Assembly: GCA_025358085.1 (NCBI GenBank)
Contig: JANYKT010000010.1
Coordinates: 1-64,000 of the forward strand
Source: Deltaproteobacteria bacterium
GTDB lineage: Bacteria; Myxococcota; Myxococcia; Myxococcales; 40CM-4-68-19
DNA: 64,000 nucleotides
Direction: 5' to 3'
Under the pieces are notes generated by a model. It ran no database searches, had not been told where the DNA came from, and worked only from the letters and a program-made list of their open reading frames with translations. A program made the translations under genes and the position numbers. Shown here one piece after another: positions 1 through 64,000 of this stretch. Every line of letters begins with the position of its first letter. The stretch's first letter is position 1.

Positions 1-113
1 GTTGCCTGAACAGCCTCGGGCACGACGAGCGGCTTGCCGCAGACCGGACAGTCCTGACGTCCGGAGCGGTCCGTGCTGAAGGTGTTTCGACAGCTCGGGC
101 AGCGGGCGAGCAC
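1..113 (-). CDS. zinc-ribbon N-terminal domain protein (partial, runs off left edge)
   Basis: Minus-strand GTG start reads VLARCPSCRNTFSTDRSGRQDCPVCGKPLVV: two CxxC pairs typical of an N-terminal zinc ribbon. Confidence 0.5.
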   Translation of the reverse strand, partial: MLARCPSCRNTFSTDRSGRQDCPVCGKPLVVPEAVQA

Positions 114-278
114 AGCGCCTTCTAACACGTCCAGAGACCGATGGACCGAAGGGTTGTCCAGGGTTCCGTGCACGTGAACCAGTGTCTATCTCTGAAAGCG
201 CAGCCGGCTGTTCCGGCACGTGGTGCGGCGCCCCCTTCAACGAGCGCCTGCGGCGCGACAACTCCAAGGAGGAAGTAC

Positions 279-1352
279 ATGAAGATCAAACTCGCAACAG
301 CGCTGGTCGCAGCCGGAATCATTGGCTGCAGCGGTATGGGCAAGAGCTCGAAGGGCACTTCGGCGAACGACACGGGGACCACCAGCTCCGGCTCGACGGC
401 AGGAACGCAGGGGACCGCGGGCGGCGCCATGGGGACCCAGGGAACTGGGTCGGACACCAGCGCCTCGAACGGAACGTCCGGGACGTCGAGCAGCGGCACC
501 ACCGGCTCGACGATGGGGTCGTCGGGCTCTACCTCGACGGACTCGAACACAGCCGGCAGCATGGGCGGCTCGACGGCTTCCAATGCGGGCACCGCGGCAG
601 CCAATCGGGGTCAGGACGCAAGCTCGGGCAGCACGTCCGACTCGGGCAGCTCCGGCAGCAATTCTCCCAGCACTCCCAGCAGCGGTATGGCCTCCGGTCA
701 AAGCGGCAGCACTGCCTCGGGTAGCGCTGGAACGACCGGTAGCAGCGGCTCGGCTTACGGCCAGAACGGCAGCATGGGCAGCAGCGGCGCCTCGGGCAGC
801 ATGGGCAGCAGCGGCGCCTCGGGCAGCATGGGAAGCAGCGGCGCCTCGGGGAGCATGGGCAACAGCGGCGCCTCGGGGAGCATGGGCAGCAGCGGCGCCT
901 CGGGGAGCATGGGCTCCGGCAGCACGGCCTCTGGCAGCATGGGCTCCGGCAGCATGGCCTCTGGCAGCATGGGCAGCATGGGCGCTCCCGGCAGCATGGG
1001 CGGCTCTGCCTCGGCAGACACCTCTGGCGCGAGCGCCAGCATGCGCACCGTCTCTGGCGCGGTCGCCAAGGTCGCGCAGGACAGCATCACTCTGGACCAG
1101 TCCGCTGGCGGCGTGACGCTGACCGTGGACTCGCAGACCCAGGTGTGGCGGAACGGCAAGCAGGCGGCAGGCATCACCACCATCCGCGAGGGTGAACAGG
1201 TCCGCGCCAGCTTCGACCCGGCCTCCAACCGCGCCGACAAGATCGAGATCGTCGGCAAGCACCACAAGAGCATGCACCACAAGGCGATGGACCCGAGCAG
1301 CACCGGCACTCCGGACACCGCCACGCCAAAAGCCTCGCCCGACGGCAAGTAG
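279..1352 (+). CDS. Ser/Gly/Thr-rich lipoprotein with tandem GSMGSSGAS repeats and C-terminal DUF5666-like domain
   Basis: ATG preceded by AAGGAGG; MKIKLATALVAAGIIGC lipobox; low-complexity repeats; C-terminal VSGAVAKVAQDSITLDQSAGGVTLTVD. Confidence 0.75.
   Translation: MKIKLATALVAAGIIGCSGMGKSSKGTSANDTGTTSSGSTAGTQGTAGGAMGTQGTGSDTSASNGTSGTSSSGTTGSTMGSSGSTSTDSNTAGSMGGSTASNAGTAAANRGQDASSGSTSDSGSSGSNSPSTPSSGMASGQSGSTASGSAGTTGSSGSAYGQNGSMGSSGASGSMGSSGASGSMGSSGASGSMGNSGASGSMGSSGASGSMGSGSTASGSMGSGSMASGSMGSMGAPGSMGGSASADTSGASASMRTVSGAVAKVAQDSITLDQSAGGVTLTVDSQTQVWRNGKQAAGITTIREGEQVRASFDPASNRADKIEIVGKHHKSMHHKAMDPSSTGTPDTATPKASPDGK
768..902 (+). repeat. 27-bp coding tandem repeat, about 5 units (ggcagcatgggcagcagcggcgcctcg)
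   Basis: Read directly; period 27, encodes GSMGSSGAS. Confidence 0.85.
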
Positions 1353-1529
1353 TTCCCGCAATTCAAACGCGACGGTTGTTACGAAAGCGCCGGGTCCCGC
1401 GAGGGGTCCGGCGCTTCTGGCTTGTGGGGCGACCGCGCGGCCGCCCAGGGCCAGCAGCCGCATCCGCCAAAGGGCGTGCTACCCGCGATCGTCCGCGCCC
1501 GGATCGACAATTCGCGGTAAGAGTTTGCC

Positions 1530-1769
1530 GTGCACCGCACCAAGCCGAGCAAAGGGTTTCTCGCGCGCGAGCAGCACCGCATCCTGCTGACCATCCACGC
1601 GCTGCTGATGATCTTCGGTCTGCTCATTTGCGCGGTGCTCAATCGGCGCTTCTCCCCCGACCAGTTCTGGGTGCAGTGGGTCGCGCTCGGTTGGGGTTTG
1701 ATCTTCCTCGCGCACCTCGCCCTGTTTTCGCGCGGAACCCTCGCCACCATGGGCGGGAGTCGCCGCTAG
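1530..1769 (+). CDS. small 2TM-domain membrane protein
   Basis: 79 aa, two hydrophobic helices. Confidence 0.6.
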   Translation: MHRTKPSKGFLAREQHRILLTIHALLMIFGLLICAVLNRRFSPDQFWVQWVALGWGLIFLAHLALFSRGTLATMGGSRR

Positions 1770-1771
1770 CG

Positions 1772-3271
1772 ATGGCCATCCTCGCGACCTTGCGCAGCAC
1801 CGGAATGGGCCAGTGGCCCACGCTGCCCGACTTCCTTCGCGAGGCGCGCCTGCAGGAGTCGGGCGCGCTGGGTGCCATGGGCGCGGCCGCGTTGTCCGCG
1901 ACGCCCGAGGAGCAGCGCGAGCTTGCCGAGGGGCCCGACGCGGGTGGCGTCCTGCTCGACCTTGCGCGCGACCTGCGGGTGCCCAAGGCGGCACGGCTCG
2001 CGGCGGCGCGCTGCCTGATCGAGGCGGGCATCGAAGGCGCGCCGCTCGCGCAACTTTTCATCGGCGCCGGCGACCTGGTCACCGATCCGCGTCTCGGCGG
2101 CGCGGCCAAAAAGCTGGTCGAGCTCGGGCTGCCGGAGGCGCTGGTGACGGGCGATGCGGCGCGGGTCTCCTTCGCCGCAGGCACTTTCGCTCGAGCGGTC
2201 AACGCGGCGTCGTCGGCGGTGGGCCAGGTCCGCACGCGCGAGCTGCTGGCCGCGGCGCCGCAAGCCCACGCGGGCGTGAGCGCGGCGCTCTTCGCGATGG
2301 GCGGCGAGCTGCCGGCGGGTGAGGTCCCGGCGTGGAAAAAGTTGCTCGCCGATAGCTGCATCGCGAATCGGAAAGCGCCCGCGGCCGCGCGCCGCATGGG
2401 GCTTGCGCCGGTGTGGCCGCCAAACCTTCCCGACGCGTTCGCGCCGCTGATTCAGGAAGCCGAGAGGGCAGCGGCGGGCGTGGCCTCCGTCGATGCCGCC
2501 GCGAATCCATCGGCCCTGACTGCCGCAGCGCCGGCCCCGGACTTCACCGCAGGGCGGGTCAGCCGCAAGGCTCCGCCCCCGGTGCCTGCGCCGAAGGGCA
2601 CCACCGAAGTGGTCGGCCAGCGGCGCGTGGAAGCGCCCATCAAGCGATCGCCGTTCCGCAAGCCCATCGGCACCATCGTCGAAGGCAAGACGGCGATGCC
2701 GCCCAAGCCGATGGCGCCGGTCGCGCCCCAACACTCTCCCGGATCGCCTGAGCCCTTCACCAAAGCGCCGCAGCGGCCGCGCGTGCAAACCGAAGAAGAG
2801 CGCGAGACGACCAAGGCCGCGCCCCTGCCGGGCCTGAGCGCGCTGCCGTCGCGCAAACCCGACCACGTCAAGTTCGACCCGCTCGGCCGCAGGGTGCCGC
2901 GCACAGACCGTTGGAACGATGACGCCTTTGAGTGGCAGGAGCCGGTGCTTCCGTCGTCCGAGCTGCCGCAGCCTCTGCGCGCCGCGCTGACGCAGGGACC
3001 GTTCGCAAAGCGCCTCCAGTCACTCTTCGACGATCGGCCCGAGGCGGTCGATCGCTTTTGCGGCGCCGTCGAGGCGCGCGCGGCCGTGGTGGGAGCAGAG
3101 CGACTGCTGGTCGAGTTGGCGAGCGAAATAAGCCGCAAGAGGTGGGAGACGGCGACCGCTCCCCAAGCGCAGCTCCAGCGTCTCGAATCCGTCCGCGCCG
3201 ATGGTACGCATCCTGATTCATGGCGGAAAGTCGCGGAGTTGCTCATCGAACGGCTGACTCCCCGCAGCTGA
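1772..3271 (+). CDS. hypothetical protein, Ala/Pro-rich
   Basis: Long ORF following the 2TM gene; ATG at 1772. Confidence 0.65.
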   Translation: MAILATLRSTGMGQWPTLPDFLREARLQESGALGAMGAAALSATPEEQRELAEGPDAGGVLLDLARDLRVPKAARLAAARCLIEAGIEGAPLAQLFIGAGDLVTDPRLGGAAKKLVELGLPEALVTGDAARVSFAAGTFARAVNAASSAVGQVRTRELLAAAPQAHAGVSAALFAMGGELPAGEVPAWKKLLADSCIANRKAPAAARRMGLAPVWPPNLPDAFAPLIQEAERAAAGVASVDAAANPSALTAAAPAPDFTAGRVSRKAPPPVPAPKGTTEVVGQRRVEAPIKRSPFRKPIGTIVEGKTAMPPKPMAPVAPQHSPGSPEPFTKAPQRPRVQTEEERETTKAAPLPGLSALPSRKPDHVKFDPLGRRVPRTDRWNDDAFEWQEPVLPSSELPQPLRAALTQGPFAKRLQSLFDDRPEAVDRFCGAVEARAAVVGAERLLVELASEISRKRWETATAPQAQLQRLESVRADGTHPDSWRKVAELLIERLTPRS

Positions 3272-3378
3272 CAAAGTTGTGAGCGACGCAACACGCCCGA
3301 AGTCATCTATCCAGAGCGCCTGCCGATTTGCGCGAGGTGGCATCCAATGGTAACGCTGCGCGCTCTCAGGAGAACGGC

Positions 3379-4353
3379 ATGAAGATCGCACTAAGCCCGT
3401 TGGAGAAATTACGGGCCGCAGGTAAATTTTTGAATGTCGCCTTCAACAAGCGCCCGCTCAGCGTCTCGCTCGAGGTCACCAAGCGCTGCAACGCGCGTTG
3501 CGACTTCTGCGACTACTGGAAAATCACCGACCGCGACGAAATGCTCGACTTCTCGGACGTGGTGCGTCGATTCGATCCCCTGGTCGTCGTCTTCACGGGC
3601 GGCGAGCCGATGCTTCGCCGCGACCTCGTACCCATCGTCAAGTCCATCAAGGACTTGCCGGGCTTCCGCTACCTCACGGTGCTCACCCACGGCGGGTTCC
3701 TCAGCGAGGTGAAGATCAGGGAACTGGTCGCCGCTGGCGTGAATCAAATCAACATCTCGATGAACTACCCGGACACGCGCCAGGACAAGGAGCGCGGACT
3801 CCCGGGCTTGTTCGACCGGCTGAGCAAGACGGTCCCGAAGATGGTCAAGGAGGAGGGCTACGAAGGCGTGTTTACCTTCGCCTCGATGCTCATGGTTGAC
3901 AACATGCACGACGCCGAGCCGCTGGTGCGGCTGGCGCACTCGTGGGGCATCAACATCGCCTTCTCGGGCTACAACGATCTCAAGAACGGCAACCAGTCGC
4001 ACATGGTCTCGCCGGAGAAGATGGTCGAGTTCAAGAAGGTCTGCGCGCGCCTCATCCAGCTCAAGCGCGAGCTGAAGAACGTCATGACCTCGGACTACTT
4101 CTTCGAGACGCTCCCCGAGTTCTACGAGAAGCGGAAGATCGACGGCTGCGAGGCCGGCAAGATCATGATCCACGTCACGCCCAAGGGCATGGTGCAGCCC
4201 TGCGCCGAGCTGCCTCCGATCGCGCATTACTCGGAGTTCCTGCCTGGCAACTATGCAGGCCCGAACTGCGGCTCGTGCTTCGACGCCTGTCGCGCCGAGC
4301 CCCAGGCGCCGATCACGCTGCGGCGTATCGGGGAGCTGACGGGCATCCTGTGA
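3379..4353 (+). CDS. radical SAM protein
   Basis: CNARCDFC (CxxxCxxC), FTGGEPMLR, C-terminal Cys cluster CGSCFDAC. Confidence 0.88.
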   Translation: MKIALSPLEKLRAAGKFLNVAFNKRPLSVSLEVTKRCNARCDFCDYWKITDRDEMLDFSDVVRRFDPLVVVFTGGEPMLRRDLVPIVKSIKDLPGFRYLTVLTHGGFLSEVKIRELVAAGVNQINISMNYPDTRQDKERGLPGLFDRLSKTVPKMVKEEGYEGVFTFASMLMVDNMHDAEPLVRLAHSWGINIAFSGYNDLKNGNQSHMVSPEKMVEFKKVCARLIQLKRELKNVMTSDYFFETLPEFYEKRKIDGCEAGKIMIHVTPKGMVQPCAELPPIAHYSEFLPGNYAGPNCGSCFDACRAEPQAPITLRRIGELTGIL

Positions 4354-5360
4354 GCGAAGCGGTCATCGACGAAGGCTCGCCGCGCATCTTGCTGCGGGCC
4401 GCGCTGGGCTTGGGCCTGGGCCTTGCCGCTGCCTGCGGGGTGGTCTTCTATCTCGGCATCTCCGAGAAGGAGCTGCTCACGAACCTGCACGGCGTCGGGC
4501 CGGAGCCGCTCATCCTCGCGGCCGCGGGCGCGCTGGTGCTGATGGCGCTGCAGTCGCTGCGCTGGTGGATCGTGATGCGGCCGCTGCTCTCGCTCAGCTA
4601 CGGCCAGGCCTTCCGCGCCATGATGGTGGGCTTCTTCTTCAACGTGCTGCTGCCGGCGCGCGGCGGCGATCTGCTGCGCGTCCAATACCTGGGCAAGCGC
4701 ACTGGCATCTCGCGCGCCAAGCTGCTCGGCACCGAAATCGTCGACTTCTGGAGCGACAAGTGGGGCTGGGTCGCGTCGTTCCCGCTTCTCTGTCTGCTGG
4801 GGACGCCGCCCGCGTGGCTCTTCACTGCGCTGCTCGCCATCGGCAGTGTCGTGGTCGGCGTCGGCGGCGTGCTGGTCTTGATGGGCAGCGGCCTGCTGCG
4901 CAATCGCAGGATGCCAGTCTGGCTGGTCAACCTGCGCGCCGGCTTTGCCGTCAATCACTGGAAGCGGCTCTTGCTGGTCGAGACGATGATCGCACCTTTG
5001 CCCTGGCTCTGGGAGACGTTCGTCATCGCCATCGCCGGTCATGCGCTCGGCCTGGACCTGACCCCGATGCAAGCCTTCGCCGCGCTGACAGCTTTCAATG
5101 TTGCAACCGCGGTGCCGTCGCCCGGCAACGCCGGTTCGTTCGAGGCCGGTGGCACGCTCGCGCTGACCGCCTTCGGCATCCCCAAGGAGACCGCCCTCGC
5201 GTTCATCTTCCTCTACCACCTGACGCAGGTGGTTCCGGGCTTCGTCGGGGGCGTGCTGGTGCTTGTCGTCGAGGGCGAATCGCTCTTTGGCAAAAAATCC
5301 CTCTTCTCTTTCCGATCGCTTCCCACAGCTTCACCGGTGCTGGATCCGGACCCGGGATAG
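4350..5360 (+). CDS. lysylphosphatidylglycerol synthase TM region / UPF0104 flippase-like protein
   Basis: GTG start overlaps previous stop (GTGA); polytopic; FFFNVLLPARGGDLLRVQYL and VPSPGNAGSFEAGG motifs. Confidence 0.8.
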   Translation: MSEAVIDEGSPRILLRAALGLGLGLAAACGVVFYLGISEKELLTNLHGVGPEPLILAAAGALVLMALQSLRWWIVMRPLLSLSYGQAFRAMMVGFFFNVLLPARGGDLLRVQYLGKRTGISRAKLLGTEIVDFWSDKWGWVASFPLLCLLGTPPAWLFTALLAIGSVVVGVGGVLVLMGSGLLRNRRMPVWLVNLRAGFAVNHWKRLLLVETMIAPLPWLWETFVIAIAGHALGLDLTPMQAFAALTAFNVATAVPSPGNAGSFEAGGTLALTAFGIPKETALAFIFLYHLTQVVPGFVGGVLVLVVEGESLFGKKSLFSFRSLPTASPVLDPDPG

Positions 5361-5388
5361 GGCTCTCCAACTTGCGCCGTCGAGGGAG

Positions 5389-6105
5389 TCAGTGCAAGAG
5401 CGTGAAGCCAGCGAAGTCGCAAGCGCTGATGGTGTGAGTCTGGTCCCCGTCCGACATGATGCCGAGCCCGACAAAGTCCGGCACGTCCGCCTGCGGGTCG
5501 TTATCCTCGAAATGCTTGCGGAACTCCGCCGAGGGGTCGATCTCCTCGTCTTTCCACTGTCCGGTCGGCCCGCCCGTTTCGAGGATGACGGTGTCCTGCA
5601 CCACGAAGAGGTTGCGCTTCTGGTCGCAGACCTGGCCCTTCTTGCCGACGCTGCTCCAGACGTACTTGATGGCGTACCACTTTAGCCCGCGCTTCCACGA
5701 GACGTAGACCGAGGCGGCCGAATCTCCATATCCTGGCGCGCACTCGTTGCCATCCTTGGGCAGCACCTGCGCCCGCCAGCGCCAGCGCAGCTTGCGGGTC
5801 TTGTCGCGCAGGTTTTCCGGGATCTCCGCGCCCAAGGTGACGGTCTCGAGCGGCGGGCGGTACACGCCGCGGATGAAAGGCTGCTCCGGGTCTTCGACCA
5901 GGCGGTAGTAGCTCACCGGTCCCGAGTAGCTGTCCACCACCCGGAACGCGTGTACGTCGATTCGGGTCGCGGTCAGTCGCCCGATCGTGGACGTAGCGGT
6001 CCCCTCGGGCGCGGCAGCGACCAGGAGGCAGAGGATGGAGAGGAGGCTGCGCAAGGTGGTCACGCATCGTAACGGCTGGCCGGTTTTGCGCCAGTCCTCT
6101 ACCAC
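5389..6105 (-). CDS. DUF3047 domain protein
   Basis: LRWRWRAQVLPKDGNE...SAASVYVSW...IKYVWSS...FVVQDTVILETG pattern. Confidence 0.75.
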   Translation of the reverse strand: MVEDWRKTGQPLRCVTTLRSLLSILCLLVAAAPEGTATSTIGRLTATRIDVHAFRVVDSYSGPVSYYRLVEDPEQPFIRGVYRPPLETVTLGAEIPENLRDKTRKLRWRWRAQVLPKDGNECAPGYGDSAASVYVSWKRGLKWYAIKYVWSSVGKKGQVCDQKRNLFVVQDTVILETGGPTGQWKDEEIDPSAEFRKHFEDNDPQADVPDFVGLGIMSDGDQTHTISACDFAGFTLLH

Positions 6106-6128
6106 CGCGTGCTAGAAGGCGCCGCCTG

Positions 6129-7778
6129 ATGGATGGGCTTTCCCAAACGCCAGAGCGGCAAGCGCGACCTCGCGATGCCGTTGCGGGCGAGCTGCGCGGC
6201 CCTGTCGCGCCCTGGACCACGGCGGCCAGGGTCGCGCTCGCGCTGCTGGTCCTCGCCGGCCTCTGGTTGCGCCTGCGCGGCCTCGCCGCCGAGGGATTCG
6301 CCGACGACGAGGTGCACAAGTGGCTTGCCGCCAACCGTTATTTGCAGGGGACGTTCAGCGGCGACGACGTCGAGCACCCGATGTTGATGAAGTGGCTGAT
6401 CACGGGCGCGCTGTTGATTGGCCAGCGCCTCGGCTGGGCGCCCGAGACCATCACGCGCCTGCCCAACGCCCTCGCTGGCGGGCTCAGCATTCTCGTCGTC
6501 GCGCAGCTGGGCCGCCGGCTCTTCGGCCGCGCCGCCGGGCTGATGGCGGCGGCGCTCGCGGCCTGCTCGGTCACGCTCGTCGGCTACCAGCGCGTCGCCA
6601 AGGAAGACACGCTCCTGGGACTGTTCCTGATGCTGCTGCTCTGGTGCCTTGCCGAGGCGCTCGCCGCCGCCGACGACGCGCGCCCCCTCGACCAGCGCCG
6701 CTGGGAGCTGCGGGGCGGCCTCGCCCTGGGCGGCATGCTCGCCTCCAAATATTTCTTCTTTCTCACGCCGATACCCGTCCTCTTCTATCTCTGGGTCAGG
6801 CGCGATACGGGCTGGCGCGTTCCATTCAAGCGCTGGTTCCAACTGGCACTGATCGCACTGGCACTCTTGCTGGCAGTCTCGTGGAGCCCGCTGTTGCCTT
6901 CGACCTGGGAATACGCCCGCAGCTACACCACCGGGCAGCAGACCGTGCACGGCAGCCTGTTCTTCATGGGCCGCATCTATCACAACCTGGTTGAATACGG
7001 ACTCAAGGGAACCCCGCCCTGGTTCTATCTGGTCTTCGCTTTCGTCAAGCTGACGCCGGCCACGGTCGCGTTCGCCCTTGGCGGACTCGGACTCGCACTG
7101 ATCCAGCGGCGGCCGGCACACAAACTGGTGCTGAGCTGGATGGTGGTCTGGTTCTTCGTGCACTCGCTCTCAGGCTCGAAGTGGGGCCGCTTCTTTATCA
7201 GCGTACTGCCGGCTTTTCTGCTGCTCGCGGGATATGCCTCCGCGGTCCTGATCTCTCGCGTGCGGGCCTTCAACCCCGCGCTCGCCGCCGCCTTGATTCT
7301 CGCGCTGCCCGGTGCCGAGGCGCTGGCCGCCATCGAGCACGCGCCGCACTACCGGCTCTATATCTCGCCTCTCGGCGGCGGCGATTCCAACATCACCTGG
7401 TACTTCCCGCACTGTGATTATTTCGACGCCGGCTTTCGCGAAGCGGTTCAATACGTCGCCGCGCACGCCGAGCCGGGCGCCGAACTCGCCACCGAAATCG
7501 ATTGGCCGGCAAAGCTCTATGCCGAGCGCGCCGGCCGCTCCGATCTGATTCAAACGCTCAATCGGCGCGGCCGCGCCTGCCGCTCCGGCAAGGTCTGCTA
7601 TGTCGTGGTGCAGACCGGCCGCTGGTACTTCCTTAATGAAGCGGCGGTGGCCAATCTCGCTGGCCGCGAGCCGTGGCATGTCGAGCGCATCCGCGGCGAA
7701 GACGTGGTGAAAGTTTATCGGCTTCTCCCGGGCGAATTTCCCTTCCCCGGCGAGAGCGCAGTCGTGCTGCACCAATAA
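6129..7778 (+). CDS. glycosyltransferase family 39 (PMT/ArnT-like) membrane protein
   Basis: Polytopic; FADDEVHKW, HPMLMKW, RVAKEDTLLGLF. Confidence 0.8.
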   Translation: MDGLSQTPERQARPRDAVAGELRGPVAPWTTAARVALALLVLAGLWLRLRGLAAEGFADDEVHKWLAANRYLQGTFSGDDVEHPMLMKWLITGALLIGQRLGWAPETITRLPNALAGGLSILVVAQLGRRLFGRAAGLMAAALAACSVTLVGYQRVAKEDTLLGLFLMLLLWCLAEALAAADDARPLDQRRWELRGGLALGGMLASKYFFFLTPIPVLFYLWVRRDTGWRVPFKRWFQLALIALALLLAVSWSPLLPSTWEYARSYTTGQQTVHGSLFFMGRIYHNLVEYGLKGTPPWFYLVFAFVKLTPATVAFALGGLGLALIQRRPAHKLVLSWMVVWFFVHSLSGSKWGRFFISVLPAFLLLAGYASAVLISRVRAFNPALAAALILALPGAEALAAIEHAPHYRLYISPLGGGDSNITWYFPHCDYFDAGFREAVQYVAAHAEPGAELATEIDWPAKLYAERAGRSDLIQTLNRRGRACRSGKVCYVVVQTGRWYFLNEAAVANLAGREPWHVERIRGEDVVKVYRLLPGEFPFPGESAVVLHQ

Positions 7779-7788
7779 AGGAGCTCAA

Positions 7789-8118
7789 ATGGCTGGCAAG
7801 TTGCTAATCGAAGATCAGGTGGTCGGCACCGGCGTCGAGGCAGTCAAGGGGAAGCAGGTCTCGGTGCATTACACCGGCTTCCTGACCAATGGCACCAAGT
7901 TCGATTCGTCGAAGGACCACGGCCGGCCCTTCGGGTTCGCGCTCGGCCGCGGCCAGGTCATCCAGGGCTGGGACGACGGCGTCGCGGGCATGAAGGTCGG
8001 CGGCAAGCGCAAGCTGACCATTCCCCCCGAGCTCGGCTATGGCGCGGCCGGCGCCGGTGGCGTGATCCCGCCCAATGCAACCCTGGTCTTCGAAGTCGAA
8101 CTGCTCGGCGTCACTTAA
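7789..8118 (+). CDS. FKBP-type peptidyl-prolyl cis-trans isomerase
   Basis: VSVHYTGFLTNGTKFDSS, VIQGWDDGVAGMKVGGKRKLTIPPELGYG. Confidence 0.95.
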   Translation: MAGKLLIEDQVVGTGVEAVKGKQVSVHYTGFLTNGTKFDSSKDHGRPFGFALGRGQVIQGWDDGVAGMKVGGKRKLTIPPELGYGAAGAGGVIPPNATLVFEVELLGVT

Positions 8119-8131
8119 CGCTTGAGTACGG

Positions 8132-8551
8132 GTGGTTCCGCCGCTGCCATCAATCGCCAACGTCTCGGCCAGCTATACCCATCGCCGTAAAGAAGCGACG
8201 CCGGGTCAAAGTTTCGCGCTGCCCGGCGTCACTCTCAAGTGGACCGACATCGCCGCGGTCGGCGCCCCGGTGCCGGCCGAAGTGCAGCAGCGCGGCGGCG
8301 GCGATTTCTATTTCCTGCTCCCCTGCACCTGGCGCAACGACAATGAATTGTGGAAGGCCACCTCTGCAAAAGATGGCAGTGCCGACTTCGCGCCATTCAT
8401 GGTCAAAGGCGCGCTCCAGCCAGCGTTCTGCGTCTGGGAGCTCGGCGTCATCGCCCACGAGCAACAGGCCTTCGACCGTTATCTCTTCTCATCCCGGGAC
8501 GATTCAGCCCGGCAAGTTTATGCGGCCGATTGCTATCGCGGGGCGGCCTGA
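8132..8551 (+). CDS. hypothetical protein
   Basis: GTG-start ORF filling the gap between flanking genes. Confidence 0.5.
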   Translation: MVPPLPSIANVSASYTHRRKEATPGQSFALPGVTLKWTDIAAVGAPVPAEVQQRGGGDFYFLLPCTWRNDNELWKATSAKDGSADFAPFMVKGALQPAFCVWELGVIAHEQQAFDRYLFSSRDDSARQVYAADCYRGAA

Positions 8552-8564
8552 TCCTGCCTTTCAA

Positions 8565-9527
8565 TCACACCCAGTCGCGGCCCTCGCCGCGGAGCCAGTC
8601 GGCGAAGAGCTTCAAGCCCTCGCGCAAAGGCGTCTTGGGGGCATAACCCAATACCGCAGCGGAGTGCGTGACGTCGGCGCTGGTCAAAGGGACGTCGCCG
8701 GGTTGGGCGGGCTGCAGGTCCAGCAAAGCCTTCACTCCCAATGTTGCCTCCAGGAGCGCGATCAATTCGCGGAGTGAAGTCGTCTGCGCGCCGCCGATGT
8801 TTGCAGTCTCGTACTTCAACGGACGGTCAATCGCAGCCAGTACGCCGGCGAGGATATCGTCGACATAGGTGTAATCGCGGCGCGAGGACCCATCGCCGAA
8901 GAATGGAATGCTCTGCCCCAAAAGCATCCGCCGCGCGAACTTGTGAATGGCGAGGTCGGGACGCTGGCGCGGGCCATAGACGGTAAAGAAGCGCAGGGCT
9001 GCGACCTCGAGGCCATAGAGGTTGTGCCAGGTGCGCGCAAGCAGCTCGGCGGCAGCTTTTGAGGCCGCATAGGGAGACTCAGGGTCATTGATAATCGCTG
9101 TCTCCTTGAAGGGCGGTATCGCGCGGGCGCCATAGACAGACGAGCTGCTGCCCAGAACCAGGCGTTGCGCGCCGGAAAGCCGCGCCGCCTCCAGCACGCA
9201 CGCGGTCCCGCGCACGTTGACGTCGAGATAGGCGCCGGGCTTTTCCAAAGAGGGCCGCACCCCGGCCAGCGCCGCCAGGTGTACGACGACGTCCGGGCCG
9301 AAGTCGCGAAAGAGCCGCTGCAGCCGGTCGTCGTGACGGATATCGATCTCGTGCACGTCGAGGCCGCGCGACAAGAGCGGCCCCAGCGCCCGCCGCTTGA
9401 TGCGCTCGGGATAGAAGGGGTCGAAATTGTCGACCACCGCGACCTCGTCCCCGCGGTCGAGCAGGGCTTTGCAAAGATGCGAGCCGATGAAGCCGGCGCC
9501 GCCGGTGACAAGGATGCGCTTCGTCAA
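8565..9527 (-). CDS. NAD-dependent epimerase/dehydratase (UDP-glucuronate 4-epimerase-like)
   Basis: ILVTGGAGFIGSHL, SSSVYG, YAASK; probable TTG start overlapping asnB stop (ORF extends to 9563). Confidence 0.88.
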   Translation of the reverse strand: MTKRILVTGGAGFIGSHLCKALLDRGDEVAVVDNFDPFYPERIKRRALGPLLSRGLDVHEIDIRHDDRLQRLFRDFGPDVVVHLAALAGVRPSLEKPGAYLDVNVRGTACVLEAARLSGAQRLVLGSSSSVYGARAIPPFKETAIINDPESPYAASKAAAELLARTWHNLYGLEVAALRFFTVYGPRQRPDLAIHKFARRMLLGQSIPFFGDGSSRRDYTYVDDILAGVLAAIDRPLKYETANIGGAQTTSLRELIALLEATLGVKALLDLQPAQPGDVPLTSADVTHSAAVLGYAPKTPLREGLKLFADWLRGEGRDWV

Positions 9528-11413
9528 GCGACCGCCTGCAGTGCAGAGGATTGCGCGGACCATTGCTTCCGCCAGAGTTGAAACATCAAGAGTGTCCAGA
9601 GCGGCTTGCGCAGGTCGGCCTCGCCGGACAAATGCCGGCTCAGCATCAAGCGTACCGGCACGGGGTCAAAGAAGCCGGCCAATTCCCGCTCGGACAGCGC
9701 CTCTTCGAAGAGCGGCCGCAGCGGCCCGCGGATCCACGCGGCGACCGGGATACCAAAGCCCTTCTTGGGGCGGCCGAGGATCTCATCGGGGACGATGCCG
9801 CGCAGCGCGCGCTTGAGGATGACCTTGGTCTTCCGCATCGACAACTTGTAATGCCACGGCAGGCGCGCGGCAAATTCGACGACGTGGGTATCGAGGAAGG
9901 GTGCGCGCAACTCCAGCGAGGCAGACATGGAGGCGCGGTCCGCTTTCACCAGGATATCGTCGGCGAGATAACGCCCCAGATAAAAGCGCAGCGCTTCGTC
10001 CACCGAGCCGCGCGCGACACCCAGCCGCGCGCCGCGCTCGGCTTCCTCGATCACCTCGCGGTAGATCTCGGAGGCCGGCTGCGGGGCCAGCAAAACACCT
10101 GCCAGCTCCGCTGGAGTCAACGCGCCAATCCAGGTCTGGTGCCGCAGCGAAGGCGAAGCGTCGACGCCGCGGAGGAACTGCTTTACGCGGAAATCAAAGC
10201 TCATGTTGGAAGACGACGAAGGCAGCAGCCCCGCCGCACCGGACAACAGCGACAAAAGGCTCCGGGGCAGCTTTGACAACAGCGACGCCGGCCGGTGCGC
10301 GAGGAACGGATCATATCCGGCAAACAATTCATCGCCGCCGTCCCCGGACAGCGCGACTTTCACGCTCTTCCGCGTAAAGCGCGACAGCAGCATCGTCGGC
10401 AGGAACGATGGATCGGCAAAGGGTTCGTCCAGCGACGCGACCGCCTCGGGCAGCAGATCGACGCAAGCGGTTCCCGAGAGCTTTTCGAACACATGCGCGG
10501 TGCCCAGCCGCTCGGAAGCCAGCAACGACCAGGGGGTCTCGTCGAAGCTCTCCTCGGTGAAACCGATTGAGAAGGTCCGCAAGGGCTTCATGTGCCGCGT
10601 GGCCAGCGCGGCAATGGCGGTCGAGTCCACTCCGCCGGAAAGAAAGACCCCCACCGGCACGTCGGCCACCAGCCGCCGTGCCACCGCCGCGTCCAGCAGA
10701 CTGAGCAGCTCGGCCGAGGCGTCTTCCAGGGAAGGCGGGCGCGCCGCGGGCGTGGGCAACTCCCAATAACGGCGCAGGCGGAAACCGGAAGCATCGAACA
10801 CCGCGACATGCGCGGCCGGCAGCTTGCGCACGCCTTTGAAGATGCTCCGCGGCGCGGGCACATATTCGCTGGCGAGGTATTGAGCGACCGATACCGGGTC
10901 AATCGAGCGCTCCACCGCGCCGTGCGCCAGAAGCGCCTTCAACTCCGAGCCGAAGATGATTCGTGAGCCGGTCAAGGCGTAATAAAGCGGTTTCTTCCCC
11001 AGCCGGTCCCGGGCCAGCAAGAGCCGGCGCGTCCGCGAGTCCCACAGCGCCACGGCAAACATTCCCTGGATCTGCTCGAAGCAGTCCTCGCCCCATTGCA
11101 GATAGGCGCGCAGCACCACTTCGGTGTCACTGCGAGTGGTAAATGGATGTCCCAGCTCGCGCAGGTGGACGCGCAGCGAGTCGTGCTCATAAGCCTGGCC
11201 ATTAAAGACCAGCGCGACGCCCTCGCGTACCATGGGCTGCACGCCGCCTTCGAGGTCAAGGATGGACAGGCGCCGGTGCCCCAGCGCCGCCGGTCCTTCA
11301 ATAAAGAATCCGTCCGCATCGGGGCCGCGGTGGGTCAGCGCCCGCGTCATCCGGCGCACGCCCTCGAGGTCCGGCGCCTGCAGCAGATTGATCTCGCCGG
11401 CAATGCCGCACAT
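9524..11413 (-). CDS. asnB: asparagine synthase (glutamine-hydrolyzing)
   Basis: MCGIAGEIN N-terminal Cys nucleophile; SGGVDSTAIAAL; SGDGGDELFAGYD. Confidence 0.93.
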   Translation of the reverse strand: MCGIAGEINLLQAPDLEGVRRMTRALTHRGPDADGFFIEGPAALGHRRLSILDLEGGVQPMVREGVALVFNGQAYEHDSLRVHLRELGHPFTTRSDTEVVLRAYLQWGEDCFEQIQGMFAVALWDSRTRRLLLARDRLGKKPLYYALTGSRIIFGSELKALLAHGAVERSIDPVSVAQYLASEYVPAPRSIFKGVRKLPAAHVAVFDASGFRLRRYWELPTPAARPPSLEDASAELLSLLDAAVARRLVADVPVGVFLSGGVDSTAIAALATRHMKPLRTFSIGFTEESFDETPWSLLASERLGTAHVFEKLSGTACVDLLPEAVASLDEPFADPSFLPTMLLSRFTRKSVKVALSGDGGDELFAGYDPFLAHRPASLLSKLPRSLLSLLSGAAGLLPSSSSNMSFDFRVKQFLRGVDASPSLRHQTWIGALTPAELAGVLLAPQPASEIYREVIEEAERGARLGVARGSVDEALRFYLGRYLADDILVKADRASMSASLELRAPFLDTHVVEFAARLPWHYKLSMRKTKVILKRALRGIVPDEILGRPKKGFGIPVAAWIRGPLRPLFEEALSERELAGFFDPVPVRLMLSRHLSGEADLRKPLWTLLMFQLWRKQWSAQSSALQAVA

Positions 11414-11419
11414 AGGACG

Positions 11420-12400
11420 CTATCCCGCCGCCGGGCGCGGCAGGCGCGGTGCGGCATTCAGCTCTTCGGCCACCAGATAAGGCCGCTTGCCCTGCGATTC
11501 ATAATAGGTCCGGATGACCAACTCGGCGAGCAGGCCCATGAGCAAGGACAGCGCCCCCACCAATGTGAACATCACCGTTACCAGCGGCAGCGGGGTCTGG
11601 ACGAAATCCTTCAGGCCGCGGAGCTTGTAATAGAGCGCCAGGGAGAAGGAGAGAATGGCGCCGAGCCAGGCCAACAGCCCGAAGCCGCCAAACACATAGA
11701 TAGGCTTGGTGGAATAGTTGGCGAGGAATTTCACCACCATCAGGTCGAGCACGACTTTGAGGGTCCGCGAGAACCCATATTTCGACGTTCCTGCGTGGCG
11801 GACGCGGTGATTGACCACCAGCTCGGTGACTCGCGCCCCCTGCCAGGAGGCATAGATGGGAATGAAGCGGTGCATCTCGCCATAAAGCTTCACGTCGCGC
11901 AGCACATCGCGGCGATAGGCTTTCAATGAACAGCCATAATCGTGCAGCCGCACGCCGGAAATGAAGCTGATCATCCGATTGGCGACCCGGGAGGGAAGCT
12001 TGCGGCCGAACTCCTTGTCTTTGCGATTCTTGCGCCAGCCGCTGACCACGTCGAAGCCGTCGTCCAGGCGCGAGAGCAGCTTGCCGATGTCGCCGGGATC
12101 GTTTTGCAGATCGCCATCCATCGGGACGATCACCTCGCCGCGCGCCGCCTCGATACCCGCCGACATGGCGGCGGTCTGGCCGAAGTTGAGCCGGAATCGA
12201 ATCACGCGCAGCGCCGGCTTCTCCGCGGAATACGCTTTGAGGACCGCGAAGGTGCCATCGCGCGAACCGTCATCGACGCAGATCACTTCGTGCGTGCGGC
12301 CGAGACGCGCGAGCGCGGAGAAGAGCTCGTCCAGCAGTGGCCGGACGTTCTCCTCTTCGTTGAACACCGGAATGACGACCGAGAGCTGCGGAGCGTCCAT
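11420..12400 (-). CDS. glycosyltransferase family 2 (dolichyl-phosphate mannosyltransferase-like), C-terminal TM helices
   Basis: LSVVIPVFNEEENV, VDDGSRDGT, DGDLQNDP. Confidence 0.9.
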   Translation of the reverse strand: MDAPQLSVVIPVFNEEENVRPLLDELFSALARLGRTHEVICVDDGSRDGTFAVLKAYSAEKPALRVIRFRLNFGQTAAMSAGIEAARGEVIVPMDGDLQNDPGDIGKLLSRLDDGFDVVSGWRKNRKDKEFGRKLPSRVANRMISFISGVRLHDYGCSLKAYRRDVLRDVKLYGEMHRFIPIYASWQGARVTELVVNHRVRHAGTSKYGFSRTLKVVLDLMVVKFLANYSTKPIYVFGGFGLLAWLGAILSFSLALYYKLRGLKDFVQTPLPLVTVMFTLVGALSLLMGLLAELVIRTYYESQGKRPYLVAEELNAAPRLPRPAAG

Positions 12401-12509
12401 CGGCGAGGGGGGATAGCACGGGGCCGCCTTCGCTGCCAACGCTGTCCACGTTCGTGCTCCTTCGGGCTTTGCGCTTGTCAGGCCGACCTCGTTCTGCGAT
12501 GAGCGCCTC

Positions 12510-13523
12510 ATGATCCTGCTCGCACTGCTCCTCGCCCAGACTGTTGCCGCGGCCCCCGCGGCCCCCGCGGCCCCCCCGGATTCGCGCGCGGCCGTCGCCG
12601 CCGAGCAAGCTGCCGTCGCGGCTCAGAAAGCGGCCGAGGCGGCGCTGCGTGCTGTCGAGGCTCTCGAGCGCTCGCAGCGCGGCGGTCTCACTGTCGAGAA
12701 GGCCGCGGACGCCACCCGCGCCGCCGAGACCGCGGCCGCAAAGACAGCGGAGGCCGCGGCCGCCAAAGCCGCCGACGCCGCGCAGAAGGCGACCTTGGCG
12801 GCCCCGCCCAATCCGGTGATCTGGAGCGGTACGGTCGCGCTCGGTCTGATTGCGCTGACCGGCAACTCGCAGACCATCACCTTCAGCACCAACGGCGCCT
12901 TCGAGCGCAAGTCGCCCGACTGGATCGTAGGCATCAAGACTTATGCCGCCTATGGCAACAACACGGCGGCGGGTGCGACATCCTCCACCGTCACCGCGCT
13001 CGCGGCCGGCCTCCAGGTGCGTGGCGATCGCCGCTTCAGCGATATTCTTTCCATCTATCTGCTCGGGGGCGTCGATACCGATCACCTCAAGTCGATTGAA
13101 TCGCGACCCTTCGGCGAATCCGGCGTCTCGATCATCTGGTTCGACGAGAAAGCAGGCGATCTGCAGAAGTCGACCTTCAAGACGGACTTCGGCTTCCGCT
13201 ATGGCCACGAATATCGATTCCTCTATTACGGCGAAGGCGCTCCCGCGCGGCAGGACGGGGTCGACATTATCGCTCCGCGCGTCGGCGCGTTCTATCGCTA
13301 TGCCATCAGCAAGGACGTCATCTTCAGCGAGGACGCCAGCGCGCTCGAAAACCTGGTCGGCACCACCCGCGCCCTGGTGGTCAGCACCACCAAGCTCTCG
13401 TCTCGCCTGACGGAAAAGGTGGCGCTCGGCGTCGGATTCGCGGTCAGCTACGACAGCGCGCCGCCGCCCTTGAAAGTCAGGACCGATACCGCGCTGACGG
13501 TCAGCCTCGAGATTGGCTTATGA
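12510..13523 (+). CDS. DUF481-family outer-membrane protein with Ala-rich coiled N-terminus
   Basis: Signal peptide; beta-rich TALAAGLQVRGDRRFSDIL...FKTDFGFRYGHEYRF. Confidence 0.75.
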   Translation: MILLALLLAQTVAAAPAAPAAPPDSRAAVAAEQAAVAAQKAAEAALRAVEALERSQRGGLTVEKAADATRAAETAAAKTAEAAAAKAADAAQKATLAAPPNPVIWSGTVALGLIALTGNSQTITFSTNGAFERKSPDWIVGIKTYAAYGNNTAAGATSSTVTALAAGLQVRGDRRFSDILSIYLLGGVDTDHLKSIESRPFGESGVSIIWFDEKAGDLQKSTFKTDFGFRYGHEYRFLYYGEGAPARQDGVDIIAPRVGAFYRYAISKDVIFSEDASALENLVGTTRALVVSTTKLSSRLTEKVALGVGFAVSYDSAPPPLKVRTDTALTVSLEIGL

Positions 13524-13569
13524 AGAAAAGCACCGAACCTTTTGCTGACCGTCGGCCTCGAGGGAGCCC

Positions 13570-13980
13570 ATGAAGAAAACAGTGATTGAGTTCCGCGCCT
13601 TCCTGCTCAAGCAGAATGCCTTCGCGCTCGCCATCGGCGTTATCATCGGCGCCGCCATCGGCAAGGTCGTCAGCGGAATCGTCGACGATATCCTGATGCC
13701 GGTCATTGGTATCGTATTGCCAGGCGGCGAGTGGCGGACCGCGCAATTCACACTCTCGGGAAACAACGCCATCAAGTATGGCGACCTGATCGGCCGCATC
13801 GTCGACTTCGTCTTTGTCGCTGTGGTGGTGTTCTTCCTCACCCGGTTCTTCCTCGAGCGCCAAGCCGCGCCGGCGGCGTCGGCCGCGCCGGCCACCAAAA
13901 CCTGCCCTGAATGCCTGGAAGCGGTTCCCCTGGCCGCGCGCCGCTGCCGCGCCTGCGCCTCGCCGCTCGCCATCGGCTAA
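13570..13980 (+). CDS. mscL: large-conductance mechanosensitive channel with C-terminal zinc ribbon
   Basis: FRAFLLKQNAFALAIGVIIGAAIGKVVSGIVDDILMPVIG; C-terminal CPECLEAVPLAARRCRAC. Confidence 0.9.
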   Translation: MKKTVIEFRAFLLKQNAFALAIGVIIGAAIGKVVSGIVDDILMPVIGIVLPGGEWRTAQFTLSGNNAIKYGDLIGRIVDFVFVAVVVFFLTRFFLERQAAPAASAAPATKTCPECLEAVPLAARRCRACASPLAIG

Positions 13981-13988
13981 AGGCTGCA

Positions 13989-14816
13989 ATGGGTGCGCGC
14001 GGGCTGCTGCTGACTGCAATGGCGCTCCTGGCCTTCGCCGGGAATTCGCTCTTGACGCGCGCCGCGGTCGGCTCCCATTTGATCGATCCGCTCGCCTTCG
14101 GCGGTATCCGCTTTGCTTCCGGCGCCCTCTTGATTGGTCTCATTGCCTCGAGGCGCGCCCGGCCCTGGGGCGGAAGCTGGGCAGCCGCGGCCGCATTGCT
14201 CGTCTACGTCGTTCCGTTCTCGCTGGGCTACAGCCGCGTCGGTGCCGGCGTGGGGGCGCTGCTCCTGTTCGGCTCGGTGCAGGCGACCATGATCGCCCGC
14301 GGCCTCCTGCAGGGCCACCGTCCGACGCTGCGCGAGTGGGTCGGCCTCTGCCTCGCCATCGCGGGCCTGGTCGCCCTGGTGCTGCCCGGTGCGCGCGCTC
14401 CCGACGGTCTCGGCGCGGTCCTGATGATCGCCGCCGGTATTGCCTGGGGGGCGTATTCGCTGCTCGGCCGCGGTGCGCGCGATCCAGTCGCAGCGACTGC
14501 CGACAACTTCGTCCGCCTGCTGCCGGCCTCGCTCTTGCTCGCGGGTTACGGCCTCTCCGTACAGACGCCCGCGGTCCCCGGCGTCCTGCTTGCGCTCGCC
14601 TCGGGCGCCATCGCCTCAGGCCTCGGCTATATCCTCTGGTATGCAGCCATTCCCTATTTGACTCCCTCGCGCGCGGCCATCGTCCAGCTCGCGGTCCCGC
14701 CCATCGCGGCGCTCGGAGGCGTGCTCTTCCTTGGCGAATCACTCTCGGCGCGTCTGGTCGCCTGCGGAACAGCCATCCTTGGTGGCGTCGCGCTCGCCGT
14801 CGCCGGAAGGCGTTAG
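13989..14816 (+). CDS. EamA/DMT family transporter
   Basis: ~10 TM; duplicated EamA architecture. Confidence 0.85.
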   Translation: MGARGLLLTAMALLAFAGNSLLTRAAVGSHLIDPLAFGGIRFASGALLIGLIASRRARPWGGSWAAAAALLVYVVPFSLGYSRVGAGVGALLLFGSVQATMIARGLLQGHRPTLREWVGLCLAIAGLVALVLPGARAPDGLGAVLMIAAGIAWGAYSLLGRGARDPVAATADNFVRLLPASLLLAGYGLSVQTPAVPGVLLALASGAIASGLGYILWYAAIPYLTPSRAAIVQLAVPPIAALGGVLFLGESLSARLVACGTAILGGVALAVAGRR

Positions 14817-14859
14817 AGTCCCGAGTCAATGCTGCTCCTGACTTTTACCGGCAACGACG
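14691..14859 (+). repeat. 169-bp direct repeat, copy A (3' end of eamA plus truncated 5' end of serB)
   Basis: 164/169 identical to 17214-17382 with no indel. Confidence 0.93.
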
Positions 14860-15111
14860 GGGGCAATAGGAAGTTCAAGCCGCAAGTTGGGTCTGATAGG
14901 ACGCGGTTCTGACAACTCGGTACCTTTGGGATCACCCGGCGGACAGTAGCAGGGGGGGCTGAAGGCGTGCTGCCCAACGGCGCTGCAGGGGCAGCCGCGG
15001 CCGAGCACGCCCCCGGCTGCGGAGCCTCCCAGAACGCCGCTGGCTGACCAGGGCGGCAGCATCAGCACGGCAGCGCCTCCAGCCTGGAATTACAATAGTC
15101 TAGATAGAACA

Positions 15112-15618
15112 TCACCTCCTGCACAGACCTTCAATGCAGGAACCCGTATTGCAGTCGGCGTCCTTTGAACATTTGACAGGAGGAGGCTCGGGCATCCTCG
15201 GTGCTTCAACAGGCAGAGGCCGGCCCGACTCAAGAATGCCAACGGCCTGGTTAAAGCGCAGGTGAAAGCTGTCTTCTGTAAGCGCGCCCATACCCTTCGT
15301 GACAACGGTCACTTTAGTGCTATTGGCACCAACCTCCTCGACCCAAGCGCCCACGTTCTCTTTGGCGGAGCCATAGTCTGCATAGTATCCAGGGCTGCTT
15401 GAGACAGTCGTTAACATCATATTCTCGTCCCGATGCTCCTCGATGGTATCCGTCCCGTCCCAGCGGAACACCTGGCGAGCGATCTTCCACGCCTGATCGG
15501 AGCTGACAGGATAGGTCACTGCAGTGCCCTTGGCCTTGCTGCTGATGACTTTTGACATCGTGGGAGCGCAGGCGCACAGGACGACGAGCGATGAGGCCAA
15601 AAGCGCCACGGTTTTCAT
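15112..15618 (-). CDS. putative lipoprotein
   Basis: MKTVALLASSLVVLCAC lipobox; C-terminal KCSKDADCNTGSC (DxDC) motif. Confidence 0.65.
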   Translation of the reverse strand: MKTVALLASSLVVLCACAPTMSKVISSKAKGTAVTYPVSSDQAWKIARQVFRWDGTDTIEEHRDENMMLTTVSSSPGYYADYGSAKENVGAWVEEVGANSTKVTVVTKGMGALTEDSFHLRFNQAVGILESGRPLPVEAPRMPEPPPVKCSKDADCNTGSCIEGLCRR

Positions 15619-15833
15619 GGTAGATAACTCCGGTGCAGAGATTGAGAAAGAAGCTCCAGGAGAGGCGCTTGCACACTACACGCAACAAGCGCTCTGACAA
15701 TGTCATTGCACCGTCATGTGTCCTTGGGTTGCCGACTGGAACTCCCCTCTCGCGATCGCTGGTGGCGGTGTGAGGTTTGGGGCTGGTGAGCCAAGGTGGC
15801 GCGGAGCAGCTTTTCACCCAAGGAGCGGTCTTC

Positions 15834-17177
15834 ATGACGGACATCGAGGCAAGACGTACTTCCTTCCGGCGAGGACGGCCGGGACTCATCAGCCCCCAAC
15901 TCCTGGTAGCGGCCTTTGCACTGGAACTTGCCTGTGGATCGCGGGCTCCGGCCGTGACTCCGGCCGCGACTCCGCCAGTGATTCTTGCAGGGCCGACCGC
16001 CATTAGCGTGGCTGAGTGCCAAGCTGCGACATTCACCGTAACAGCCGCTGGAAGTTTGCCGTTGAATTATCGGTGGATGAGAAACGGAATCGGGATAATC
16101 GGAGCAACGCAAGCTGCGTTCACCGTACCTGCGGCTCTTCTTGCAGATGCGGGCGCGGCCTACGCGGTAATGGTGACGAATTCAGCAGGCTCGGTCACCA
16201 GCAGTGGTGCAGTCCTGACGGTGACCGACCCTTCTCCGCCAGTTTCAGGACCGGTTATCGTCGTGCATGAGCGTGCCGATTCCGTAGCCACGAATGGCGA
16301 GGACATCGTCTGGTCTGCGCCGGGGTATGTCCACGCGACGTCCGCGCGCTGCCCCGGCATCATCCGTTCCATTTACGAGCAGGTCCACGTATTGCCTTCA
16401 AGCTTGCTTCTTATCGGAAGTCAATGTTTTTGGTTCGACGGAAACGCCGGGAGTGCCGGCGTATTGGCAGCGCCGCTCGCAGGCGGAGCCGCTACCTCGC
16501 TTGCCCACTCGTCATTCGAGATCGGGGCAATGACCTCCATCGCGGGAGAGCTCATCTGGACGGATCAGTACGGCCACAGCATTCAGAAAGTGCCGCTGAC
16601 CGGTGGGCCGGTCATCACGTGGCCGGTTGCGCAGCAAGGGGCGATGGGTGGACCGGGCGCCATCGCTTCCGACGACCAGTACATTTATTGGAGCGATCCT
16701 GGTCCTGACGGACAACAGATGAGCCTTGATCGAATGCCGCGAGGTGGAGGCGCGACAACTACGATCGCAAGCGGCCAAGGAGGTATCTCCCATATCGTTA
16801 CCGATGGGCAGGACGTTTTCTGGCTCTCGGTCACTGGCGCAAGCCCTGATTTGACAACGACGTTACGAAAGGTCGGCCGCAGCGGGGGGGCCGTGCGGCA
16901 GCTCGACAGCAAGGCGACATCGGATTCCGGGAGTCTGGTTCTGGATGCGTCATGGATTTATTGGACGACTTCCCTCGTTACGACGCCGGACCAGACGTAC
17001 GGTTCAGGTTCGCTCAGGCGGATTCTCAAAGACGGGAGCGCCCCGGTCGAAGTGCTGGCAGGAAACCTCCCCTACGTCTTCGATGTATCGATCGACTCCA
17101 CCTTTGTGTATTGGACCGAGTTGGATCCGCCCTTCAACTCGGGCCGAGGCAGGATTCGTAGAATGAAAAAACCGTGA
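15834..17177 (+). CDS. secreted Ig-like domain plus beta-propeller (YWTD/DUF5050-like) protein
   Basis: Ig-like PLNYRWMRNGIGI...; repeated IYWSD/VFWLS/IYWTT/VYWTE blades; RBS AAGGAG. Confidence 0.7.
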   Translation: MTDIEARRTSFRRGRPGLISPQLLVAAFALELACGSRAPAVTPAATPPVILAGPTAISVAECQAATFTVTAAGSLPLNYRWMRNGIGIIGATQAAFTVPAALLADAGAAYAVMVTNSAGSVTSSGAVLTVTDPSPPVSGPVIVVHERADSVATNGEDIVWSAPGYVHATSARCPGIIRSIYEQVHVLPSSLLLIGSQCFWFDGNAGSAGVLAAPLAGGAATSLAHSSFEIGAMTSIAGELIWTDQYGHSIQKVPLTGGPVITWPVAQQGAMGGPGAIASDDQYIYWSDPGPDGQQMSLDRMPRGGGATTTIASGQGGISHIVTDGQDVFWLSVTGASPDLTTTLRKVGRSGGAVRQLDSKATSDSGSLVLDASWIYWTTSLVTTPDQTYGSGSLRRILKDGSAPVEVLAGNLPYVFDVSIDSTFVYWTELDPPFNSGRGRIRRMKKP

Positions 17178-17213
17178 CCGCAAGAGGTCGCGGCGGCGTA
17201 CGCACCCACGCCC

Positions 17214-17382
17214 GCGGTCCCGCCCATCGCGGCGCTCGGCGGCGTTCTCTTCCTGGGCGAATCACTCTCGGCGCGCCTGGTCGCCTGCGGAACAGCCATC
17301 CTGGGTGGCGTCGCGCTCGCCGTCGCCGGAAGGCGTTAGAGTCCCGAGTCAATGCTGCTCCTGACTTTTACCGGCAACGACG
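17214..17382 (+). repeat. 169-bp direct repeat, copy B (eamA 3' remnant plus intact serB start)
   Basis: See copy A at 14691-14859. Confidence 0.93.
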
Positions 17383-18536
17383 CCCCCGGCATCACCGCCG
17401 AGATCACGCGCATCCTCGGCGCCCACTCCGCACGCCTGCTCGACGTCGAGCAGGTGGTGGTGCAGGGCTTTCTCGTGCTGGGTTTCGCTGTCGAGCTGCC
17501 CGACCGCAAGCAAGCCTTGAAAGACCTCTTGTTCGCCGCCCAAGGCCTGGGCCTTGAAATGCAACACCGGGAACGGGCCCCGGCTCCGGCACCTGCGCTC
17601 TCGCGCTACGTCGTCACCGCCATCGCGCGGGAGCTGGGTCCGCAGGCCTTGCACGCCGTCGCGCAGGCGCTCGCCGCGCACGGGGCCAATATCGAGCGCA
17701 TTCACCGCTTGAGCGAAGGCGGGCTCGCCTCGGTGGAATTCGCGGTCTCCTTTACCGGCGAAGAAAGCGCGCTCAAGCGCACGCTTCTTTCGGCGGCGAG
17801 CCTGAATGGTTTTGATTGCGCCCTGCAGAAAGAATCGCTGCTGCGTCGCAACAAGCGTTTGGTGGTGATGGATATGGACTCGACCTTGATTCGAATCGAG
17901 GTCATCGACGAGCTGGCCCGGGCGCACGGGGTTCATGAGCAGGTCTCGGCAATTACCCGCCGCGCGATGCTGGGAGAGCTGGACTTCGATACCAGCCTGC
18001 GGGAGCGGGTAGCGCTCCTGCGCGGCCTCGACGCCCAGGTGCTCTTTGATCTGGCGGCCAATCTGCCACTGATGGATGGCGCCGAGACGCTGCTGCGCGT
18101 CCTCAAGCGGCTTGGCTATCGCACCGCCGTCATATCGGGTGGCTTCTCGCATGCGGCGGAAGCTTTACAGAAGCGGCTCGGTATCGACTTCGCCTGGTCC
18201 AATACGCTCGAGATATCGCCGGAGGGAAAGCTCACCGGCCAGGTGCTGGGGCAGATCGTCAATGCCCAGCGCAAGGCCGACTTGCTGGAACTCTTTGCAG
18301 AGCGCGAGGGCGTCCCGCTCGATCAGGTCATCGCCATCGGCGACGGAGCCAATGACCTATTGATGCTCCAGAAGGCCGGCCATGGCATTGCCTTCCACGC
18401 CAAGCCGAAATTGCAAGAAGCCGCGCACACCGCCATCAGTGCTTGTGGCCTCGACGCCATCCTCTACCTGCTCGGCATGTCCGGCCGCGACATCGCCTTG
18501 GCCTCGGGGCGAGCTGATTTCGCGCCGCAGGTGTAA
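17352..18536 (+). CDS. serB: phosphoserine phosphatase with N-terminal ACT domains
   Basis: VVMDMDSTLIRIEVIDELA HAD motif; GDGANDLLML; ACT-like N-terminus. Confidence 0.93.
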   Translation: MLLLTFTGNDAPGITAEITRILGAHSARLLDVEQVVVQGFLVLGFAVELPDRKQALKDLLFAAQGLGLEMQHRERAPAPAPALSRYVVTAIARELGPQALHAVAQALAAHGANIERIHRLSEGGLASVEFAVSFTGEESALKRTLLSAASLNGFDCALQKESLLRRNKRLVVMDMDSTLIRIEVIDELARAHGVHEQVSAITRRAMLGELDFDTSLRERVALLRGLDAQVLFDLAANLPLMDGAETLLRVLKRLGYRTAVISGGFSHAAEALQKRLGIDFAWSNTLEISPEGKLTGQVLGQIVNAQRKADLLELFAEREGVPLDQVIAIGDGANDLLMLQKAGHGIAFHAKPKLQEAAHTAISACGLDAILYLLGMSGRDIALASGRADFAPQV

Positions 18537-18545
18537 GTTCCTCCA

Positions 18546-19640
18546 ATGACGATTTCGCGCAGGAACCTGTTGGGGACCGCGGCAGCTGTTGCAGTCGCGG
18601 TGAAGACGGCGCGCGCGCAGAAGCCTGCCAGCGCGGCCAATGGTCCACTCGCCATCTCCAGCGCCAATGGAATCAAGGCGGTGGCGAAGGCGGTCGACTT
18701 GATGTCCAGAGGCGCGGACCCGCTGGACGCGGCGATCGCTGGCGTCAACCTGGTCGAGGACGACCCCAACGATATGACCGTCGGCTATGGCGGCGTCCCC
18801 AATGAAGAAGGAATCGTCCAGCTGGACGCCAGCTGCATGCACGGCCCCACGGCGCGCGCCGGCGCGGTGGCCTCGCTCGAGGGCTGCAAGAATCCGTCGA
18901 AGATTGCCAAGCTGGTGATGGAGACGACCGACCACGTGCTGCTGGTGGGGCCGGGCGCGCGCCACTTCGCCACCATGAATGGATATCCGGTCGAGAACCT
19001 GCTCACCGAGAAAGCGCGCAAGGTCTGGCTGTATTGGAAGCAGAACTTGTCGGACAAGGACAAGTGGCTCGAGCCGGATCCGGACCACCTCGATCCGGAT
19101 GTCAGGGCTTTCATCGACGAGTTTGGCTGGGACGAGTTCAGGAAGCCGCAGCGCGGCGGAACCATTCATTTGTCGGCGGTGACGCCGCGCGGAGATATTG
19201 CGGGCTGCACGACGACCTCGGGACTCTTCTTCAAGATGCCGGGACGGGTCGGCGACTCGCCCATCATCGGCGCCGGCTGCTTCACCGACAACGATGTCGG
19301 CAGCGCCGGTTCGACCGGCCGTGGGGAGGCCAATATCCTGGTCTCGGGCGGCCACCTCGCCGTCGAAATGATGCGGCAGGGCAAGCACCCGAAGGACGCT
19401 TGTATCGAAGTCTTGAAGCGCATCGCGGCGACCACGCGGGAGAGGCGGCTCTTGACCAAAGCTGGCCGGCCCAACTTCGGCATCACCTTCTATGCGGTCA
19501 GCAAGAACCGCGAATATGGCTCCGCGTCGATGTATGGCCTGGGCGATACCGGCAAGCCACGCCGCTTCGCGGTGGCCGACGCAGCCGGCGCCCGCCTGGA
19601 AGAGTGCGCGCACCTGTTCGAGAGGCTGGAGTTGAAATAG
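18546..19640 (+). CDS. N4-(beta-N-acetylglucosaminyl)-L-asparaginase (Ntn hydrolase), Tat signal
   Basis: MTISRRNLLGTAAA twin-Arg; GGTIHLSAVTPRGDIAGCTTTSG; GEANILVSGG. Confidence 0.88.
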   Translation: MTISRRNLLGTAAAVAVAVKTARAQKPASAANGPLAISSANGIKAVAKAVDLMSRGADPLDAAIAGVNLVEDDPNDMTVGYGGVPNEEGIVQLDASCMHGPTARAGAVASLEGCKNPSKIAKLVMETTDHVLLVGPGARHFATMNGYPVENLLTEKARKVWLYWKQNLSDKDKWLEPDPDHLDPDVRAFIDEFGWDEFRKPQRGGTIHLSAVTPRGDIAGCTTTSGLFFKMPGRVGDSPIIGAGCFTDNDVGSAGSTGRGEANILVSGGHLAVEMMRQGKHPKDACIEVLKRIAATTRERRLLTKAGRPNFGITFYAVSKNREYGSASMYGLGDTGKPRRFAVADAAGARLEECAHLFERLELK

Positions 19641-19657
19641 AGGGCAGGAGTCGATGT

Positions 19658-19999
19658 ATGGAGAGAACCATGGATCCAAACCTAGGACTCGCTCCGCTTG
19701 CCCACGCACTCGTTCCCGTCCTGATCCTGCTGTCGATGACCCTGCCCATCGTAGGCATCTATGTCGCCAATCGATACTTCGGACTGCGGAGCAAGGAGCT
19801 GGAGCTCGAGTCCAGCCAGAGCACGCGCGAGCTGGTGGCGCGGGTGACAGCGCTGGAGCTGCGGCAGGGAGCGGTCGAGCACGCCGTCACCTCGCTGTCG
19901 GGCATCCGGTCCGAGCTGCTGGCGGCGCCGCCGTTGGCTGAGTCGGGGCATTCGGGCGCGGCGGCCCAGCGGCAGCGAACCATCAAGGCGGAACTTTGA
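19658..19999 (+). CDS. small TM plus coiled-coil protein, paralog 1
   Basis: Shares YFGLRSKELELE...ALELRQGAVEHAVTSLSGIRSELL with the next ORF. Confidence 0.6.
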   Translation: MERTMDPNLGLAPLAHALVPVLILLSMTLPIVGIYVANRYFGLRSKELELESSQSTRELVARVTALELRQGAVEHAVTSLSGIRSELLAAPPLAESGHSGAAAQRQRTIKAEL

Positions 20000-20298
20000 T
20001 GGATCCCTCGCTCTTTACCGATGGGCTGCAGGCGGTCATGGTGATCGTGGCGCTCGCGCTCGGTCCCGTCAGCCTCGTCTTCATCAGCAAGTATTTCAAG
20101 CTGCGCACGCGCGAGCTCGAGCTGGAGGCGCAGCACCACGCGCACGAGCAGGAGGCGCGGCTGCGGGCCATGGAGATGCGGCAGGCGGCGATGGAGTCGG
20201 CGCTGGGCTCGCTCTCGGGCGTGCGCCGCAGCGACTTGCTGGAGGGACCGCCCGCGGACTCGCTGCCGGGGTCGCCGTCGCGCCTTCGCGAGCGCTGA
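19999..20298 (+). CDS. small TM plus coiled-coil protein, paralog 2
   Basis: YFKLRTRELELE...AMEMRQAAMESALGSLSGVRRSDLL; ATG overlaps previous TGA. Confidence 0.6.
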   Translation: MDPSLFTDGLQAVMVIVALALGPVSLVFISKYFKLRTRELELEAQHHAHEQEARLRAMEMRQAAMESALGSLSGVRRSDLLEGPPADSLPGSPSRLRER

Positions 20299-20315
20299 GT
20301 AAAGGAGCAACGTTG

Positions 20316-22571
20316 CTAGCGACAGAGCGTCGCGCGCTTGCTGCTTTGATGGCCTGAATCGGACGGGCCCCCCGGCGCAGAGTCCGTTGCCTCTCTCGGA
20401 GCAATCAAAAACGACAAAGGCTCACGCCGCAGCCGCGCAAACAAAGCGCGGGCAATCGACAGCTGCTCCCGCCCGCTCGCCGCCTGGCTGCGCAGTGCGA
20501 GGCCGAGCGCGAGCGCGAAACTGACCGACAGGTTCAACACCGCGACAAAGACGATCCCCAGCATCGCCCAGAGCACCGGCGTGGAGAAGGCGTGGGCGGA
20601 GCCGAGGGCACTGGCGGCGAGCGCGAGCGTGCCAGTCGAGAGCGTGACGTGCCGGACCTCGAGCGCGACGCCGAACACGCGACAAAGAGAGGGAACGCCG
20701 CCCAGCAGGATGCCGAGCGCGAGGCTGCCGCCGATGCCCGCCGCATGACGCGAGACGAAATTTGCGAAAGCCTGCGCCCGGGCGGCCCCGATTCGCCGCT
20801 GCAGCCGGCGGCTCTGCGCAAGGGCCTCCGGAATGCGGCGGAAGACCACCCAGTTCTCGAGCCAGCCGGCGCCGAGGCTTCCGAGGAAAAGCAAGACGCC
20901 GGTCAAGACCGCGTAGGGCAGGGTCAGGCTGTGCAGCGGATGGAGCGACTGCAGGACGTGCTCGGCACTCGCGGGGCTGAGCACCGGGCGGCCACGGAAA
21001 AATCGCGCGAAAGCGTCCAGCAGGATGACCGTTGGAATGACGGCCGCGAGATTGCCAAGGATGGCGGCAAGCTGCGAGCGCGTCAGCCGGGCGACGCGGT
21101 CAACGATAGCCTCGACCTCGAGCGTGGCAAAGGGTCCGCGCATTCCCTGGGCGAGCGCAGCGGCGGTCATCGCCGGCTGTTTGGTCGCGAGCGTGAAGCC
21201 GAACAAATGCATCAGGAGAAAGCTCACTGCATAGTTCGCCGACGAGGCCGCACCCTCGAAGAAGAGCGGCAAGGCGGCGACGTAAAGCGCCACTTTGACA
21301 AGGACGGTGAAGGCGGTCAGCAGGCCGCCCCCAGCGCCGGTAGAGATCATGTCGTGCCACTCTGCGCGCGTCTCGGTGATGTAATGGTCGCCCGATTCAC
21401 CGTTGCGCTCGACCACCTTGCGCGTGAGCGTGTGCAGGCTGCGGCGGCACAGATCGCGGAGGCTCTGGTCCGCGGCCCGCTCGCGCACGAGCGAAGAAAA
21501 GAGCTGGAGCGCGGGAGCCTTGGCCGCGTCGAGCGCCGAGAGGATCGCGCCCAGCCGCTCCACCAGCCGCGCGGCCCGGTCCAGGCGCCAGACGCGGTCG
21601 ACGCTGACGCCCAGGACCTCCATGCGTTCGTGCGCCGCCGCGATTCCCCAGCGGCACTGCGCCGCGGCGGCTTGCACCGAGGCGCTGGCGGAGGTGACGC
21701 GGCCCGCGCGGGTGGCGGCTGCGAAGGCATCGACCGCGCGGCAAAGCTTGAAAAAGGGATCGTCCGCGAGTTCGCTCGAGCGCTCGCGCAGATCGGGAGA
21801 GACGCCGATTGCGCAAGCGCGGGCGGCGAGCACCGCCATTGCGTCGAGCGCGGGATCGCGCAGCGCGGACAGCGTCGCGCGCAGGCCCAGCACCTGCTCG
21901 AGCTCAACGACCAGCTCGGGCGGGAGCGTGTCGAAGAAGTCCGCGTCGCGCCGCGAGGGGAAGAGTTCGCCCACCAGCGCGCCCAGGTCGCGCGGGTCTC
22001 GCGGTCGCGGGATGCACTTGCGCAACAGCCGGTCGGAAGCATCGGCGAGGAAGCTCTGCGCGGAAGCGAAGCCGGCTTCGGCCAGCAGATCGACACCGTC
22101 GCACTCGGAGACAATGCTCGCCAGGAGCGCGCTCACGGCAGCGGCGTGGAGGGGCAGCGCGCGCAAGGCCTCGCAGAGCACACGAAGGCGATGCACACTC
22201 AAGGCGTCCCTTGCGAACGCACCGGGCCGCCCACTGCGAAGCCAGCCGACGAGCTGTTCCAGCCAGGCCGCGCGCTCGGCGAGAGGGCGCGCCACGGCGT
22301 CCGCGACGTTGGACAGGAGCCCGCCCAAATCCTTCACCATTGCTTCCGATCGCATCCGGGGCTGCAATTGTTCGAGCAGCAGCCGCAGCGAGACTTCCTG
22401 TTCCCAAAAAAGCCGCCGCGCTTGATCCACTCGAGTTCCGGCCTGCAATGACAAGCGTTCTACTTCCTCCGGCTTGAGGGCCGGTGCGTGCGTCTCGCCA
22501 GCGACATTAAGTGTCAGGGCAGGGCTGCACGAAGCGATTAAGTCAAGAATGCGCGGCGCGAACGAGCGCAC
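20316..22571 (-). CDS. Gcr-type 'site-specific recombinase' family membrane protein
   Basis: Long helical N-terminus then FTLATKQPAMTAAALAQGM and multiple TM helices. Confidence 0.75.
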   Translation of the reverse strand: MRSFAPRILDLIASCSPALTLNVAGETHAPALKPEEVERLSLQAGTRVDQARRLFWEQEVSLRLLLEQLQPRMRSEAMVKDLGGLLSNVADAVARPLAERAAWLEQLVGWLRSGRPGAFARDALSVHRLRVLCEALRALPLHAAAVSALLASIVSECDGVDLLAEAGFASAQSFLADASDRLLRKCIPRPRDPRDLGALVGELFPSRRDADFFDTLPPELVVELEQVLGLRATLSALRDPALDAMAVLAARACAIGVSPDLRERSSELADDPFFKLCRAVDAFAAATRAGRVTSASASVQAAAAQCRWGIAAAHERMEVLGVSVDRVWRLDRAARLVERLGAILSALDAAKAPALQLFSSLVRERAADQSLRDLCRRSLHTLTRKVVERNGESGDHYITETRAEWHDMISTGAGGGLLTAFTVLVKVALYVAALPLFFEGAASSANYAVSFLLMHLFGFTLATKQPAMTAAALAQGMRGPFATLEVEAIVDRVARLTRSQLAAILGNLAAVIPTVILLDAFARFFRGRPVLSPASAEHVLQSLHPLHSLTLPYAVLTGVLLFLGSLGAGWLENWVVFRRIPEALAQSRRLQRRIGAARAQAFANFVSRHAAGIGGSLALGILLGGVPSLCRVFGVALEVRHVTLSTGTLALAASALGSAHAFSTPVLWAMLGIVFVAVLNLSVSFALALGLALRSQAASGREQLSIARALFARLRREPLSFLIAPREATDSAPGGPSDSGHQSSKRATLCR

Positions 22572-22597
22572 CCCGTGCGCAGAGGTGCCGACCCTGA

Positions 22598-23236
22598 TTA
22601 CTTTCCGGCGCGCGTCGAAGTGGCCGGGTCGGGGCCGAGATGCGAAGTGTCATTCCACAAGCGAATGAATGGTTCCTTGCCCTGGCGCAGCTCGATCAGG
22701 TTGAGAGCGCACTCGTCCTGCGGCCAGCGGGTTCGATAGCTTCGAATCGGCGCGCCGGTCAGCGCCGCGCCCAGCACACGCAACGTGGCTTTGTGGCTGA
22801 CCGCGAGAACCATGACCTCGCCGGGATGCCGCGCCCGGATCTGCCCGAGTGCAGCGAGCGCGCGCTCCGCCACCTGCGCCGCGGTCTCGCCCCCGGGCGG
22901 GCCAATCAATGATGGATCCGCCACCCAGGCGTCATACCGCGCGGGGTCATTGGCCCGCGCCTCAGCCGGCGACAAGCCCTCCCAGTTGCCGTAATCGATT
23001 TCAATCAAGCCCGGCAGGATCGACGGGAGAATTCCCGGTGCAATCAGCGCCGCGGTTTCAAGGGTCCGGCCCAGCGGCGAGCGATAGACGGCCTCGAAGC
23101 GCACCGCCGAGAGCCGCTGCCCCAAGAGCCGCGCCTGCGCGCATCCATGCACGGTGAGCGGCAGCTCCCGCTGGCCATTGAAGGAGTCGACCGCGGAAGA
23201 AGCCGTCTGCGCGTGGCGCGCCAGGTACAACAGCAT
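22598..23236 (-). CDS. histidine phosphatase family protein
   Basis: LYLARHAQT (RH), ETAALI, IDYGNWEGLSPAE, VSHKATLR. Confidence 0.88.
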   Translation of the reverse strand: MLLYLARHAQTASSAVDSFNGQRELPLTVHGCAQARLLGQRLSAVRFEAVYRSPLGRTLETAALIAPGILPSILPGLIEIDYGNWEGLSPAEARANDPARYDAWVADPSLIGPPGGETAAQVAERALAALGQIRARHPGEVMVLAVSHKATLRVLGAALTGAPIRSYRTRWPQDECALNLIELRQGKEPFIRLWNDTSHLGPDPATSTRAGK

Positions 23237-23475
23237 CAGGTCCCGCTTCCGTGCGGAAGGATCTCTTCCGCGGAAAAGATGAAGACCTGGAGCTTCTGGT
23301 CGATCAGCGCCGGAAGGCCGGGGAATTCCTCGATGCGCAAGCGCGGGGGCGGCGCGAACTCAACTGCTTCCAGCTTCTCATAGCCTCTGCGATCGAGATA
23401 CCGCGCGTCACAGGAATCGCGCCGGGGCAAGGTGGCATGGGCGTGACGCTGGTGGCAGCTGAATAAATCAGGCAA
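23236..23475 (-). CDS. hypothetical small protein
   Basis: TTG-start ORF overlapping upstream stop; 79 aa LPDLFSCHQRHAHATLPRRDSCDARYLDRRGYEKLEAVEF. Confidence 0.45.
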   Translation of the reverse strand: MPDLFSCHQRHAHATLPRRDSCDARYLDRRGYEKLEAVEFAPPPRLRIEEFPGLPALIDQKLQVFIFSAEEILPHGSGT

Positions 23476-24436
23476 TGAAGTGCTCGCGCACGTAATGGAC
23501 GGTTTCCGAGAGCGTCTCGAGCGGGTCGCGCGCGCGGAAGCCGAGCACCCGCTCGGCCTTCGAGGAGTCGATGAAGAACCAGCACTGGCCCATCTCCACG
23601 TCGCTTGCCGGCAGGTCGGGCTCGTGGCCGCGAGCGCGGGCAATCCGCTCCATCAAGTGAGCGCCGGCGATTTGCAGCGACGCCGGCAAAGGGCCCAATC
23701 GCGGCCGCGGCTGGTGAGCAATGCGCGCGAGCCGGGCGAAGAAGTCGTCAAACTCCCAATTGGCGCCGCCGAGGAAATGTCGCTCGCCGGCGTTGCCTTT
23801 CGTCAGGGCGGCAACGAAGGCCGCCGCCGCGTCGCGCACGTCGACGAAGGAGATGCCGCCGCGGGGGATGGCGGGGATGCGGTCCTGGAGGAAGCGAAAG
23901 ACGTCCTGCGTGGAAGAGAGCCGCGCATCGCCGGGACCGAGCAGCAATGATGGATTCAACAAGACCACCGGCAATCGCTTCGATGCCTCGATGGCGATCT
24001 TTTCTTCATAGATCTTCGAAAGGTAATAGGGCCAGCGGCCGACCGTCTCGATGGGATAGTCGTCGGTTTCGACCGCCACCCGCCGCGTCCGCGAGACGCC
24101 GACCGTGCCGGAGGACGAGGCGAGCACCACGCGCTGCACGCCCGCCCGCTCGGCCTCGGCCAGGAGCAGGCGCGCGCCATCGACATGCAGCTCGTACATC
24201 TTTCGCGCGTCGCGCGGGTCGCGCGAGACCAGTCCCGCCAGGTGATAGACGCCCTCGATACCTTTTAAAGCCTGGCGAATCGTCGCCTCATCGCGCACGT
24301 CGCCTTTGAGCATCTCGGCGCCCGCAATCAGGCTCTCGCCCCGTTGCAGCGCGCGCACCGAGTGGCCCTGCTCCAGCAGCAAGGGAACGAGCGTTGAGCC
24401 GAGAAAGCCGGTGGCACCGGTGACCAGGAGCTTCAC
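23468..24436 (-). CDS. NAD-dependent epimerase/dehydratase (extended SDR)
   Basis: KLLVTGATGFLGSTLV; YYLSK active site. Confidence 0.88.
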   Translation of the reverse strand: MKLLVTGATGFLGSTLVPLLLEQGHSVRALQRGESLIAGAEMLKGDVRDEATIRQALKGIEGVYHLAGLVSRDPRDARKMYELHVDGARLLLAEAERAGVQRVVLASSSGTVGVSRTRRVAVETDDYPIETVGRWPYYLSKIYEEKIAIEASKRLPVVLLNPSLLLGPGDARLSSTQDVFRFLQDRIPAIPRGGISFVDVRDAAAAFVAALTKGNAGERHFLGGANWEFDDFFARLARIAHQPRPRLGPLPASLQIAGAHLMERIARARGHEPDLPASDVEMGQCWFFIDSSKAERVLGFRARDPLETLSETVHYVREHFIA

Positions 24437-27400
24437 GGCGCGTCTCGCAGCGCTTCAATGGCCGCGCGCACCCGGCGCGTCACTTCCTTATAAGCAGCAG
24501 ATCGCGCCATTCCGGCGGTCTCGGCTTTCAGGTCTGCGTAGAGCAAAGGCGCGCCCACCCGCACGATGAGCTTGCGCTGCCGGCGCGGGTCGGGAACGAA
24601 GGCGCCTTTCGGCATCGCTTCGTGAGTGCCGTGCAGATAGACGGGCAGGATATCGGCCCCGGCGGCAAAGCTTAAATAGGCTATGGCAGGCTTGAAGTCC
24701 TGCAGCGCGCCATCGGCCGAGCGCGTGCCCTCGGGGAAGATCAATAGATGATAGCCGGTCTCGAGCGTGCGTACCGCGGCCCTCAATGACTCTTTCAGTC
24801 CCCCGCGCCGTTCAATGGGCACCAGGTTGGTGAAGTTTCCGAACCAGGCCCGCTTCCACGGATTGTCGAAGAAGTAATCGCGGGCGGCGAGCGATGCGAG
24901 CTTCGCTCCCTCCTCGCCCAGCGCCATCTTCACCAGCCCCACGTCCAGATGGCTCTGGTGATTGGCGGCCACCAGGAATGGCGCGTGCGAGGGCACATTG
25001 CCCTGGCCGCTCATCTCGATGTCAAAGAACTTCCCGAACAATCCTTTCTGGAAGAAATCGATGGCGGCGCGCCCCGCGGCGGCCACCGACGCGGGCACGG
25101 CGATCTCTTTCTCCTCCTCCTGCACCGAAGGCGGCGCTGTCAGCTCTTCGCGCCGTTCCACCGCGCGCGCCAGCTCCCCCGCCGTCGAAAGAGAGGCAAG
25201 CTTCGATTCGTCAGGTGGAGTCACGCCGGCCTTTTCCAGCGCCACCGCGAGCTCGGCCACCAGCAGGGAATCGAAGCCCAGGTCCGCGACCAGTCGAGTC
25301 TGCGCGCTCACCATCCCGCGCGGCCGCTGCGCCAGATCGGCGATCAAATCGAAGAGCCAGGAATCATCGCCGCGCACGCCGAGACGGGCGACGTGCTCGC
25401 CTGCGCTGGCCGCGCGCTCCAAACGCAACAGCTCGGCCAACACCTGCGGCCGTTTGATCTTGCGAGTCGTGGTCCGGGGCAGCTCACCGTCCCAGAAGTG
25501 CAGGATCTTGATTCGCTTCCACAGCGGCAGTCCCGCCGAGGTCCTGGCAAAGTCTTCCTCGATGCGCTCGCGCAGCTTCTCGCGCCGTTCGCCCTCGCGC
25601 GGCTCGCGCACGACCACCAGCGCCGCGATGCGCTCGAGGCCCTTGCCGTCGGGGAGCCCCACCACGCACAGCTCTTTCAATGAAGTGCTGCGCCCATACA
25701 GCTCCTCGAGCTCATCGGGATAGACGTTCTTCCCCGTGGCATCGAGAATCACGTCCTTCTTGCGGCCGACCAGCGCGAGGTGTCCCTCGGTGGTGAGCTT
25801 GCCGAGATCTCCGGTGCGCAGCCACCCGCCCTCGAGAACCGCAAAGGTCGCCTCCGGATCGTCGAGATATCCGGCCATCACGTTCGGACCTTTGGCGAGG
25901 ACCTCGCCGACGCCGTCCGGATTCGGCTGGTCGATGCGGATCTCCACGCCGGGTATGGGCGGACCTACCGTACCTGAATGCCGCTTGTTGGCAGGGACCG
26001 TCACCGCCAGCACCGGCGCGGCCTCGGTCAATCCATATCCTTCCGTCAAATCGAGACCGAGCTCGTGAAAGGCCTGCTGCACCTCTTCGGGCAGCGCCGA
26101 GCCGCCCGAGACCAGCAGGCGCAGCTTGCTGCCGAATCGATTGCGGATGGGCCAGAAGAGCAGCTTCCCAATATTGAAAGGAGTGCGATTGCGCAGCTCT
26201 CCGTGCAGCGCCATGGCCGCCTGCACTGCCGCCTTGACCACCACCGGCTTCGAAGCCAGCTCCTGTGTGAGTCGCCGGTGCAGCAGCTGGTAAAGCGCCG
26301 GGACGCCGATCATGGCGTGGACGTCGTTGTTCTCCAGCGCCTCGCCGATCCGGTCGGCGGTGAGCTCGTCGAGATAGGTGATCTCCGCCCCCAGCATCAA
26401 GGGGACGAGCAGGCCGCAGGAAAACTCGAAGGTATGATTGAGCGGCAGCACGCTCAAGACACTTTCGCCGACGCGCAGGTCGAAGAGCCCGGCCAGCTTG
26501 TGGGCGAGCGAGGCGAAGTTCCGGTGCGTGAGCAGCACCCCTTTGGGCTTGCCGCTCGTGCCGCTGGTAAAGAGGAGCGACGCGACCTCGTCGGCGGCGG
26601 CACTCTTGCGCAGTGGAGGTGACCCAGGCTCGGAAACGGACCCAGGCCCGGAAACGGACCCAGGCCCGGAATCGCGGAGCAGCTGCGGCAGGGCGATGAT
26701 CTCAAGTCCCTCGGGCAGCACCGGGAGCCGTTCGATCACCCGCGGCGAGGCCACCAGCACGCGCGCACGCGCCGCCTGGGCGCAGTTCTGGATCTCGGAG
26801 AGGCTGCTGCCGTGATCGAGCGGCGCCGCGGTGGCGCCAGCTTTCAGGATACCGAAGTAGGCCATCGACCATTCGGGTCGGCTCTCGGACATGAGCAGCA
26901 CGCGCTCGCCAGGCTTGATCCCCGCGCGCTGCAAGGCGCGGCCGGCTCGATCCGAATAGTGCCCCAGCTCGGTATAGGTGACGCGGTCGTCGCGGGTGCG
27001 GGAGAGCTCGGCTGCGTTCTCCTCCCCGGCATAAAAGCGCAGCGCAGTCCGCGGCCCGAACTGGTGCACCGAGGCATTGAGCAGCTGGAGCAGATCCTTT
27101 GGCTGCGGGACCTCGCGGGTGAGCTTGTTGCGCTCCTCTTCGAGCCCGGGAAAGACCCATTGCTCGAGCCCGGCCATATGGACGTCGAGCCAATACGTGC
27201 GCCAATCGAGCGCTTCCGGGTCCCAGGGGATCTTCGCCCGGTCGGCCTCGGTGAACTGCGCCCAGAGAGCGCGCGTGTGATTGCATTGGAAAATGAACCG
27301 CTCGCCCGCGACGAAGGGCATGAACAGCTCCCAGGTCATATCGAGTTGTTGCAGCTGGCGGTCGATACCGGCCAGCGCTTGATCGGCGCGCTCCAGCAGC

Positions 27401-28785
27401 GCGGAAGCCCTGGGCGCGCCCCAGGCCTTGTCGGTGTTCGCGGCGATCAGCTTGCGCGCCCCCTGTGCCAGCGAGCGGAAGAGCGGAGCCGAGGTCGCGC
27501 GATAGAACGCGCCGCTGACCGGATAAGGCTCGAGCCAGGCGTCCATCCAGGCCTGCAGCGAACCCTTGCTGTTCTTGAAATAGCGCCGCTTGTAAAGCGC
27601 CACCAACTCGACGGCGCGGCGGATATAGAAAGGGTTCACGTCGCCGGAGGCCAATTGATACACGCGCTCGTGGCGCGAAAGGCAGGCGGCGCCAGCGATG
27701 CCGATCATACCGGCGGTGACCAGATCGACCGGAATCAGATCGAGAATCAGCTTGTTACCGGCGGGATAGGCCCGATGTCCCTTCAATCCCATGAAGGCGA
27801 GCGGCGCGCTGGTGGTGAAGCCTTCATTCCAGCCCGGAAAAGGAAAGCGCAGCGCGCTCTCGACGATGGCGGGCCGGACCAACGAATACTTGCAGCCGCT
27901 CTTGGCGATGGCCTGCTCGCCCATTGCTTTTGAATAGGTATAGGTGTTGGGCCAGCCCCAGGTCCGGGCGCGATCCATTCCAGCTTGAATCAATTGACCC
28001 GAGAGCCAGAGCTTGCGCTCGCGGCCGGTGGCGAGACGCAGCGCCTTCTCGTCGGCCGGGTCGCGGCCTTCATTCTCCAGTCGCCGCACCGCCGCGCCGC
28101 GGAACTGGGCGGCGAGAGCGTGGTCATCGGCCTGCGCGCGCAGCCGGCTCACCAGCGCGTCGACGTCCTTGAGCTCGGTCTCGACGGAGAAGACTGCGCC
28201 GGGCATAGTGCCATCGCGCTGCTTGGGGAAGCTGCCGAGGACCGGCTCGTCCTCGAAGACCGGACCGCTGCGGGTGCCGGCAACAAAGGAGGTGGAGATA
28301 TGCACCAGCACGGCGCCGGTGTGCTTGCACAGCTCGGCCGCGTTGCGCGCGCCACCGGTATTGACCGAGACCGCGAGCTCCAGTGAGGGATTGAAGGTGA
28401 CGAGTCCAGCGGAGTTGATCACGCAAGCAAGCTTTCCCGAGAGCTGGGCGACCTGCGCTTCGGTGAGGCCAAGCAAAGGGTCGGTCACGTCGCCGGCGAT
28501 GGGGAAGCACTTGCTGCGCAGGAAGCTATCGAGTCCGGCGCCATATCGATTGCGCAGGGGATCGAAGGGCGGCGAGGGAACGACCTTGTTGAAGAAGCGG
28601 TCCTCGGCGGTGCCGCCAGCGCGCGGGCGGACCAGCACATAGACCTTGCCGACCTCGGGGTAGCGGTCGAGCAGCATGGTGAGCGCGACCTTGCCGAGGA
28701 ACCCGGTCACCCCCGTGATCATGATCTCGCGGCCGCGGAAAGCCTCGGCGAGATCGATCGGCCCCTCGTGACCCGCCGCGATCAA
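24433..28785 (-). CDS. multidomain fatty acyl-CoA reductase / AMP-binding acyl-CoA synthetase / ACP / PlsC acyltransferase fusion (ElbD-like)
   Basis: ITGVTGFLGKV...YTYSKAMGE (FAR); LLFTSGTSGKPKGV (AMP-binding); DLGFDSLLVAEL (ACP serine); NHQSHLD...FPEGTRS (PlsC). Probable TTG start overlapping upstream stop. Confidence 0.88.
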   Translation of the reverse strand: MIAAGHEGPIDLAEAFRGREIMITGVTGFLGKVALTMLLDRYPEVGKVYVLVRPRAGGTAEDRFFNKVVPSPPFDPLRNRYGAGLDSFLRSKCFPIAGDVTDPLLGLTEAQVAQLSGKLACVINSAGLVTFNPSLELAVSVNTGGARNAAELCKHTGAVLVHISTSFVAGTRSGPVFEDEPVLGSFPKQRDGTMPGAVFSVETELKDVDALVSRLRAQADDHALAAQFRGAAVRRLENEGRDPADEKALRLATGRERKLWLSGQLIQAGMDRARTWGWPNTYTYSKAMGEQAIAKSGCKYSLVRPAIVESALRFPFPGWNEGFTTSAPLAFMGLKGHRAYPAGNKLILDLIPVDLVTAGMIGIAGAACLSRHERVYQLASGDVNPFYIRRAVELVALYKRRYFKNSKGSLQAWMDAWLEPYPVSGAFYRATSAPLFRSLAQGARKLIAANTDKAWGAPRASALLERADQALAGIDRQLQQLDMTWELFMPFVAGERFIFQCNHTRALWAQFTEADRAKIPWDPEALDWRTYWLDVHMAGLEQWVFPGLEEERNKLTREVPQPKDLLQLLNASVHQFGPRTALRFYAGEENAAELSRTRDDRVTYTELGHYSDRAGRALQRAGIKPGERVLLMSESRPEWSMAYFGILKAGATAAPLDHGSSLSEIQNCAQAARARVLVASPRVIERLPVLPEGLEIIALPQLLRDSGPGSVSGPGSVSEPGSPPLRKSAAADEVASLLFTSGTSGKPKGVLLTHRNFASLAHKLAGLFDLRVGESVLSVLPLNHTFEFSCGLLVPLMLGAEITYLDELTADRIGEALENNDVHAMIGVPALYQLLHRRLTQELASKPVVVKAAVQAAMALHGELRNRTPFNIGKLLFWPIRNRFGSKLRLLVSGGSALPEEVQQAFHELGLDLTEGYGLTEAAPVLAVTVPANKRHSGTVGPPIPGVEIRIDQPNPDGVGEVLAKGPNVMAGYLDDPEATFAVLEGGWLRTGDLGKLTTEGHLALVGRKKDVILDATGKNVYPDELEELYGRSTSLKELCVVGLPDGKGLERIAALVVVREPREGERREKLRERIEEDFARTSAGLPLWKRIKILHFWDGELPRTTTRKIKRPQVLAELLRLERAASAGEHVARLGVRGDDSWLFDLIADLAQRPRGMVSAQTRLVADLGFDSLLVAELAVALEKAGVTPPDESKLASLSTAGELARAVERREELTAPPSVQEEEKEIAVPASVAAAGRAAIDFFQKGLFGKFFDIEMSGQGNVPSHAPFLVAANHQSHLDVGLVKMALGEEGAKLASLAARDYFFDNPWKRAWFGNFTNLVPIERRGGLKESLRAAVRTLETGYHLLIFPEGTRSADGALQDFKPAIAYLSFAAGADILPVYLHGTHEAMPKGAFVPDPRRQRKLIVRVGAPLLYADLKAETAGMARSAAYKEVTRRVRAAIEALRDAP

Positions 28786-30479
28786 GGCAGGGCCTTCGCC
28801 GCCGCAGCCAGCTGCTTGAGGTTCGCAGCCGCCGGCTCGAGCTCCGGCAACGAGACATCGGGCGTCGGCAACGAGACATCGGTCATGACCAGCGGCGGGT
28901 GATGCATGAGCGTGATCTCGGCCGACCGCCCCTGCCGGCCGCGCGCCATATCGATTGCTTCGGCGAGCGTATCGGCGCGCTCCCAGCCGAGCAACTGCGG
29001 GACGTGGGTATTCTCGGTGCCGACCGCGATGACCTGGCCCATATGCTGGCGACCATTTTCGCCCCAGTACCACATATAGAAGGGGTGGGCGCCGTGATAG
29101 GCGTTGCCCTTGCGATAGAGATGCACGTAGCTGGGATTCTCGGCGAAGTCCTTCTCGTACTTGCGGTGCAGCTCCATCGCGTCGGTGGTCTCGGGCAGCA
29201 GGCGGTGGAAGAACTCGATGTAGCTCGGGTGCTGCACCGGATCAAACTCGTCCATCAAGGGGTGTGTAACGATGAGCGTGCCGCCTTTTTTAATCAGCGG
29301 CACCCCGCGATTCATATTGAAGAAGTAGCCGCAGGCCATCACCTGCACCAGCAGTGGATTCAGGACCGAATTGACGTTGTAGGGGCTGATATAGGGGATA
29401 CCCGCAATCAGGATGTCCGCCTGTCCCTTGACCGCCACCACACTTTGCCGCCGGCAGGCTTCCAGGATCTTCTCGTGCGCAGGTTCGGTGTTGCCCGCGG
29501 CAACGGCAATCAGTCCATAGCCCGCCGGCACCTTGTGGAAGATCTGCTGCCGCAGCGCGCGCGGGGCCTTGCCGAGCGTCCAGCGCAGGGCCGCAAGCGC
29601 GGTGCGGTCGAGGTCGGTGAAGTCCTCCTCGCGCTTTCCCAAAAACGCCATCGGGCCGTCGAACATCTTGTTGTTGAGCGCGGTCTCGATATGAAAGACA
29701 TTGACGTGCTCGTCGATCACACGGCCGATGCGGTCCACCGAAGTGTGCAGCTCGGAATGCTTCGGCTCCATATACGACTTGCTCTTGCGAATGGCGTGCG
29801 GCGTGTGGTGCGCGCGCAGGCCCAGGTAATCAGTCAAGCCAGTGCCGACTGACTTGTGGCCTCCGTCCATGGGGACGAAATTGACGTTCAGGTAGATGAC
29901 CAGGTCGGCGTCGGCCGCCTTCTTCGAGATACGGACCCGCTCGCCCGCGTCGGTGAGCCCCAATTCGACGATGCCGCCCGGCTCCTCGGCATCGTGATTG
30001 ACGTAATGGTCGGGATAGTAAGCGTCGAAGATCTTCTGCCCCACCATCCGCTTCATCTCGGCCGGGGTCAGGCGCCGGTGAAGGGCGTTCGCGATCAGGA
30101 GCTCGACGTCATCCACGCCGGAGTCGGCGCAGAGCTGCAGCACGATCTCGAGCATGATCTGCCGCACGTCTGGAGTGCGCATGGGCGGCAGCGGCAACGA
30201 GATGTCATCGATGGCAATGACCACGCGCATCCCGGGCCGCAGCTGCGCGTGCAGCGGGTCGCAGCCTTCCGGGTGATTGATGGCCCAGCGGATGGCCGCG
30301 CGCCAATTGGCCAGCTCCTCGATGGGCGGATTGGGAAAGATCACCCGCGTGCCAACCGGGACTTCCTCGAGCAGAAGCTCGGTGTCCGAGAAGAGCATTC
30401 GCGGCGGCGAGCGCTTCTCCTGGATGACCACCTGCGCGTTTTCGTCGTAGCTCTGTCGCAGCTTGTCCAGCGAGCGCAT
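28782..30479 (-). CDS. LarA/DUF2088 lactate-racemase-domain protein
   Basis: MRVVIAIDDISLPLPP...; LLIANALHRRLTPAEMKRMVG; PDHYVNHDA; INVNFVPMDGGHKSVGTGL-type region. Confidence 0.8.
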   Translation of the reverse strand: MRSLDKLRQSYDENAQVVIQEKRSPPRMLFSDTELLLEEVPVGTRVIFPNPPIEELANWRAAIRWAINHPEGCDPLHAQLRPGMRVVIAIDDISLPLPPMRTPDVRQIMLEIVLQLCADSGVDDVELLIANALHRRLTPAEMKRMVGQKIFDAYYPDHYVNHDAEEPGGIVELGLTDAGERVRISKKAADADLVIYLNVNFVPMDGGHKSVGTGLTDYLGLRAHHTPHAIRKSKSYMEPKHSELHTSVDRIGRVIDEHVNVFHIETALNNKMFDGPMAFLGKREEDFTDLDRTALAALRWTLGKAPRALRQQIFHKVPAGYGLIAVAAGNTEPAHEKILEACRRQSVVAVKGQADILIAGIPYISPYNVNSVLNPLLVQVMACGYFFNMNRGVPLIKKGGTLIVTHPLMDEFDPVQHPSYIEFFHRLLPETTDAMELHRKYEKDFAENPSYVHLYRKGNAYHGAHPFYMWYWGENGRQHMGQVIAVGTENTHVPQLLGWERADTLAEAIDMARGRQGRSAEITLMHHPPLVMTDVSLPTPDVSLPELEPAAANLKQLAAAAKALP

Positions 30480-30619
30480 GGGGCTCCTCCGGCGTCGCGT
30501 TCTATCCCACTTGGTGGGCGACCGCACGGACGGATTCGGCAGCCGACGGTCCCTTCCGGGCGAAGCTGGGTCGCCTCTGACCGGGGCTGGCTGGAGAGCA
30601 CCTCTGCTTGTTCGCTGCT

Positions 30620-31240
30620 CGGCTCAGCGGTCGTTTTGCGCGCCGACCAGGTGGTCAGCCAGGCAGGAGAGCGGTGGGCGGAATGCGGAAACTTGAGTGC
30701 CGTGACACTGCTGAATGGGACGAAGACCACCCTGGCCAGCATCGCCTGCGATTCAGTCCTTCACCGTATTGGCGCATTCGTGAATCGGGAGATAGTGCCT
30801 TCTTCGAGACGTCGCCCGATTCTTCTTCCTGGACCACCCAGGCTTCCATCGGCGATTCGAGCCTCTTCGACCTCTCCGCGGTCAGCGCCGAATTCTATGC
30901 CGAGACCTATGGTACCGCATCCCCGAACCCTGGCGATTCGCGCAATGAGCTCCAGCTCTGGGTCGAATGCGGCACGCTCGCGGCAAACAAGGTAATCAAT
31001 GGAATACAGACGCAGGTTGGCAGCGTGCCTTATTCAGGAACGTCCGATCTTTGGTGGCGGATCCGCGAGGCGGCGGGGACGACTTACCGGGAGGCTTCGC
31101 CGGACAACGTCAGTTGGACGGTGATCGGCTCCGCGCCAACCTCCGGACTGTTCCCCCTGAATGACCTGTCCATCGTGTTCTTTGCCGAGAGCGATGGCGC
31201 GGGAAGTCCCTCACCGGGGACGGCCCGGCCGGCCCCTTGG
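30620..31240 (+). pseudogene. frameshifted tandem-repeat carbohydrate-binding-like domain remnant (DUF1349-like)
   Basis: Homologous repeats in two frames: 'SPSPYWRIRESGDSAFFETSPDSSSWT' and 'SGTSDLWWRIREAAGTTYREASPDNVSWT'; the upstream half continues only in another frame. Confidence 0.55.
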
Positions 31241-31848
31241 CGCCTCATCGCGGACAGCCCGCGTCGGGCGCAACACCGCCGGCAAAGAAGCGCAGCATCT
31301 GCAGGACGGTGCCATGGGCCGAGCCGGAGTTGCGCGAGATGCAGGCGTTGCCATCGACGGGAAATTGAGGTGGCCGCAAGACATGGCACTGGGGACACGG
31401 ACCTGGGACCTGCTGTTCGCAGGGGTGGAGCCGCCTGTCCCCAGGGGAGCAGGGCATAAGCGCGGCCGGACCGCGCAATCTCAAGGTGCGTGTTGGGCGG
31501 CGGACTGCCATTCCGGCGGCGGCTCGGTGCGCGCCTCGCCGGAGGGAAGACCTCTAGCCACTGATGCGAATTGACCGAGGGCGAAGAGCCCGCCGTTCGG
31601 ATCGGCGCCGTAAACTCCGCTGCGGCCCGCCGCTAATTCAGCCACACGGCTCTTCGCGGGCGCGCGCAGCGCCGCGACGACGGCCTCGTGATCGGCGCGG
31701 CTGGTGCGCGCCGCGCAGAGCGTGCGCCCGAAGCGCGTTGTCGCTCTTGGAGCGACAGCTCGAGGGAAGTTGGGGACGGCACTGGCCGTGCGAAGCAGGG
31801 CACTCCGCGCGCGGTCCGCGCGGCGGTGCGGGACAGTCCTAGCTCGCG

Positions 31849-32100
31849 ATGCTCCAGAGATCCGCCTGCGGGATGGCCTCGCCGAACGCCGGCATGGCGG
31901 TCTCGGAACGCCATAGGTCGCGGCAGCGAAGATGCGGCCAAGGCGTGAGGGAGCCCACCCTTTTGCCGACCGAAAAGGACGTGGACTGGCTGGGACAGAT
32001 CGAGGGTTGCATTCGGCGTCCAGAGCGCTTTGTGGCACGCCGCGCACGCCTGCCGGTACAGGGTTTTTCCGCGCGCGAGGGCGGGCGAAGCCTCGGGCAG
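31849..32100 (-). pseudogene. degenerate cytochrome c domain
   Basis: Minus strand: ARGKTLYRQACAACHKALWTPNATLDLSQPV, then frameshifted RIFAAATYGVPR and TAMPAFGEAIPQADLWSIAS*. Confidence 0.6.
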
Positions 32101-32106
32101 TCAAGG

Positions 32107-34626
32107 TCACTGCCCCAGAGTGAGCTGCCGCACTGAGTGTTCGAACGCATCGACGACGAGCACCGTGGATGCCGATACGACGGCGACGCCGCGCGGCCAA
32201 CCGAACCCGGCACTCTCGCCCGGGCCATCGATGGTGCCGCCGCGCGTGCCACCTGCGAGCGTCTCGACGGTGCCGTTGGGCCGCAGCGTGCGGACGCGAG
32301 AACTCGCGCCATCGAGCATCACCAACTGACCATCTGGAAGTCCGGCGAGTGCGAGCGTCTCCGAGACACTCGCTGAACTCGCGGGACCGTCCGTCCAGCC
32401 TTTACGGCCGATCGCGCCGAGCAACTGGCTCACGTTGTGACCCGCGGTCATGGAAACCGTGCGCACCACGCCGGTGGCCGGTTCGGCGATGGCCGCATCG
32501 CCGTTCGCCAGGAGCGCAACCGCAAAGGGATACGAGAGATGGGCGGAGCTGCCGGGGCCATCGACCGGGTCGCTCGCACCGTTGCCTGCCAGCGTCGACA
32601 CGTCTCCGGTCGGCGAGACCGCGCGCAGCCGCAGGTTCCACATGTCCGCGACGAGAAGCGTTCCGTCGGCCCGAAGCGCGATGCCCATCGGCCAGTTGAA
32701 CGCGGCCTGCGCAGCCGGCCCATCGGCGAAGGTCTGCTGCCCGCTCCCTGCGAGCGTGGTCACGGCACCGCCGGAAATCTTGCGGATGAGGTGGTTGCCG
32801 GTGTCGGAGACGTAGATGTCTCCGTTCGGGGCCACAGCGACTCCGTGGGGATTGCGGAATTGCGCGGTCGCGACGCTGCCGTTCGCGTTTCCGGGAGCGC
32901 CGCCCGCGATCACAGACACCCTGCCGCTGGAGGTGACGCGGACGATCGCATCCGCGTCGGCGACGATGGCGTCGCCGTTCGGAGCCACCGCGATTGCCGC
33001 CGGCCTGGAGAGAGCGCGCGTCCAGGTCGAGACGGTCACGTTGCCGCGATACGTCGGGGTGGTGGCGCCCGGCGAGAGGTCAAGATGCTGGAGCGCAGCC
33101 GGGCCGAGCGTGCCGTCACCTGCGAATCGTGAGAAGATGTTGGCGGTCAGCTGCTGGATGCGCGGGTCCCAGGCACCAGGCGCCGAGAGCTGCCGCGACC
33201 AACTAATGCTGCCGGCGGAGAACACGATTGCGCCGCTCGGGGCGGTGTACAGCGTGCTCTCGCACGTCGAGAAAAGCGCGCCATTGTAGTCTTCAGCGAG
33301 CGCCTGGCCGGCGAGCTGGACGTTGGCCGGCGAATATCCATTGTCAATGCGCCGGTCGCACTCGGTCCCGTATACGCCGGCAATCTGACCGTTCGCGCTC
33401 ATGCCTGAACCAGTCCAGAGCCACGACGATGGGTCCGTCACGGTCAGAGGGACTTCCGTCGTCATCCAGGTCCCATACATCTCTCCGATTAGCGCGTTCT
33501 CAGGGCGGTTCACCGGCGCGTTGCGCCACTTGGTCGTGACGTGCGCCGGGTCCGTCTGCATCGCCGGATCGAGCTTGGCGAAATCCTTGTAACCGATGAG
33601 GAGCCGGCGCGTGGCGTCTTGAAACCGGACCTGCCAATACGCGTCGTTGGCCGCGAAGAAGGCCGCATTGGAGCCGCGCGAGACGGCACGGTCGAGAGCG
33701 TCGCGCATATTCGCTGTCCAATATTCGCTGTGACCCTGAATGACGACCATCCGGCGGCGATCGATCAGGTCTGGCGTGGCATCGAGGTCGCTGTCCGTCA
33801 CGTAGGCGAGGTCGTATCCCTGTCCCTCCGCAAAGGTGATGAAGTCGAGATCCTTCGCAAGTAGCTCGCCGCTGCCGTTGCCGCGAACGTAGGGCCGGTC
33901 AAACGAAACCGCGTAGGCGTGGTGCGCCGTCCAGTCCGACCGGCTGTTCATGTAGAGGCTGGTTCCACCCCATGGGTTGTAGGCCTGATAGGTGTCGGTT
34001 GAGACGGGGTAGAGGATCGTCGCCGCTGGCGCGGGCTCGCGCACAACGAACGTGGCGTATGTTTCGCCCAAGGATGAGGTGAGCCTGACGAGATAGACGC
34101 CAGTCATCGCGGAGGTGGGAATCTCGATCTGGAGATTCGGAGACCAACCCGCGCTGACCGCGCCCGTGGTGGGGTCGAGCGTCCCCGCCGTGAAGGCCGG
34201 GACTGAAACCGGCCCTCCCTGCGCGAGCTGCCGTCCGCCCGCGCCGCCATAGTAACCAACGCGCCACAGTTGCCAGGTCGTAGTGGTGGCAGACGACGCG
34301 GCCACAGAAACGTTGGCCCGCTGACCAGCCAGGTAGCTCGTGCGGTCGCAATAGGCGGCGATCTGCGAGGACGCCCTCAATAGCCTCCATCCCGTGCTGC
34401 CGGGCAAAAGGTTCTCGTCGATGATGGGCGAGTGTCGCAATGTGAGGAAGCTTGTTCCCGCGTCTTCCGGACCTCCGGCGGTGCCGCCGTCCGTTGTACC
34501 GCCGTCCGTTGTGCCGCTGTCAGTTGTACCGCCGTCGGAGAGTCCGCCGTCCTGCGGCGCCACCGAGGAGCCTGAACCGCAACCCATCAGCGAGGCCATC
34601 AGCAGCGCTGAAACTGTCTTCTTCAC
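32107..34626 (-). CDS. lipoprotein: N,N-dimethylformamidase beta-subunit-like domain plus NHL repeats
   Basis: LMGCGSGSS lipobox; VYLVRLTSSLGETYATFVVRE, GHSEYWTANMRDALDRAV; repeated NPHGVAVAPNGDIYVSDTGNHLIRK. Confidence 0.82.
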   Translation of the reverse strand: MKKTVSALLMASLMGCGSGSSVAPQDGGLSDGGTTDSGTTDGGTTDGGTAGGPEDAGTSFLTLRHSPIIDENLLPGSTGWRLLRASSQIAAYCDRTSYLAGQRANVSVAASSATTTTWQLWRVGYYGGAGGRQLAQGGPVSVPAFTAGTLDPTTGAVSAGWSPNLQIEIPTSAMTGVYLVRLTSSLGETYATFVVREPAPAATILYPVSTDTYQAYNPWGGTSLYMNSRSDWTAHHAYAVSFDRPYVRGNGSGELLAKDLDFITFAEGQGYDLAYVTDSDLDATPDLIDRRRMVVIQGHSEYWTANMRDALDRAVSRGSNAAFFAANDAYWQVRFQDATRRLLIGYKDFAKLDPAMQTDPAHVTTKWRNAPVNRPENALIGEMYGTWMTTEVPLTVTDPSSWLWTGSGMSANGQIAGVYGTECDRRIDNGYSPANVQLAGQALAEDYNGALFSTCESTLYTAPSGAIVFSAGSISWSRQLSAPGAWDPRIQQLTANIFSRFAGDGTLGPAALQHLDLSPGATTPTYRGNVTVSTWTRALSRPAAIAVAPNGDAIVADADAIVRVTSSGRVSVIAGGAPGNANGSVATAQFRNPHGVAVAPNGDIYVSDTGNHLIRKISGGAVTTLAGSGQQTFADGPAAQAAFNWPMGIALRADGTLLVADMWNLRLRAVSPTGDVSTLAGNGASDPVDGPGSSAHLSYPFAVALLANGDAAIAEPATGVVRTVSMTAGHNVSQLLGAIGRKGWTDGPASSASVSETLALAGLPDGQLVMLDGASSRVRTLRPNGTVETLAGGTRGGTIDGPGESAGFGWPRGVAVVSASTVLVVDAFEHSVRQLTLGQ

Positions 34627-34789
34627 GGTGACACCCCTTTTGTGAGTCTCTCGTGAGCAAGCGCCGGGCCGCTTCGCTTGTCCGAAAGCTCACCGATCTT
34701 CGCCGATCAGGGCACCCATTTTCTCCATTCACTCCATTGGAATTCCATAACTGACAATAAACTCGCCCGAAGTGGGGTTCAAGTTGGGC

Positions 34790-36880
34790 CTAACCAAACC
34801 TGACCCGCGGTGTGTCTTGATTCGCGACCCCTTTGCGTCGGCGGCGCAGCGCCACCAATGGAAGCGGCGAGAGCAGGAGCCAGAGGCTCTGCGGACCGCC
34901 CGTGCTGCACCCGCCGACGGACGATTTGGCTACGGTAATCGTGGGGCCTCTGGGGGAAGGCGAAGGTGCCGGCGAGTTGCTGGTTCCGGTGCCAGGGCCG
35001 CTCCCCGTGCCGGTGCCGCTCCCCGTGCCGGTGCCGGTACCGGAGCCGCCGGTTCCGCTGCCGCCCGTTCCGCTGCCGCCGGACCCGCTGCCGCCGGACC
35101 CGCTGCCGCCGGACCCGCTGCCACCGGACCCGCTGCCGCCGGACCCGCTGCCACCGGACCCGCTGCCACCGGACCCGCTGCCACCGGACCCGTTGCCGCC
35201 GGACCCGCTGCCGGTTCCGCCAGGCGGCGGCGTGTCCTTGCCCAGCGCGTGGATGATCATGGCTGCGAGCTGTGCGCGAGCAGAGTCGATCGCGTCGGGC
35301 GTGGTGGTCGAGAGGTAAGCATGCGCGAAAAGTCCTTTCGCGATTTGTAGCGCCTGCGCGGAGAGGCCGAGCTTGGTGGCGAGCATCAGGAGCTCGTAAT
35401 CCTCCATGCCGTCGCGGATGCCCTTCATTCGCAGCGACTCCACCGGGATCTCGGTCGTGCCGCCAATTTTAGCCGGGGTGCCCGGGTAAAAAAGGTTACC
35501 GTCGCCGGTGCCGCCGAAGTTCCACTGGTTGGTCCAAGGGTCGCCATTGAAATAGCCCATGGTGACTTCGTAATAGAGCTCGCCTTGCACGTTGTAGACG
35601 AACGACAGCCACTCCTGCGCCCGATTGCGCGTGCCGTCCGTGTCGATGGCGTAAGAGGGCCAGCCCGCCTCTCCGCTGCCGTTGCGTCCGGGGACGCTGC
35701 TGCAGCCGAACGACATGCAGCTCTGGTACCACCAGATAGTGGCGGGATACTTCGCGCGCTGCGTGCCTTGGTGATCGACTTTGCCGTCCATGTAATTGAC
35801 GACCGGAACATACAAATCGATGCTGCCGTTTACAGACTGCGCGTTGGCCTCGTCGGTGGTGGTCGTGACAAGCGTGGGGATGGCCGAGTCCGCCGCATGC
35901 GACGCGGCAGATCGGGTCGTAATGTCGGACCAGGCGCACTGGAGCGGCGGCTCGTCGCAGACGTAGCTGAAGAGCTGCGTCCAGCCGTGCTGTTTGAAGT
36001 GCTTCGACCAAGCCGAGACGATCGGCGTGGTGATCGTGCCGCTGACGCGCGCCGCGGTCAGCTTTGCTCCCTGCAGGCGGGTAGGGGCTGTACCGGCGAG
36101 GAATGGTCCGGCATACAGATCGAAGTCCGCCCAGTGCCGGTCATTCCCATTCGCATCGACGGTATCGTCGTAATACGGGCGATCGATGGAGATGTGATTG
36201 TCGAGCGCGGCCTGGATGTAACGAGCACGGAGCTGCATCTCGGACGTATAATTGGTGCAATTGCCGTCGCCGTGCCCCATGCAGGGTCCATTCCACGTCA
36301 TCCCGAATGCGCTCTTGAGCGTGGAAGTTGAGGGAACGGCGAAGTCCCAGACAGTCAGGGTCACCGGGATGTTGGCGGTCACGCTGCCATTCACGACGAC
36401 CGTGCCATGATAGACGCCCGCTGGCGTCGAGGCCGGGGCGTGGATGTCGACGAGCACCGCGCGGCTCTCGCCCGAGGGAACGTCGAACGGAAAAGCATTG
36501 CGCTTCTCACCAACGATCGGATCGACGTTCGGGATCAGCGCGTCCGGCCAGACCCCGGCGGCTCCGTCTGCGCCGCTCGGAAACTGAACGTCGATGGTCC
36601 CTTCCCGATACAGCACGAGCTCGCGGCCAGAAATCGTGTGACCAAAACCGTCGGTCAGGGCCTCGAAGGCCATCGAAATGCCCGTCGCTTGACCCGTCAC
36701 GACCACGTGGAACGATTCGAACTCGTTCTGTGCTGCAAAGAGCGTCGCGATTGTCGGCGCAGTGGCCGAGGGCTGGGTGATTGGCCTGACCTTCGCCGAT
36801 GAGGGCGCGACCCAGACTTGGGCCGCGCGAGCGCCGGATGAGAGGGCGAGGGCGGCGGCGAGCGCGATACGAAAATCCAA
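34790..36880 (-). CDS. secreted DUF4091 (glycoside hydrolase-like) protein with GSG linker and MYXO-CTERM-like tail
   Basis: Signal peptide; DUF4091-like core; (GSGGS)n linker; C-terminal VGGCSTGGPQSLWLLLSPLPLVALRRRRKG. Confidence 0.78.
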   Translation of the reverse strand: MDFRIALAAALALSSGARAAQVWVAPSSAKVRPITQPSATAPTIATLFAAQNEFESFHVVVTGQATGISMAFEALTDGFGHTISGRELVLYREGTIDVQFPSGADGAAGVWPDALIPNVDPIVGEKRNAFPFDVPSGESRAVLVDIHAPASTPAGVYHGTVVVNGSVTANIPVTLTVWDFAVPSTSTLKSAFGMTWNGPCMGHGDGNCTNYTSEMQLRARYIQAALDNHISIDRPYYDDTVDANGNDRHWADFDLYAGPFLAGTAPTRLQGAKLTAARVSGTITTPIVSAWSKHFKQHGWTQLFSYVCDEPPLQCAWSDITTRSAASHAADSAIPTLVTTTTDEANAQSVNGSIDLYVPVVNYMDGKVDHQGTQRAKYPATIWWYQSCMSFGCSSVPGRNGSGEAGWPSYAIDTDGTRNRAQEWLSFVYNVQGELYYEVTMGYFNGDPWTNQWNFGGTGDGNLFYPGTPAKIGGTTEIPVESLRMKGIRDGMEDYELLMLATKLGLSAQALQIAKGLFAHAYLSTTTPDAIDSARAQLAAMIIHALGKDTPPPGGTGSGSGGNGSGGSGSGGSGSGGSGSGGSGSGGSGSGGSGSGGSGSGGSGTGGSGTGGSGTGTGTGSGTGTGSGPGTGTSNSPAPSPSPRGPTITVAKSSVGGCSTGGPQSLWLLLSPLPLVALRRRRKGVANQDTPRVRFG
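35076..35214 (-). repeat. 15-bp coding tandem repeat (ccgccggacccgctg on + strand), about 9 units
   Basis: Read directly; encodes the SGSGG linker. Confidence 0.85.
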
Positions 36881-37435
36881 AGGGGCCTCCTTGGCTGGTT
36901 GTCCATCGAATCGCCGGGTGCTCGGCGTTTCGGTTGACCAACTGAGGAGGGATGCGCCTTATTGCACGAATTGTTAGCAGGCAAGTGCTCCAGAATCGGG
37001 AGATATAGGCAAAATGCTCCGCAAGTCGCCCATTGCCCTACCAATCAATAATTTTAGCGTATTCGGATGACTACCGAGGCACGGCAACGAAATTCGTACG
37101 CCGGACAAGCCAGGCCAGGCTCGCCTATAGAGGAGAGTTGATGCTCGGTTGACTGGTCGTGGCTCAAGCGGAGACTTGGCCTACCGGGGGGCGACGGCCG
37201 CGAGGTGCTCAAGTCGCGAGCAGGCGAGTTAGCGCTCGAAGATTTTGCTACAAAATTCTTCGGGACGGATGAGGCCCATCTGTCGTTGCGTGCGCTGTAG
37301 GCGCGCCCAAGCGCAGCGAGAAGTCGGGCCAGGCTTTTTGAGGGGCGCCAGCAGCGAGCCGTCCCGCGCGCGCACCCGGATCAAACAAACTGCCTGGGCA
37401 GGGAAGCAGAGGCTAGAGAAAGAAGCCCGCGGGCG

Positions 37436-38149
37436 TTAGCGCAGATCGAGGATGGGCCACTCGTAGGCGCGGGCATGGCTGCGCAGGCGCGTATCCGGGT
37501 TGACCGCGGTGGGGCGGCCGACGACCGTGAGCATCGGATAATCAGAGAGGCTGTCTGAATAGGCGTGCGACTGATCGAGGCGCAGGCCGTGCGCGATGCA
37601 ATAGTCGCGGATGCGGTTTGCTTTATTGGCGCCTTCAACAATGGGCGGGATCACCTTGCCGGTGGCGAACCCTTCAACGAACTGCAGCGAGTTGGCGATG
37701 AGGTCATCCGCGCCCAGCGCCTTTGCGAGCGGCCACATGGTGATGTCGATGGCGCCCGTGCAGAGCACGATCTTGCAGCCGGCGCGACGGCATTCATTGA
37801 TGATGTCCATTGCCCCGGGATAGACGGCGGGCTTGAGCACCTTTTCAGTCAGGTCGAAGGTGAGCTCGAGCAGGCGATCTTCCGAGAGCCCGCGGTAGGC
37901 GCGATAGAAGAGCTCGTTAAAGACTTTGCGATTAAAGGCATTGGCCGCAGCATAGACCGGCGCCATGGCAAAACCTTTGATCAGCCGCTCGGCGGTACCG
38001 AAGATTGTGCCGCGATTGAGCACGTAATAGGCATAAGCATGGACGACATTGGTGGAGATGAGTGTCCCGTCCACGTCGAAGAAGGCGCCCTTCGTCCAGC
38101 GCGTGGTCGCCGGAGCCGAAGCTGGCGTAGCCGGGGGCGCCTCAATCAC
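37436..38149 (-). CDS. HAD-family hydrolase (HAD-IB, SerB-like)
   Basis: GAFFDVDGTLISTNV; SDSLSDYPML; GTG start overlapping the upstream gene. Confidence 0.82.
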   Translation of the reverse strand: MIEAPPATPASAPATTRWTKGAFFDVDGTLISTNVVHAYAYYVLNRGTIFGTAERLIKGFAMAPVYAAANAFNRKVFNELFYRAYRGLSEDRLLELTFDLTEKVLKPAVYPGAMDIINECRRAGCKIVLCTGAIDITMWPLAKALGADDLIANSLQFVEGFATGKVIPPIVEGANKANRIRDYCIAHGLRLDQSHAYSDSLSDYPMLTVVGRPTAVNPDTRLRSHARAYEWPILDLR

Positions 38150-38876
38150 GGCGTCGGCCGAACAACCGCAACAGCATGATGAAGAGGTTGATGAAGTCGA
38201 GATAAAGCGAAAGCGCGCCCCGCAGCGCCATGCGCTCGTCGCCTTCTTCACCCATGGCGCGAATCTTCTGCGTGTCGTAGGCGGTGAGGCCGGCAAAGAC
38301 CACTACCCCCGCGCAGGAGACGATGAAGTCGAGCGCGCTCGAGTGCAGGAAGATGTTGACTACGGTCGCGAGCAGGACGCCGATGAGCCCAATCATCAGG
38401 AAGCTGCGGGCGCCGGTGAGATCGCGCTTGGTGACCGTTCCGTAGAGCGAGAGTCCGAAGAAGGCGCCGCCGGTGATGAAGAAGGTCGAGGCGACCGAGG
38501 CGCTCGTATAGGTGAGCAGATAGACAGAGAAGGTGACGCCGGAGAGCGCGCAATAGCCGAGGAACATACCGACCGCGGCGGCCATCGAGGCGCGCTGTAC
38601 GACGCTCGAGAACATCCAGACCATGCCCAGTTCGGCGATACCGACGACCCAGAAGAGACCGGAGACGCCGATGACTTGTCCATTCGAGTTGACGCGATAG
38701 AACGCCGAAAGCAGGCCGGGGCTGTTGGTCACTGCCCAGGCGACCATGCCGGTGAGCGCGAGGCCGAAAGCCATCCAGCGGTAGACGGCAGCCATGAATT
38801 CGGCGGTGCGGCTGCGGCCGATGGGCCCTGCATCTGCTCGGCCGGTTCTGCCGGGTTGCGATGACCACGCGTCCAT
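38142..38876 (-). CDS. Bax inhibitor-1/YccA family membrane protein
   Basis: 7 TM; VFAGLTAYDTQKIR signature. Confidence 0.92.
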   Translation of the reverse strand: MDAWSSQPGRTGRADAGPIGRSRTAEFMAAVYRWMAFGLALTGMVAWAVTNSPGLLSAFYRVNSNGQVIGVSGLFWVVGIAELGMVWMFSSVVQRASMAAAVGMFLGYCALSGVTFSVYLLTYTSASVASTFFITGGAFFGLSLYGTVTKRDLTGARSFLMIGLIGVLLATVVNIFLHSSALDFIVSCAGVVVFAGLTAYDTQKIRAMGEEGDERMALRGALSLYLDFINLFIMLLRLFGRRRD

Positions 38877-38921
38877 GATGAGGCTCCTTTTTGAAAGCGA
38901 CGCGGAATGTAACCGGACGCG

Positions 38922-40094
38922 TCAGGCTTCGCCAGCGAGCTCCTCCCAGAGCGCGACGGCGGAGGCGCAGCGTGCGACGTAGAGCGCGGCGAGAGCGGTG
39001 AAGCCGGTGAGCGAGAGGCCGCGCGCGGACCAGAGCCGGCCCACCAAGTCGAGGCCGGCAGAGCATTCGCGAGAGAGGCGGGCAGTCGGGGCCTCGTCGA
39101 GCGGGCCTGCCGGGCACAGCTGGGAGATCCACGCTGAGGGCGCCCCGTGGCGCAGCGCAGTCCAGCGGACCGGCTGCCAGCCACCGACGGCGCCGAGCAG
39201 CGCTTCGGGATTGGGCGGGAGGCGGCCTGCGCGCGCGTCGTCGCGAAACCGGAGCAGGTGCGGCGCGACTTGCAGCGCATGCGAGAGCCCGGCGAAGAAG
39301 GTGCGGAAGCCGGGCGCGGCGGCAGCGGCGGGGTTGTCGATCAGGAGGCGCGCGAGCCACTCGTCGGCGTAGAGCTCGCTCCCCGCGGCGGCGCGCTCGG
39401 TGAGTTCTTGCACGAGCTGGTCCTCGCCCGGCGGCGGGATCGCGCCCGCCTGCAAGTCTTCGGGGAGAAAGAGCAGGCTCGCAACGGTGGCGTGGCCGAC
39501 GAGCCGCAGCACCGACGCGTGAGCGCGAACGATTAATGTGGGGACACCATACTGATTTCCGGCAGAGGTCGGAGCCGCGGGTGCGGGGACACGAATCGCC
39601 TCGGCGCCGGAAAGCTGTGCTGGCGCGGGAGCGGCACCGGGAAATGCGTATGGTGTCCCCGAATTTTCTGCTGGGGGAAATGAGTATGGTGTCCCCATAT
39701 TAAAGGCGCGGCCGAGGTCGATGAGGCGGGAGGCTTCGGAGCGGGCGCGGCGCGTGAGTTCGCCGCGCTGGGATTCGCGCTCGTCGTGTGCGCCGATGCC
39801 GTCGAGCACGGACGAGCCCGCTGGCACGGGAGGGCGCGGGAGCAGGCCACGCGCGAGCACCTCGTCAAAGCCCGGTGCGCCGTCCCAGCTGAAGACGTCG
39901 GCCGAAGTTGCCAGGCCCTCGAGCTGCACCAGCGCCGGCTCCGCGGGACGGTGGTCCGTCAGCGGCAGCGCTGCCTCGACCGCATCCAGCAGCAGCTCGG
40001 CGAGCTGCAGCGCGGTCGCCTCGCGTTCGGCGAACCCAGGGCGCAGGGCGCGCGCCAGCACGGCGGCCAGGCGTTGCTCAGGAAGGAGGTCCAT
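38922..40094 (-). CDS. hypothetical protein interrupted in frame by a repeat element
   Basis: Single long ORF; in-frame segment NMGTPYSFPPAENSGTPYAFP...NQYGVPTLIV comes from repeat DNA. Confidence 0.6.
   Translation of the reverse strand: MDLLPEQRLAAVLARALRPGFAEREATALQLAELLLDAVEAALPLTDHRPAEPALVQLEGLATSADVFSWDGAPGFDEVLARGLLPRPPVPAGSSVLDGIGAHDERESQRGELTRRARSEASRLIDLGRAFNMGTPYSFPPAENSGTPYAFPGAAPAPAQLSGAEAIRVPAPAAPTSAGNQYGVPTLIVRAHASVLRLVGHATVASLLFLPEDLQAGAIPPPGEDQLVQELTERAAAGSELYADEWLARLLIDNPAAAAAPGFRTFFAGLSHALQVAPHLLRFRDDARAGRLPPNPEALLGAVGGWQPVRWTALRHGAPSAWISQLCPAGPLDEAPTARLSRECSAGLDLVGRLWSARGLSLTGFTALAALYVARCASAVALWEELAGEA
39534..39702. repeat. MITE/REP-like element with ~27-bp terminal inverted repeats and one internal copy
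   Basis: taatgtggggacaccatactgatttcc (39534-39560) inverted against ggaaatgagtatggtgtccccatatta (39676-39702); additional ggaaatgcgtatggtgtcccc at 39640-39660. Confidence 0.75.
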
Positions 40095-40233
40095 CACGCC
40101 TCGCAAGATAGACTTGATCAAGCGGGCAGAAGGGTGGAACCGCAAACGATGGCGCGCCGCCGCTTGACCCGGAAGGAGAGCGGGCCTATATCCAACTTGA
40201 GTTCATGGCGCGCCACCGTTGAGGCATCAGTAA

Positions 40234-40764
40234 ATGACGCTGGGTCCTATAGATTATCAGATCCTCGACCTGCTGCAGCGCGACGCGAGGATCACCCAGA
40301 GCGAGATCGCGGCCTCGGTCGGGCTGTCCCAGCCGAGCGTCGCCGACCGGATCCGCAAGCTGGACGAGTCCGGCGCCGTCGCGGGCTATGTCGCGCGGCT
40401 CGACCCGCGCCGCATGGGCAACGACATCCGCGCCTTTGTCGGCGTCCGCATCGCGCACCCGCGGCACCACGAGGCGTTCATCCGCGGCGTGCAAGAGATC
40501 CCGGAGGTGCTCGAGTGCCACCGGGTCGCGGGCGTCGAATCGTACATCCTGAAGATCGTCACCCGGAACACGGAGACGCTCGACGAGTTGATCTCCGGGA
40601 CGCTGCGGCGTCTGGCGGGCGTCACCCGCACCCAGACCACCATCGTGCTCTCGACCGTCAAGGAGGGCACCGCGGTGCCGCTCCCGCTCGCCGAAGACCT
40701 GCCCGCGCGAAAAGGCGCCCTCAAGCCGCGCAGAGCCGGCCCGGAAAAGAAGGAAGTGTCATGA
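40234..40764 (+). CDS. Lrp/AsnC family transcriptional regulator
   Basis: ILDLLQRDARITQSEIAASVGLSQPSVADRIRKLDESG HTH. Confidence 0.9.
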   Translation: MTLGPIDYQILDLLQRDARITQSEIAASVGLSQPSVADRIRKLDESGAVAGYVARLDPRRMGNDIRAFVGVRIAHPRHHEAFIRGVQEIPEVLECHRVAGVESYILKIVTRNTETLDELISGTLRRLAGVTRTQTTIVLSTVKEGTAVPLPLAEDLPARKGALKPRRAGPEKKEVS

Positions 40765-41960
40765 CTTTCTCTCGCCGCATGTCCCGCGCCAAGCCATCCG
40801 CAATCCGCGAGATCCTGAAAGTCACCGAGCGTCCCGAGGTGCTCTCCTTCGCGGGTGGGCTGCCGGCGCCCGAGGCGTTCCCGGTCGAGGCCATCGCGCG
40901 CGCGCACGCGCAGGTGCTGGCTTCCCCGGCGGCGCCGGCCGCGCTGCAGTACGGTCCGACCGAGGGCTTCGCACCGTTGCGCGCCTGGATCGCCGAGCGC
41001 ATGGCCCGCCGCGGGATACGCTGCCGCCCCGAGCAGGTGCTCATTACCGCCGGCTCGCAGCAGGGCATCGACCTCGTCGGCAAGGTGCTGCTCGACGAGG
41101 GGGACACGGTGGTGGTGGAGAACCCGTCGTACGTCGCCGCGCTGCAAGCCTTCGAGTCGTATGAGGCGCGCTTCGAGGTGGTCGGCAGCGACGACTGCGG
41201 CATGCGCATCGACGAGCTCGAGGCGGTGCTGCTGCGCTCGCGGCCGAAGCTCATTTATCTGGTCCCGACCTTCCAGAACCCGCGCGGCACCACGCTGTCG
41301 CTCGAGCGCCGCGTCCGGCTCGCGCAGCTGGCGGCCGAGTACGGCGTGCCGGTGCTCGAGGATGATCCCTACGGCGAGCTGCGCTACCGCGGCGCCGCGC
41401 TGCCGGCCATTGCGGCGATCGATGAAGCGGCGCCCGTCATTCATCTCAGCTCCTTTTCGAAGACGCTTTCTCCCGGCCTGCGGCTTGGGTGGGCGGTCGC
41501 GGACGAGAAGACCATCCGTATGCTGACGGTGGCGAAGCAGGCGGTGGATCTGCATACGGGATCTCTCGCGCAGCACGCGACGGCGAGGCTGCTCGAGACC
41601 TTCGATTACGACGCTCATTTGAAGACCGTCTGCGCGCTGTACAGCACGCGCTGCGAGGTGATGCTGGCCGGGATCGAGCGGCACTTCCCGAGCGGAACCA
41701 CCTTGACGCGACCCGAGGGCGGACTATTTGTCTGGGCGCGGTTGCCCTCCGGGCTCAATGCCCAGGAGCTGTTTGTCGAGGCGATGAAAGAACGAATTGC
41801 CTTCGTCCCGGGTGCACCCTTTTTCGCCGCCGCGCCCGATCACAGCACGCTGCGGCTCAATTTTTCCAATCGGCCACCGGAGGCGATCGCGGAAGGAATG
41901 GCGCGCCTCGCCGGCTGCATCGCGCGGCTGCAGGACCAGCCCCGCGCGGCGGTGGGCTGA
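40761..41960 (+). CDS. PLP-dependent aminotransferase (class I/II, 2-aminoadipate aminotransferase-like)
   Basis: LQYGPTEGFAPLR, YLVPTFQNPRGTTLS, SSFSKTLSPGLRLGW. Confidence 0.9.
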   Translation: MTFSRRMSRAKPSAIREILKVTERPEVLSFAGGLPAPEAFPVEAIARAHAQVLASPAAPAALQYGPTEGFAPLRAWIAERMARRGIRCRPEQVLITAGSQQGIDLVGKVLLDEGDTVVVENPSYVAALQAFESYEARFEVVGSDDCGMRIDELEAVLLRSRPKLIYLVPTFQNPRGTTLSLERRVRLAQLAAEYGVPVLEDDPYGELRYRGAALPAIAAIDEAAPVIHLSSFSKTLSPGLRLGWAVADEKTIRMLTVAKQAVDLHTGSLAQHATARLLETFDYDAHLKTVCALYSTRCEVMLAGIERHFPSGTTLTRPEGGLFVWARLPSGLNAQELFVEAMKERIAFVPGAPFFAAAPDHSTLRLNFSNRPPEAIAEGMARLAGCIARLQDQPRAAVG

Positions 41961-42058
41961 GCCCTCCCGCGAGAGCATTCGAGTGCACAGCATCTTCCGA
42001 CGGCCCGCGGGTGCTCTGCTCCTCGCGGCACTCAATCGCTTGAGTCCGCGGCGGGGTC

Positions 42059-42082
42059 ACCAGCACCCCCGGGGGTGCTGGT
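42059..42082. promoter_or_regulatory. 24-bp perfect palindrome upstream of the sigma-54 activator
   Basis: ACCAGCACCCCCGGGGGTGCTGGT is its own reverse complement. Confidence 0.6.
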
Positions 42083-42136
42083 TGCACGGCTCGGAACGCC
42101 CTGATAAGTTTGCTTCCACTCTGTAAACATTCTTGC

Positions 42137-43582
42137 ATGGACCGAAACAGCACAGTCCTGGTGGCCCTGCGCCACGACGCGCAGCGAACTGCGCTCGTCG
42201 CCATGCTCGATCAGCGGCACTCCTACAAGGTCCTGCTGGCGAAATCGGCCGCCGAAGCCAGGACCATCATCGACGAAGCGCACGTCGACTTGATGCTGAT
42301 CGACGATGGCCAGGGCTTCGAAGGCTGCAGCGTCCTCGCCCAGCTTCGGCTCTCCAATCCCGAAATAGTCCGCGTGCTGGTGCTGCCGGAGACTTCCGAG
42401 CCGGGGCGAAAAGCAGTCTCGGAAGCAGCGGTCTATCAGTTCCTTCGCCGGCCGCTCGACGCCGAACAGGCGAGCCTCGTGGTCAAGCGTGGCCTCGAGG
42501 CTCGCGAGCTTGCCCGCCGCCATCGCCTGCTCTCGCGCGAGTTCAAGATCTCGGACGACGCTTCGATCCTTGCATTGGGCCAAGGCTACCAGCTCCGTCC
42601 CGAGAGCCAGCGCTTCGAGAAGCTGGTCTACGTGAGCGAGCGCATGTCGGCGGTGTGCGACCTCGCGCGGACTTCCGCCAAGACCCAGTTGCCCATTCTC
42701 ATCCAGGGCGAGACGGGCACCGGCAAGGAACTGCTCGCGCGCGCGGTGCACTACAATTCGACCCGGCGGGCGAGCCCGCTCCTGGTGCAGAACTGCGGCG
42801 GTCTGCCTGATGAACTCCTGCAGTCCGAGCTGTTCGGCCACAAGCGCGGCGCCTTCACCGGCGCGGTGTCCGATCGTCTGGGCCTGTTCCGCGCAGCCGA
42901 CGGAGGCACCGTCTTCCTCGACGAGATCTCCGAGGTCTCGCCGTCGTTTCAGGTGAGCCTCTTGCGCTTCCTGCAAGATGGAGAGCTCAAGCCCCTGGGC
43001 TCCGACCGCACCATCACCGCCGACGTGCGCATCATCGCGGCCTCCAACCGGCCGCTGAAATCCCTGGTCGCAGCCGGAGAGTTCCGTCGCGATCTTTACT
43101 ATCGCTTGAAGGGCTTCGAACTCGAAGTGCCTTCGCTGCGCTCGCGGCCGGAGGACATTGCCGCCCTTGCCGAGTTCTTCGCCGCCAAGCACAGCGAGGC
43201 GATGGCGCGAAAGGTCCTCGGCATCTCCGCGAGTGCGCTGGAGCGGCTGACCGCATATGACTTTCCTGGAAACGTGCGCGAATTGGAGAACGAGATCCGC
43301 CGCATGGTCGTGCTCACGAACGACGGCGAGTACTTGACCACCCGCCACCTGCCGCAGTCCATCCTCGATGCCGTCGTGCGCCCTCCAACGCTGCGCTCCG
43401 GGCCGGCGGACATCTCTGGAAAGACTTTAAAGGACAAGGTCGAGAGCCTGGAGAAGAACCTGGTCCTGGAAACTCTTGGCCGCTTGCGCTGGAACCAGAG
43501 CCGCGCCGCTGACGAACTGGGCTTGTCCCGCGTTGGTCTCGCCAATAAAATCAAGCGCTACGGTCTCGACCGGGAGCCATGA
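42137..43582 (+). CDS. NtrC-family sigma-54-dependent response regulator (HoxA/HupR-like)
   Basis: Receiver-like N-terminus, GETGTGKELLARAVH, KRGAFTGA, Fis-type HTH C-terminus. Confidence 0.92.
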   Translation: MDRNSTVLVALRHDAQRTALVAMLDQRHSYKVLLAKSAAEARTIIDEAHVDLMLIDDGQGFEGCSVLAQLRLSNPEIVRVLVLPETSEPGRKAVSEAAVYQFLRRPLDAEQASLVVKRGLEARELARRHRLLSREFKISDDASILALGQGYQLRPESQRFEKLVYVSERMSAVCDLARTSAKTQLPILIQGETGTGKELLARAVHYNSTRRASPLLVQNCGGLPDELLQSELFGHKRGAFTGAVSDRLGLFRAADGGTVFLDEISEVSPSFQVSLLRFLQDGELKPLGSDRTITADVRIIAASNRPLKSLVAAGEFRRDLYYRLKGFELEVPSLRSRPEDIAALAEFFAAKHSEAMARKVLGISASALERLTAYDFPGNVRELENEIRRMVVLTNDGEYLTTRHLPQSILDAVVRPPTLRSGPADISGKTLKDKVESLEKNLVLETLGRLRWNQSRAADELGLSRVGLANKIKRYGLDREP

Positions 43583-43785
43583 TGACCACCGTCCTACAAT
43601 TTCCTCACGCGAGAGTGCGAAAGCCCGGTGAGCCGGCCCGCGAGCTGGGCCTGGGTCTGCTGGCGCAAACCCTTGGCGTGCGACGCGAGACGCTGAGCGG
43701 TCACTGGTGCAGCCGCTGTAATGGAATCTGGTACGGGTTCCTGCTCGAGGTCACCTGTCCCGTCTGCGCCAACCGGCATGGCTAG
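43579..43785 (+). CDS. small CxxC...CxxC protein (zinc ribbon / rubredoxin-like)
   Basis: HWCSRCNGIWYGFLLEVTCPVCANRHG; ATGA overlap with regulator stop. Confidence 0.7.
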   Translation: MMTTVLQFPHARVRKPGEPARELGLGLLAQTLGVRRETLSGHWCSRCNGIWYGFLLEVTCPVCANRHG

Positions 43786-43812
43786 CCATTCGCAAGGCTG
43801 TTCAAAAGTGCA

Positions 43813-43838
43813 AACCAAGTTGGTCTAGTCAACCAAGT
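43813..43838. promoter_or_regulatory. candidate activator-binding repeat cluster (UAS) upstream of hhyS
   Basis: AACCAAGTTGGTctagtcAACCAAGT: 8-bp direct repeat 18 bp apart plus inverted ACCAA/TTGGT arms. Confidence 0.5.
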
Positions 43839-43910
43839 ATCCAGCTTTCGCGTCGCCCTTTTCGCGGGCCTTGAGGACGCTCACGAGTGAACGCCTGCGG
43901 CAAGGCGCGC

Positions 43911-43926
43911 TGGCCCATTCCGTGCT
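43911..43926 (+). promoter_or_regulatory. candidate sigma-54 -24/-12 promoter of hydrogenase operon
   Basis: TGGCCCATTCCGTGCT: GG-N10-GC spacing and 9/12 consensus matches (TGGCACGN4TTGCW); 55 bp upstream of hhyS ATG. Confidence 0.55.
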
Positions 43927-43980
43927 TCGCAATGGAGTCGGCAGCACTCAAACGAAATCGCGAAAGGACGTAGACGTCCA

Positions 43981-44943
43981 ATGGCCAATCTTCTCTGGCT
44001 TCAAGGCGGAGCGTGTTCGGGAAATACGATGTCCTTCCTCAATGCCGAGGAACCGAGCGCGTGTGATCTCGTCACCGATTTCGGGATCAATATCCTCTGG
44101 CATCCTTCCCTGGGAATGGAGCTCGGCGACAATCTGCAGAAGCTGCTCAAGTCGTGCGCGAGCGGGCAGACGGCGCTCGACATTCTCGTCTTCGAGGGCA
44201 GCGTGGTGAACGCGCCGGGCGGCACCGGTGAATGGAACCGGTTCGCGGGCCGCGCAATGAAGGACTGGGTGCGGGACCTCTGCAAAGTGGCGACCTTTGT
44301 GGTCGCGGTCGGCGACTGCGCGACCTGGGGCGGGATTCCGGCCACCGCTCCGAACCCGTCGGAGAGCCAGGGATTGCAATTCCTCAAACGCAAAGCGGGC
44401 GGCTTCCTCGGTACGCAATACCGCTCGAAGGCCGGCCTGCCCGTCATCAACGTCCCGGGATGCCCGGCGCACCCGGACTGGATCACGCAGATCGTGGTGG
44501 CGGTCGCAACCGGCCGCGGCGGCGAGATTGCGCTCGACGACTTTCAGCGCCCGAAGACGTTCTTCACCAGCTTCACGCAGACGGGCTGCACGCGAAACAT
44601 GCACTTTGCATACAAGGTTTCGGCAACTGAGTTCGGCCAGCGCAAAGGCTGCTTGTTTTACGATCTGGGCTGCCGCGGGCCAATGACCCACTCGCCCTGC
44701 AATCGAATCCTCTGGAATCGGCAATCGTCGAAGACCCGCGCCGGTATGCCCTGCCTGGGATGCACCGAGCCTGAGTTTCCCTTCCAGGATCTCGCTCCTG
44801 GCACGGTCTTCAAGACACAGACCGTGATGGGCATTCCCAAGGACATGCCCACCGGCGTGGAGAAGTCGGGCTACATCAAGCTCACCTCGGCCGCGAAAGC
44901 TGCCTCCCCCAGATGGGCTGAGGAAGATCTCTTCGTCGTTTAA
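43981..44943 (+). CDS. hhyS: [NiFe]-hydrogenase small subunit, actinobacterial-type (group 1h-like)
   Basis: LLWLQGGACSGNTMSFLNAEEPSACDLVTDFG (CxxN in place of CxxC), VGDCATWGG, PGCPAHPDW, CLFYDLGCRGP, PCLGC; no Tat signal. Confidence 0.88.
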   Translation: MANLLWLQGGACSGNTMSFLNAEEPSACDLVTDFGINILWHPSLGMELGDNLQKLLKSCASGQTALDILVFEGSVVNAPGGTGEWNRFAGRAMKDWVRDLCKVATFVVAVGDCATWGGIPATAPNPSESQGLQFLKRKAGGFLGTQYRSKAGLPVINVPGCPAHPDWITQIVVAVATGRGGEIALDDFQRPKTFFTSFTQTGCTRNMHFAYKVSATEFGQRKGCLFYDLGCRGPMTHSPCNRILWNRQSSKTRAGMPCLGCTEPEFPFQDLAPGTVFKTQTVMGIPKDMPTGVEKSGYIKLTSAAKAASPRWAEEDLFVV

Positions 44944-45028
44944 ACAAGCGAACGAAGCCTGTTGAGCCGGCGACCCATTCATTCCACTACCTGTTTCTTC
45001 GACCCCTTTGAACGGAAAGAGCGTCACT

Positions 45029-46630
45029 ATGCCCTCAACTGCCGTGCAGACACTCGATATCTCGCCGGTCGGCCGCGTCGAAGGCGACCTCGACGTTCGC
45101 GTCGAGATCGAGAATGGCGTCGTCGTCAACGCGTGGACCCAGGCCGAGCTCTTCCGCGGCTTCGAGGTCATCCTCCGCGACAAGGATCCGCAGGCCGGAC
45201 TCGTGGTCACGCCGAGGGCGTGCGGCATCTGCGGCGCCTCCCACCTGACCTGCGCCGCCTGGGCGCTGGACACCGCCTGGAAGACCACGGTGCCGCGCAA
45301 TGCCATCCTGGCGCGGAACCTCGGGCAGATCGTCGAGTCGCTGCAGAGCCTGCCGCGGCATCACTACGGCTTGTTCATGATCGATTATACGAACAAGTGT
45401 TATTCGAAGTCGCCGTACTATGAAGAAGCCTTGAAGCGCTGGGCGCCGTTCACCGGCAAGAACTATGAGCTGGGCGTCACCATCTCCGGCCGCCCGGTCG
45501 AGATCTACGCGCTGCTCGGGGGACAGTGGCCCCACTCCAGCTACATGGTTCCCGGCGGCGTCATGTGCGCGCCGACGCTCACTGATGTGACCCGCGCCTG
45601 GTCGATCCTCGAGCACTTCCGCCGCAACTGGATCGAGCCCTGCTGGCTGGGATGCAGCATGGAGCGCTACGAGCAGATCCGCTCCTACGACGACTTCATG
45701 GTCTGGCTGGACGAGAAGCCCGAGCACGCCGACTCGGACCTGGGCATGTTCTGGAGGATGAGCCAGGACATCGGCCTCGACAAGTATGGCCGCGGGCACA
45801 AGAAGTATCTCTCCTGGGGATATCTGCCTCACGAGGACAAGTATCAAAAGCCCACCATTGAAAACCGCAACGCTTCAGTGATCATGAAGAGCGGAGTGTT
45901 CGACGGCGCCGCCGGGACGCACAAGCTGATGGATCAGGGCATGACCCGCGAGGACACCAAGCACGCCTGGTACGATGAGGGCGCGCCGCAGCATCCGTTC
46001 GATCGCACCACCAGGCCCACGCAGAAGAACACCATCGATCATCAAGGCAAGTACTCGTGGGCCACCGCCGTCTCGCACCTGCAGGACGGTCGCCTCGAGG
46101 CTGGGCCGCTGGCCCGGCAGCTTGTGGCCGGCGGAACGCACGGAGAGAGCTGGCAGCACCACGACCCGCTCGTGCTCGATATGTACAAGAAGATGGGCGG
46201 CGCGAGCGTTCTGCTGCGCCACTTCGCCCGGATGCACGAGGGCGTAAAGCTCTATCGCGAAGCCGAGCGGATCCTGCGCGAGTTCAAGCTCAATGACCCC
46301 TGGTATGTGAAGCCGACGGAAAGGGACGGCCGCGGCTGGGGGGCCACCGAAGCCATTCGCGGCGCGCTCTGCCACTGGATCGAAGTGGAGAACGGCAAGA
46401 TCAAGAACTATCAGATCGTCGCGCCGACCACCTGGAACGTGGGCCCGCGTACGAGCGATGGAATCCGTGGCCCCATCGAAGAGGCGCTGATGGGCATTCC
46501 GATTGCGAATCCGAGCGACCCGGTTGAGGTGGGCCACGTCTGCCGCTCGTACGATTCGTGCTTGGTCTGCACTGTTCATGCGTACGATGCCAAGACGGGC
46601 AAGGAGCTTGCTCGTTTCCGTACCGCTTGA
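45029..46630 (+). CDS. hhyL: [NiFe]-hydrogenase large subunit, actinobacterial-type (group 1h-like)
   Basis: RACGICGASH (L1) and C-terminal SCLVCTVH followed by a short extension typical of a cleaved precursor. Confidence 0.9.
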   Translation: MPSTAVQTLDISPVGRVEGDLDVRVEIENGVVVNAWTQAELFRGFEVILRDKDPQAGLVVTPRACGICGASHLTCAAWALDTAWKTTVPRNAILARNLGQIVESLQSLPRHHYGLFMIDYTNKCYSKSPYYEEALKRWAPFTGKNYELGVTISGRPVEIYALLGGQWPHSSYMVPGGVMCAPTLTDVTRAWSILEHFRRNWIEPCWLGCSMERYEQIRSYDDFMVWLDEKPEHADSDLGMFWRMSQDIGLDKYGRGHKKYLSWGYLPHEDKYQKPTIENRNASVIMKSGVFDGAAGTHKLMDQGMTREDTKHAWYDEGAPQHPFDRTTRPTQKNTIDHQGKYSWATAVSHLQDGRLEAGPLARQLVAGGTHGESWQHHDPLVLDMYKKMGGASVLLRHFARMHEGVKLYREAERILREFKLNDPWYVKPTERDGRGWGATEAIRGALCHWIEVENGKIKNYQIVAPTTWNVGPRTSDGIRGPIEEALMGIPIANPSDPVEVGHVCRSYDSCLVCTVHAYDAKTGKELARFRTA

Positions 46631-46652
46631 CGAAGCGCGGGGAGTTCACACC

Positions 46653-46970
46653 ATGAGTGGAAGCGAGAAAGACAGCGCGCTTCTCCAGCTCATAACCCAG
46701 ACGCTGGAGACCGGTCTGCAGACGCAGACCGAGCCGTTTCCCGAGACGGAGGTGCTCTTCGGCGAGATCCTGACCCAGCTGCGGCATCTCGACCCCGACG
46801 ACCTCAAAAGCAAGCTCGTCATCGGCGGGTTCATCAATCATCCTTATGGGCCCGACAAGCAGCGTTGCCTCGAGTGCATGTATTTCCTGGTGCACCGGAA
46901 GTGGTGCGATCTCCCCGAGCTTTCAGTGCCGGTGGACGCCGAGTGGTGGTGCCGCCTCTGGCGGATTTAG
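46653..46970 (+). CDS. small four-Cys HiPIP-like protein, paralog 1
   Basis: CLECMYFLVHRKWCDLPELSVPVDAEWWCRLWRI: Cx2C-x9-C-x14-CxxW. Confidence 0.75.
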   Translation: MSGSEKDSALLQLITQTLETGLQTQTEPFPETEVLFGEILTQLRHLDPDDLKSKLVIGGFINHPYGPDKQRCLECMYFLVHRKWCDLPELSVPVDAEWWCRLWRI

Positions 46971-46980
46971 GGCCTCTGCG

Positions 46981-47286
46981 ATGGACGACAGCGCCGCCCG
47001 TGAAGAGGTCCGTTCGCTGCTGGCTTCAGGCCTCGTCACCGAGGTGTTTCCCCGCGCCGACAGCCAGGACGATGCCCTGGCGATCACGGCCCGGCTGCGC
47101 GGCGCGGACGGCCTGCGCCAGAAGCTGGTGATCGCGGGCTTCACGCTCGAGACCATCGTGTACGCGGGCATCGAACAACCCTGCTCGACCTGCATGTACT
47201 TCCTGGTCCATCGGCGCTACTGCGAGCTTTCGGAGCTCAAGCTTCCGGTCGAGCCCGAGTGGTCGTGCCGTCTGTGGCGGATGTAA
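46981..47286 (+). CDS. small four-Cys HiPIP-like protein, paralog 2
   Basis: CSTCMYFLVHRRYCELSELKLPVEPEWSCRLWRM; clear homology to the preceding ORF. Confidence 0.75.
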   Translation: MDDSAAREEVRSLLASGLVTEVFPRADSQDDALAITARLRGADGLRQKLVIAGFTLETIVYAGIEQPCSTCMYFLVHRRYCELSELKLPVEPEWSCRLWRM

Positions 47287-47313
47287 CTGGCCAGAAAAAA
47301 TGGACCAGCCACC

Positions 47314-47811
47314 ATGATTGTCGTGATTGGCTGCGGAAACCTGAATCGCTCCGACGATGGGGTCGGAGTCGAGGTGATCAGGGCACTGCAGGCGCGAGCG
47401 GCCAGCCGCGCCGACTTGACTCGCCCGCGGCCCGAGGCGCGCTTCCTCGACGCGGGGACCGACGGCATGGCGGTGCTGTTCGCTGCGCGGGGCTGCTCGA
47501 CCCTGATCGTCGTCGACGCGAGCCGGAGCGGAGGGACGCCGGGCTCCATCTTCGAGGGGCCGGGGCAGGAGTTTGAGCAGCCCCACCAGGCGGCGTTGAA
47601 TCTGCACGACTTTCGCTGGGACAACGCGCTGCACGCGGGCCGGCAGATTTTCCGCGAGGCGTTTCCGCGCGACGTGATCGTGATCTTGATCGAGGTGCGC
47701 TCTCTCGCTTTGGGCCTGGGCCTCTCCCCGGAGGTCCGGGAAGCCGCGGTCAAGGTTTGCGATCGGGTCGAGGAGCTGATCGTCGCACGCGGAACGGGGC
47801 CGGCCAGGTGA
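47314..47811 (+). CDS. hydrogenase maturation protease (HyaD/HoxW-type)
   Basis: IVVIGCGNLNRSDDGVGVEVI N-terminus; FLDAGTDGMAV. Confidence 0.9.
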   Translation: MIVVIGCGNLNRSDDGVGVEVIRALQARAASRADLTRPRPEARFLDAGTDGMAVLFAARGCSTLIVVDASRSGGTPGSIFEGPGQEFEQPHQAALNLHDFRWDNALHAGRQIFREAFPRDVIVILIEVRSLALGLGLSPEVREAAVKVCDRVEELIVARGTGPAR

Positions 47812-48131
47812 GCGCCGAAGAAGCCACGGTCGTCCTGAAGCGCGGGGCGCTCTGCTTCAGCAAGAGCGACATCGATCGGTTTTTCCCCGGCATCGACGCG
47901 GTCGTGCTGCTCCGCGACGGGGACGCGCTGGTGATCCTGCCCGTGGTGGCGGCTGCCGCCGGCGGCTATCTGCTCAAGCAGCGCAATCTCAAAGGCGACC
48001 GGATCGCCCATGCCGCCGGCTTCCTGCGCGGCTTTGGAATCGACGACGAGCCCGAGCGCTCCTGCACTGCCGGGTGGAGCGCGGAGCGGGCGGCCTTGGT
48101 GATCCCTGCGTTTTTCAGTGTGCAAACTTAG
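47808..48131 (+). CDS. hypothetical protein, hydrogenase-operon associated
   Basis: GTG start overlapping protease stop (GTGA); 107 aa. Confidence 0.65.
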   Translation: MSAEEATVVLKRGALCFSKSDIDRFFPGIDAVVLLRDGDALVILPVVAAAAGGYLLKQRNLKGDRIAHAAGFLRGFGIDDEPERSCTAGWSAERAALVIPAFFSVQT

Positions 48132-48139
48132 TATCCATG
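48120..48139. promoter_or_regulatory. motif shared with hhyS upstream region
   Basis: GTGCAAACTTAGTATCCATG vs GTGCAAAC (43808-43815) and AACCAAGTATCCA (43831-43843). Confidence 0.3.
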
Positions 48140-48247
48140 ATGCATACAGACTAGACACCCCTGCTTCGCGCTCGTAGCTTGCCGCGTGAAGGCTTGTCCA
48201 GACTGGAAAGTCGGCCAGCCGTCTCGTCGAGGAAGAGGAGTTTTTCC

Positions 48248-49270
48248 GTGGATACAGAGCGGGTCGATTCCGAGCTTCGCGCCGCTCTCAGCGCGGCTGA
48301 CGACGAGAGCGCGTCGCCGGGCGAGCGCGCGGAGATGTTGATGGAGATCGCGATGGGCTTGCAGAAAAAGCCCAAGTCTCCCGATCAGCTGCTCGCGGCG
48401 GTGGCTCTCTATGAGCGCGCGCAGGGCCTCTGTCCGGCGGAGCAGCGGCTCCTGCACGCACGCATCACCGCGCGCAAGGGCACCGCGCTGCAGGCGCTTC
48501 CGGCGCGGCCCGACCAGGGGCCGAGAGCAAACGATGCTCTCGAACAGGCGAGCGCGGCTTACGAGAGCGTCCTGCCGATCCTGCGCGAGTTGGGCAAACC
48601 CGAAGAGCAGGCCGAGGTGGAGATGAACCTGGGGCTGGTGCTCCAGACGCTCGCGGGCGTGAACCGGGCGCGCATGACCGACGCCATCGCGGCCTACCAG
48701 CGCGCGCTGCGGATCTTCGATCGCGTCCGCTTCCCGCGCGAGTTTGCCATTCTGCAAAACAATCTGGCGACGGCGTTCCTCGCCATGCCCTTCACCGACG
48801 AGCGCGGAAAGATGCGCGAGGCGCTGGCCGTCGCGGCATTCGAGGAGGGGCTGCAAGTGGTCACCTTCATCGACCATCCCGCCGAGTACGCCATGCTGCA
48901 GAACAACCTGGGCAATGCCCTCCAGTACGCCTCATCGAGCCACGCAGTCGAAAACAATCTCCGCGCGCTCGAAGCCTACGACGAGGCGCTCAAGGTCCGC
49001 ACCCGCGAGGCGATGCCGCTGGAGTACGCCAACACCGTTTCGAATCGCGCGAACTGTCTCTGGAACATGCCCGACGACGTCGCCGCGCCAGAGGCGGGAA
49101 ACCGCCGGAACCAGGTCGTGGCGCGCACCGCCTACGCAGAAGCGCGCGCCATCTTCGCGGCCCACGGCGAAGTGGAAAAAGCGCGAATCGTCGGCGAGGC
49201 CTGCGATCAACTCGAGCGCGAGATCCTCTCCCAGGCGACGGACGAGCCTGCGAGCCTGCACTCCACCTGA
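48248..49270 (+). CDS. tetratricopeptide-repeat-like protein
   Basis: Repeated helical units (QAEVEMNLGLVLQTLA, AILQNNLATAF, AMLQNNLGNALQYA); GTG start after AGGAAGAGGAG. Confidence 0.75.
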   Translation: MDTERVDSELRAALSAADDESASPGERAEMLMEIAMGLQKKPKSPDQLLAAVALYERAQGLCPAEQRLLHARITARKGTALQALPARPDQGPRANDALEQASAAYESVLPILRELGKPEEQAEVEMNLGLVLQTLAGVNRARMTDAIAAYQRALRIFDRVRFPREFAILQNNLATAFLAMPFTDERGKMREALAVAAFEEGLQVVTFIDHPAEYAMLQNNLGNALQYASSSHAVENNLRALEAYDEALKVRTREAMPLEYANTVSNRANCLWNMPDDVAAPEAGNRRNQVVARTAYAEARAIFAAHGEVEKARIVGEACDQLEREILSQATDEPASLHST

Positions 49271-49288
49271 GCAGAAGCGAGGAACGCA

Positions 49289-49504
49289 ATGATGACGTCG
49301 AATCCTGGAATTGCCTTGGTCGCGCTGGGTTTCGCGTTCCTCGCAGCGCTGGGCGGCGGCGCTCTGAGCGGCATGCTGATCGGGGGAAAGGACATTCCCA
49401 GGCCGCTCGCGGCCATGATGGGAGCCTTCTTCGGGCCGCTCGCCGGCTTTCTCGGCACCATCGTCGGACTTGGCCTCTCCCTGGTCTTCTTCCGGGGAGC
49501 CTGA
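49289..49504 (+). CDS. small hydrophobic glycine-rich membrane protein
   Basis: 71 aa, two TM segments with GxxxG/Gly-zipper pattern. Confidence 0.65.
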   Translation: MMTSNPGIALVALGFAFLAALGGGALSGMLIGGKDIPRPLAAMMGAFFGPLAGFLGTIVGLGLSLVFFRGA

Positions 49505-49505
49505 G

Positions 49506-49730
49506 ATGTGGGACATGGCGGTGAATACCTCGGTACTGTTTTTCAAGGGAAAGCTCTTCCTGCACAATGGAAAGGTCTTTGCCCAGATTGGCCTCGGCCT
49601 CGGCGTGACCGCGCTGCTCTTCCTCGGCGTGCGCGCCGCTGGCGTTCCTCCCCTGGCGGCATCCGGTGTCGCGGGGTTCGTGGGCGGCGGGCTCCAGCCG
49701 TGGCTCTTCCGCAACCTCAAGTACCTCTGA
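49506..49730 (+). CDS. small hydrophobic membrane protein
   Basis: 74 aa with TM segment QIGLGLGVTALLFLGV and GVAGFVGGGLQPWLF. Confidence 0.65.
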   Translation: MWDMAVNTSVLFFKGKLFLHNGKVFAQIGLGLGVTALLFLGVRAAGVPPLAASGVAGFVGGGLQPWLFRNLKYL

Positions 49731-49738
49731 GTCCCTCT

Positions 49739-50605
49739 TTGACCACCTCCTCCGAAGCTGCTCCCGCCCCGGATCTTGACGGACTCCTGCGCGACATCGG
49801 TCGCCTCGAGTCCGTCTTCGAAACCTGGGACGAGACGCAACGCCTGGCGGTCACGGCGCACTGCCGCGCCATCGAAGCGCTGCACGGCGAGGCGCTGCGG
49901 CGACTCGTTCGCTCACTCAAGGGCGAGCCGGCGGCGCTGAGGGCGATGAAGGACGCGCTCGAAGACGAGGTGATCTACGCGGTCCTGCGCAAGCACCAGA
50001 TCGTTCGTGCCAGCCTGGTCGAGCGGGTCGAGGCTGCGCTCACCGGGGTCCGCCCCATGCTGGCTTCGCACGGCGGCGACGTGGAGCTGATCAAGATCGA
50101 TCCCCCCTCGGTGCAGGTACGCTTCACCGGAGCCTGCGATGGCTGCCCGTCGTCCGCCTTGACGTTTCACGAGGGAGTGAAGAAGGCCATCGAGGAGGCG
50201 TGCCCGGAGATCACCCATATCCAGCAGCTCAAGGGCATGGGCAACAGCCCTGGCCAAAGCGCGAGCAACGCGATGCAAAGCCCCTTCGCGGGAATTGGTC
50301 TTTGGCGCTTCGCGATCAAGCTGGCCGACGTTCCCGAAGGCGGCGTGCGGGGCATCGAAGTCGACGGCGAAAATTTGCTGATTGCGAAACGCGCCGCCCA
50401 GGTGACCTGCTTCCGCAACGCGTGCGCGCATCTCGGACTGCCGCTGCACGAGGGAGCAGTCACGGATGGGATCCTCGCCTGCCCGCACCACGACTTTGAA
50501 TACGACCTGGCGACCGGCGAATGCCTCACCGCGCCGTCGGTCCAATTACAGCCGCACCCGGTGCGCGTCAGCGGCCACGACGTAGAAGTCAGGATGGCCA
50601 GGTAA
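49739..50605 (+). CDS. NifU-like domain plus Rieske [2Fe-2S] fusion protein
   Basis: RPMLASHGGDVELIKI...GACDGCPSS (NifU C-terminal domain); CAHLGLPLHEGAVTDGILACPHH (Rieske). Probable TTG start. Confidence 0.85.
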   Translation: MTTSSEAAPAPDLDGLLRDIGRLESVFETWDETQRLAVTAHCRAIEALHGEALRRLVRSLKGEPAALRAMKDALEDEVIYAVLRKHQIVRASLVERVEAALTGVRPMLASHGGDVELIKIDPPSVQVRFTGACDGCPSSALTFHEGVKKAIEEACPEITHIQQLKGMGNSPGQSASNAMQSPFAGIGLWRFAIKLADVPEGGVRGIEVDGENLLIAKRAAQVTCFRNACAHLGLPLHEGAVTDGILACPHHDFEYDLATGECLTAPSVQLQPHPVRVSGHDVEVRMAR

Positions 50606-51813
50606 TGCGCGTCTCGCTCGCAAGGCTTAGACGAGAGCTGCCGATTGCGCCGGGTGATGTTGCGCCCGTCGCCGCAAAGCCGCTCCTGGCGCAGTCGGGA
50701 GCGCGCGTGCTGCTCGGGCCGCGCGAGGTTCCGCAAGGTCTCGCGCAGCCCATCGTGCCTGCCGCCGATACCCTCTTCGGACCCCGCGGCGCCTGCCTCG
50801 CAAGCCCCGCCGGGCCGCTCTACGTCTGCGATACGGGCCACCATCGGCTGCTGGTCTGGCGTCGCGCACCGGAGACGGATCATGTGCCCGCCGATCTCCT
50901 TGTCGGTCAGCCCGACTTCCACTTCGAAGGACGAAACGCCAAGGGACCGGTTGGTCCCGCGACGCTCAATGTGCCGACTGGCGTCGCCGCCGCGGACGGC
51001 GTAATCGCCGTCGCCGACGCCTGGAATCACCGCGTCCTCCTCTGGTACGGAAAGTTCGAGCACTCGAATCGTCCCGCCGACGTGATTCTCGGGCAGGTCG
51101 ACCGCGGTGCCGCCCTGGCGAATCGCGGCTGGGACCGGCCGCGCGCCGACACGCTCAACTGGTGCTACGGCGTCGCCTTCGCGGGCGGCCGTCTCTTCAT
51201 CGCCGACACCGGGAACCGCCGCGTGCTGGTTTTTGATCGCCTCCCGGAGTGCGACGGCGCGAGCGCAGATCTGGTGCTGGGACAGGAAGACTTCGTCACC
51301 CGCGACGAGAACGCGGGCGCGGCGGCGGGCGCGGTTGGAATGCGCTGGCCGCACGGGATCGCAATGGCCGGCGGGGTGCTCCTCATCTCCGACGCAGGAA
51401 ACAATCGGGTGATGGGCTTCTCCCGCTTCCCCGGGGAAAATGGCGCCGCCTGCGACTTCGTTTTCGGTCAACGCGATTTCGCCTCGGTCGACCACAACCA
51501 GGCAAGCTATCTGCCGACCGCAGCGGCGATGAACATGCCGTATGGACTCGCGCTGATCGGTGAACAGGTCGCAGTCGCCGATACCGCAAACTCAAGGCTG
51601 CTGGGATTCAATATCGATCGATTGAGCATGAATGCCGCCGCAACCCACCTCACCGGGCAGCCGGGCTTTGGCGACAAGGGCGACAACCGCTGGGGCGTGG
51701 CGAGGCGCGACAGTGTCTGTTGGCCCTATTCAATCTCCGCGAATGGCAACGGGTCCACTGCCGTTGTCTCCGATTCGGGAAACAACCGCGTGCTCCTCTG
51801 GGAGCGCGCATGA
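50605..51813 (+). CDS. NHL-repeat protein
   Basis: Repeated ADAWNHRVLLW, IADTGNRRVLVF, ISDAGNNRVMGF, VSDSGNNRVLLW blades. Confidence 0.88.
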   Translation: MRVSLARLRRELPIAPGDVAPVAAKPLLAQSGARVLLGPREVPQGLAQPIVPAADTLFGPRGACLASPAGPLYVCDTGHHRLLVWRRAPETDHVPADLLVGQPDFHFEGRNAKGPVGPATLNVPTGVAAADGVIAVADAWNHRVLLWYGKFEHSNRPADVILGQVDRGAALANRGWDRPRADTLNWCYGVAFAGGRLFIADTGNRRVLVFDRLPECDGASADLVLGQEDFVTRDENAGAAAGAVGMRWPHGIAMAGGVLLISDAGNNRVMGFSRFPGENGAACDFVFGQRDFASVDHNQASYLPTAAAMNMPYGLALIGEQVAVADTANSRLLGFNIDRLSMNAAATHLTGQPGFGDKGDNRWGVARRDSVCWPYSISANGNGSTAVVSDSGNNRVLLWERA

Positions 51814-54257
51814 TCAAGGCGCTGGAGATCCGCGTGCGCGGGCGCGTGCAGGGCGTCGGCTTCCGGCCCACGGTCTGGCGCTTCGCGCGCGAACTCAAGC
51901 TCGCAGGCGAAGTCCACAACGACGCCGAGGGCGTGCTCATTCGCGCGCGCGGGCCGGGGGAGTTGCTCGCCCGGTTCCTCGAAAGGCTGGAGCGCGAACC
52001 TCCGCCGCTCGCGCACGTCGAGTCGGTCGAAACGCGCGACTTCGAAGGAGCGCTCCCCGATCTTTTCACCATCATCGAGAGCGTGGGCGGTGGCTCGCGT
52101 ACCGAGGTTTCGCCCGATGCGGCGATGTGCGAGGCCTGCGCCGCGGAGATCAACGATCCATTCTCACGGCGCTATCGCTATCCCTTCACCACCTGTACGC
52201 ATTGCGGGCCACGCCTCACCATCGTCCATTCGATTCCCTACGACCGGGCGCGGACGACGATGGCGGGGTTCGATCTCTGCCCCGAGTGCGCAGCGGAGTA
52301 TCGCGACCCGGGCGATCGCCGCTTCCACGCCGAGACCACCGCCTGTCATCGCTGCGGTCCGCGCGTGCGCCTGGTCCGCTTCGACGGCGCCGCGGTGAGC
52401 TTCGATCAGCACTCGATGCTCGACGACGTCGACGCCATCGGCAGCCTGATCCAAAAGGGGGAGATCGTCGCCATCAAGGGCCTGGGCGGCTTTCACCTCG
52501 CCTGCGACGCGACCAACCCGGAGGTGGTCGCTCGCCTGCGTACCCTGAAAAAGCGCGACGCGAAGCCGTTCGCGCTGATGGCCCGCGACCTCGAGATCAT
52601 CCGCGAGTTCTGCTTCGTTTCGGGGGAAGAGGAGGCCGCGCTCAAGAGCCTCGCTGCGCCCATCGTGCTGCTGGAGAAGCGTGATCCAGGCGCGCTTCCC
52701 GAGGCCATTGCGCCCGGCCTGCGCACGCTCGGCTTCCTGCTGCCGACGACGCCGTTGCACGCACTCATCCTGCGGCGCCTCGCCCGGCCGGTCGTCATGA
52801 CCAGCGGCAATCTTTCCGACGAGCCGCAGGCGACCGTTGACGAGGACGCGCTCGGGCGGCTTGCGGGCATCGCGACCGTCGCGCTGCTGCACGATCGCGG
52901 CATCGCGAACCGCGTCGACGATTCGGTGGTTCGCTTCATGGGCGGGAAGGTTCGGGTGCTCCGCCGCGCGCGCGGGTTTGCGCCCTCTCCGCTGCGGCTG
53001 CCCGAAGGGTTCGAGCGCGCGCCGCAGATCCTTGCCTATGGCGCGCACCTCAAGTCGACCTTCTGCCTGATCAAGGATGGCGCGGCGATCCTCTCCCAGC
53101 ACCAGGGCGATCTCGAGGATGCGCTGACCTTCGACGACTACCGGAAGAACCTTTTGCTCTACACCAGGCTCTTCGATCACCGGCCGGTCGCGCTCGTCGC
53201 CGACAAGCATCCTGACTACGCCTCGACCGGGCTCGCCCGCGCGCATGCCGAAAAGGCCGGACTCCCGCTGCTCCCCGTGCAGCACCACCACGCGCACATC
53301 GCCGCTTGCCTCGCCGAAAACGGCCGGCCCCTCGCTGCGCCGCCGGTGCTCGGAATCGCGCTCGACGGCCTGGGGCTTGGCGAAGACAATGAACTCTGGG
53401 GCGGCGAGTTCCTGCTGGCCGATTATCGAAGCTCGAAACGACTCGCGACCTTCAAGCCGGTTGCCATGCTGGGCGGGATGCAAGCGAGCCGCGAGCCGTG
53501 GCGCAACCTCTATGCGCACCTGATGGCCGAGTTGGGCTGGCCAGAGTTTGCGATGAACTTCGCAGAACTCGCTCTGTTTCGGGTGCTCACCGACAAGCCG
53601 CGCGCGACGCTCGACGTCATGCTTCGCGAGGGGCTCAATTCACCGCTGGCGTCGTCGTGCGGGCGGCTCTTCGACGCGGTAGCGGCTGCGCTCGGGATCT
53701 GCAGCGAGCGGCAAGCGTACGAGGGCGAGGCGGCCTCACGACTCGAGTCGCTGGTCGATCGCGCCGCGCTCGCCAACGAGGACGAGGCGCTCGCGTATCC
53801 GTTCGTGCTGCCCAGGCTCACAGACCCGGCCGGCAAATCGCCTGCGGGCCTGCCCTATATCGAACCGCTCGGCATGTGGAACGCGTTGCTCGGCGATTTG
53901 ATTCTTGAAACGCCGCCCGGGATCATCGCGGCCCGCTTTCATCGCGGCCTCGCCAAGGTCATTGCCAGGCTCGCGCTCAAGCTCGCCGGGCGCGAGAGCG
54001 AGGGCGGCGCACGCTTCGACACCATCGCGCTCTCGGGCGGCTGCTTCCAGAATCGCGTGCTCTTCGAAGAGGTCCAGCGCAGGCTCTCCGAGCTGGGCTT
54101 CATTGTGCTCGCCCATTCGCAGGTGCCTGCTGGCGACGGCGGAATCGCACTCGGCCAGGCAGCAGTCGCCGCCGCGCTGTGGCTCGAACAACCACGGTCT
54201 CTCGCAAAAGATAAAGGAGCGTCGAAATGTGCCTCGGCATCCCCGGCCGCATCGTGA
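51810..54257 (+). CDS. hypF: carbamoyltransferase HypF
   Basis: Acylphosphatase RGRVQGVGFRPTVW; CxxC zinc fingers; VQHHHAHIAACLAE; SGGCFQNRVL. Confidence 0.96.
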   Translation: MIKALEIRVRGRVQGVGFRPTVWRFARELKLAGEVHNDAEGVLIRARGPGELLARFLERLEREPPPLAHVESVETRDFEGALPDLFTIIESVGGGSRTEVSPDAAMCEACAAEINDPFSRRYRYPFTTCTHCGPRLTIVHSIPYDRARTTMAGFDLCPECAAEYRDPGDRRFHAETTACHRCGPRVRLVRFDGAAVSFDQHSMLDDVDAIGSLIQKGEIVAIKGLGGFHLACDATNPEVVARLRTLKKRDAKPFALMARDLEIIREFCFVSGEEEAALKSLAAPIVLLEKRDPGALPEAIAPGLRTLGFLLPTTPLHALILRRLARPVVMTSGNLSDEPQATVDEDALGRLAGIATVALLHDRGIANRVDDSVVRFMGGKVRVLRRARGFAPSPLRLPEGFERAPQILAYGAHLKSTFCLIKDGAAILSQHQGDLEDALTFDDYRKNLLLYTRLFDHRPVALVADKHPDYASTGLARAHAEKAGLPLLPVQHHHAHIAACLAENGRPLAAPPVLGIALDGLGLGEDNELWGGEFLLADYRSSKRLATFKPVAMLGGMQASREPWRNLYAHLMAELGWPEFAMNFAELALFRVLTDKPRATLDVMLREGLNSPLASSCGRLFDAVAAALGICSERQAYEGEAASRLESLVDRAALANEDEALAYPFVLPRLTDPAGKSPAGLPYIEPLGMWNALLGDLILETPPGIIAARFHRGLAKVIARLALKLAGRESEGGARFDTIALSGGCFQNRVLFEEVQRRLSELGFIVLAHSQVPAGDGGIALGQAAVAAALWLEQPRSLAKDKGASKCASASPAAS

Positions 54258-54508
54258 AGATCGACGACCACGCGAAGAAGTTGGCGACCGTCGACGTGAG
54301 CGGCATCAAGCGGCAGGTCAACATCGCCTGCATCGTCAACGAGGACCATCCGGTCAACTCTTGCGTCGGCGACTGGGTGCTCGTTCACGTCGGCTTCGCC
54401 ATGAGCCGCATCGACGAGAAGGAGGCCGCGCTGACCTTGCAGGTGCTGCTGGAACTGGGCGAAGCGCAGGCGGAGATCGAGGCCATGCGTCGAACCGGGA
54501 AACAATAG
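54227..54508 (+). CDS. hypC: hydrogenase assembly chaperone HypC
   Basis: MCLGIPGRIVKI N-terminus; GDWVLVHVGFAMSRID. Confidence 0.95.
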   Translation: MCLGIPGRIVKIDDHAKKLATVDVSGIKRQVNIACIVNEDHPVNSCVGDWVLVHVGFAMSRIDEKEAALTLQVLLELGEAQAEIEAMRRTGKQ

Positions 54509-54516
54509 GAGCCATC

Positions 54517-55206
54517 ATGTCCAAAGAAAGCGATCTTCGCGCGCTCTATCCCTTCCTGCACGGGCAGGCCCAGGACCCCGTGCGCATGGAGGCGGCGCTG
54601 TTGTCCTCGGTCGCGGAGAAGGCGCGCGATTCGCGCCGCACCAATGAAGCGTTTTTCGCGGAGCAGTCGGGACCGTTGATCGCCGCCGCGCGTGCCATCG
54701 CGGCCACCTATCGCGCGAATGGCCGGCTCTTCTCGATGGGAAACGGCGGGTCCAGTTGCGACGCTGCCCACGTCGCGGTGGAGTTCGCGCACCCGGTCAC
54801 CGCCGGCCGTCCCGCGCTCTCCGCGGTGAGCCTGGTCGCTGACCTCGCCATGATCTCCGCGGTCGCGAACGACATCGGATTCGAGCACATCTTCGTCCGC
54901 CAGCTGGTCGCCCTCGGGCGCAGGGGCGACGCGCTGGTCGGGTTCTCCACCAGCGGCAACTCGGCAAACCTGATCGCGGCCTTCGCCAAGGCGCGGGAAT
55001 TGGGAATCGTCACCATCGGATTCGCAGGCGGCGACGGCGGCCGGATGAAGAGCGCGGTCGATCATTCATTGATTGTTCCCAGCGCATCGATCCACCGCGT
55101 GCAGGAGTGCCACGTGGCCGCCTATCACGTTCTCTGGGATCTGGTGCACACGCTGCTCGCCGACGATCGCGGATCGGCGCAACCCGGAAATGGAGCGGCG
55201 GCATGA
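54517..55206 (+). CDS. SIS-domain phosphoheptose isomerase-like protein (GmhA-like)
   Basis: LFSMGNGGSSCDAAHVAVEF; LVGFSTSGNSANLIAA. Confidence 0.88.
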   Translation: MSKESDLRALYPFLHGQAQDPVRMEAALLSSVAEKARDSRRTNEAFFAEQSGPLIAAARAIAATYRANGRLFSMGNGGSSCDAAHVAVEFAHPVTAGRPALSAVSLVADLAMISAVANDIGFEHIFVRQLVALGRRGDALVGFSTSGNSANLIAAFAKARELGIVTIGFAGGDGGRMKSAVDHSLIVPSASIHRVQECHVAAYHVLWDLVHTLLADDRGSAQPGNGAAA

Positions 55207-56333
55207 AGTACGTCGACGAGTTTCGCGATCGCGAAAAGGCCGCGGTGTTGATGACCGAAATCGACGCGTTGGCAGCGCGCATTCCCCGGCCCTCAGGATT
55301 GCCGCTGCAGATCATGGAGGTCTGCGGCGGACATACCCACTCCATCTTTCGCTATGGCCTGGAAGGAATGCTGCCGAAATCGATCGAGCTGGTGCACGGC
55401 CCGGGCTGCCCGGTCTGCGTCCTGCCGATGGGCCGTGTCGACGACTGCGTCGCCATCGCCGAGCGACCCGAAGTGATCTTCACCACCTTTGGTGATGCAA
55501 TGCGGGTCCCCGGCTCCAGGCGCAGCCTCTTGCAAGCCAAGGCCGAAGGCGCCGACGTGCGAATGGTCTATTCGCCGATGGACGCGCTCGGGATCGCGCG
55601 GAACAACCCCGGACGCGAAGTGGTGTTTTTCGGGTTGGGCTTCGAGACCACCATGCCCTCGACGGCCTTGACCATCCTGCAAGCGCGCGCCGAGGGCCTG
55701 AACAATTTCTCCGTCTTTTGCAATCACATCACCATCGTCCCGACCATCAAGGCCATCCTCGACAGCGCCGACCTGCACCTGGACGGCTTTCTCGGGCCCG
55801 GCCACGTCTCGATGGTCATCGGCACCAGGCCCTATGAATTCATCGCCAGCTTTTACAAGAAGCCAATGGTGGTCGCGGGCTTCGAGCCACTCGACATCCT
55901 GCAATCGCTCTGGATGGTGCTGCGGCAAATCGAAGAGGGGCGCGCCGAAATCGAAAATCAATATGCGCGGATCGTGCCTCGTGATGGCAACGCGCAGGCG
56001 CTCGAGGCGGTGGGCAAGGTCTATGAGCTTCGCGAGTTCTTCGAGTGGCGCGGCCTCGGGTCCATCGATCACTCGGGCGTGAAGATTCGCGAAGCCTACG
56101 CGCAGCACGACGCGGAGAAGAGGTTCGCGCTGCCCAACGTGACCATCGCGGATCCCAAGTCGTGCCAATGCGGCGAGGTCTTGAAGGGCGTCATCAAGCC
56201 CTGGCAGTGCAAGGTCTTCGGAACCGCGTGCACGCCGGAGACGCCGCTCGGCGCCTTGATGGTGTCGAGTGAAGGAGCCTGCGCCGCCTATTACCAATAT
56301 GGCGGCGTGCGGCGCCGATTGGAGGTTCTATGA
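55203..56333 (+). CDS. hypD: hydrogenase formation protein HypD
   Basis: MEVCGGHTHSIFRYG, VHGPGCPVCVLP, C-terminal CQCGEVL...CKVFGTACTPETPLGACMVS-type motif. Confidence 0.96.
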   Translation: MKYVDEFRDREKAAVLMTEIDALAARIPRPSGLPLQIMEVCGGHTHSIFRYGLEGMLPKSIELVHGPGCPVCVLPMGRVDDCVAIAERPEVIFTTFGDAMRVPGSRRSLLQAKAEGADVRMVYSPMDALGIARNNPGREVVFFGLGFETTMPSTALTILQARAEGLNNFSVFCNHITIVPTIKAILDSADLHLDGFLGPGHVSMVIGTRPYEFIASFYKKPMVVAGFEPLDILQSLWMVLRQIEEGRAEIENQYARIVPRDGNAQALEAVGKVYELREFFEWRGLGSIDHSGVKIREAYAQHDAEKRFALPNVTIADPKSCQCGEVLKGVIKPWQCKVFGTACTPETPLGALMVSSEGACAAYYQYGGVRRRLEVL

Positions 56334-57409
56334 GCGAGCGAATCGCAGCGGAGCTGCCGGCTGCGGAGCTGCCGCGCCGGCAGGTGCGCGTGCAGCGGGT
56401 CACTCTCGCGCACGGCGGCGGCGGCAAGGCGATGAAGGACCTGATCCACGATGTCTTCGTCCAGGCGTTCGACAACCCGCTCTTGAACGGGCTCGAGGAT
56501 CAGGCGCGCTTCGACCTCGCCTCGCTCTCCGCGCGCGGAGACCGGCTCGCGTTCACCACCGACTCGTACGTCGTCCACCCGCTCTTCTTCCCCGGCGGCG
56601 ACATCGGCAAGCTCGCCGTCTATGGAACGGTCAACGATCTGGCGGTCGGCGGCGCGGTGCCGCTCTACCTCTCCTGCGCTGCAATCCTCGAAGAGGGAAT
56701 CGAGGTGGAATTGCTGCGCCGGGTGGCGCGCTCGATGGCGCAGGCGGCGAAGCTTGCGGGCGTGCAGATCGTCACCGGGGATACCAAAGTGGTGCAGCGC
56801 GGAGCCTGCGACAAGCTCTTCCTGACGACGACGGGAGTGGGCGTGATCCCAAAGGGTCGCGAGCTGGGAGCGCACCTGGCGCGGCCAGGGGACGTGGTCC
56901 TGGTGAATGGCCTGCTGGGCGACCACGGCGCGGCCATCCTCGGGGCGCGCGGCGACATGCAGCTCGACAGCCCGATCGAGAGCGACTGCGCGCCGCTGCA
57001 TGGTTTGATCGAAGCCCTGCTCGCCGCGGCGCCCGGGACGCGTTGTTTGCGCGATGCAACCCGGGGCGGCGTGGCAACGGTGCTCAACGAGATGGCAGAG
57101 GCCTCGCGCGTCTCCATCGAAATCCTCGAGGAAGAGACGCCGCTGCGACGGGAGGTCAAAGGGTTTTGTGAGATCCTCGGGCTCGACCCGCTCTATCTCG
57201 CAAACGAAGGAAAGATCGTCGCCGTGCTTCCGGCCGCCGAAGCGAAAGCGGGCCTCGCCGCCCTGCGCTCCCATGAGTTTGGCCGCGACGCCGCCATCAT
57301 CGGAACGGTCGGCTCGGGCGAGGCGGGCAGGGTGACCATGCGGACAGTGTTTGGGGGCGTTCGCATCGTCGACATGCTGGTCGGCGAGCAGCTGCCGCGC
57401 ATCTGCTGA
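56330..57409 (+). CDS. hypE: hydrogenase expression/formation protein HypE
   Basis: LAHGGGGKAMKDLI; C-terminal PRIC. Confidence 0.95.
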   Translation: MSERIAAELPAAELPRRQVRVQRVTLAHGGGGKAMKDLIHDVFVQAFDNPLLNGLEDQARFDLASLSARGDRLAFTTDSYVVHPLFFPGGDIGKLAVYGTVNDLAVGGAVPLYLSCAAILEEGIEVELLRRVARSMAQAAKLAGVQIVTGDTKVVQRGACDKLFLTTTGVGVIPKGRELGAHLARPGDVVLVNGLLGDHGAAILGARGDMQLDSPIESDCAPLHGLIEALLAAAPGTRCLRDATRGGVATVLNEMAEASRVSIEILEEETPLRREVKGFCEILGLDPLYLANEGKIVAVLPAAEAKAGLAALRSHEFGRDAAIIGTVGSGEAGRVTMRTVFGGVRIVDMLVGEQLPRIC

Positions 57410-57430
57410 GGCTGGAACCGGAGATAGAAG

Positions 57431-57769
57431 ATGCACGAACTGGGCATCACGCGAAACATCGTCGCTATCGTGGCCGACGCCGCGAAAGGGCGCCGCGTGA
57501 CCCGCATTCACGTCGAGGTCGGGAAGCTCTCCGGGATCCTCGCCCAGGCCATCGTCTTCTGCTTCGATGTGGTCGCCCAAGGCACCGCCATCGAGGGTGC
57601 CGCGCTTTCGATTCACGAGGTGGAGGGCCGAGCGAATTGCCGGGCCTGCGGTGCCGAGTTCGCCACCCCGACTCTATTCACGCCGTGCGGCTGCGGCAGC
57701 CGCGACCTCGTTCGCCTCGCGGGCGAGGAGCTGAAGATCAAGACCATGGAACTCGAGGAGGCAGCCTGA
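57431..57769 (+). CDS. hypA: hydrogenase nickel insertion protein HypA
   Basis: MHELGIT N-terminus; two Cys pairs (CRAC, CGCG). Confidence 0.94.
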   Translation: MHELGITRNIVAIVADAAKGRRVTRIHVEVGKLSGILAQAIVFCFDVVAQGTAIEGAALSIHEVEGRANCRACGAEFATPTLFTPCGCGSRDLVRLAGEELKIKTMELEEAA

Positions 57770-58621
57770 ATGTGCGCGACCTGTGGGTGCTCGGACGGAG
57801 CGGTGTCGAGAGTCGTAGGCGAGCAGACTCACGATCATGAGCATTCGCATGATCACGGCGGGCACACCCACGATCATGAGCACTCGCATGATCACGGCGG
57901 ACACACTCACGATCATGAGCACTCGCATGATCACGAACAGAGCGCGCGAAAGACGATTTCGCTCGAACAGGGAGTGCTCGCTAAAAACGACGCGCTCGCT
58001 GCGAAGAATCGGGCCTGGTTTGCCGGACGCGAGATCCTGGCGCTGAACCTGGTCAGCTCGCCGGGTTCGGGAAAGACGACGCTCCTCGAGCGGACCATCC
58101 GCGATCTGAAAGGCGAGTTCGGCATCGCGGTCATCGAAGGTGATCAGGAGACGAGCAACGACGCCGATCGCATTCGCGCCGCGGGCGCGCCGGCGGTACA
58201 GGTGAACACCGGCACCGGCTGCCATCTGGAGGCGGAGATGGTCGCGCGGGGACTCGGCGTGCTCAAGCCTGTGGCCCGTTCGGTGCTGCTGATCGAGAAC
58301 GTGGGCAACCTGGTCTGTCCCGCGATGTTCGACCTGGGCGAGCGCGCCAAGATCGTCGTCCTCTCGGTCACCGAGGGAGAGGACAAGCCGCTCAAATATC
58401 CCCATATGTTCCGTGCCGCCCAGGTGATGCTGCTCAACAAGATCGATCTGTTGCCCCACGTCGATTTCAATGTTGCGGCGGTGATCGAGAACGCGCGGCT
58501 CGTCAACCCGGGCATCGAGATCATTCAACTGTCTGCGCGGAGCGGCGCGGGGCTCGACAAGTGGTACGGATGGATTCGACGGCAGGCGGCCTCGCCTGCA
58601 GCCCTCGCAGTTGAAAGCTGA
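57770..58621 (+). CDS. hypB: hydrogenase nickel insertion GTPase HypB with His-rich domain
   Basis: [10 protein letters not shown]; ([13 protein letters not shown])n; [13 protein letters not shown]-loop; NKIDLL. Confidence 0.96.
57830..57934 (+). repeat. 39-bp coding tandem repeat, about 2.7 units (His-rich metal-binding segment)
   Basis: Units begin at 57830, 57869 and 57908; [13 protein letters not shown]. Confidence 0.9.
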
Positions 58622-58637
58622 AGCAAGGAGTCAGGCA

Positions 58638-59336
58638 ATGTTTCCTATCCTCGGCTTGGGCTTCGCCATCGGTCTGCAGCACGCGCTCGAGGCCGATCAT
58701 CTCGCGGCCGTGGCGACCATTGCCTCGCGGCAGGGCAAGCCGAGCGATATCGTCAAGCACGGCCTGACCTGGGGGCTCGGCCACACAATCACTCTTTTCA
58801 CGCTCGCGGGCGTGGCCTTCCTGCTCGGAAGCGCAATCCCCGATGCGCTCGCCGAGCGGCTAGAGTTCGCCGTCGGCGCGATGCTCTTTCTCCTCGGCGG
58901 CCATCTCCTCGTGCGGCTCTGGCGCGAGCGGATTCACGCTCACCTTCACCAGCACGGTGAGCAGTTGCATGTGCATTTGCACAGCCACCAGGAGAAGCGC
59001 GCGCACGTCCGCGCGCCGGCGATCGAACACGCGCACGCCGGCAAAGGCTTTCGCTGGCGAACGCTCGCCGTCGGCCTGATGCATGGAATGGCCGGCTCCG
59101 CGGCGCTTCTCTTGCTGGCAATGTCCCAGGTGAAGGACCCGGTGCGGGGGCTCGCCTATATCCTCGTCTTCGGCCTGGGCTCGATGGTCGGCATGGGGGC
59201 GCTCTCGGCGCTCATCGCGGTGCCACTCGCGCTCTCGGCGCGATTCATCACCTGGGCCAACCGCGGGCTGCAGATCATCATCGGCTGCTGCACTGTTGGC
59301 CTCGGCGTAGCGACGATGATCGCGCACGCTCCGTAA
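58638..59336 (+). CDS. Ni/Co (UreH/HupE-NiCoT-like) permease
   Basis: GLQHALEADHLAAVATIAS; GLTWGLGHTITLF; His-rich loop. Confidence 0.8.
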   Translation: MFPILGLGFAIGLQHALEADHLAAVATIASRQGKPSDIVKHGLTWGLGHTITLFTLAGVAFLLGSAIPDALAERLEFAVGAMLFLLGGHLLVRLWRERIHAHLHQHGEQLHVHLHSHQEKRAHVRAPAIEHAHAGKGFRWRTLAVGLMHGMAGSAALLLLAMSQVKDPVRGLAYILVFGLGSMVGMGALSALIAVPLALSARFITWANRGLQIIIGCCTVGLGVATMIAHAP

Positions 59337-59483
59337 TCGTCGCTAGCAAGGCACCTGCCCCGCAATCCGACAGGTCCCGGATTCAAAGCCGCAGGTTCGG
59401 GAACACGTGAGTTTGGGCCGGCCGGCCTGGACGGGCGGGACAGTCGACCTTTCAGTGCAGGCGGCCTTGTGCGGAGACGGAGT

Positions 59484-60227
59484 TCAGCCGCCAGCAATCA
59501 GGCGGCCAGCGAAGAAGGTGGCGCAGGCGGCGAGTGCGCCGATCAGCGCCGTCTCCAGCCCGCTGCGCAGCCAGGGCCGGCCGGTCATGGTGGTCTTGGC
59601 CGCGCCGGCCCCGAAGAGCGCGGCGAGCGTCAGCGCGATCGAGAGCGGGAAGGCGGTCGAGATGGGAAGGGGCATCGCATACGGCAGCACCGGGAAAGCG
59701 GCGCCGAGCGCATAAGCGACGGCGACCACGATTCCCGACCGGAACGGCGTCACCGCGGGCGCGATGGCGAGGCCCAATTCGTCGGTCATCATGGTATCGA
59801 CCCAAAAGACCGGGTCGGCGGTGACGTGGTCCACCATCTGCTCCAGCGCGGGGCCGCGGAAGCCTTTGCGCTGGAAGATGAGTCGCACCTCCTTGCGTTC
59901 CTCGTCGGGGAACTCTTCGATCTCGCGCTCCTCGCGGGCACGTTCGCTGAGGATGAACTCGCGCTCGCTCTTGGCGGCGAGGAAGGCGCCGAGGCCCATG
60001 GCGATGGTGCCGCCGATCAACTCGGCGAGGCCCGCGAGAAGCACCAAGCGCGCCGAGACCGCGGCGCCGTGCACGCCCGAGACCACCGCGAAGGCCGCGA
60101 CCAGACCGTCATTGGCACCGAAGACGAGGTCCCGCAGGGAGCGGCCGCCCGGGATGTGCCCCGCCTCGGTGTGCGTGGCGCCATCGTCTTTGGTGGGGAT
60201 GCGAAAGCTGGGAAGTCCGAGGGCCAT
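59484..60227 (-). CDS. VIT1/CCC1 family transporter
   Basis: LRDLVFGANDGLVAAFAVVSGVHGA; GGTIAMGLGAFLAAKSEREF; five TM. Confidence 0.88.
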   Translation of the reverse strand: MALGLPSFRIPTKDDGATHTEAGHIPGGRSLRDLVFGANDGLVAAFAVVSGVHGAAVSARLVLLAGLAELIGGTIAMGLGAFLAAKSEREFILSERAREEREIEEFPDEERKEVRLIFQRKGFRGPALEQMVDHVTADPVFWVDTMMTDELGLAIAPAVTPFRSGIVVAVAYALGAAFPVLPYAMPLPISTAFPLSIALTLAALFGAGAAKTTMTGRPWLRSGLETALIGALAACATFFAGRLIAGG

Positions 60228-60300
60228 GTTTTCTCTGCGACGAGTTGCCACGGAAGCGGGGGCGTGACAACTGCGCGCTTGCCCGCTATCCTCATGGCCA

Positions 60301-62280
60301 ATGTTGAGACTGATTCTCACTTTCAGTATCGCCGTGTCGGCGGCCGCGCAAGCGGAACGCGCGGACGCGCTGGAATCGGCTGCCGCGACGGCGTCCGCGG
60401 CACGCTTGCCTGAAGGCGGTTCACAGGCCCAGGTGCAGGGCAACCAGCCGCTGCGCCGCGCGGTGGCGTTGCTCGATTATGTCGCTGGAGACTACGCGCA
60501 CGCGGTGGGGCCGGCAGGAGAGCTGCTTTCGCAGGCCGAGCACCAGGAGCAGATTGGCTTTGTCGAGGAGGCCGCCCGCGAAGTTCGCACGGACGCCGGC
60601 GGGGCGGGCGAGGACCTCGCTGTCCGCCTCGATGCTCTGGGCCGCGAGGTGGCTGCCCGCGCCCTGCCGGGCCTGGTCATGTCGCGCGCCAAGGCTGTCC
60701 GCGACGAGATCGCGCAGCGCTTCCGCGTCGCGCTCTTGCCGGTCAAGCCCCCCGATCTTGCTCGCGGCGCCCAGCTTTATGTCCAGTCGTGCGCCGCCTG
60801 CCATGGCCTCGACGGCCACCCCAATGCCGCCCTCGAGTTCTCGACCAGGGCGCCCGTCCTGGCCGCGCCGGGCGAGACCGCGCAGCTGGCGCCGCAAAGA
60901 GTCTTCAGCGCCGTCACCTATGGCGTCCCCAAGACCGCAATGCCCGCTTATGACGAGGCGCTCGACGACGGGCAGCGCTGGGACCTCGCGTTCTATGTGC
61001 TGACGCTGCCGCACCCAGGGAAGGGAAGCGGCGCTGACGTGGCCCGGGAAGCATTGCTGCCGAGCGGCTACCGCGAACTTTCGGTCCAGTCGGACGAGCA
61101 GCTGCAGCAGAAGCTCGCGGCCGCGGGCATCTCGACCGCGAAGCAAGCGGAGGCCATCGCGGCGTTGCGCGCCGGGCCGTTCGTCGAGCCAGCGCCGCAA
61201 GGCAGCGGACTCGCGCCGGCGCGCCGCGCGCTGCTGGCGGCATTGCAGCTCGCGCAGCAGGGAGACCGCGAGGGTGCGCGGCGCGCGGTCATCTCCGCCT
61301 ACCTCGACGACTTCGAGTCGCACGAGCCGAGCCTGCGTGCGCGCGATGCCGACCTCGTGACCCAGATCGAACAGGAGTTCGTCGCGGTGCGCTCGGGCCT
61401 GGGAACGGGAAGCCTGGACGGTGCGGAAGCGGCTGCCGCCCGCCTCGACGCGCTGCTCACCAAGGCCGACGCAAAAGGTCCCGGCGGCTGGTTGATTGCC
61501 TTCATCGCGGCGCTCGCCATCGCGCTGCGGGAGGGCGTTGAGGCAGCGCTCCTGGTCGCGGCCATGCTGGCCCTGCTTCGCAAGTCCGGCCGCCAGGGCG
61601 ACGCGCGCGCGGTGCACTTCGGCTGGATCTCCGCGCTGGGCGCGGGCGGGGTCACCTGGTGGCTCTCAGGCTTGCTGCTCAGCGACGTCTCCGGCGCGCA
61701 CCGCGAACTGGTGGAAGGGGTGCTCCAGCTGGTCACCGCCACGCTCCTTCTCTACGCGAGCCATTGGCTGCTCGCCGCCGCGAGCACGAAGAAGCTGGTC
61801 GGATTTCTCTCGGCCAAAACACTCGCGGCCGGGAGCGCCTTCGTGGCGCTGGGCCTCACCTTCGCCGCCGTCTATCGGGAGATGTTCGAGACGGTGATCT
61901 TCTTCCGCGGACTGCTGCTGGAGGTTCCCGATGCGCACGGCGCGGTGGCTCTTGGCGCCGGGGTCGGCCTGGTGCTGCTGGGCGCGCTGGTGGCGCTCTT
62001 CCAGAAGCTCGGCCGCAAGCTCAAGCCTCGCCCGCTGCTGCTGACTTGCGGCGTGCTGCTCTGCGGGCTGGCCGTGTTGATGGTCGGAAACGGCGTGCGC
62101 TCGCTGCAGGAAGTGGGGCTGCTGCCGCTCACCGTCTGGGGCGGCTTCCAGCTCCCGGCGCTTGGCGTGTACGCGACCCGCGAGGGCTTGCTGGCGCAGG
62201 CGCTCGTCTTCTTCGCCTTGGCCGGCTCGGCGCTGTGGAGCGCCACCCGCCACGCCCCGCACCCCGCCCCCGCGACTTGA
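60301..62280 (+). CDS. FTR1-family iron permease fused to a cytochrome c domain
   Basis: LYVQSCAACHGLDG heme motif; LREGVEAALLVA and YREMFETVIFFRGL (REGxE/REMFE motifs). Confidence 0.88.
   Translation: MLRLILTFSIAVSAAAQAERADALESAAATASAARLPEGGSQAQVQGNQPLRRAVALLDYVAGDYAHAVGPAGELLSQAEHQEQIGFVEEAAREVRTDAGGAGEDLAVRLDALGREVAARALPGLVMSRAKAVRDEIAQRFRVALLPVKPPDLARGAQLYVQSCAACHGLDGHPNAALEFSTRAPVLAAPGETAQLAPQRVFSAVTYGVPKTAMPAYDEALDDGQRWDLAFYVLTLPHPGKGSGADVAREALLPSGYRELSVQSDEQLQQKLAAAGISTAKQAEAIAALRAGPFVEPAPQGSGLAPARRALLAALQLAQQGDREGARRAVISAYLDDFESHEPSLRARDADLVTQIEQEFVAVRSGLGTGSLDGAEAAAARLDALLTKADAKGPGGWLIAFIAALAIALREGVEAALLVAAMLALLRKSGRQGDARAVHFGWISALGAGGVTWWLSGLLLSDVSGAHRELVEGVLQLVTATLLLYASHWLLAAASTKKLVGFLSAKTLAAGSAFVALGLTFAAVYREMFETVIFFRGLLLEVPDAHGAVALGAGVGLVLLGALVALFQKLGRKLKPRPLLLTCGVLLCGLAVLMVGNGVRSLQEVGLLPLTVWGGFQLPALGVYATREGLLAQALVFFALAGSALWSATRHAPHPAPAT
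60305..60319. promoter_or_regulatory. Fur-box-like 7-1-7 inverted repeat overlapping FTR1 start
   Basis: TGAGACTGATTCTCA compared with TGATAATnATTATCA (11/14 half-site positions). Confidence 0.4.
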
Positions 62281-62293
62281 AGACCTGCCTTGA

Positions 62294-63598
62294 CTACAGC
62301 CGCAACGTCGCGTTGGCGACGAGCCGGTCGTCGGACGTGCGCAGGTCCGGCGTGAACGTCGCGGCGGCCGGATCCCCCGCGGCCAGCGCGACTCCGCCCG
62401 GTCCGGTAATGCCGCCCGGTCCGCTGAAGTACGGCATGTTCGCCAGCCGGTGCGCGTACTCGACGCGCAGCAGCAGCCAGGGGCTGGGCAAGAAGTCCAA
62501 TGTCGCGGCCAGGCCGCCGCCGAGGAAGGCGCCTTTTTCCGGCAGCGCGTAGCGGGAGCCGAGCGGCAGCTGGGCAATCAGAGCCTGCGTTTCGTCATAG
62601 AAAAGATCGGCGCGCAGGCACGCGGCCCAGCGATCGGTGAATTCGACACGGTCGCTGATTGACGCGCCCGCCATGAAGCCGGAGGACCGCACCGAGCGAT
62701 GCTCGTAGCCGAGGTCGGCCACGATGGCCAGCGCCGAGCTCTTCACTACAGAGCCCTTCAGCCACTGCCATTGAATGAAGTTGTCGGTATAGAGCCGCAC
62801 CGCGTGCGGATCGGTCGGCTGATCCTTGCCTATATAAGTCGAATGACTGAGCGAGAGGCGCTCGCTGGGACGGTGATTGAGCTGGTATCCGCCGGCGCGC
62901 GTCTCGTGCCATTGACCGAAGGTCTGCCAGCCATTGACCAGCCAGAGCTCCAGCTTGGTGTTGCGCTCGATGTAGTACTGATTGCGGAGACCAGCGAAAT
63001 AGTACGGGGTGAAATCGGAAACGAACGGATGCGTGTAGTTCCAGTTTTCCTGGGGCAGATAACTTTCCAGCGCGAAATAGGAAGGGAAGATGCCTCCTTC
63101 CAGATTGATTCCGTGCAGCGCATGGAAGTGCCAGCCGGCGGCCGCCTGCTGCACCGGCGCGAAGGTGCGCAGGGTGAGGAACTGGCCGCGCTGCGTGCTC
63201 GCGTCCTGGCCCCAGTCCGTCTCGACATTCGACCCGGCTTGCAGGTACAGGCGACCGATGGGGCCGTTCAACCCTGCGACCTCGACGCCCAGCGCGACCA
63301 GGTTCACGGCCAGCTCATTGTGCCGCGGCGCAGTGGTGGTCTGGAAGATGGTGTGATCAACCGGCTGCGAAAACTGGAACGCATAATAGGTATCGACGAA
63401 GACCGAGCCTACGAGCGGACCCCACTTGAGCAAGGAATCAGGTTGTCGATTGCCGCCATTCAACCAGCTGTAGTCGCGATCGCCATAGGGAGCCTCGCGT
63501 TCATCGAGCGGGATCACTTTTTCGGCCTGCGCAGCCGCGGCGCAGAGGAGGAGACCGAGTAATTGAACAGGCATGCGGGAGATCCTCTGGCGTTTCAT
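62294..63598 (-). CDS. outer-membrane beta-barrel/porin-like protein
   Basis: Signal peptide MPVQLLGLLLCAAAAQA; VFVDTYYAFQFSQP, repeated amphipathic aromatic strands, C-terminal ...VANATLRL. Confidence 0.72.
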   Translation of the reverse strand: MKRQRISRMPVQLLGLLLCAAAAQAEKVIPLDEREAPYGDRDYSWLNGGNRQPDSLLKWGPLVGSVFVDTYYAFQFSQPVDHTIFQTTTAPRHNELAVNLVALGVEVAGLNGPIGRLYLQAGSNVETDWGQDASTQRGQFLTLRTFAPVQQAAAGWHFHALHGINLEGGIFPSYFALESYLPQENWNYTHPFVSDFTPYYFAGLRNQYYIERNTKLELWLVNGWQTFGQWHETRAGGYQLNHRPSERLSLSHSTYIGKDQPTDPHAVRLYTDNFIQWQWLKGSVVKSSALAIVADLGYEHRSVRSSGFMAGASISDRVEFTDRWAACLRADLFYDETQALIAQLPLGSRYALPEKGAFLGGGLAATLDFLPSPWLLLRVEYAHRLANMPYFSGPGGITGPGGVALAAGDPAAATFTPDLRTSDDRLVANATLRL

Positions 63599-63606
63599 GG
63601 GCACGT

Positions 63607-64000
63607 CTAGTCGTCGCCGCGCGAGGTGCCGGTGGGCTTGCCGACGCACCTGTGCTCCTGGCACGAAGGCGAGGTGGCGAAGGGTGGCGGACGGCACATC
63701 GGGTGGGGGCACTGCCGGCCTTTGCGGCAGGAGTTGACGTGCGCCTGGAGAGCGTCGGCTTGCTTCTTCGAGACGACGCGGGGCGCGCAAAGCATGGGGC
63801 AGCAAGCACCTGCGTCAATGAGGGTGAAGGCGCAGTCGGCGTCGGACTCGCACGAGTTGTCATCGGCCGGAGCAGCGGTTGCCCGCGAAGACCGGGCTCC
63901 CGCGGAAGCAACCTGCCGCGATTGCGCATAGCTCGCCGCGGCCTCCGACGCGGTCAGCGCGGTGGCTCCCGCTGCGGCCGCGCTTGCGTTGCGGCCTGGC
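63607..64000 (-). CDS. Cys-rich secreted protein (partial, runs off right edge)
   Basis: Open frame to window edge: DDNSCESDADCAFTLIDAGACCPMLCAPRVVSKKQADALQAHVNSCRKGRQCPHPMCR...CQEHRC. Confidence 0.55.
   Translation of the reverse strand, partial: PGRNASAAAAGATALTASEAAASYAQSRQVASAGARSSRATAAPADDNSCESDADCAFTLIDAGACCPMLCAPRVVSKKQADALQAHVNSCRKGRQCPHPMCRPPPFATSPSCQEHRCVGKPTGTSRGDD

What the first reader, a model, noticed from the sequence alone, without database searches (positions are those of the whole stretch)
46653..47286. Two tandem paralogous small four-Cys proteins resembling minimal cytoplasmic HiPIPs, directly after hhyL
Both ORFs (105 and 101 aa) end in C-x2-C-M-Y-F-L-V-H-R-x2-C-x14-C-R-L-W-[IM], like the HiPIP signature Cx2C...C...GWCxxW but with a shorter second spacing and no export signal. 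They lie between the hydrogenase large subunit and its protease. Inference: paired Fe-S electron carriers (possibly a heterodimer) that accept electrons from HhyS, which would explain how a soluble group 1h enzyme couples to the respiratory chain.
Basis: partly seen in the sequence, partly recalled or inferred. Interest (0 to 1): 0.8.

Follow-up and report, generated by a model that had tools for sequence, protein, structure and literature searches.

The report
Paired HiPIP-like proteins of Huc hydrogenase
Two small paired proteins, probably carrying iron-sulfur clusters, sit next to an air-hydrogen-scavenging hydrogenase in one branch of that enzyme family and appear where the quinone-delivery subunit of the studied version is missing, which suggests a different, testable route for feeding hydrogen's electrons into respiration.

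Summary
Two tandem paralogues (A, 46653-46970, 105 aa; B, 46981-47286, 101 aa; 43% identical) lie between the hydrogenase large subunit and its protease. They belong to an unnamed family found here in 80 further genomes (Alpha- and Gammaproteobacteria, some Acidobacteriota). The spacing C-x2-C-x9-C-x14-C is almost invariant, and hucL lies directly upstream in 79 of 79 testable loci.

One premise is wrong: the enzyme is group 2a (Huc), not group 1h.

The HiPIP idea holds up partly. Confident AlphaFold models rank HiPIPs first in Foldseek, though not significantly. PF01355 is the Pfam family matched by most members. Profile comparison beats Cys-preserving shuffles in 997 of 1000. Yet no member tested reaches the family's formal criteria, and there is no export signal.

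New here: the Huc clade with A/B lacks HucM (DUF1641), the menaquinone-conduit subunit. DUF1641 is absent from 61 of 61 A/B genomes; HucM accompanies four A/B-less Huc loci. This rests on a single change on the HucS tree, and two Huc loci have neither.

A HiPIP beside the Acidithiobacillus ferrooxidans group 2a genes was already proposed as the electron link (PMC7735108). Iron-sulfur content and role are untested; a maturation factor is the main rival.

The parts
46653..46970 (+). Protein A, 105 aa: two N-terminal helices, then a helix ending in G-F, then the four-Cys HiPIP-like core C72-x2-C75-x9-C85-x14-C100-x2-W103
   Evidence: Translation; conserved in 80 genomes; AlphaFold2 pLDDT 94; Foldseek rank 1 = HiPIP 3hip, E 0.88
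46981..47286 (+). Protein B, 101 aa paralogue of A: C68-x2-C71-x9-C81-x14-C96-x2-W99
   Evidence: Translation; 43% identical to A; AlphaFold2 pLDDT 96.6; Foldseek rank 1 = HiPIP 3h31, E 0.66
43981..44943 (+). [quoted passage not shown]
   Evidence: PDB 7uur HucS E 8e-156, versus group 1h HofK 5aa5 E 1e-34
45029..46630 (+). [quoted passage not shown]
   Evidence: PDB 7uus HucL E 1.2e-185; PF00374
47314..47811 (+). hydrogenase maturation protease (HycI/HupD type)
   Evidence: PF01750 and TIGR00072 above cut-off
47808..48131 (+). conserved ~105 aa protein after the protease, present in nearly all Huc loci examined, HucM-type included (start codon uncertain)
   Evidence: phmmer hits in 84 loci
48179..49270 (+). 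TPR-repeat protein of the Huc cluster (start codon uncertain)
   Evidence: Syntenic homologues in most A/B loci with sequence there; weak TPR_12 match
49289..49504 (+). small hydrophobic protein, asr0689 family; candidate membrane partner in HucM-less loci
   Evidence: NCBIfam NF052670 E 1.5e-7, below the curated cut-off; in most A/B loci, not detected in five A/B-less Huc loci
49515..49730 (+). second small hydrophobic protein of the cluster
   Evidence: In most A/B loci; not detected in five A/B-less Huc loci
49736..50605 (+). hucE, NifU plus Rieske [2Fe-2S] protein (start codon uncertain)
   Evidence: PF01106 and PF00355 above cut-off; Rieske type marks group 2a in PMC6883350
50602..51813 (+). 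NHL-repeat protein of the Huc cluster
   Evidence: PF01436 E 2.6e-27
43579..43785 (+). 68-aa zinc-ribbon-like protein directly upstream of hucS, the position HucM holds in Mycobacterium
   Evidence: Two C-x2-C pairs; homologues in 73 loci of the clade, window included; no Pfam match

Best explanation
A and B are cytoplasmic proteins with a HiPIP-like four-Cys core. They most likely bind one Fe-S cluster each and act as electron carriers for a HucM-less clade of group 2a (Huc) [NiFe] hydrogenases. In the characterised mycobacterial Huc, HucM forms a hydrophobic tube that brings menaquinone to the distal cluster. In this clade HucM is absent. I propose that A (with B in most members) takes electrons from the distal cluster of HucS and passes them to HucE (Rieske) and/or a membrane-bound acceptor, possibly through the two small hydrophobic proteins of the cluster, to the quinone pool. 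Shown here: the conserved pair, invariant Cys spacing, strict linkage to one Huc clade, absence of DUF1641/HucM from those genomes, and a statistical resemblance to HiPIP. Inferred: the Fe-S cluster, its potential, the order of electron flow, and the functional replacement of HucM.
For: Enzyme is Huc. Pair conserved and syntenic; across 50 genomes the copies lie mostly in tandem pairs, and 12 of 12 plasmids with A/B are the 12 with HucS at or above 80% identity, while five plasmids with 65-71% HucS lack A/B. HiPIP-like core: HiPIPs rank first in Foldseek for both models; PF01355 is the Pfam family hit by most members, 7 of 86, best E 0.14; profile-profile P 0.0018 for A+B and 0.00044 for A alone, with the Cys and the C-terminal aromatics in register in the A+B alignment; 3 of 1000 Cys-fixed column shuffles reach that score; relaxed HiPIP pattern in 74 of 86. 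HucM identified as DUF1641; DUF1641 absent from 61 of 61 A/B genomes; HucM present without A/B in Mycobacterium, Thermus, Sulfobacillus and an Acidobacteriota genome. Literature: a putative HiPIP beside hupLS in At. ferrooxidans is more abundant during anaerobic growth on H2 (PMC7735108); that enzyme purified as two subunits only (same paper, citing Fischer 1996).
Against: No Foldseek match is significant (best E 0.66). Window proteins themselves match no Pfam or NCBIfam model. The classical HiPIP G-[YW]-C signature is met by none of 86. The B-only profile aligns only around the first C-x2-C. Presence of A/B and absence of HucM map to one change on the HucS tree, so they are not independent replicates. 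Two Huc loci have neither HucM nor A/B locally (Hymenobacter L090, G019 L097). Known HiPIPs work at about +50 to +500 mV (general knowledge), awkward for reducing ubiquinone unless the potential is low.
Confidence: 0.5

Rival explanations
1. A and B are hydrogenase-specific maturation or assembly factors, for instance delivering or protecting Fe-S clusters of HucS or holding pre-HucL for the protease, as rubredoxin-like HoxR/HupI proteins do for group 1d enzymes.
For: Genes lie between hucL and its protease gene; neighbours are maturation genes; At. ferrooxidans hydrogenase purified as two subunits without a small third one (PMC7735108); other Huc clades do without A/B.
Against: HiPIP-like rather than rubredoxin-like motif: one C-x2-C, not two. 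HucM-type Huc loci share the protease, TPR, NifU-Rieske and NHL genes but lack A/B, so A/B are not part of the common maturation set.
Confidence: 0.3
2. A and B are structural zinc-binding subunits or adaptors that tie HucSL to the membrane or organise its oligomer in place of HucM, with no redox role.
For: Complementary distribution with HucM (against 72, 83); highly conserved polar and turn residues H81, R82, P88, E89 in A; four Cys would also suit zinc.
Against: Resemblance to HiPIP beyond Cys spacing; no long C-terminal coiled coil like that of HucM in the AlphaFold models; Beijerinckiaceae-type loci keep A only.
Confidence: 0.13
3. They are zinc-binding regulators or sensors of the hydrogenase with no direct part in electron transfer or maturation.
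For: Small four-Cys proteins near a sigma-54-type regulator gene.
Against: Invariant position inside the structural operon next to hucL in 79 of 79 testable loci; no consistent match to a DNA-binding family.
Confidence: 0.05

Closest known systems
High-potential iron-sulfur proteins (HiPIP, PF01355)
   Same: C-x2-C ... C ... C-x2-[W/Y/F] with an aromatic after the first Cys pair and an aromatic-ended helix about 11-13 residues before it; little regular secondary structure in the Cys core; HiPIPs rank first in Foldseek and HIPIP is the Pfam family with most member matches.
   Different: No export signal; an extra N-terminal part with two helices; W or S where HiPIPs have G-[YW] before the last Cys; no member tested reaches the Pfam cut-off; linked to a cytoplasmic hydrogenase.
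Putative HiPIP DN052_04130 next to hupLS of Acidithiobacillus ferrooxidans (PMC7735108)
   Same: Group 2a cluster, next to hupLS; with its neighbour 04125 probably the A/B pair by locus-tag order (inference); proposed there as the missing electron link to ubiquinone.
   Different: Sequence not available here, so orthology was not tested; the paper treats one gene and neither the pair, its clade-wide conservation nor the lack of HucM.
HucM of mycobacterial Huc (DUF1641, PF07849)
   Same: Extra small subunit of a group 2a cluster thought to link the enzyme to respiration; complementary distribution with A/B.
   Different: No sequence similarity; HucM is Cys-poor, helical, forms a membrane-touching tube for menaquinone (PMC10017518); A/B are four-Cys proteins.
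HucE / HhyE (NifU with Rieske or rubredoxin-type domain)
   Same: Fe-S proteins encoded downstream of hydrogenase genes and needed for H2 uptake in M. smegmatis (PMC6883350).
   Different: Unrelated sequence; HucE is encoded in addition to A/B in the same cluster.

Membership tests
Group 1h [NiFe] hydrogenase (Hhy) | Small and large subunits closest to HhyS/HhyL (HofK/HofG) | tested here: not met
   HofK 123 bits against HucS 521 bits; HucL best by far
Group 2a [NiFe] hydrogenase (Huc) | Subunits closest to HucS/HucL | tested here: met
   7uur E 8e-156; 7uus E 1e-185
Group 2a [NiFe] hydrogenase (Huc) | HucE with NifU plus Rieske domain in the cluster | tested here: met
   PF01106 and PF00355 above cut-off
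Group 2a [NiFe] hydrogenase, mycobacterial type | HucM (DUF1641) subunit | tested here: not met
   No DUF1641 in the window's genome nor in 60 other A/B genomes
HiPIP (PF01355) | Score above the Pfam gathering cut-off | tested here: not met
   No hit for A or B; 7 of 86 members match weakly, best E 0.14
HiPIP (PF01355) | Signature C-x(6,9)-[LIVM]-x3-G-[YW]-C-x2-[FYW] (PROSITE-type, recalled) | tested here: not met
   0 of 86, against 31 of 35 HiPIPs; the version with W allowed for G fits 74 of 86
HiPIP (PF01355) | Four Cys in C-x2-C-xn-C-xn-C order with HiPIP-compatible spacing | tested here: met
   profile alignment puts the Cys in register
HiPIP (PF01355) | HiPIP fold | tested here: inconclusive
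   Rank 1 for both models but E 0.66 and 0.88, TM normalised by target 0.42-0.47
HiPIP (PF01355) | [4Fe-4S]3+/2+ cluster of high potential | not testable with these tools
   Needs purified protein
HiPIP (PF01355) | Tat export to the periplasm | tested here: not met
   No signal peptide in A or B by reading the sequence; N-terminus modelled as part of the folded domain
Rubredoxin-like maturation factor (HoxR/HupI) | Two C-x2-C knuckles | tested here: not met
   Only one C-x2-C; third and fourth Cys 14 residues apart

The most novel reading that the evidence does not exclude
Group 2a hydrogenases come in at least two wiring types. One carries HucM and reduces menaquinone inside the complex. The other, in Proteobacteria and some Acidobacteriota, has lost or never had HucM and uses a pair of dedicated cytoplasmic HiPIP-fold proteins, which would be unusual as HiPIP-type carriers working inside the cytoplasm, to deliver H2-derived electrons to the quinone pool.
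Probability: 0.35. Interest if true: 0.75.

Novelty: new variant of a known kind. Interest (0 to 1): 0.52.

Why it matters
How group 2a hydrogenases hand electrons to the respiratory chain is solved only for the HucM-bearing mycobacterial enzyme. A clade found in rhizobia, roseobacters, sphingomonads, hyphomicrobia, marine Gammaproteobacteria and some Acidobacteriota lacks HucM, so its coupling is open. A strictly linked, probably redox-active pair gives a concrete gene target. A HiPIP-type fold working in the cytoplasm would also be unusual, since characterised HiPIPs are periplasmic.

Tried and rejected
Group 1h assignment: rejected. Sequence search of the PDB with B alone and with the family profile: no meaningful match. 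Zinc-ribbon or rubredoxin families: no NCBIfam match of note and no such Pfam family among the hits of more than one member. Obligate heterodimer: weakened, since L008, L033 and L052 have A with the protease directly after it, and L041 has a different Cys-rich protein in B's place. Strict rule that every Huc has either HucM or A/B: rejected, L090 and G019 have neither nearby; G019's DUF1641 proteins are long, distant and not in the huc cluster. G194 match to the profile (E 0.004, 34 residues) not accepted as a member; no four-Cys ORF was found there. Laying the whole genome in the Python box was not available.

Full report
Observation. The two ORFs exist as described: A at 46653-46970 (105 aa) and B at 46981-47286 (101 aa). 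A starts 22 bases after the hydrogenase large-subunit gene ends, B starts 10 bases after A ends, and the maturation protease follows at 47314. They are 43% identical and the genome has no other copy. Neither matches Pfam or NCBIfam, and B alone finds nothing in the PDB by sequence.

The hydrogenase is not group 1h. The small subunit matches HucS of Mycobacterium smegmatis at 521 bits (PDB 7uur) and the group 1h HofK at only 123 bits. The large subunit matches HucL at 1e-185. The accessory protein has NifU plus Rieske domains, the HucE type that PMC6883350 links to group 2a, whereas HhyE of group 1h has rubredoxin-like motifs.

Family and context. A scan of genome contigs gave 80 loci in Alpha- and Gammaproteobacteria and Acidobacteriota. 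In them the order is hucS-hucL-A-B-protease-TPR-two small hydrophobic proteins-hucE-NHL-hypF. In several Gammaproteobacteria the TPR-to-HucE part is divergent, upstream of hucS. hucL lies directly upstream of A in 79 of 79 loci with sequence there. Of the 80 loci, 75 have two copies, L062 has three and four have one. Three single-copy loci (L008, L033, L052) have A followed at once by the protease, and L041 has another Cys-rich protein in B's place. The Cys spacing is invariant apart from a few unresolved or divergent members. In 50 whole genomes the family appears as tandem pairs, with rare doubled clusters and single copies. Among plasmids, the 12 records with A/B are exactly the 12 whose HucS is at least 80% identical to the window's; the five with 65-71% HucS have none.

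HiPIP resemblance. AlphaFold2 gave confident models (mean pLDDT 94 and 96.6). In Foldseek against 350,542 PDB chains the first hit of each model is a HiPIP, a second HiPIP is third for B, but E-values are 0.66 and 0.88, so this is suggestive only. In Pfam the family hit by most members is HIPIP, 7 of 86, best E 0.14. I collected HiPIP sequences from genomes and from PDB entries and compared profiles. hhalign places the Cys and the C-terminal aromatics in register for A+B (P 0.0018); A alone gives P 0.00044, while B alone aligns only around the first C-x2-C. Shuffling all columns except the Cys reached the observed score in 3 of 1000 trials. A relaxed HiPIP pattern fits 74 of 86 members and no other ORF among 18,170 in these loci; the strict signature fits none. 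I therefore call the core HiPIP-like and do not file the proteins as HiPIPs.

HucM is missing where A/B are present. HucM is a DUF1641 protein: the gene before hucS on a Mycobacterium plasmid matches PDB 7uus_Q at 3e-34 and PF07849. HucM genes accompany Huc in Mycobacterium, Thermus and Sulfobacillus and in the Acidobacteriota genome G265; none of these loci has A/B. No HucM-like ORF occurs in any A/B locus, and no DUF1641 gene occurs in the window's genome or in 60 further A/B genomes, three of them Acidobacteriota. Two Huc loci have neither nearby (L090; G019/L097). On the HucS tree the A/B loci are separated from the others by one change with support 72, and the acidobacterial A/B loci sit among gammaproteobacterial ones, which suggests that the cluster travels as a unit. 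Because it is one change, the complementary pattern is a single evolutionary event, not repeated evidence; and DUF1641 is uncommon anyway, so its absence alone is weak.

Mechanism. Purified Huc works at about -80 to -160 mV and reduces menaquinone at its distal cluster through the HucM conduit (PMC10017518). Proteobacteria of this clade mostly respire with ubiquinone (general knowledge). The simplest model is that A, helped by B in most members, takes electrons from HucS and hands them to HucE or a membrane partner and on to the quinone pool. The weak point is the potential: most HiPIPs lie well above ubiquinone, so A/B would have to sit at the low end of the HiPIP range. The main rival is a maturation role, which gene position alone would equally allow.

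Prior art. PMC7735108 reports that a gene beside hupLS of At. ferrooxidans, DN052_04130, encodes a putative HiPIP that is more abundant in anaerobic growth on H2, and proposes it or the Rieske protein as the link to ubiquinone. Locus-tag order suggests that DN052_04130 and 04125 are A and B; I could not fetch the sequences. I found no other paper in the library with HiPIP and group 2a together, and no discussion of HucM's distribution. The open library lacks most subscription journals.

Verdict. A real, conserved, unnamed protein pair of HucM-less group 2a hydrogenases with a probable HiPIP-like core.

Noticed in passing
43579-43785: Small zinc-ribbon-like protein (GHWCSRCxGIWYG..CPxCGNRHG) directly upstream of hucS, conserved in 73 loci of this clade (window included) and unnamed in Pfam; it occupies the position of HucM.
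   Followed up: partly
49289-49504 and 49515-49730: Two small hydrophobic proteins (first one asr0689-like, a family named from the cyanobacterial extended hyp operon) are in most A/B loci but were not detected in five A/B-less Huc loci; candidate membrane link.
   Followed up: partly
L041 8297-9163: A Cys-rich protein (DCRNGCDYCCSF motif, YkgJ-like by eye) replaces B between A and the protease in one gammaproteobacterial locus.
   Followed up: no
L015 8272-8583 and L025 2289-2531: B is replaced by, or evolved into, a strongly divergent paralogue (CDNCIYFLARREWCDLPELNIPVDPDWYCDLWRV).
   Followed up: no
L097 (G019:C489): A same-phylum Huc cluster sister to the A/B clade with neither A/B nor HucM nearby; the same genome has an exported HiPIP elsewhere (L085).
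   Followed up: partly
L062 7989-9032: Three tandem copies of the family in one Kangiella MAG.
   Followed up: no
42110-43582: NtrC-type sigma-54 regulator gene upstream of the cluster, probably a HupR/HoxA-like regulator of huc.
   Followed up: no
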